A stretch of DNA of 20,910 nucleotides, taken from IMG/VR virus record IMGVR_UViG_3300020735_000072, positions 1 through 20,910 of that record. The stretch is one strand, 5' to 3'. Position numbers and translations under genes: made by a program. Below the pieces are notes generated by a model. It did no database searches and had not been told where the DNA came from. It saw nothing but the letters and a program-made list of their open reading frames with translations. The stretch is from a virus. Positions 1 to 20,910 of this stretch are shown one piece after another; within the stretch, counting starts at the first letter, position 1, and the number at the start of each line of letters is the position of its first letter.

Positions 1-1
1 A

Positions 2-199
2 CAACAAGTAGCACAAGATTATAAAGCCGCATTAGATAGCGTTGCTTTATTAGAAGCTGGCAAACCAGCAGATATGACTGATGAAGAATGGGCTGATACT
101 GTAGCTCGTAACAAAGCTCATCTTGAAATTCAAATTGCTAAAGGTGCAGAGTATTACGGCTCTAATGATTTAACGCCATTTGAGAACGCTATCAAATAA
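2..199 (+). CDS. C-terminal part of a small phage protein (5' end outside window)
   Basis: An open frame runs from the left edge to a TAA at 197-199 and gives 65 residues, mostly charged and helical, containing DMTDEEWADTVARNK and ending FENAIK. The start codon is outside the window. The stop overlaps the next start in a TAATG arrangement, the same coupling used by the virion genes downstream, so it belongs to the same transcription unit. I do not recognise the family. Its position just before the tail accessory genes suggests a small structural or head-completion role, but nothing in the residues shows this. Confidence 0.7.
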   Translation, partial: QQVAQDYKAALDSVALLEAGKPADMTDEEWADTVARNKAHLEIQIAKGAEYYGSNDLTPFENAIK

Positions 200-504
200 T
201 GTTTACTTGGAAAATCCTAGAAGTTTCTGCTAAAGATGGCGTGATTACTCATGCTCGTTATCATGTCACAGCTACAAATGAAGATAAATCAGTAGAAACT
301 GAAGGTAATTGGTATTTTGATTGTCCAACTGCAAAAGTGCCATTTGAACAAGTAACAGAAGAAATGGTATCAAGCTGGATTGAAAAAGAAGCCGTAAAAG
401 ATGGTCAATGCCACATTATTGCTCGTTTAAAAGAACAATTAGAATCATTAGAAAATAAAGTTATCCCACCTTGGCAACCCCAAGTATTTAAAGTAGGAAT
501 ATAA
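199..504 (+). CDS. Small phage protein, DUF7936-like
   Basis: A 101-residue protein that starts [21 protein letters not shown], followed by a predicted beta-strand region and a C-terminal helix with [11 protein letters not shown], then PPWQP. The layout (FTW-I start, a central acidic beta region, a helical segment beginning TEEMVSSWI, and a final PPW) matches, from memory, short phage proteins grouped as DUF7936, found beside head and tail genes. No enzymatic motif is visible. It is translationally coupled to the preceding gene (TAATG) and lies 1 base from the gp4-like gene. The function is unknown; the family call is a memory match. Confidence 0.7.
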
Positions 505-505
505 A

Positions 506-1477
506 ATGACAGCCCCGATAGACATCATTTCAAGAGCATTAAAAGATATTGGCGCATTAGAAGCAGGTGAAACCCCTACACCTGATGCTGCTCAAGATGC
601 TTTTGATATGCTCAATGATCTCGTTGATCAATGGAGCAACGAAGAAATGATGGTCTATTACAAGAACGAGATTGTGTTTCCTATCGTTCCTGGTCAGACT
701 CAATATACTATTGGCCCTGGCGGTCAAATTGGCGCAATCATTACAGGCTCAATTTCAGGTAATATTCTGACTGTTACAGGCATTAGCTCTGGCGCAATCA
801 ACGTAGGGCAAACCCTTAGTGGTACAGGCATTACAACAGGAACTAAGATTGTTGCAATGCTTACAGGCGCAGGTAATAACGTCAACGAAGCTGGCACATA
901 TCAAGTTAACATTAATCAAAACGTAGCTTCTACAACGATTAATCTTTATTATCAACGCCCATTAAGCATTGATTCAGCGTTTGTTCGTATCAATACAAAT
1001 TCTAATGGCGTACCTATCGTCAACGGTGGCTTAGACTATCCTATCGCTGTTTTAGCGGTAGAAGAATACGAAATGATTGGCTTAAAGACTTTGAACGGCC
1101 CTTGGCCAAAAGCTCTTTACTATCAACCTTCAGAATCATTAGGCAACATCTATGTATGGCCTAATCCTTCTCAAGGCGAAATGCACATCTTTACAGACAA
1201 TCTGTTTCAAAGTTATACCACTTTAAACGATCCTATTATTCTGCCCCAAGGCTACACAATGGCTCTCAGATGGTGTCTAGCAGAGCGTTTAATGCCTATG
1301 TATGGCAAAGCATCACAAACACAAATAGCAATGATTCAACAGTATGCAGCGCAAGCTAAAGCTACTGTTAAACGCATTAATATGAAGCCTGTTCAATCTG
1401 CTAGATTCGCTGATGCTATGTTGGCTTCTCGCCAAAAAGATGCTGGCTGGATTCTATCAGGTGGCTTCTTTAGATAA
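506..1477 (+). CDS. Tail accessory factor / head completion protein, P22 gp4-like
   Basis: A 323-residue protein. The N-terminal part ([19 protein letters not shown], then [20 protein letters not shown]) and the later region [18 protein letters not shown] are typical of P22 gp4-type proteins, which bind the portal ring after packaging and start tail assembly. The start is supported by AGGA with short spacing at about 496-499. Residues about 76-148 form a Gly/Thr/Ser-rich beta-type module that seems inserted between the conserved ITIGPGG-like strand and the [13 protein letters not shown] segment; related modules occur in the next gene. The C-terminal half is helical. The order gp4-like then gp10-like is the same as in P22. 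Confidence 0.8.
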
Positions 1478-1485
1478 GGTTAAAA

Positions 1486-3459
1486 ATGGCAGACTTTGGC
1501 TTTGTTGGCCCGTCATACGAAGCGCCCTCAATTTATCAGGATGCTCAAGAGTGTATTAACTTTAGAGCTGAAATTGACCCATTAAAACTGCCAGGTCAAC
1601 GTGGCATCGTTGCGCTTTATCCTACGCCTGGTTTGACTACACAAGTTGTTTTGCCTAATACGCAAGAAGTGCGTGGCATGAGAACAGTAAGCGGTGGTCA
1701 GCAAATGGTTGCAGTTTGCGGCCCATACGTTTATGTTTTAACTTCCAATCTGACACCTACCATCGTTGGTCAATTAAACACCAGCACAGGTCGAGTAGGA
1801 ATTACAGATAACGGAGTTAACGTATATATCGTTGACGGTGCATATCGCTATACATGGCGTATTAATAATCCTACTGCTGCGACTATTCAAGCTTCAATCT
1901 CAGGCACAACGCTGACAGTCAGCCGTACTTTTTCAGGCACATTAGCAATTGGTCAAGCTTTATATGGTATTGGCTTATCTAATGAAACTGTGATTTTGTC
2001 AGGTTCAGGCACTACTTGGACATTAAATAAGAGTCAAACTGTAGCCTCTACGCAAATGTATGCTTCTAATACGATTGCTTTTCAAGGCGCAGTCGCAGAC
2101 GTAGTAGTAAGTGGTGTAACTTATCATAATTTGACTGTTAGCCCATCAGTAACGCTATATTTAGGTCAAACAATCGTAGGCTCAATGATTTCTGATCAGA
2201 CAATGATCACTCAGATTGTGACAGCAGGCTCAAGCTATTATATTAATAAGTCATATACGATTAGCTCTGAGCAGATGTATGCGCTTAACTTTACTGTTAT
2301 ACCTAATACAGATGGTGCATTTAGTGGAGCAGATGTAGTAGATACTGTAGATAACTACTTTGTTTATAATGATCCTGGCACACAAATCTTTGCTGCTTCT
2401 GATGCTTTAAGCCCTATTACTCAGCCTTTAAGCTTTGCTTCTAAAGATGGCTCACCTGACAATCTTGTATCTTTAATTGTAGATCATAGAGAAGTCTATT
2501 TATTAGGCGAAAACTCAAGCGAAGTATGGACAGACGTAGGTGCTTTCCCATTCCCGTTTCAGCGTATTCCTGGCACATCTACCCAACACGGTATCGTAGC
2601 TAAGTTTTCTGTAGCTCGTGTAGGCAATTCTTTTGCTTATGTCAGCCGAAATATTCGTGGTCAAGCTCAGATTATGATGATGAATGGCTACACGCCTACT
2701 CGTATATCTACCCACGCTGTAGAAAACACGCTTGTCAATCAATATGTAGGCGATGCTATTGCTTGGACATATCAGCTAGAAGGCCATGAAGTTTATGTCG
2801 TTTCGTTCCCTACTTTGGACTTAACTTGGGCATACGACAACACTACTCAAATGTGGCACAAATGGCTTTATGTAGATAGCAACAACGTATTTCATCGTCA
2901 TCGTGGCAATTGCTTGGCTTTATTTCAAGGAATGGTTCTCGTAGGCGATTGGGAAAATGGCAAGATTTACGAGCTAGATCCTACTAACTACACAGACGAT
3001 GGCAATACTATTCGCAGAGTTCGTAGATGCCCCCATTTAGTTGAAGATTTACAACGTCAGTATTTTGATGAATTACAGATCCAGTTTCAGCCAGGCGTAG
3101 GTATTGGCGGCACATTTACAGACACAAACACTTATTTAGGTGATCCTTATACGATTGCGCCTAGTCAAACTGTTTCTATACCCCCTTTAGGCATCTTTGT
3201 AATTGGCAACAATTTAAGCGTTACTAATACGACACCTTACACCAATCCTAAAGCAATGCTACGCTGGTCAAGCGATGGTGGCTCAACATGGAGTCATGAA
3301 TATTGGATTCCAATCGGCCAGCAAGGTAAATACAAAAATCGTGCAATTTGGCGCAGACTAGGCACAGCTCGTGACAGAATTTACGAAGTTGTAATTACTG
3401 ATCCTGTAAAGGCTGTAATCGTGTCTGCAAACTTAAAAGCAAGCGTAGGGGAAAACTAA
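1486..3459 (+). CDS. Packaged DNA stabilisation protein, P22 gp10-like
   Basis: A 657-residue beta-rich protein. Its start (FVGPSYEAPSIYQDAQECIN) and segments such as RGIVALYPTPGL, a VDHREVYLLGENSSEVW strand region and the C-terminal beta domain (RRLGTARDRIYEVVITDPV) are the pattern of the Phage_stabilise family. These proteins form a hub below gp4 and stop DNA leaking from the filled head. Residues about 131-193 and 200-266 hold two successive copies of the module also seen in the gp4-like protein. The start has AAGG-like bases upstream (TAAGGTTAAAA). The stop overlaps the next start (AACTAATGG). Confidence 0.85.
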   Translation: MADFGFVGPSYEAPSIYQDAQECINFRAEIDPLKLPGQRGIVALYPTPGLTTQVVLPNTQEVRGMRTVSGGQQMVAVCGPYVYVLTSNLTPTIVGQLNTSTGRVGITDNGVNVYIVDGAYRYTWRINNPTAATIQASISGTTLTVSRTFSGTLAIGQALYGIGLSNETVILSGSGTTWTLNKSQTVASTQMYASNTIAFQGAVADVVVSGVTYHNLTVSPSVTLYLGQTIVGSMISDQTMITQIVTAGSSYYINKSYTISSEQMYALNFTVIPNTDGAFSGADVVDTVDNYFVYNDPGTQIFAASDALSPITQPLSFASKDGSPDNLVSLIVDHREVYLLGENSSEVWTDVGAFPFPFQRIPGTSTQHGIVAKFSVARVGNSFAYVSRNIRGQAQIMMMNGYTPTRISTHAVENTLVNQYVGDAIAWTYQLEGHEVYVVSFPTLDLTWAYDNTTQMWHKWLYVDSNNVFHRHRGNCLALFQGMVLVGDWENGKIYELDPTNYTDDGNTIRRVRRCPHLVEDLQRQYFDELQIQFQPGVGIGGTFTDTNTYLGDPYTIAPSQTVSIPPLGIFVIGNNLSVTNTTPYTNPKAMLRWSSDGGSTWSHEYWIPIGQQGKYKNRAIWRRLGTARDRIYEVVITDPVKAVIVSANLKASVGEN

Positions 3460-3695
3460 TGGCAAATGGATTATGGTCAACATCGCAAAATAACCCATAC
3501 CCTCAGTCTGAGTTTTTAGATGCTACGACTAAACGCCCTACTAGGGCTTGGCAACAGTTTTTCTTGAATTTATTGAACTTTACTTCTGCGACTACAGCGA
3601 CTACAGGATCAGCTACTTTGCCTGCTCATCCTGTGGGTTTTATAAACATTACCGTAAATGGTCAAAAATACAAAGTTCCCTATTATAATGTGTAG
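3459..3695 (+). CDS. Small virion-associated protein
   Basis: A 78-residue protein with a short N-terminal segment rich in polar residues and Pro, a helix (TRAWQQFFLNLLNF), a Thr/Ala linker (SATTATTGSATLP) and a C-terminal beta end (GFINITVNGQKYKVPYYNV). From memory, small proteins ending in a YKVPYY-type motif lie at this place in many phage tail gene clusters and are listed as hypothetical or tail-associated. It starts on the stop codon of the gp10-like gene (TAATG). It lies where P22 has gp26 (tail needle), but it is far too short for a needle and has no heptad repeats. Confidence 0.7.
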   Translation: MANGLWSTSQNNPYPQSEFLDATTKRPTRAWQQFFLNLLNFTSATTATTGSATLPAHPVGFINITVNGQKYKVPYYNV

Positions 3696-3697
3696 AA

Positions 3698-4102
3698 ATG
3701 ATCTTAAAACGCATAATTCCAGACGAAATAGCCCAAAAATGGGCAGAAGTTTCGTTATTTATTGAGGATGCGCTTTTATTCGCAGATGGTGATTATACGT
3801 TAGATCAAGTGCGGTTAGCAGTAGTTAGTAATCAATGGTTACTAATAGGTATTTATGAAGGTGATTTTATTAAAGGTGCGTTAACTGTTTCGTTTATGAA
3901 TATGCCTAATGACAGAATAGGCTTTGTAACAACAATAGGCGGCAAAAACATCTTTACTAAAGACACTTACAAGCAGTTAAAAGAGATTTTGAAGCAATTT
4001 GGAGCAACTAAAATACAAGGTGGTGTTCGAGAATCAGTCGCTAGATTATGGCGCAGAGTAGGATTCAAAGAGCGATACATTCTTGTGGAGAACACTATAT
4101 GA
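3698..4102 (+). CDS. GNAT-like acyltransferase-fold protein
   Basis: A 134-residue protein beginning MILKRIIPDEIAQKW. The order of elements (N-terminal helix, strands at WLLIGIYEGDFIKGALTV and RIGFVTTIGG, helix at TKDTYKQLKEILKQFG, strand KIQGGVRESVARLWRRVGFKERYILVENT) resembles the GNAT fold, with the final R-x-x-GF-x-x-x-Y region like the C-terminal part of acetyltransferases. Proteins of this kind are common between tail-hub and ejection genes of P22-like podoviruses. A canonical acetyl-CoA loop (Q/R-x-x-G-x-G/A) is not clear, so activity is doubtful. It ends in an ATGA overlap with the next gene. Confidence 0.65.
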   Translation: MILKRIIPDEIAQKWAEVSLFIEDALLFADGDYTLDQVRLAVVSNQWLLIGIYEGDFIKGALTVSFMNMPNDRIGFVTTIGGKNIFTKDTYKQLKEILKQFGATKIQGGVRESVARLWRRVGFKERYILVENTI

Positions 4103-5478
4103 GCATTTTAAGATACTTCAATAAACACCAAGGTTGGTATGATGGCAAACGCACCCCATTTGGCGGTGGCGGTGGCATTGTCAGCGCAATTACTGATCCA
4201 ATCTCTAGTGTTTTAGGCACAGATGGTAGCGGTGGCGGTATCTTAGGTGCAGCAGCTTCTTTAGATAAAGCTGTTGGCAATACAATTCCTGGTGGTTGGG
4301 CTACAGTCGGTGGCGCAGCTCTTTTAGCAGCAGGAATTACTGATCCTAGCCTTTTATCTTTGGCAGACTCAGGCTCATTGACTCCTACAGCTTTGGCTGA
4401 TGCAGGTGTTCCTCAAGCTACTATTGATTCTATTGGCGCACAAGGCGCAGCAGCGGGCAGCGCAGCAACAGGCGGTGCTGCAGTAGATGCAGCAGGATTG
4501 CCAATTACTGCTGATACAGGCGTAGCTGGTGGCACAGGTTTAACAGGTGGCGCAGGCGCAACAGGCTTAACTAGCGGTGGCACAGTAGGCTCTTTAGCAA
4601 CTCCAACAGCAGGCGCTATTGATGCTTCTGCTGGATTAACTCCATTATCAGGTAGCGCATTAGTAGGCACATCGTCAGGTCTTGCAGCTCCAGCAGCCGC
4701 AGCAGGCGGTACAGGACTATTAAGCAGTCTTGGCGGTGGTGGTCTTGGCACAGCTTTAGGTGTATCAGCAGGCACAAGCGCATTAAGCAGTTTATTAGGC
4801 GCAAATGCTTCAAATAAAGCAGCTCAAATTCAAGCTAATGCTGCAAACAACGCATCACAATTGACTGCGAATATGTTTAATATTCAAAATCAACAACAGC
4901 AACCATACAGAACTGCTGGCTATGGCGCATTAAATACAATTAATTCAATGATGCCGGGTCAATATGTTCAATATGATGCTAATGGCAATCCTACTGGTGC
5001 AGGCACAGGATCAGGTTATTTAACTAATCAATTTAACGCTAGTGACTTAAATGCTCAATTATCGCCTGGCTATGCTTTCCAATTACAACAAGGTCAGCAA
5101 GCCAATCTAAACGCTGCAAATGCGCTAGGTGGTCGAGTAGGCGGTAATGCGCTACAAGGTCTGCAAAACTACACACAAGGTCTTGCAACAACAGGCTATC
5201 AGAACGCATTTAATAACTATCAGTCGCAACGTCAAAACATCTATAACACTCTTGCAGGCATTGCAGGCATTGGTCAAACATCGCAAACACAAACTGGCAA
5301 CTTGGCTCAAAACGCTGCAACAACTCAAGGTCAGCTTGGTGTAGGTGGCGCAGCAGCTCAAGCAGCAGGACAAACAGGCGTAGCAAGCGCATTGTCTGGT
5401 GGCGCAACAGGCGTAGCAAACAATTTATTATTGGCTAGTTTATTAGGTCAAAATCAATCAGCAGCAGGAACACCATAA
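4099..5478 (+). CDS. Gly/Ala-rich internal virion or DNA-ejection protein
   Basis: A 459-residue protein. I chose ATG 4099 over an in-frame ATG at 4048 because the former gives the ATGA coupling used elsewhere, starts with the familiar ILRYFNKHQGWYDGKRTPFGGGGG segment, and the extra 17 codons would lie fully inside the previous gene. Residues about 20-245 are low-complexity Gly/Ala/Thr/Ser, possibly membrane-active. Residues about 245-459 are Gln/Asn/Ala-rich and helical (LGANASNKAAQIQANAANN). Proteins like this sit at the place of the P22 ejection proteins gp7/gp20/gp16. No enzyme motif is visible; the ejection role comes from context and composition. Confidence 0.75.
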   Translation: MSILRYFNKHQGWYDGKRTPFGGGGGIVSAITDPISSVLGTDGSGGGILGAAASLDKAVGNTIPGGWATVGGAALLAAGITDPSLLSLADSGSLTPTALADAGVPQATIDSIGAQGAAAGSAATGGAAVDAAGLPITADTGVAGGTGLTGGAGATGLTSGGTVGSLATPTAGAIDASAGLTPLSGSALVGTSSGLAAPAAAAGGTGLLSSLGGGGLGTALGVSAGTSALSSLLGANASNKAAQIQANAANNASQLTANMFNIQNQQQQPYRTAGYGALNTINSMMPGQYVQYDANGNPTGAGTGSGYLTNQFNASDLNAQLSPGYAFQLQQGQQANLNAANALGGRVGGNALQGLQNYTQGLATTGYQNAFNNYQSQRQNIYNTLAGIAGIGQTSQTQTGNLAQNAATTQGQLGVGGAAAQAAGQTGVASALSGGATGVANNLLLASLLGQNQSAAGTP

Positions 5479-6674
5479 TGGCAAACTATAACTTTGATAC
5501 TGATTTAACTGTAAAGCCTCAACAATATGGCTCAAACTTAGGCGATATTGTAAACATGGCTCGTGGCGTTCAAGCTTATCAAAAGCAAGCAGCTACTATG
5601 CCTGCAGAGATTGAACAAGCTAAAGCACAATCAGCTAAATCACAATTAGACTTGCTGCAAAATCAAGTGCAAATGGCTGGTGGCGCAATCACAGGATTAG
5701 AAAACTCTGAAGCTTACAAAGCAAATGATATTAAAGGCTTAAAGAAAGAGCTTTCAGCTACTAAACAATGGACTTCAACTTTTGGTCATTCTCCAGCTAT
5801 TGATACTTTATATCAACAAGCTGAAGAACACCTTAATATGGGTGATGTTCAAGGTTATAAATCTTTATTGCAAAGAGTTAGAAATAGCCTAGCAACTAAT
5901 TCTGAGAAATATGCTGCTGCATTACCAGGCTTTACAACTAATGCTACAGGCAACATTATCTCTACAAATCGTGCTGCTAATACTTTGGGCGAGCCAGGTA
6001 TTGCAGGCACACAAGGCGCACCTAATGCTGGATCACAATTACAAAATCAATTTACGCAAAAGACTAGTATTAATCCTTCAACAGCTCAAGCTGGCATGGT
6101 AAATACTGCTGCAACTAACTATGCAACAGATTTTGCTAAATCACAAGAAACTGCAAGTAATTCTGAGCCTAGAATTGCGTTGTTCCAAAACATTAAAAAG
6201 CTTGCCCCTGAGTCATTTACAGGCGTAGGCGGTGCAAGAAAAGAATTGGCTGCAGGCATTGCACAAGCTGTTGGTCTTGATGTTTATCAAACAGAAAAAA
6301 TGTCAACAGACGAATTGGCTAAATCTTCTGCTATGTTGTCATTGGCTGGTGGTAATACAGACATGGCTCGTCAAATGGCTGAAGCTGCTAATCCTAATAA
6401 GAAGATGAACGAGCAAGCAATTAAACAGATTGCTGATCAAATGATTGGCATGGAAAGACTTAATCAAGCTAAAGTTAAGTTTTTACAACCAGCCGCAAAT
6501 GATCCTAATGCTTATGCTCAAAGACTTGCAGAATTTAACAAGATTAATGATTTCCGTATATTCCAAGAGTCATCACCTGAAGAAGTTAAAAAGCTTAAAG
6601 CATCTATGTCACCTGAAGAACAAAAGCGTATGGGTGATAAAATTAGAATGGCACGTCAACTTGGATTACTATAA
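5478..6674 (+). CDS. Internal virion (ejection-type) protein
   Basis: A 398-residue, mainly helical, Gln/Ala/Lys-rich protein starting MANYNFDTDLTVKPQQYGSN. Coiled-coil-like stretches occur at AEIEQAKAQSAKSQLDLLQ and in the C-terminal half, and the middle (ATNATGNIIS, then GTQGAPNAGSQLQNQF) is low-complexity. It overlaps both neighbours by TAATG, so it is made together with the Gly/Ala-rich protein and the large M15-domain protein. A set of three such proteins after the hub genes fits the ejectosome of P22-like phages. Nothing in the sequence shows an enzymatic function. I cannot map it specifically to gp7 or gp20. Confidence 0.7.
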   Translation: MANYNFDTDLTVKPQQYGSNLGDIVNMARGVQAYQKQAATMPAEIEQAKAQSAKSQLDLLQNQVQMAGGAITGLENSEAYKANDIKGLKKELSATKQWTSTFGHSPAIDTLYQQAEEHLNMGDVQGYKSLLQRVRNSLATNSEKYAAALPGFTTNATGNIISTNRAANTLGEPGIAGTQGAPNAGSQLQNQFTQKTSINPSTAQAGMVNTAATNYATDFAKSQETASNSEPRIALFQNIKKLAPESFTGVGGARKELAAGIAQAVGLDVYQTEKMSTDELAKSSAMLSLAGGNTDMARQMAEAANPNKKMNEQAIKQIADQMIGMERLNQAKVKFLQPAANDPNAYAQRLAEFNKINDFRIFQESSPEEVKKLKASMSPEEQKRMGDKIRMARQLGLL

Positions 6675-8950
6675 TGGCATCTTTTGCTGATATTTGGGAA
6701 GAAACACCAGTAGATAAAACTGGTGGATTAAAGTCTGACTTTGCTAATCGCATCAAAGCAGCAAATGATGCTTGGAAAGAGCAAACAGGCAAAGAATTGC
6801 CTATTACAAGTGGTTTTAGAAGCACACAAGAACAGGCTAACTTATATGCTAATCGTGGCTCAAATCCTAATCTTGTAGCAAGACCTGGCACAAGCAGACA
6901 TGAAGTTGGCGAGGCTACAGACATTATGCCTTCTGTGCCTGATTCATTTTTAAATCAATTTGGTTTGCATAGACCTTATGGCGCAAAAGACCCTGTTCAT
7001 GTAGAAGTAATGCCACAAGTTGCTAAAAGTAACAACTTTGCTGACTTATGGCACTCTGTTGGTGATGTAGAGCCTACTGCTGAAAAGCCTGCTATATCGG
7101 GCATCAAAAACCCATTAATTAAGCGTAATGTAGAAGCAGCTCAAGAGTTTGTGCAAACAGGCAAACAGCTAGGCAAAGGAATTGCATCTCTTGCTGACGT
7201 AGCATTAGGCGCTGTGCCTGCTGCTGTAGGTGGCGTTACATACGCTGGCGGCAGAGCATTAGGTCAAACACCTGAACAAGCACAAGCTTTGGCTCAAAAA
7301 GTTTCAGCACCATTAGAACAACCTATTGGCAAAGCATTAGGAATAACAGAAGATCAAGCTTATAAACAAGAAGCTTCACGTCAAGCTATGAATAAGATTG
7401 GTCAATACATTGGTCAAAGTGCTGATGTTATTTCTGAAAAAACTGGCATACCTAAAGCTGACGTAGAAAACATGATTAATACAATCAGTTTTGCAGCAGG
7501 CAAGCCAGTAGCTAAATTAGGAACATTAGCAAAAGATATTTTGACTGAGCCTGTAAAGCCTTTGACAGAAGCTACATTACAAAGTCAATTTGCAGCAAAG
7601 GGTGGCGCAAACGTAGGCGCAGCAGAAGTAGCTAATAAAACTAAATTAGAACAAGCTATGTCTGTTGCAAGCCCAGAGCTAAAATCTGAACTTTCCAATA
7701 TCAAGCCTAGTGAATTAAATTCAGAAGTATTAGATCGTCATTTAGAAGCTGATTCTTTGCCTGTTCCTATTCGCTTAACTAAAGGTCAAGCAACTCAAGA
7801 CGTTAAAATTTTGTCTGACGAAATTAATAGCAGAGCTAAAAACCCTGAGTTGGCGTATCGTTATAACGAGCAAAATCAACAATTATTAGACAACATCAAC
7901 GCTATCAAAGAAAATGCTTCACCTAATGTATATGGCACAAACCATGTAGAAAACGGTCAAACATTAATTGATTCTTACAAAGCTATTGATGAAGCTCGCA
8001 AGCAAGACATAAATGCAAAATATGAAGCTTTAAAAGAAGCTGCAGGCGGTGAATTTCCTGTGGATGGTGCTGCATTTGCCAATAACGCATTTAAACAGCT
8101 CAAAAAAGAACTTAAAAGCGACTTTGTTCCACCAGCGATTGAAAAGCAATTAAAACGCTTTCAAGAGGGTGAGCCTATGACTTTTGAGCAATTTGAAGCT
8201 ATGAGAACTAATCTAGCTTCTGAAATGCGTAAAGCAGCAAGAGCTGGCGATGGTAACGCAGAAGCAGCGGCAAGTATTGTCAGAAGTTCTTTAGAAGATT
8301 TGCCTTTAACTGGCGCAGCAAAAGATTTAAAGCCTTTGGCTGATGAAGCTAGAAACGCTGCCCGTCAACGCTATCAAGTTCTTGAACAAGATAAAGCTTA
8401 TAAAGCTGCTGTAAATGATGCAATACCAGCAGATGACTTTATTCAAAAGTTTGTAGTCAATGGCAAAAAAGCTGACATTGACACAATGGTTAAACATTTA
8501 GGTGAAGACTCTACTGCAAGAGAAGTAATGGCTGCAGGCTTGATTAATTGGCTTAAATCAAAATCAGGCATAGTCAATGAATCAGGAAACTTTAGCCAAG
8601 CAGGATTTAACAAGGCTTTGCAAAGCGTTGATCCTAAGATTTTGTCTATTGTTGGCCCAGAAGTTAACGCACAACTAAAAGCCCTTGGTAACACAGCAAG
8701 ATTGACACAAGCTAGACCAAAAGGCAGCTATGTCAACGAATCAAATACTTTTGTAAATCAAGCTGCTGCATTAGCTAAATCAGGGGCAGAAAAAACTGCA
8801 AACGTAGTCCTTGGTGGTGGCATAGTGCCTGTAGGATCAATGGTCAGAGAAGCTGCTCAAAGACGTGCGGCTACAAAATTAACTCAAGAATCATTGAAAC
8901 CAGGCGCAGGAATCAAAAAAACTAAACTTTCTGATATAGGAAAACAATAA
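6674..8950 (+). CDS. Large ejection protein with N-terminal M15-type peptidase domain
   Basis: A 758-residue protein. Residues about 18-115 carry the M15 (D-Ala-D-Ala carboxypeptidase / L-Ala-D-Glu endopeptidase type) signature: SGFRS at 46-50, SRHEVGEATD at 74-83 (zinc ligands His76 and Asp83) and PVHVEV at 107-112 (His109). This domain probably cuts peptidoglycan peptides during DNA entry. The remaining ~640 residues are helical and Ala/Lys/Gln-rich with an Ala/Gly-rich, possibly membrane-active part near 165-200. The motif SFADIW at the start recurs as NFADLW just after the peptidase domain. It overlaps the preceding and following genes by TAATG. Confidence 0.8.
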   Translation: MASFADIWEETPVDKTGGLKSDFANRIKAANDAWKEQTGKELPITSGFRSTQEQANLYANRGSNPNLVARPGTSRHEVGEATDIMPSVPDSFLNQFGLHRPYGAKDPVHVEVMPQVAKSNNFADLWHSVGDVEPTAEKPAISGIKNPLIKRNVEAAQEFVQTGKQLGKGIASLADVALGAVPAAVGGVTYAGGRALGQTPEQAQALAQKVSAPLEQPIGKALGITEDQAYKQEASRQAMNKIGQYIGQSADVISEKTGIPKADVENMINTISFAAGKPVAKLGTLAKDILTEPVKPLTEATLQSQFAAKGGANVGAAEVANKTKLEQAMSVASPELKSELSNIKPSELNSEVLDRHLEADSLPVPIRLTKGQATQDVKILSDEINSRAKNPELAYRYNEQNQQLLDNINAIKENASPNVYGTNHVENGQTLIDSYKAIDEARKQDINAKYEALKEAAGGEFPVDGAAFANNAFKQLKKELKSDFVPPAIEKQLKRFQEGEPMTFEQFEAMRTNLASEMRKAARAGDGNAEAAASIVRSSLEDLPLTGAAKDLKPLADEARNAARQRYQVLEQDKAYKAAVNDAIPADDFIQKFVVNGKKADIDTMVKHLGEDSTAREVMAAGLINWLKSKSGIVNESGNFSQAGFNKALQSVDPKILSIVGPEVNAQLKALGNTARLTQARPKGSYVNESNTFVNQAAALAKSGAEKTANVVLGGGIVPVGSMVREAAQRRAATKLTQESLKPGAGIKKTKLSDIGKQ

Positions 8951-9495
8951 TGTCAGTCTTACTATCCCCCATTGGCAATGGATTTCAATTCTTTACTACT
9001 ACAGGTTTACCTTTAGCTGGTGGCTATTTATATAGCTATCAAGCTGGCTCTAGCACACCTTTAACCACTTATACAGACTCTACAGGCAATACTGCTAATA
9101 CGAACCCTATTGTTCTTGGTACAGATGGCAGACCACCATACGAGATTTGGCTTACATCAGGCTATTCTTACAAATTTGTTTTAGCAGATTCAACAAACTC
9201 TGTTATTGCAACTTACGACAATATTTACCCTATTCCTAATGCTACTGCTACTGGCACTACTGTACCTGCTGGCGCAATCATTATGTGGTCAGGCTCTATT
9301 GGCTCTATTCCTAGTGGTTATGTAATCTGTAATGGTTCAAACGGTACACCTGATTTGCGTGATTCATTTATAGTAGGTTCTGGTAATACTTATGGCGTAG
9401 GAAGCACAGGTGGCTTTGTAAATTCTGGAGTAATGACTTCAGGAGGCACAAATACACCGCTTTATTATTCATTGGCATTTATACAAAAGACGTAA
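8950..9495 (+). CDS. Short tail fibre protein with head-binding-like and collar domains
   Basis: A 181-residue protein. The N-terminal half (MSVLLSPIGNGFQFF, then GGYLYSYQAGSSTPLTTYTD, PIVLGTDGRPPYEIWLTSG and YSYKFVLAD) has the pattern of virion-binding N-terminal domains of podovirus fibres. The second half (VPAGAIIMWSGSIGSIPSGYVICNG, then TPDLRDSFIVGSG) is the phage tail collar motif, and YYSLAFIQKT is a usual fibre C-terminus. It is the likely host-recognition protein. It is short for a fibre, with almost no shaft, so either recognition is by the collar-like tip or another adhesin lies outside the window. It begins on the stop of the ejection gene. Confidence 0.8.
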   Translation: MSVLLSPIGNGFQFFTTTGLPLAGGYLYSYQAGSSTPLTTYTDSTGNTANTNPIVLGTDGRPPYEIWLTSGYSYKFVLADSTNSVIATYDNIYPIPNATATGTTVPAGAIIMWSGSIGSIPSGYVICNGSNGTPDLRDSFIVGSGNTYGVGSTGGFVNSGVMTSGGTNTPLYYSLAFIQKT

Positions 9496-9497
9496 TC

Positions 9498-9704
9498 ATG
9501 AGCGAGATTGATCCAGTAAAAATAGGGGTAATGTGGTCTAAGGTAGAAGCTATGGAACGAGAAGTAGCTGAAATGCGCCATGATATTAAAGAATTGCTTG
9601 CTATGGCCAATAAAGGTCGTGGTGGCTTTTGGGTAGGCATGATGGTAGTGTCAGGCATTAGCTCTTTAATTGGCTTTATTGCTCATTATTTCACTCAAAA
9701 ATGA
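9498..9704 (+). CDS. XhlA-like small membrane protein, holin candidate
   Basis: A 68-residue protein with a charged N-terminal coiled coil (KVEAMEREVAEMRHDIKELLAMAN) and one C-terminal membrane segment (GFWVGMMVVSGISSLIGFIAHYF). This layout matches haemolysin XhlA-type proteins that lie in phage lysis cassettes. It is followed by another small membrane protein overlapping by 4 bases, then spanins and endolysin, so a part in membrane permeabilisation is likely. There is no strong ribosome-binding site; the start lies 2 bases after the fibre gene stop and may depend on coupling. It could also be a holin accessory instead of the holin. Confidence 0.65.
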   Translation: MSEIDPVKIGVMWSKVEAMEREVAEMRHDIKELLAMANKGRGGFWVGMMVVSGISSLIGFIAHYFTQK

Positions 9705-9931
9705 ACGAAATCTTTACTCACATTCTTACAGGCAAAGACAATCAAACCCACGATATTGCTCGTTGGGCTTGGGCTTTAGGTTTTGTTGTAGTCGCTTCTG
9801 CTGCTATCTATTTGATATACGCAGGGCATGAGATCAGTCTTACAGAACTTGCTGGCGCTTTAGGCATTGTGTCAGGATCAGGCGCTGCTTCAGTAGCAGC
9901 TAAACAAATGTCAGGATCAGAACCACAATGA
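9701..9931 (+). CDS. Small membrane protein of lysis cassette, holin candidate
   Basis: A 76-residue protein with a clear membrane helix at about residues 22-42 (WAWALGFVVVASAAIYLIYAG) and a weaker, Gly/Ala/Ser-rich second segment at about 51-68 (AGALGIVSGSGAASVAAKQ). The size and the position between the XhlA-like gene and the spanin pair are typical of holins. The N-terminal part contains polar His and Asp residues. It overlaps its neighbours by 4 bases on each side (ATGA). Three candidate holin-type proteins exist in this cassette, and the sequence alone does not tell which one sets lysis time. Confidence 0.6.
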   Translation: MNEIFTHILTGKDNQTHDIARWAWALGFVVVASAAIYLIYAGHEISLTELAGALGIVSGSGAASVAAKQMSGSEPQ

Positions 9932-10326
9932 TAGATTATGTCAAAATTTCACTTCTTGGCGGCTTATGTTGCATTATTTTTGGTAGCGGGTGGTGGATGG
10001 GCTATTCACGATATATTGAATACAAAAAGCAGGTTGAAATTGCCGCCAAAGAACAAGAAGCAAAAGTTGAATCAATCCAAAAACAACACGAATTAGTCAC
10101 AAAAGGAATATCCGATGAATACGATGCGAAGCTTGCTCTTATTAGGCAGTATTATTCTAACGGGGTGCGCCAGCCCAATTCCAGCAGCGTGTCCAGCTTA
10201 TCCAATACCGCCAGCATCGCTAATGCAGCAACCGCCTACAATCAACTTGCTTCCGACTGTGCCGCAACAACGCTTCAACTAATAGAGCTTCAAAAGTGGA
10301 TTAATGAACAAGTAGGCATCAAATGA
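9928..10326 (+). CDS. Rz-like i-spanin
   Basis: A 132-residue protein with an N-terminal membrane anchor (residues about 7-25, LLGGLCCIIFGSGWWMG), followed by a long charged helical periplasmic region (EYKKQVEIAAKEQEAKVESIQKQ) and a C-terminal segment with DCAATTLQLIELQKWINEQ, the usual end of Rz-type inner-membrane spanins. With its o-spanin partner it would join inner and outer membrane in the last step of lysis. The o-spanin gene is nested inside this gene in the +1 frame at 10115-10282, the classic Rz/Rz1 arrangement, which strongly supports the call. It overlaps both flanking genes by 4 bases. Confidence 0.85.
   Translation: MIDYVKISLLGGLCCIIFGSGWWMGYSRYIEYKKQVEIAAKEQEAKVESIQKQHELVTKGISDEYDAKLALIRQYYSNGVRQPNSSSVSSLSNTASIANAATAYNQLASDCAATTLQLIELQKWINEQVGIK
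10115..10282 (+). CDS. Rz1-like o-spanin lipoprotein nested in the i-spanin gene
   Basis: A 55-residue frame lying wholly inside the Rz-like gene, shifted +1. It starts MNTMRSLLLLGSIILTGCAS: positive residue, hydrophobic core, and lipobox LTGC with Cys18 as the lipidated residue, so the mature part has about 38 residues. The mature part is Pro-rich (PIPAACPAYPIPPAS, later QQPPT and LLPTVP), as in Rz1. A good ribosome-binding site (AAAGGAA at 10102-10108) lies 6 bases before ATG 10115; an internal ATG at 10124 is an alternative start. The signal peptide, lipobox, proline content and nesting all agree with an outer-membrane spanin subunit. Confidence 0.9.
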   Translation: MNTMRSLLLLGSIILTGCASPIPAACPAYPIPPASLMQQPPTINLLPTVPQQRFN

Positions 10327-10538
10327 GTCACAAAGCGCATATTACTAAAGTAGCGACTTATTCGCTAATGGCGGTCATATTCGCTATGCTGTTCATGTTT
10401 GTCTATGCTGTTATTGATCCTAATACAGATGACAAGATTGTGTTTGAAATTGTAGGCCCAGCTTTTCAAGCTATTGTAGGTGGGTTTATTGGCCTAATAA
10501 CAGGCATAAAAATAGGTCAAGAATTAGAAGATGAATAG
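10323..10538 (+). CDS. Two-helix membrane protein, holin or antiholin candidate
   Basis: A 71-residue protein with two predicted membrane helices at about 11-31 (ATYSLMAVIFAMLFMFVYAVI) and 43-62 (IVGPAFQAIVGGFIGLITGI), a short acidic loop (DPNTDDK) and a charged tail (GQELEDE). It lies directly before the endolysin gene and overlaps it by 8 bases, a frequent holin position. The N-terminal charge pattern (MSHKAHITK) would allow either N-in or N-out topology. I do not recognise a named family. Because two other small membrane genes lie upstream, it could be the true holin, an antiholin, or unrelated to lysis. Confidence 0.6.
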   Translation: MSHKAHITKVATYSLMAVIFAMLFMFVYAVIDPNTDDKIVFEIVGPAFQAIVGGFIGLITGIKIGQELEDE

Positions 10539-11058
10539 TAATTTTGATAAAAGCCTTGAGTTAGTTCTCAAGTCAGAGGGTGGCTACGTTGATAATGCAG
10601 CAGATCCAGGCGGTGTTACAAACTTAGGCGTAACTCAAAGAGTCTTAGAAGAATGGCTAGGTCATCCTGTTGATGATAAGACTATGCATAATTTGACTCT
10701 TGAACAAGTAGCGCCTTTGTATAAAGCTAAGTATTGGATGGCTTGCTATGCCCCTCAATTAAAAACAGGCGTTGATTATTGCTTGTTTGATGCTGCTGTG
10801 AATATGGGGCCAGGTAGGGCTGTAAAGTTATTACAAGAGTCTATGCAATGCGTACCAGACGGAACTATTGGCCCACGCACTATGCAGCTTTTAGATCAAA
10901 AGAAAGCCGAAGATATTGTAGAAGCGTTTAGTCAGCGTAAAATAAGCTTTTATGAAGGCTTAAAGACTTTTCCTGTATTTGGTAAAGGCTGGCTTAAACG
11001 AGTTGAAGATGTTAAACAAAACGCATTAAAAATGATTGGAGAAGCAAATGGCAACTAA
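10531..11058 (+). CDS. Endolysin, GH108-type N-acetylmuramidase
   Basis: A 175-residue protein with the glycosyl hydrolase 108 signature at the N-terminus: LVLKSEGGYVDNAADPGGVTN, where Glu16 of SEGG is the expected catalytic acid and GGVTNLGVTQ follows. The C-terminal half, from FDAAVNMGPGRAVKLLQE to DGTIGPRTMQLL, is the associated peptidoglycan-binding domain (PG_binding_3 type), ending in a helix with RKISFYEGLKTFPVFGKGWLKRV. No secretion signal is seen, so export depends on a holin. The length is usual for the family. The stop lies inside the start of the next small gene. Confidence 0.9.
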   Translation: MNSNFDKSLELVLKSEGGYVDNAADPGGVTNLGVTQRVLEEWLGHPVDDKTMHNLTLEQVAPLYKAKYWMACYAPQLKTGVDYCLFDAAVNMGPGRAVKLLQESMQCVPDGTIGPRTMQLLDQKKAEDIVEAFSQRKISFYEGLKTFPVFGKGWLKRVEDVKQNALKMIGEANGN

Positions 11059-11251
11059 TTTTAAAATTGAAGGCAAAGAACATAAATCCCCAAAAGGTCA
11101 TTATGTTAAAGAATCGCCACATCGTGTTGAAAAAGAAGTAGAGCGTTTAGAGCGTAAGCTTGATAAACATATTGCTTTGCCTATGGAAAAAGCTCACCAC
11201 GCTGAGTCTAGCCAAAAAGAAGCGCCACTACCGAATATGAGAAAGTATTAA
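11048..11251 (+). CDS. Small charged protein after the endolysin, unknown
   Basis: A 67-residue, strongly charged protein (MATNFKIEGKEHKSPKGHYV, then EKEVERLERKLDKHIALPMEKAHH). ATG 11048 is preferred because GGAG lies about 6 bases upstream; an in-frame TTG at 11036 would put that site inside the gene. It overlaps the endolysin end by 11 bases. The central part is a likely single amphipathic helix with heptad character. No motif is recognised. It is the last gene of the late operon and its stop codon overlaps that of the convergent nuclease gene. Confidence 0.6.
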   Translation: MATNFKIEGKEHKSPKGHYVKESPHRVEKEVERLERKLDKHIALPMEKAHHAESSQKEAPLPNMRKY

Positions 11252-11685
11252 AATAGCTGCGTTAAATCAGCAATTTTGAACATTTGGATGGGGCAATCGT
11301 AAAACATTTCCCCTTTAGTAACATATTTGTTATGGACTTCAATCAATGGGCAATTTGCTATCAAGTCTGCTTTCACCCAGTAAGCACGAAATAAGTCCTG
11401 AGTTACGGCAAAAAATAGAGTCGGCAGACCTTCCTGAAATAGCTTGTCTTTGCGTTGCCCTACGTGGATGGTTTGATGTCGATCAAAGCCTGCTTGACGA
11501 ACTTCTACCTCAAGCAGCCCAACTGGAGAATCTGATCGAAAGCAGATTAGATCAACTCCATACTTATTAGGGTTATCTTTAACATCAAGACCCCATTTCA
11601 TTTTGACCCAGTCGCTGACTACTTTGCGAGCTGGGCCATCAAAAACATCGTGTAAATACTGACTAAAGGGTTTGTAAGCTGACAT
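11248..11685 (-). CDS. PD-(D/E)XK-type nuclease-like protein
   Basis: A 145-residue protein. The segment NKYGVDLICFRSDSPVGLLEVEVRQ (residues about 40-64) has the G-x-D-(x~13)-E-x-E pattern of PD-(D/E)XK nucleases, with Asp45, Glu59 and Glu61 as probable metal ligands; the usual Lys is replaced by Glu or Val, as in some variants. The start MSAYKPFSQYLHDVFDGPARK at 11685 looks like the natural N-terminus from memory of similar phage proteins; ATG 11700 and TTG 11706 lie upstream in frame. None has a strong ribosome-binding site, so coupling to the overlapping upstream gene is likely. It is last in the minus-strand operon. Confidence 0.6.
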   Translation of the reverse strand: MSAYKPFSQYLHDVFDGPARKVVSDWVKMKWGLDVKDNPNKYGVDLICFRSDSPVGLLEVEVRQAGFDRHQTIHVGQRKDKLFQEGLPTLFFAVTQDLFRAYWVKADLIANCPLIEVHNKYVTKGEMFYDCPIQMFKIADLTQLF

Positions 11686-11863
11686 AACGCCAAAAACCAT
11701 AGGCAAATATAGCTACAAACAATAAAGCCCCTAAAAACGCTCCAAAGCCGTCAAAATCACCTTGGATAGGGCGTTGTATAGCTGTAGCGTAATCCGCATC
11801 CCTAAACGCTTCTGAAGCCGTTTTATAGGTCTTTCCTACCATTCCAATAGATCGCAAACTCAT
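11663..11863 (-). CDS. Small single-helix membrane protein, unknown
   Basis: A 66-residue protein with a soluble N-terminal part (MSLRSIGMVGKTYKTASEAFRDADYATAIQR) and one membrane helix near the C-terminus (FGAFLGALLFVAIFAYGFWRYV). It starts in an ATGA overlap with the preceding gene, preceded by AAGAGA, and its end overlaps the start of the nuclease gene by 23 bases. No known family is recognised. The YKTASEAFRDADYATAIQR part resembles short helical motifs of phage accessory proteins, but not enough to name one. Confidence 0.6.
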   Translation of the reverse strand: MSLRSIGMVGKTYKTASEAFRDADYATAIQRPIQGDFDGFGAFLGALLFVAIFAYGFWRYVSLQTL

Positions 11864-12072
11864 TTTTTCTCTTTCTTGCTCATATTAAGCAGATTTACAA
11901 TGCGTTCGTCTAGTTTCTGGCTAATGTTGTCACATACGTCTTTGCAAAGCCATAAAGTGCCACTTTCTACATTTTCTGAAATCTTCTCAGCAACTAGCTC
12001 TAAAACATTGCCTAAACAACTTATTTGATTAGCGATTTTTTCAAGCTCGCCAGCTTCATCCCATAAACTCAT
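11860..12072 (-). CDS. Small helical protein, unknown
   Basis: A 70-residue acidic, mainly helical protein (MSLWDEAGELEKIANQISCLGN, then VAEKISENVESGTLW and LDERIVNLLNMSKKEKK). It has two Cys residues in LWLCKDVCDN. The ribosome-binding region lies within the end of the upstream gene, in a 23-base sequence that recurs at 12233-12255 (see the repeat entry). It is coupled at both ends by ATGA overlaps. No family is recognised. Confidence 0.6.
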   Translation of the reverse strand: MSLWDEAGELEKIANQISCLGNVLELVAEKISENVESGTLWLCKDVCDNISQKLDERIVNLLNMSKKEKK

Positions 12073-12091
12073 TTCTCTTGTGCCTTTCTTA
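12069..12091 (-). repeat. Direct repeat copy A (23 bp), carrying a ribosome-binding site and stop/start overlap
   Basis: This 23-base segment is identical to 12233-12255, 164 bases away. Read on the minus strand it encodes the final codons KAQEK and the TGA of one gene, holds AAGAAAGG and AAGAGA purine tracts, and contains the ATG of the next gene. It is thus a repeated translation-initiation cassette. Confidence 0.85.
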
Positions 12092-12236
12092 TTTCAAATT
12101 CTTTATTCCATACTGTTGTTTTGCCGTCTGACCATCCATACTGAGTAAATAAAACAGGCATAAAATAATCAGGATGATTTACCCATTGACTTTTGCTAAC
12201 AAGGTGTGGCTTTTCAAGTTCTGTCATTTCAGTCAT
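12069..12236 (-). CDS. Small protein (55 aa), unknown
   Basis: A 55-residue frame starting MTEMTELEKPHLVSKSQWVN, then HPDYFMPVLFTQYGWSDGK, and ending EIRKAQEK. It fills the gap between two neighbouring genes exactly, with ATGA overlaps at both ends (12233-12236 and 12069-12072), and a purine-rich AAGAAAGG-AAGAGA region precedes its ATG. This coupling makes it very likely to be translated. ATG at codon 4 is an alternative start. Its last residues (RKAQEK) equal those of the upstream gene because both lie in the duplicated 23-base segment. Function unknown. Confidence 0.65.
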   Translation of the reverse strand: MTEMTELEKPHLVSKSQWVNHPDYFMPVLFTQYGWSDGKTTVWNKEFEIRKAQEK

Positions 12237-12255
12237 TTCTCTTGTGCCTTTCTTA
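12233..12255 (-). repeat. Direct repeat copy B (23 bp)
   Basis: Second copy of the segment at 12069-12091. It covers the end of the 85-residue gene and the start of the 55-residue gene. The sequence outside the 23 bases does not match, so the identity is not explained by a recent duplication of a whole gene. Confidence 0.85.
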
Positions 12256-12490
12256 ATATTGCTTTAATTTCATCGGCAATCGCCATAACTAAATCAGAAT
12301 CCATAGTTTTGCTTGAGTTTTTTTTACTACACCATCCTCTAGCAATAGCACCCAGTATTTCCTCATCTGTTAGTGTCTTTGCTGGATGGGTGTAAAGTGG
12401 AATGTAATCTTGCATTTTTGTCATTAAAAATCCGCCAGTACATAAATGTCCTGTGTGTGCGTTCATCCACGCTACTGGTTCATTGTTCAT
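12233..12490 (-). CDS. Small phage protein with EPVAW...YIPLYTHP...LTDEEI motifs
   Basis: An 85-residue protein. It starts MNNEPVAWMNAHTGHL and continues YIPLYTHPAKTLTDEEILGA, then a helical C-terminus (MAIADEIKAILRKAQEK). The EPVAW ... PLYTHP ... LTDEEI order is widespread in short proteins of phages and prophages of proteobacteria and has no defined function that I know of. ATG 12490 is coupled to the upstream stop by ATGA and has AGAGA upstream. The C-terminal codons lie in the duplicated 23-base segment. Confidence 0.7.
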   Translation of the reverse strand: MNNEPVAWMNAHTGHLCTGGFLMTKMQDYIPLYTHPAKTLTDEEILGAIARGWCSKKNSSKTMDSDLVMAIADEIKAILRKAQEK

Positions 12491-12735
12491 TTTTGATCTC
12501 TAGCATTTGTTGACCAAAGCTGCTCATAAGTTTCTGATGCGCCCATTCTGACCAATTCTTCTTTATAAAAAGAACGTCTTTCATAGATTGCTTTGATTCG
12601 ACCCGTTTCAATACGTTTGCTTGGCCCTACAAACAAACCTGGTATTTCGTAATGGGGGATATACATAATATTGCCCAGCTTATAACACTTGTAATTCTTT
12701 GTTTCAGGAATTGAGTATTCAGTATCCATTACCAT
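12487..12735 (-). CDS. Small protein, unknown
   Basis: An 82-residue protein. I chose ATG 12735 because AAGGA lies about 7 bases upstream; an in-frame start 10 codons upstream (12765) would put this site inside the gene and would overlap the preceding small membrane gene. ATG 12729 is a close alternative. The sequence (MVMDTEYSIPETKNYKCYK, then IMYIPHYEIPGLFVGPSKRI) suggests a small beta-containing fold and a C-terminal helix (ELVRMGASETYEQLW). No family is recognised. It ends with an ATGA overlap. Confidence 0.6.
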   Translation of the reverse strand: MVMDTEYSIPETKNYKCYKLGNIMYIPHYEIPGLFVGPSKRIETGRIKAIYERRSFYKEELVRMGASETYEQLWSTNARDQK

Positions 12736-12748
12736 GATTTTTCCTTTA

Positions 12749-12829
12749 TTAAAATCCGTAAGCAAACATTAAACCAAACAACATACCTAGCAGTATTACG
12801 CCAATACAATCAATTAATTTTTGTTTCAT
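12749..12829 (-). CDS. Membrane micro-protein (26 aa)
   Basis: A 26-residue frame, MKQKLIDCIGVILLGMLFGL then MFAYGF, that is almost wholly one hydrophobic helix after a short basic start. It has a good ribosome-binding site (AAAGGG, about 4-5 bases before the ATG) and lies 13 bases before the next gene in the same direction. A positive N-terminus followed by about 20 apolar residues with Gly at regular spacing is typical of small phage membrane proteins. Function unknown. Confidence 0.55.
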   Translation of the reverse strand: MKQKLIDCIGVILLGMLFGLMFAYGF

Positions 12830-12849
12830 AAATCCCTTTAAATAAAAGT

Positions 12850-12916
12850 GACAGGTCAAAGTCTTTTTAGTCGTTCGTCTGCGAGTAATAGAGCTGAATA
12901 GTGTCAATGACCTGTC
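12850..12916. repeat. 9-bp perfect inverted repeat with 49-nt spacer
   Basis: GACAGGTCA at 12850-12858 and TGACCTGTC at 12908-12916 are perfect reverse complements. They enclose a non-coding spacer between the 45-codon and 26-codon genes. In RNA the arms would close a 67-base stem-loop; I see no strong inner stem. It could be a small RNA, an mRNA-stabilising stem or a protein site. Confidence 0.5.
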
Positions 12917-12925
12917 GTAAAAGTT

Positions 12926-12939
12926 GCCCCCGTGGGGGC
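12926..12939 (-). terminator. GC-rich hairpin after the 45-codon gene, likely terminator
   Basis: On the minus strand GCCCC-CACG-GGGGC forms a five-pair (six with a strained loop) GC stem 7 bases after the stop of the 45-residue gene, followed by AACTTTT. The T run is short, so termination may be partial. Confidence 0.5.
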
Positions 12940-12945
12940 TATTAA

Positions 12946-13083
12946 TTAATCTTCAATTATTCCTGATTTAAACAAATCAATCATTCTTAAAATTTCTTCA
13001 AATGAAAGTTGAGGGCACATTTCCTTAACTTTATTAAAGTTTTCTTCTGAAATTAAATAACCTTCTTTAGTTTGATATTGCAT
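12946..13083 (-). CDS. Small protein (45 aa), unknown, in a hairpin-bracketed cassette
   Basis: A 45-residue acidic, helical frame: MQYQTKEGYLISEENFNKVK, then EMCPQLSFEEILRMIDLFKS and GIIED. It has the strongest ribosome-binding site of the region (AAAAGGAG, 6 bases before ATG 13083). Directly upstream is a hairpin whose 5' arm could alternatively pair with that site, and downstream is a GC-rich terminator-like hairpin. It does not overlap other genes, unlike the rest of the operon, so it behaves like an independent cassette (moron-like). No homologous family is known to me. Confidence 0.6.
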   Translation of the reverse strand: MQYQTKEGYLISEENFNKVKEMCPQLSFEEILRMIDLFKSGIIED

Positions 13084-13085
13084 TT

Positions 13086-13124
13086 GTAGCTCCTTTTAAA
13101 TTTACTCCCCCGTGGAGTAACTAC
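13086..13124 (-). promoter_or_regulatory. Leader with two mutually exclusive hairpins at the ribosome-binding site
   Basis: On the minus strand TTACTCC (13120-13114) and GGAGTAA (13108-13102) make a 7-bp hairpin with a 5-base loop. The same CTCC, together with GTAG at 13124-13121, can instead pair with GGAGCTAC (13093-13086), which contains the ribosome-binding site of the 45-codon gene. The two folds exclude each other: the first leaves the site free, the second hides it. Seen in sequence; regulation is inferred. Confidence 0.4.
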
Positions 13125-13152
13125 AGTTTTTCATAGTTTTCACATAAAAAAG

Positions 13153-13166
13153 TTGATCTAGGTCAA
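13153..13166. promoter_or_regulatory. FNR/ANR-like dyad TTGATCTAGGTCAA
   Basis: The 14-mer differs at one position from the FNR-family consensus TTGAT-N4-ATCAA and is symmetric apart from that base. It lies between the tRNA gene and the 45-codon gene, about 70 bases before its start codon. A TATGAA that could act as -10 lies at 13135-13130 on the minus strand. The centre-to-start distance would be about 36 bases, slightly short of the usual 41.5. It could be chance. Confidence 0.35.
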
Positions 13167-13182
13167 GAAAATGAAAAATAAT

Positions 13183-13258
13183 TGGCTGCCTAGCATGGGA
13201 TCGAACCACGGACATCAAAATTAACAGTTTTGCGCTCTACCGACTGAGCTACTAGGCA
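13183..13258 (-). tRNA. tRNA-Asn (anticodon GTT)
   Basis: On the minus strand a 76-base cloverleaf can be read: acceptor arms TGCCTAG / CTAGGCA, D arm GCTC-AGTCGGTA-GAGC, anticodon arm CAAAA-CTGTTAA-TTTTG with anticodon GTT (bases 13225-13223, positions 34-36), variable ATGTC, T arm CGTGG-TTCGATC-CCATG, discriminator G and an encoded CCA at 13185-13183. All stems pair except one mismatch or wobble in the T arm. GTT reads the Asn codons AAT and AAC, which are frequent in this genome. It lies within the minus-strand operon between the exonuclease and the 45-codon gene. Confidence 0.95.
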
Positions 13259-13260
13259 AT

Positions 13261-13385
13261 AAGGTGGGCTACTTGCAATCATGTATGTGAAGCATGAAAA
13301 CACTCGCTTTCGCCCATAAAAAGGGTGGGGTTGGCATCCTCACGGAAGGAAATTTGGCGGGGGAACCAGTAACCAACCCCATAAA
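13261..13385 (-). other. Structured, GC-richer spacer between exonuclease and tRNA
   Basis: This 125-base spacer has no plausible gene. GGGGTTGG (13327-13334) and CCAACCCC (13373-13380) are perfect inverted repeats; between them, TCCT and AGGA flank a 6-base loop and TGG/CCA flank a C/G-rich loop, giving a possible three-way junction. Nearer the tRNA a GGGC/GCCC pair encloses a second stretch. After the long stem on the minus strand comes ACCCTTTTT, like a terminator. It may be a 3' end, a tRNA-processing leader or a small RNA. Confidence 0.4.
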
Positions 13386-14150
13386 TTACAGTCCTGACTT
13401 GATTTGATAATACCTAAGCAAGTGGAAAAAGCATTTTAACCCTTTTTGCAATTCTTGTTCTTCAATTTCACAAAGTTTTACTTCATTTGTTGTGCCGTTA
13501 ACAAACATAATGGCGCATCTAGCATCTGCCATGCCTAGCAGCTCTCGATAGGCTGCGATCTGCATGATATGATCATCGTATGGAACGACCTTTTCCAAGG
13601 GGGATTCTTTAGTCTTAAAATCGACAACTACGCCAGGTATGCCTTTAACTTTATCGCCTTTAGCGTGTAAATCGACCTTACCAGCAAAGCCCAGCTCGTG
13701 ACTGCCTGATTTTTCAGGAATCCATAAGCGATTGCCAAAAGAAGCTTTTAAAGCGTTTTCAGCATTACGGCAATAGTCAGGTACTGATTCAAGCAAGATG
13801 CCATCAAAGAACGATTCAAGCACTCCATGAATCATTGTTCCTCTATCTGCTGCTTCTCTGCCTTGTGCTTTTGAATCATTGACTACACGATCAAGGTAAT
13901 CAGACTCAGATTCACCTTCTTTGCGTGGTAATGTTAAGGCTGCAAGGATAGCCTGCTGCTGAAGCCAGTTTTGCAATCCTGGTTTTGCCGCCACACCGAG
14001 AATGGTAGTAACGCTCGGTAAAAGGCCCAGCTTTTTTGCATCTCGCAAAGTTGTGTTTCGCATCCCTTTTCCATCAGATTTTTCAATTCGATAAAAAGGC
14101 TCTCCTTCTTTAGTGTACCAATGTCCACTTTCACTTTTGTTCTCTTGCAT
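13386..14150 (-). CDS. RecB/Cas4-type PD-(D/E)XK exonuclease
   Basis: A 254-residue protein. It has LPSVTTILG near residues 44-52, usual in phage exonucleases of this type, then GTMIHGVLESFF (His108), GFAGKVDL (Asp160), VVVDFKTKE (Asp177 and Lys179) and QIAAYREL (197-204). The order H...D...DxK...QxxxY is the RecB/Cas4 nuclease signature. The enzyme would resect DNA ends in recombination, working with the Erf-type annealing protein upstream. GGAAG lies 6 bases before ATG 14150. It overlaps the preceding Cys-rich gene by 20 bases. Nothing indicates a CRISPR context. The length is normal for stand-alone phage members. Confidence 0.85.
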   Translation of the reverse strand: MQENKSESGHWYTKEGEPFYRIEKSDGKGMRNTTLRDAKKLGLLPSVTTILGVAAKPGLQNWLQQQAILAALTLPRKEGESESDYLDRVVNDSKAQGREAADRGTMIHGVLESFFDGILLESVPDYCRNAENALKASFGNRLWIPEKSGSHELGFAGKVDLHAKGDKVKGIPGVVVDFKTKESPLEKVVPYDDHIMQIAAYRELLGMADARCAIMFVNGTTNEVKLCEIEEQELQKGLKCFFHLLRYYQIKSGL

Positions 14151-14385
14151 TTTTTCTTCCCCGTTTTGGTTTTACTTCATCCGTGTTGATGTCATATACA
14201 GCTTGTGTTTCATTGTAAACAAATTCTATAGGCGCAGCAGGCACAATCTCAACCTCGTATTGTGCTGGTATTTCTTGACCGCACCAATCTGAAGGCATTT
14301 TATTAACTACAACAGGATTGAGTTTGCAAGCTCCCATCATATCGTTTTGATTAAATACAAAAAACTTACAAGATTTGCAGCTCAT
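14131..14385 (-). CDS. Small Cys-rich protein, possible zinc or iron-sulfur binder
   Basis: An 84-residue protein beginning MSCKSCKFFVFNQNDMMGAC, then SDWCGQE. The four Cys (CxxC, then C, then C) are a usual arrangement in small phage proteins of form CxxCkff...GxCklnP...dWCG and could bind Zn. The C-terminus is basic (KPKRGRKNAREQK). ATG 14385 is preferred over the in-frame TTG at 14388 because AAAGG lies upstream and the ATG overlaps the stop of the preceding gene (TGATG). The location between SSB-like and exonuclease genes suggests a DNA-processing accessory role; the role is inferred. Confidence 0.65.
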   Translation of the reverse strand: MSCKSCKFFVFNQNDMMGACKLNPVVVNKMPSDWCGQEIPAQYEVEIVPAAPIEFVYNETQAVYDINTDEVKPKRGRKNAREQK

Positions 14386-14591
14386 CAAATACCTTTAGCA
14401 TAGTTAAGAATACGCAAACGATCTAGCTCGCTAGAACACATATCAGCGGCAACGTGCAGAACCGCAGTAATGACACTTGCTAAATCTTCTGGTGAGAAGC
14501 TTATTAATGGCAGCTCCTCGTCATACCCGACTTCTTTAAAAGTCTTTTCTGTGTATTTAGTATTAATAATGTCTTTAATTTGGTTCTGCAT
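14385..14591 (-). CDS. Small acidic protein, unknown
   Basis: A 68-residue protein (MQNQIKDIINTKYTEKTFKE, then SPEDLASVITAVLHVAADMC). The second half is likely two helices. AAAGAAAGG precedes the ATG by about 6 bases. It lies between the SSB-like gene and the Cys-rich gene in the recombination operon. No family is recognised; I can only say that the coding start and spacing are normal for this operon. Confidence 0.6.
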   Translation of the reverse strand: MQNQIKDIINTKYTEKTFKEVGYDEELPLISFSPEDLASVITAVLHVAADMCSSELDRLRILNYAKGI

Positions 14592-14609
14592 ATTAAACCT
14601 TTCTTTAAT

Positions 14610-14855
14610 TTAGAACGGCACGTCATCGAGATTCGTTATCTCGTCTGACCCTGCTGGTTTAAAACCTAATGGCAATTTTTCTTTACCAATTGAAACGCTA
14701 AAAAACTTGCCCTTTTTGCCTTCTTTAACCCAACCCGAAAGCCAATGCTCTTTACCATTAACCATAATTGTGCCCGTATAATCAGGATGGTTATCAGTCG
14801 TTTTGCGGTCATTTTTAAATAAGCTTCCTGATCCTTCTTTTGGTGTATATGCCAT
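14610..14855 (-). CDS. SSB-like single-strand DNA-binding protein
   Basis: An 81-residue protein: MAYTPKEGSGSLFKNDRKTT, then HPDYTGTIMVNGKEHWLSGW, KKGKFFSVSIGKEKLPLG and the C-terminus ITNLDDVPF. The small beta-rich body with W and F residues looks like a compact OB-type domain (DUF736-like phage proteins), and the acidic tail DDVPF is like the DDIPF tip of bacterial SSB, which recruits partner proteins. It lies between the Erf-type gene and the exonuclease, as expected for a strand-annealing set. A good ribosome-binding site (AAGGAAAG) precedes the ATG. It is much shorter than bacterial SSB (about 170), so the call rests on motif and place. Confidence 0.65.
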   Translation of the reverse strand: MAYTPKEGSGSLFKNDRKTTDNHPDYTGTIMVNGKEHWLSGWVKEGKKGKFFSVSIGKEKLPLGFKPAGSDEITNLDDVPF

Positions 14856-14865
14856 TTTCTTTCCT

Positions 14866-15312
14866 TTATAAAATATCTTTGGCGATTGATTTCATTGAAC
14901 TACTAGACTTGCTTTGAACTGGGTTTGATGCAGCGTTAGCATCATCGTCAGCTTGAACTACTCCTACTACTGCTGCTAATGCATATCTACGCATATAGGT
15001 CAGCGCAGAACCCGAGCCTTGTGCATCAGGCTTAGATACAGGTAAAGACATTTGTTGACCAATCCACTCACCTGAACTGTGAGTCAGAATTGTTGTCATT
15101 GACATAGTGCCGTCAATATACTCGCCAGGGAATTGCATAACTGCGAGGCCGTTTGTAGCCAAAAGATCACGGCAAGCATCCCACACAGACTCCAAGTCAG
15201 CATATTTAGACTTGAAGAACGGATTTGCTGAATCTTTTTTTGCATGGCTCAATTTCCCCTGAACAATTGACAAAGCTGTAGCTAATTTAGCGATTGATTC
15301 TGATTGGTTCAT
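14866..15312 (-). CDS. erf: Erf-family single-strand annealing protein
   Basis: A 148-residue protein. The segments NPFFKSKYADLESVWDACR (about 30-48), LATNGLAVMQ, a beta region ending in GEWIGQQMSLPVSKPDAQG, and SALTYMRRYALAAVVGVVQADDDAN are the core of the Erf family (essential recombination function of P22). Erf anneals complementary single strands and circularises P22 DNA. The protein is shorter than P22 Erf (about 204) and seems to lack the C-terminal domain, ending in a Ser-rich linker and a short helix. It overlaps the upstream gene by ATGA and is followed by SSB-like and exonuclease genes. Confidence 0.9.
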   Translation of the reverse strand: MNQSESIAKLATALSIVQGKLSHAKKDSANPFFKSKYADLESVWDACRDLLATNGLAVMQFPGEYIDGTMSMTTILTHSSGEWIGQQMSLPVSKPDAQGSGSALTYMRRYALAAVVGVVQADDDANAASNPVQSKSSSSMKSIAKDIL

Positions 15313-15509
15313 TTTGCGCTCCTAAAAATGGTTGCAAAATCATTCACAATGTCACGCAAAATAGGATTGACTTGTTTATTGCGTGGTTTGCCACAAGCAT
15401 GACGAATAATGTCGATCTGGTCTTGTGTAGGCCAGCCACACTCCATTGCATCTAATGCTTCTTCAAGTTGTTCTTCATGCTCTAACATCAGTTGGTGTAA
15501 TTCACCCAT
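15309..15509 (-). CDS. First gene of the recombination operon, small protein, unknown
   Basis: A 66-residue protein starting MGELHQLMLEHEEQLEEALD, then MECGWPTQDQIDIIRHACGK. I chose ATG 15509 because GGGGGAA lies just upstream; ATG 15530 is in frame but has no such site and lies at the expected operator. The second half, from WPTQDQIDIIRHACG to ILRDIVNDF, is helical and may be a small DNA- or protein-binding domain. It is coupled to erf by ATGA. No family is recognised. Confidence 0.6.
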   Translation of the reverse strand: MGELHQLMLEHEEQLEEALDAMECGWPTQDQIDIIRHACGKPRNKQVNPILRDIVNDFATIFRSAK

Positions 15510-15529
15510 TTCGTTCCCCCGAAAATACA

Positions 15530-15543
15530 TAGCGAAATTGCTA
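15530..15543. promoter_or_regulatory. Imperfect palindromic operator candidate TAGC-N6-GCTA
   Basis: TAGCGAAATTGCTA is an imperfect dyad with perfect 4-base arms. It lies over the predicted start point of the leftward promoter (about 15545), as expected for a repressor site. The likely ligand is the Cro/YdaS-like protein encoded at 15622; inferred. Confidence 0.4.
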
Positions 15544-15551
15544 TAAGATTG

Positions 15552-15579
15552 ATTGTAAGCATCCTGATAGGGTTGTCAA
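15552..15579 (-). promoter_or_regulatory. Leftward sigma70-type promoter of the recombination operon
   Basis: On the minus strand TTGACA (15579-15574) is followed after 16 bases by TACAAT (15557-15552). The -35 is perfect and the -10 has one mismatch. It would start RNA near 15545, about 35 bases before ATG 15509. Confidence 0.7.
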
Positions 15580-15586
15580 GAACTAT

Positions 15587-15615
15587 TTGCAAAATAACAA
15601 CATACGATGTAAGAT
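15587..15615 (+). promoter_or_regulatory. Rightward promoter, predicted to give a leaderless cro-like mRNA
   Basis: TTGCAA (15587-15592), 17 bases, TAAGAT (15610-15615). RNA would start near 15621-15624, i.e. on or next to ATG 15622. No ribosome-binding sequence is visible before this ATG, which fits a leaderless message. Confidence 0.5.
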
Positions 15616-15621
15616 AACTGA

Positions 15622-15867
15622 ATGAAGCTCAAATTATCAGATTCAGCGATTATTGATTTGCTTGGGGGAACAACAAAAGTAGCTAAATTGCTATCTGTTA
15701 CCCCTAATGCAGTATCAATGTGGCGAAAAAACAACATTCCTTATTCACAATTTGTATTTCTAGCCGCTACGTTAGAACGTGAATCTAATGGTTTAATTAC
15801 AAGAAAAGACATATTTCCTCAATCCTGGCACATCATTTGGCCTGAGTTGCAAGAAAGCGAATGGTAA
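15622..15867 (+). CDS. Cro/YdaS-like helix-turn-helix repressor
   Basis: An 81-residue protein with a helix-turn-helix at about residues 13-37 (LLGGTTKVAKLLSVTPNAVS, then MWRKNN and IP), the classic Cro/YdaS pattern in which a Trp follows the recognition helix. The C-terminal FPQSWHIIWPEL is similar to the end of several lambdoid Cro-type proteins. It is divergently transcribed from the recombination operon with two back-to-back promoters between them, so it probably represses one or both. There is no ribosome-binding site before the ATG; see the promoter entry. No partner CI-type repressor lies in the window. Confidence 0.8.
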   Translation: MKLKLSDSAIIDLLGGTTKVAKLLSVTPNAVSMWRKNNIPYSQFVFLAATLERESNGLITRKDIFPQSWHIIWPELQESEW

Positions 15868-16025
15868 TGAATAGAGAACAAATGCTAATCAAAATGCTTG
15901 AGAAAGCAGATGAAGAAATTAAGCAGCTACAATACAAAACTGAATTTTTAAATAAAGAATTGGCTCAACTTAGAGAGCGATTAAACTATATGGATCATCA
16001 AGTATTTGGGGGATCTACTAAATGA
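15867..16025 (+). CDS. Small coiled-coil protein (52 aa), unknown
   Basis: A 52-residue frame: MNREQMLIKMLEKADEEIKQ, then LQYKTEFLNKELAQLRERLN and YMDHQVFGGSTK. Nearly the whole protein is a heptad-rich helix, so a dimeric coiled coil is likely. ATG 15867 overlaps the TAA of the cro-like gene (TAATG) and its stop overlaps the next ATG (ATGA), so all three are translated in series. Function unknown. Confidence 0.65.
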   Translation: MNREQMLIKMLEKADEEIKQLQYKTEFLNKELAQLRERLNYMDHQVFGGSTK

Positions 16026-16174
16026 ATTTTGAATTTGAAATTACAAGAGAAAACGAAGATGGTTCAGCGGATTGTTTGCTGCATTTAGACAAAGATGCTT
16101 TATCATTTTTAGTGCAAGAAGGCTTTGAATCAATACTTTTAAAAGTTATTGAACAATACAAAAATCAGAAGTAA
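16022..16174 (+). CDS. Small acidic protein (50 aa), unknown
   Basis: A 50-residue frame: MNFEFEITRENEDGSADCLL, then HLDKDALSFLVQEGFESILL and KVIEQYKNQK. The first part is predicted beta hairpin, the second a helix; the NFEFEITRENEDGSAD start is seen in short phage proteins of unknown role. A GGGGGA tract lies about 10 bases upstream of the ATG and the start overlaps the previous stop (ATGA). Confidence 0.65.
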   Translation: MNFEFEITRENEDGSADCLLHLDKDALSFLVQEGFESILLKVIEQYKNQK

Positions 16175-16267
16175 AATCTATGGACAGGCTAGGGCAAATT
16201 ACCCGAAAAGTCGCTTAGTCACCGACCTGCCAAGTCCACCCAGTTGACTACCTTTGACAGAGGATAT
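16175..16267 (+). other. Spacer before the DUF1376 gene with inverted-repeat arms
   Basis: A 93-base gap unlike the overlapping genes around it. TGGAC (16181-16185) and GTCCA (16234-16238) are complementary, as are GGCA (16193-16196) and TGCC (16228-16231), so the transcript can fold. A 12-codon mini-frame (ATG 16180, MDRLGQITRKVA) is present. At its end AGAGGA (about 16258-16263) is the ribosome-binding site of the next gene. No promoter is clear. Confidence 0.35.
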
Positions 16268-17011
16268 ATGCATTATTACCAGCATCATATTGGTGACTTT
16301 ATTAAAGACACCTCTTACCTTACCAACGAAGAAGTTGGCATTTACATGAAGCTTTTGTGGCTTTACTACGACACAGAACAACCATTACCAAAAGACCTTT
16401 TTGTGCTGTCTATGAAGGCTAATGCAAGAGAAAATGAAACGGTTGTTACTGGCATATTAAATATGTTTTTTACCGAATCTGATGACGGTTGGCATCATTC
16501 TAGATGCGATCATGAGATAGCTCATTACCACGCTCAAATAGAAACGGCTTCTAAAGCAGGAAAAGCATCGGCTGCTAAACGAGCGATCAACGCCCGTTCA
16601 ACGACCGTTCAACCAACCAATAACCAACAACCAATAACCATTAACCATAAACCAATTAAAAACATTACGCCACCTGAAGGTGTCAATATGGGTTTGTGGG
16701 AAGATTATTTAAAAGTTCGTAAAGCTGCTAAAAAACCGCTTACAGAAACGGCATTGAAAGGTTTGATACGAGAGGCAGAGAAAGCTAAAATAAGCCTTTC
16801 AGATGCCCTGCAAACCTGTTGTGAGCGTAGTTGGATAGGGTTTAAAGCTGAATGGGTTTTAAAGCCTCAAACAACACAAGACAGACCTATGCAAAAATGG
16901 GATGCCACATTTCAAGGTGTAATGGATAAAGGAAAAGAACTTGGAATATTGCCAAGACCAGGGGAAACAGAAGGCCAATACAGAGAGCGAGTCAAATCAG
17001 GTTACGCATAA
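16268..17011 (+). CDS. DUF1376 (YdaU-type) replication-associated protein
   Basis: A 247-residue protein. Its start MHYYQHHIGDFIKDTSYLTN and the following EEVGIYMKLLWLYYDTEQPLP, then DDGWHHSRCDHEIAHYHAQI, are diagnostic of DUF1376, found in phage replication regions near primosome and helicase-loader genes. A low-complexity Asn/Thr/Gln/Pro linker (about residues 110-135) joins a C-terminal helical domain (LWEDYLKVRKAAKKPLTE). ATG 16268 is preferred over TTG 16244 because AGAGGA is correctly placed and the family starts at this Met. The C-terminal PGETEGQYRERV is also common in such proteins. Probably a replication initiator or loader partner; not proven. Confidence 0.8.
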   Translation: MHYYQHHIGDFIKDTSYLTNEEVGIYMKLLWLYYDTEQPLPKDLFVLSMKANARENETVVTGILNMFFTESDDGWHHSRCDHEIAHYHAQIETASKAGKASAAKRAINARSTTVQPTNNQQPITINHKPIKNITPPEGVNMGLWEDYLKVRKAAKKPLTETALKGLIREAEKAKISLSDALQTCCERSWIGFKAEWVLKPQTTQDRPMQKWDATFQGVMDKGKELGILPRPGETEGQYRERVKSGYA

Positions 17012-17207
17012 ACATAGGTGCGCTGTTCGATATATGTGTCATTTGCGCCACACCAAGGGATTAAATTGGTTCAGAAGTTACATAGCAGATAAAAACTTTA
17101 GTAAAGTGGTATTAGACGATTTTTTTAAACAATGGAAATTAGGTAACAAGGGGGAATACGGATGCTGGAAAAATACATTGTCGGAGCAACAGGGTTTGGA
17201 TATTTAG
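16941..17207 (+). CDS. Small phage protein, DUF7696-like, start uncertain
   Basis: The conserved-looking part is residues about 25-70: HRCAVRYMCHLRHTKGLNWF, then a linker and FFKQWKLGNKGEYGC. The RCxVRY...GNxGxxG pattern resembles, from memory, small phage proteins of the DUF7696 type. The start is a problem: the only initiators are TTG 16941, with AAAGGAAAAG upstream, which gives 88 residues and a 71-base overlap with DUF1376, or ATG 17034, which lacks a ribosome-binding site and removes the conserved N-terminus. I list the longer form. Its stop lies inside the next gene. Confidence 0.5.
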   Translation: MEYCQDQGKQKANTESESNQVTHKHRCAVRYMCHLRHTKGLNWFRSYIADKNFSKVVLDDFFKQWKLGNKGEYGCWKNTLSEQQGLDI

Positions 17208-17308
17208 TTGTAGGTTTATCGCAACTTAAAAAGGGTGCTATACCTAACGCAATGATTTGGGTGGGTTATGCGTTTGCTCAAGTTGGTCTTTGGATGTCAC
17301 TTAAATGA
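17162..17308 (+). CDS. Small membrane protein (48 aa)
   Basis: A 48-residue frame: MLEKYIVGATGFGYLVVGLS, then QLKKGAIPNAMIWVGYAFAQ and VGLWMSLK. Two short hydrophobic segments (about 6-20 and 30-45) flank a basic QLKKG turn, so it is probably a hairpin membrane protein. GGGGGA lies about 6 bases before ATG 17162. Its stop overlaps the methyltransferase start (ATGA). From memory, similar two-helix proteins occur next to replication genes of phages; no function is known. Confidence 0.65.
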   Translation: MLEKYIVGATGFGYLVVGLSQLKKGAIPNAMIWVGYAFAQVGLWMSLK

Positions 17309-18408
17309 ACTATTTAAGCGTATGTTCTGGCATTGAAGCTGCCACGGTTGCGTGGCATCACATGGGTTGGAAGCCTGTAGGTTTTAGTGAAATTGAGAAA
17401 TTTCCTAGCCAAGTGCTTTCACACCACTATCCACAAGTCACCAATTTTGGTGATATGACTAAATATAAAGAATGGAAATTAGATGACTCAATTGGACTTT
17501 TGGTCGGGGGAACTCCCTGCCAATCATTTAGCGTTGCAGGTCTTAGAAAAGGACTTGATGACCCAAGGGGCAATCTTGCACTCACCTATTGTGGAATACT
17601 TGACCACTTTAGACCCAAGTGGTTCGTTTGGGAAAACGTGCCAGGTGTCCTCAGTTCAAACGGTGGAAGGGATTTTGGTTCATTCCTCGGGGCGTTGGTC
17701 GAACTCGGGTATGGGTTCAGCTACAGAGTGTTGGATGCTCAATACTTTGGAGTCCCCCAAAGACGCAGACGAGTGTTTGTTGTCGGACATCTTGGAGATT
17801 GGCAGCCTACAGCAAAAGTATTATTTGAGTCAGATTGCTTGCGAAGGGATACTGCGAAGGGCAGAAAGAAGGGGCAAGAAACTTCCGACAGCCTTATACC
17901 AAGCCTTGCAGGAACGCTTGATAGAGAATGTGGTGGTGGAAAGCTAAGTCACCAAACTGCTGCATCTGGCCATATTATTCCTACTTACTGGAATGGTGGT
18001 CAATTAGCGGAATGTTTAACTGCTAAAGGCGATGACCAGCGTATGCCTGACAAAAACAGATTTCAAGCTGTATTGCAACCAATACCAATCCATGCACAAG
18101 CAACACAATTTAAAGGTGGTGGCGATAATAGAAATAATGACGGAAAGGGGAATGGTTTAGGCATTGGCAATCCAGGCGATCCAATGAATACATTAGACAC
18201 TTCAAGCCGTCATGCTGTATTTAATAAAATGGCAGTTCGTAGGCTTACAGAAATTGAATGTGAGCGTTTACAGGGATTTCCTGACAATTACACTAACATT
18301 CGTGAAAACTGTCCTAGTGGTGCAAGATATAAATCATTAGGAAATTCTATGGCCGTGCCAGTAATGCGTTGGATAGGGGAAAGGATTAATCAATATGAAA
18401 GAATATGA
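17305..18408 (+). CDS. DNA (cytosine-5) methyltransferase
   Basis: A 367-residue protein with all catalytic motifs of C5 methyltransferases in order: SVCSGIEAA (motif I, S-adenosylmethionine binding), GGTPCQSFS (motif IV, catalytic Cys72), ENVPGV (VI, about 110-115), QRRRRVFVVG (VIII, 152-161), a target-recognition region of about 165-305, and RLTEIECERLQGFPD (IX) with YKSLGNSMAVPV (X). It transfers a methyl group to C5 of cytosine; the recognition sequence cannot be read. No restriction enzyme is adjacent, so it is probably an orphan phage enzyme that protects the genome. Codons 60-214 are shared with a second gene in the +1 frame. Confidence 0.92.
   Translation: MNYLSVCSGIEAATVAWHHMGWKPVGFSEIEKFPSQVLSHHYPQVTNFGDMTKYKEWKLDDSIGLLVGGTPCQSFSVAGLRKGLDDPRGNLALTYCGILDHFRPKWFVWENVPGVLSSNGGRDFGSFLGALVELGYGFSYRVLDAQYFGVPQRRRRVFVVGHLGDWQPTAKVLFESDCLRRDTAKGRKKGQETSDSLIPSLAGTLDRECGGGKLSHQTAASGHIIPTYWNGGQLAECLTAKGDDQRMPDKNRFQAVLQPIPIHAQATQFKGGGDNRNNDGKGNGLGIGNPGDPMNTLDTSSRHAVFNKMAVRRLTEIECERLQGFPDNYTNIRENCPSGARYKSLGNSMAVPVMRWIGERINQYERI
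17483..17947 (+). CDS. Overprinted gene inside the methyltransferase gene, unknown protein
   Basis: A 154-residue frame, wholly inside the methyltransferase gene in the +1 frame. It starts MTQLDFWSGELPANHLALQV and contains SSGRWSNSGMGSATECWMLN, then DECLLSDILE, QQKYYLSQIACEGILRRAER and RGKKLPTAL. From memory, proteins with SSGxWxNSGMG...YxLSxxAxxGILRRAExRGKxLP are found in many phages, and the reading is protein-like to the end. The frame stays open across motifs IV-VIII of the other gene, a long overlap for a chance frame. There is no clear ribosome-binding site; ATG 17483 is the first likely start. Function unknown. Confidence 0.75.
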   Translation: MTQLDFWSGELPANHLALQVLEKDLMTQGAILHSPIVEYLTTLDPSGSFGKTCQVSSVQTVEGILVHSSGRWSNSGMGSATECWMLNTLESPKDADECLLSDILEIGSLQQKYYLSQIACEGILRRAERRGKKLPTALYQALQERLIENVVVES

Positions 18409-18724
18409 TCCAAATGATGCGGTTCACTTTATCTATGAAACAGCTCCTGCGTATGCGAAAGCCAAGGGCGAATTGGCGCAACTTGAAGCGTTTAAGCATA
18501 GTCTTAAAGCAATTAAGATGGCGCAAGCGGATGGGGCATCCATTGCCGCTAAAGAAATGGAAGCATATCGCAGCCCTGAATACCAAGAGCTATGTAAGGC
18601 TATAGGATTAGCAACAGAGCAAGCAGAAAAGTTAAAATGGCAACTCGAAGCAGCCAAGATGCGTTTTGAAGCTTGGCGCACACAAGAAGCTTCTAACAGA
18701 CAAATAGAAAGAATGACACAATGA
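18395..18724 (+). CDS. Helical coiled-coil phage protein, unknown
   Basis: A 109-residue, Ala/Glu/Lys-rich, entirely helical protein (MKEYDPNDAVHFIYETAPAY, then AKGELAQLEAFKHSLKAIKM and LATEQAEKLKWQLEAAKMRF). The end EAWRTQEASNRQIERM has a regular helix pattern. It overlaps the methyltransferase end by 14 bases with AAAGGA upstream. Similar coil-containing proteins lie beside phage recombination and nuclease genes, but no function is known. Its last bases overlap the next small gene (ATGA). Confidence 0.7.
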   Translation: MKEYDPNDAVHFIYETAPAYAKAKGELAQLEAFKHSLKAIKMAQADGASIAAKEMEAYRSPEYQELCKAIGLATEQAEKLKWQLEAAKMRFEAWRTQEASNRQIERMTQ

Positions 18725-18885
18725 ACGATTACGCAGACACCGTATTACGCCTTAATAGACTTACAAAGTTATTCTTAAATTCTATTTTGAAAGCTCGTAA
18801 GACTGAAGCGTATTTGATTGCGTGTCAGATCACAGAAACAGCACAAGAGCTAGAAGATTGGGCGAGTAAGAATAGTGTCCACTAA
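18721..18885 (+). CDS. Small helical protein (54 aa), unknown
   Basis: A 54-residue frame: MNDYADTVLRLNRLTKLFLN, then SILKARKTEAYLIACQITET and AQELEDWASKNSVH. It is entirely helical and amphipathic. It starts in an ATGA overlap and its end overlaps the GTG start of the Ref-like gene by 11 bases, so translation is probably coupled to both. No family is recognised; I list it because the coupling is exact. Confidence 0.65.
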   Translation: MNDYADTVLRLNRLTKLFLNSILKARKTEAYLIACQITETAQELEDWASKNSVH

Positions 18886-19165
18886 AAATGAAAAGAAGTC
18901 ACTTGACAAGATTGCAAGACTCGGATGTATTCTCTGTTCCGAAATCCTTGGGATTGAAGGCGGTTCGCCAGCAGAGCTCCATCATGTGCGGAGATATGGA
19001 TCTGTCAGGTCTGCATCCCCTGTGTTGCCGTTATGCCCAGAACACCATCGTGGAAATAGTGGCGTTCACGGATTGGGCACAAAAGGTTTTGAAAATAAAT
19101 GGAACACTACCTATGCGTGGCTCTTGGAGCGAGTTGATCAAAAGCTTGGAAAGGGAAATGAGTGA
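18875..19165 (+). CDS. Ref-like HNH nuclease (RecA-dependent nuclease type)
   Basis: A 96-residue protein with a zinc-binding HNH pattern: GCILC (Cys18, Cys21), AELHHVRR (His36, His37), PLCPEHHRGNSGVHGLG (Cys54, His57, His58, His65) and a C-terminal FENKW. This resembles the RecA_dep_nuc family that includes P1 Ref, a nuclease that cuts RecA-bound DNA. It begins with GTG at 18875, inside the preceding gene. P1 Ref is longer (about 186) because of an N-terminal extension; the short phage form has only the nuclease core. It would fit the recombination functions of this phage. DUF968-like HNH proteins are an alternative. Confidence 0.75.
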   Translation: MSTKNEKKSLDKIARLGCILCSEILGIEGGSPAELHHVRRYGSVRSASPVLPLCPEHHRGNSGVHGLGTKGFENKWNTTYAWLLERVDQKLGKGNE

Positions 19166-19239
19166 ATGATTTGTTTCTTATATTTGGCATTTTAGTCATT
19201 TTGTTGCCTATAATTGCCATTTGGATTGCTATTTTATAA
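19162..19239 (+). CDS. Membrane micro-protein (25 aa)
   Basis: A 25-residue frame starting with GTG: MNDLFLIFGILVILLPIIAI, then WIAIL. It is one hydrophobic helix. GTG 19162 overlaps the TGA of the Ref-like gene (GTGA) and AAGGGA lies 5 bases upstream. These initiation signals are good, but the product is short, so I give medium confidence. Function unknown. Confidence 0.45.
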   Translation: MNDLFLIFGILVILLPIIAIWIAIL

Positions 19240-19246
19240 AGAATAT

Positions 19247-19450
19247 ATGAGCTGGACTAACGAAACACAAAAGAAAGTAACAGACGAATATCGTGATAAC
19301 TGGGATGCTATTTTTAAAGCTCCAAAGGATCAAAGCCCAGTTCAGACGAAATACGGTGCGCTCTACTACGAAACTCCTTATCGTGGTGAGTCCACTTGTG
19401 AGTCTTGTGTCGGCTCATGTGTATGCACTCGTGACAAAGCACCCGAATAA
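19247..19450 (+). CDS. Small protein (67 aa), Cys-containing, unknown
   Basis: A 67-residue frame: MSWTNETQKKVTDEYRDNWD, then IFKAPKDQSPVQTKYGALYY and GESTCESCVGSCVCTRDKAP. Four Cys in CESCVGSCVC could bind metal. ATG 19247 is 7 bases after the preceding stop, with AAAGA upstream. Its 3' two thirds (19314-19450) lie opposite the 3' end of the SprT-like gene, which weakens the case that both are conserved, but the start context agrees with the operon. Confidence 0.5.
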   Translation: MSWTNETQKKVTDEYRDNWDAIFKAPKDQSPVQTKYGALYYETPYRGESTCESCVGSCVCTRDKAPE

Positions 19451-19661
19451 CAGTATCTAGGTGGCCACATCTAGCAGATGAAATGGTGATGGTATGTTCG
19501 TGCTTTTCGCCATCATCATAGAGATAACTTCCCATTACCGATGGATCTTTATCAATTACAAAATGCACCTGTTCTGGTAGCGGCATATTCCAGCGATCAA
19601 ACGGCTTCATGCAATAGATTGCTGAATACAAATTACGAACAATAGCTGGTGTTAGTTTCAT
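19314..19661 (-). CDS. SprT-like zinc metalloprotease
   Basis: A 115-residue protein with a zincin motif: LCHECIHMSRH (residues 75-85; HECIH is the HExxH site with Glu78 catalytic) and, 11-12 residues later, WTHHDKEFRSRAHRI, giving a third His ligand. The small, SprT-like type with ending ELGFDPLEL is frequent in phages and may act on DNA-protein crosslinks or host proteins. AAGG precedes ATG 19661, 12 bases after the phosphoesterase stop, so both genes form an operon. The 3' part of the gene is complementary to the small plus-strand gene at 19247. Confidence 0.75.
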   Translation of the reverse strand: MKLTPAIVRNLYSAIYCMKPFDRWNMPLPEQVHFVIDKDPSVMGSYLYDDGEKHEHTITISSARCGHLDTVIRVLCHECIHMSRHKTHKWTHHDKEFRSRAHRISSELGFDPLEL

Positions 19662-19673
19662 GCCATCATGCCT

Positions 19674-20633
19674 TCATACTGCATGAATCTTGCCACGAAA
19701 CTCTACTTCATCTTCTCCCCATGCTCTGATCATTTCAGGTTGTAATAGTTTGCTGCGCTCAAAAGAAAGCAATACAAAGCCACTATTCCAATCTTTAGGC
19801 GTATCCTCAGTATAGGCAAATTGTTGCCCATGCAGATCAGCTAAAGTGCCTGTTTGAACGCCCCAGCGTGTTCCGTTATAGTCAGACACAGGCATAACGC
19901 TCAGGTGATGCGTATGGCCTGTAATCATGTTTACCCCTGCGTTAAGTGAATTCGCTCTGCCTGCGCTAAATCCACCCTTCCAGCGATGCTTAATACAAGT
20001 ATCTTCATTAACCCAGAATGACCAGCAAGGCAGCCAAGCAGGAAAATGCTCTTTTAGCGTAGTTCCTACGACACCTTCAAAAGCTGGCAAATTCTCAATA
20101 ATTCGCATTTCCCATCTTGCATCGTGATTGCCTAATGGCCAATACAATTTAGCGCCTTTAGCGACTGATTCAATCTCGCCTAAATAATATTGCACCGCTT
20201 CTAATTCTTCTTGTACGCTAGGCAGTTTTGACCAATCCTGACGTGGGTGACGGCTAATAGAAGCTCCATCTAGCGCATCCCCATTACAGACTATGGCTGT
20301 AGGCTTAAACTCTTTAATTGTTTCTAAAAGAGCTTTAAATGCTGTTGTTGTTTGATCAGGCCAAAAGTGAGCATCAGAAAATACAATAACTCGCCCTTTT
20401 TCAATATCCATTCCTCTACGAGTATTGCCTACAGTTTGCTCAGTCTTTTTATAATCATCGACTCTGCGATCATTAAAGCTGTCTAGTTTGATATTTAATC
20501 TAGTTTCAATAGAACGTCTGCGGTTATAAACAGCTCGCTCTGACATTGCGTGAACTTTAGCAAAAGTAAGTGGTGAACCTATTTTTGCCCATTGCTCAAT
20601 GAATTCTTCATCTGTTAGCCAATAGCCAGCCAT
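19674..20633 (-). CDS. Calcineurin-like metallophosphoesterase with N-terminal helix-turn-helix
   Basis: A 319-residue protein. Residues about 80-270 hold the phosphoesterase motifs in order: FSDAH (85-89), CNGDALDG (116-123), GNHDAR (168-173) and GHTHH (239-243), which bind two metal ions for phosphate-ester hydrolysis. Residues about 1-50 (WLTDEEFIEQWAKIGSPLTF, then SERAVYNRRRSIETRL) look like a homeodomain-like helix-turn-helix that could bring the enzyme to DNA. It is the first gene of a minus-strand operon with a SprT-like gene. Substrate unknown: phage members include DNA repair-type nucleases and phosphatases. Confidence 0.85.
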   Translation of the reverse strand: MAGYWLTDEEFIEQWAKIGSPLTFAKVHAMSERAVYNRRRSIETRLNIKLDSFNDRRVDDYKKTEQTVGNTRRGMDIEKGRVIVFSDAHFWPDQTTTAFKALLETIKEFKPTAIVCNGDALDGASISRHPRQDWSKLPSVQEELEAVQYYLGEIESVAKGAKLYWPLGNHDARWEMRIIENLPAFEGVVGTTLKEHFPAWLPCWSFWVNEDTCIKHRWKGGFSAGRANSLNAGVNMITGHTHHLSVMPVSDYNGTRWGVQTGTLADLHGQQFAYTEDTPKDWNSGFVLLSFERSKLLQPEMIRAWGEDEVEFRGKIHAV

Positions 20634-20654
20634 TTGCGCCTTTTTTAATGTAAA

Positions 20655-20667
20655 GTAAGCATATCTT
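20655..20667. promoter_or_regulatory. Dyad site between divergent genes, GTAAGCAT element
   Basis: TAAG-N5-CTTA (around 20656-20667) is an imperfect palindrome in the 56-base gap between the phosphoesterase and the VRR-NUC-type gene. It contains GTAAGCAT, which also occurs at 15555-15562 in the cro-like control region. It could be a shared repressor site; evidence is weak. Confidence 0.3.
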
Positions 20668-20675
20668 AACTAAGT

Positions 20676-20681
20676 ATTATA
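20676..20681 (-). promoter_or_regulatory. -10 element TATAAT for the phosphoesterase operon
   Basis: On the minus strand TATAAT (20681-20676) is a perfect -10, with a weak TTGCAT-like -35 at 20702-20697 (15-base gap). It would give a leader of about 36 bases before ATG 20633. On the plus strand TATTAT (20675-20680) could serve the opposite gene. Confidence 0.4.
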
Positions 20682-20689
20682 AATTATCA

Positions 20690-20910
20690 ATGACTTATGC
20701 AAAAAAGGTTGACTCAAATCATTCACTTGTCGTTAAAACGCTACGAAAGATGGGATGTTCTGTGTTTGATACTAGCTCTGTTGGTCGTGGCTTTCCCGAT
20801 CTTGTTGTAAGCCGCAAAGGTGCAACTGTGTTAGTTGAAATTAAAGCCGATGCAAAGTCTAAATTTACTCCTGCACAGCAAGCCTTTCTATTAAATTGGC
20901 AAGGAGCAGT
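20690..20910 (+). CDS. VRR-NUC-type nuclease, N-terminal part (continues beyond window)
   Basis: At least 73 residues, open at the right edge. MTYAKKVDSNHSLVVKTLRK, then GRGFPDLVVSRKGATVLVEI and KADAKSKFTPAQQAFLLNWQ. The GxPDL (Asp37) followed after 12 residues by ExK (Glu50, Lys52) and the QQAF Gln63 are the PD-(D/E)XK signature of small VRR-NUC proteins of phages, which cut branched or flap DNA. There is no ribosome-binding site before ATG 20690; the start may be close to the RNA start. The gene is divergent from the phosphoesterase. Confidence 0.8.
   Translation, partial: MTYAKKVDSNHSLVVKTLRKMGCSVFDTSSVGRGFPDLVVSRKGATVLVEIKADAKSKFTPAQQAFLLNWQGA

Follow-up and report, generated by a model that had tools for sequence, protein, structure and literature searches.

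Why should two neighboring proteins in the tail of a P22-like phage carry the same additional domain? This question arises from a freshwater, P22-like phage represented in IMG/VR by a 20.9-kb virus window, by which we mean the whole stretch of DNA analyzed. The segments at issue, which we term modules, are 63-73 residues long; one lies in a gp4-like adaptor and two lie in tandem in a gp10-like hub protein, and all three were found exactly at the residues proposed in a first-pass annotation (Table 1). Within the window, gp4 and gp10 are the only module carriers; no capsid genes are present, so the phage may have further module copies outside the window. Other genes observed in the window encode a protein of 758 aa in ejection-protein position that has a VanY-type peptidase domain at its N terminus (6674-8950; PF02557, 3e-8), a very short collar-type tail fiber of 181 aa (8950-9495; phrog_1800, 2e-15), which was the sole fiber-like gene noticed, and a C-5 cytosine DNA methylase in a phage-type early region (17305-18408; PF00145, 1.5e-59).

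Table 1. Positions of the two host genes, the three modules, and the second gp10 insert site in the window
Feature	Position	Strand	Remarks
gp4-like head-tail adaptor, 323 aa	506..1477	+	matches to P22 gp4, PF24175 SU10_adaptor, and phrog_12985
Module 1 (gp4 aa 76-148)	731..949	+	without counterpart in module-less relatives
gp10-like packaged-DNA stabilization/head-closure (hub) protein, 657 aa	1486..3459	+	phrog_578, P22 gp10
Module 2, 10a (gp10 aa 131-193)	1876..2064	+	first of tandem pair
Short linker joining both gp10 modules	2065..2082	+	
Module 3, 10b (gp10 aa 200-266)	2083..2283	+	second of tandem pair, most divergent copy
Second gp10 indel site (aa about 541-583)	3106..3234	+	unrelated, no module copy

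We scored the modules pairwise, setting each pair against 2000 shuffles. The gp4 module scored against 10a with a Z of 10 and 10a against 10b with a Z of 12.5, neither score being reached by any of the 2000 shuffles, whereas the gp4 module and 10b were more weakly related (Z 3.9, reached by 8/2000 shuffles). Due to the weakness of this last pair, the firm linkage of the three copies runs only via 10a and relatives. The strong pairs had scores of 99 and 95, and the rest of both proteins never scored above 34. Other genomes of the lineage carry textbook modules at both gp10 positions; in L032, for example, the second copy is canonical. All three segments share a profile and a fold as members of a common module family. 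These findings, together with the shuffle scores, bear out the earlier proposal of three copies of one shared module, and we conclude with high confidence that the segments represent one promiscuous domain family inserted in both proteins.

Structure prediction, which the first-pass annotation had suggested as a check, gave small beta-barrels for the modules in both proteins. The AlphaFold2 model of the gp10 tandem pair contained two such barrels (pLDDT 91, pTM 0.81), and the gp4 module formed one in the model of the whole gp4-like protein, with strands at residues 76-96 and 131-148 and a pLDDT of 88-95 except in the hairpin at residues 121-130. Foldseek searches of the PDB returned no module match at an E value below 1e-3, and a module-profile sequence search of solved structures yielded chance matches only. 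By VIA-align, the modules came closest to barrels of two kinds, translation-factor domain II and Uba1, with Z scores of 6-7.6 and deviations of 2.0-2.8 A across 65-73 residues. For the gp4 module, eEFSec domain II superposed at 2.3 A across 72 residues (Z 7.6); matches to Uba1 barrels were at about 2 A. Scores of this size also arise from common arrangements, so we do not claim kinship with translation factors. Domain II of translation factors counts among the RIFT-related group. Many tail and neck proteins of phages contain RIFT-related domains (PMC10684548). The whole tandem pair was also matched by an uncultured Caudovirales P22-Gp10 protein (A0A6J5QB28; TM 0.84, E 4.5e-11), which is a relative within the same lineage and not an independent case.

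Both host proteins are homologs of P22 tail components. The gp4-like protein matched PF24175 SU10_adaptor (6e-9) and phrog_12985 (3e-40); its N- and C-terminal helices matched the P22 gp4 profile (E 4.7e-5), and its helical core superposed on P22 gp4 in a model comparison (VIA Z 15.0, 113 residues, 2.1 A). The gp10-like protein matched the head closure Hc3 family phrog_578 (5.6e-96 over residues 1-541) and P22 gp10 (hhalign probability 98.6, E 1.3e-15), with homology to P22 gp10 and head closure Hc3 running along the protein. Insertion of the modules into these homologs, as first proposed, was confirmed by clean in-frame gaps in module-less relatives, and alignments showing that these relatives lack exactly these segments speak against the segments being normal parts of gp4 or gp10. 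In gp4, the stretch missing from module-less relatives in phage records is about 75 aa long and is flanked by ..YTIGPGG and ..RPLSID. In gp10, an insert of about 140 aa between RYTWRINNPTA and FTVIPN is missing, and comparison with the P22 gp10 profile left a gap over the same segment.

The further view that the modules sit in otherwise family-typical proteins held for the insertions but not for the gp4-like protein, which is not plain P22-type and has an extra beta domain. In its model, a beta region at residues about 53-232 interrupts the helices, and module 1 is nested inside this region. The region aligned with the SU10, T7, and N4 adaptors, and the model resembled the SU10 adaptor with a Z of 9.5 to 9.6 and the T7 adaptor with a Z of about 11; P22 gp4, whose type is marked by having no extra fiber-dock domain, has no such region. 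Judged by its model, the gp4-like protein is a wider adaptor type and not a plain P22 gp4, with the barrel module added to a domain that resembles the fiber dock of T7/KP32/SU10 adaptors.

One explanation for the modules is fiber or spike docking, in which the gp4 module would extend the dock domain, the gp10 pair would extend an outer propeller blade, and together they would grip a fiber or spike. In SU10, adaptor dock loops hold the long tail fibers, short fibers attach to a loop on propeller blade 1, and blades 1-3 of the hub protein point away from the channel, while the fiber-dock region is absent from the P22 and Sf6 adaptors (PMC9509320). The likeness of the gp4-like model to the SU10, T7, and N4 adaptors, richer than the P22 helical core, and a conserved hairpin of the gp4 module's own (G-A-G-G-N-V-N-E-x-G-T-Y) are consistent with docking. 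However, hhalign found no match to the SU10 adaptor, so that equivalence to the dock loops is unsupported by sequence, and the module also occurs in sheath, capsid, and cement proteins, at sites without fiber docking. We regard docking as unlikely.

In gp10, module 2 is preceded by ..YRYTWRINNPTA and the pair is followed by FTVIPN.., flanks that mark a probable beta-propeller hairpin; by strands counted by eye along the sequence, this hairpin would connect the final two strands of propeller blade 2. In SU10, nozzle domains are beta-domains inserted in the propeller between blades 2 and 3 (PMC9509320), and the gp10 pair, itself probably inserted in a propeller, could swing out and lengthen the tail at infection in the manner of the Ig-like nozzle domains of SU10 gp17. 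This extension is the least probable of the explanations that we considered: hhalign found no sequence link between gp10 and SU10 gp17, no Ig family scored above its cut-off, the pair amounts to only two domains, and the gp4 copy is left unexplained. At the curated cut-off, no Ig-type Pfam family was detected for 15 module members or for the window modules, and the best Ig-family score was that of Big_6 (E 0.084) in 1/15 members. Ig-like domains serve as add-ons in phage structural proteins. The modules are like them in being small beta-domains shuffled among the surface proteins of virions and onto some proteins secreted by bacteria but differ in being predicted as a barrel of the elongation-factor domain II type; domain mosaicism has been described for phages (PMC10684548).

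We surveyed about 300 gp4 and 318 gp10 sequences for insertions of 15 aa or more and found nearly all of them at one gp4 loop and two gp10 loops. One of the two gp10 loops houses the modules. The other holds an unrelated insert of ~40 aa here (Table 1) that varies in length; inserts at this site are common, with about 150 insert calls among relatives. Four relatives (L147, L156, L169, and L171) have a glycine-rich repeat (..GGTGYxVND.. / ..TNAGAYTSLPTNPVSTS..) nested in the second gp10 module, where it interrupts the hairpin and so places one insert within another, and their apparent "three-module" gp10 was found to be two modules, the second of which is split by the other insert. The region between gp4 and gp10 also varies: an annotated endonuclease gene, possibly for a homing endonuclease, lies there in two loci (L084:5035-5613 and L090:2088-2576), and gaps of about 660 bases in L008 and L010-L013 suggest an extra gene at this position.

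Among 294 retrieved loci carrying both proteins, we recorded the number of gp4 modules followed by the number of gp10 modules. State 1.2 was observed in 125 loci, 1.0 in 77, 0.0 in 74, 2.0 in 9, 2.2 in 5, and 1.3 in 4, counts that are not frequencies because the queries shape the sample; state 0.2, gp10 modules without a gp4 module, was not seen in any of the 294. These states bear on the suggestion in the first-pass annotation that the modules tie gp4 to gp10. A clamp formed by shared modules dimerizing across the adaptor-hub interface would suit a domain shared by two touching proteins and the occurrence of gp10 modules only where gp4 also has one, but this co-occurrence rests on about one event, and in 86 of the genomes sampled, gp4 has a module and gp10 has none (77 with one gp4 module and 9 with two). 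Due to these 86 genomes, an obligate clamp is unlikely and the suggestion is weakened; we consider it very improbable that clamping explains the modules.

In a host-protein tree built from the module-free parts, every gp4-module genome fell in one clade (support 1.0), and the gp4 module was gained once on this tree. Since an insert with partial module similarity (hhalign E 2.9e-5, 41 columns) occupies the same gp4 site in the sister Xanthomonas phage PBR31, this gain may be older. Inside the gp4-module clade, genomes with and without gp10 modules separate, with weak support near the root (0.11 and 0.74), and the gp10 pair was probably gained once, within this clade.

In relatives, the gp4, gp10a, and gp10b copies fall into three distinct lineages (3 changes for 4 labels), and we therefore rejected the idea that the copies arose by recent local duplication. 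Gp10a and gp10b, whose grouping has a support of 0.91, may nevertheless go back to a single, old tandem event. In a wider tree with outside modules, the gp4 and gp10 copies stay largely apart, with poorly supported deep nodes, and a small number of modules from bacteria and viruses are interspersed with the gp10 copies, again with poor support. Where relatives have a second gp4 copy, it groups with a different module lineage, indicating a separate acquisition and no local duplication. Computed against 26-28 relatives, dN/dS was highest in the gp4 module (0.16), followed by 10a (0.12) and 10b (0.08), and was 0.07-0.09 in the host proteins; these values are rough because dS is near saturation. 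Amino acid identity was lowest in 10b (0.56, versus 0.78 for the remaining gp10), and the gp4 module is almost as conserved as its host protein. The modules are old and under purifying selection, and strong variability of the type expected in a receptor-binding surface was not found in them, which weighs against the adhesive role considered below.

The first-pass annotation also mentioned similar modules in other phage structural proteins, and profile and structure matches in sheath, cement, capsid, baseplate, and fiber proteins agree with it. The module profile matched a tail sheath (L179), a tail protein (L178), minor-head/cement proteins (L184, L191, and L202; PF22758 and PF23982), a capsid protein fused to a protease (L188), baseplate-type proteins (baseplate wedges; L133 and L166), virion structural proteins (L126 and L149), fibers (L334 and L168), and the product of a gene adjoining a major capsid gene (L092). 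Predicted viral protein structures that matched included tail fibers, a major capsid protein, and giant-virus collagen-like proteins. On bacterial contigs, the module follows a GH5 cellulase domain (L183), occurs in a GEVED-domain protein (L200), and lies between the two SusD domains of a SusD-family outer-membrane protein (L217:1792-3618). Pfam, searched with the window modules and 15 members, has no model for the module. Among PHROGs, it was present only within phrog_21413 and phrog_38233 (tail fiber), at profile positions about 398-467 and 553-630, but these are long unrelated proteins in which the module is no named family. No stretch of the diverse module alignment was conserved enough for a collection scan, and the consensus sequence was scanned instead; tblastn of this consensus against phages and plasmids gave no match, which is not evidence of absence because the low-complexity filter is the likely cause and the window's own module, as query, does match phage proteins.

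The fusions to minor-head/cement proteins are consistent with a cement function, in which the modules would touch neighboring subunits and brace the collar against internal pressure. The conservation of the gp4 module also suits this function, as does the top phage structure match, chain 1 of 8eci, from Arthrobacter phage Bridgette, a phage with dimeric capsid cement proteins (PMC13033339). However, that chain 1 is the cement protein is a step that we infer, many close relatives have no gp10 modules, and modules in sheaths and fibers are ill-suited to bracing a pressurized shell. We judge cementing to be slightly less likely than fiber docking.

Because the domain recurs in many virion proteins and a few secreted bacterial proteins, the module is probably an accessory surface knob and not part of the core tail machine, and surface decoration, another of the roles initially suggested, best fits the module distribution. 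The reading that we favor overall, with somewhat better than even confidence, is that of a promiscuous surface domain forming accessory collar knobs with a weak adhesive role; the adhesive role taken by itself is put forward tentatively. A module copy would have been spliced into a loop of the adaptor's fiber-dock-like beta domain, and later a tandem pair would have been spliced into the gp10 beta-propeller hairpin, all three copies then being inherited vertically under purifying selection. The P22 tail has 12 gp4 and 6 gp10 subunits. With the same composition, the present tail would carry ~24 knobs around its collar, and we infer that these knobs may face outward and touch the cell surface or its glycans weakly, through many copies at once. 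Circumstantially, a few bacterial carriers being secreted or outer-membrane glycan-handling proteins (GH5 and SusD) would by analogy be compatible with glycan binding, which was among the original suggestions. As the most likely order, we place weak multivalent cell-surface adhesion first, fiber docking second, and cement third. A broader role is more doubtful, namely that this unnamed mobile domain in outward loops of capsid, cement, adaptor, hub, sheath, baseplate, and fiber proteins is a general adhesive knob, with the second repeat nested in its hairpin.

Because the module is common in virion proteins but lacks a Pfam model, a profile would allow the annotation of many regions now called "hypothetical." Two tail-hub loops are marked here as tolerant of large inserts. 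The head-tail connector is normally among the most conserved parts of podoviruses, and the present locus records an accessory domain entering this core structure in a readable order of gain, in one protein and then in its neighbor.
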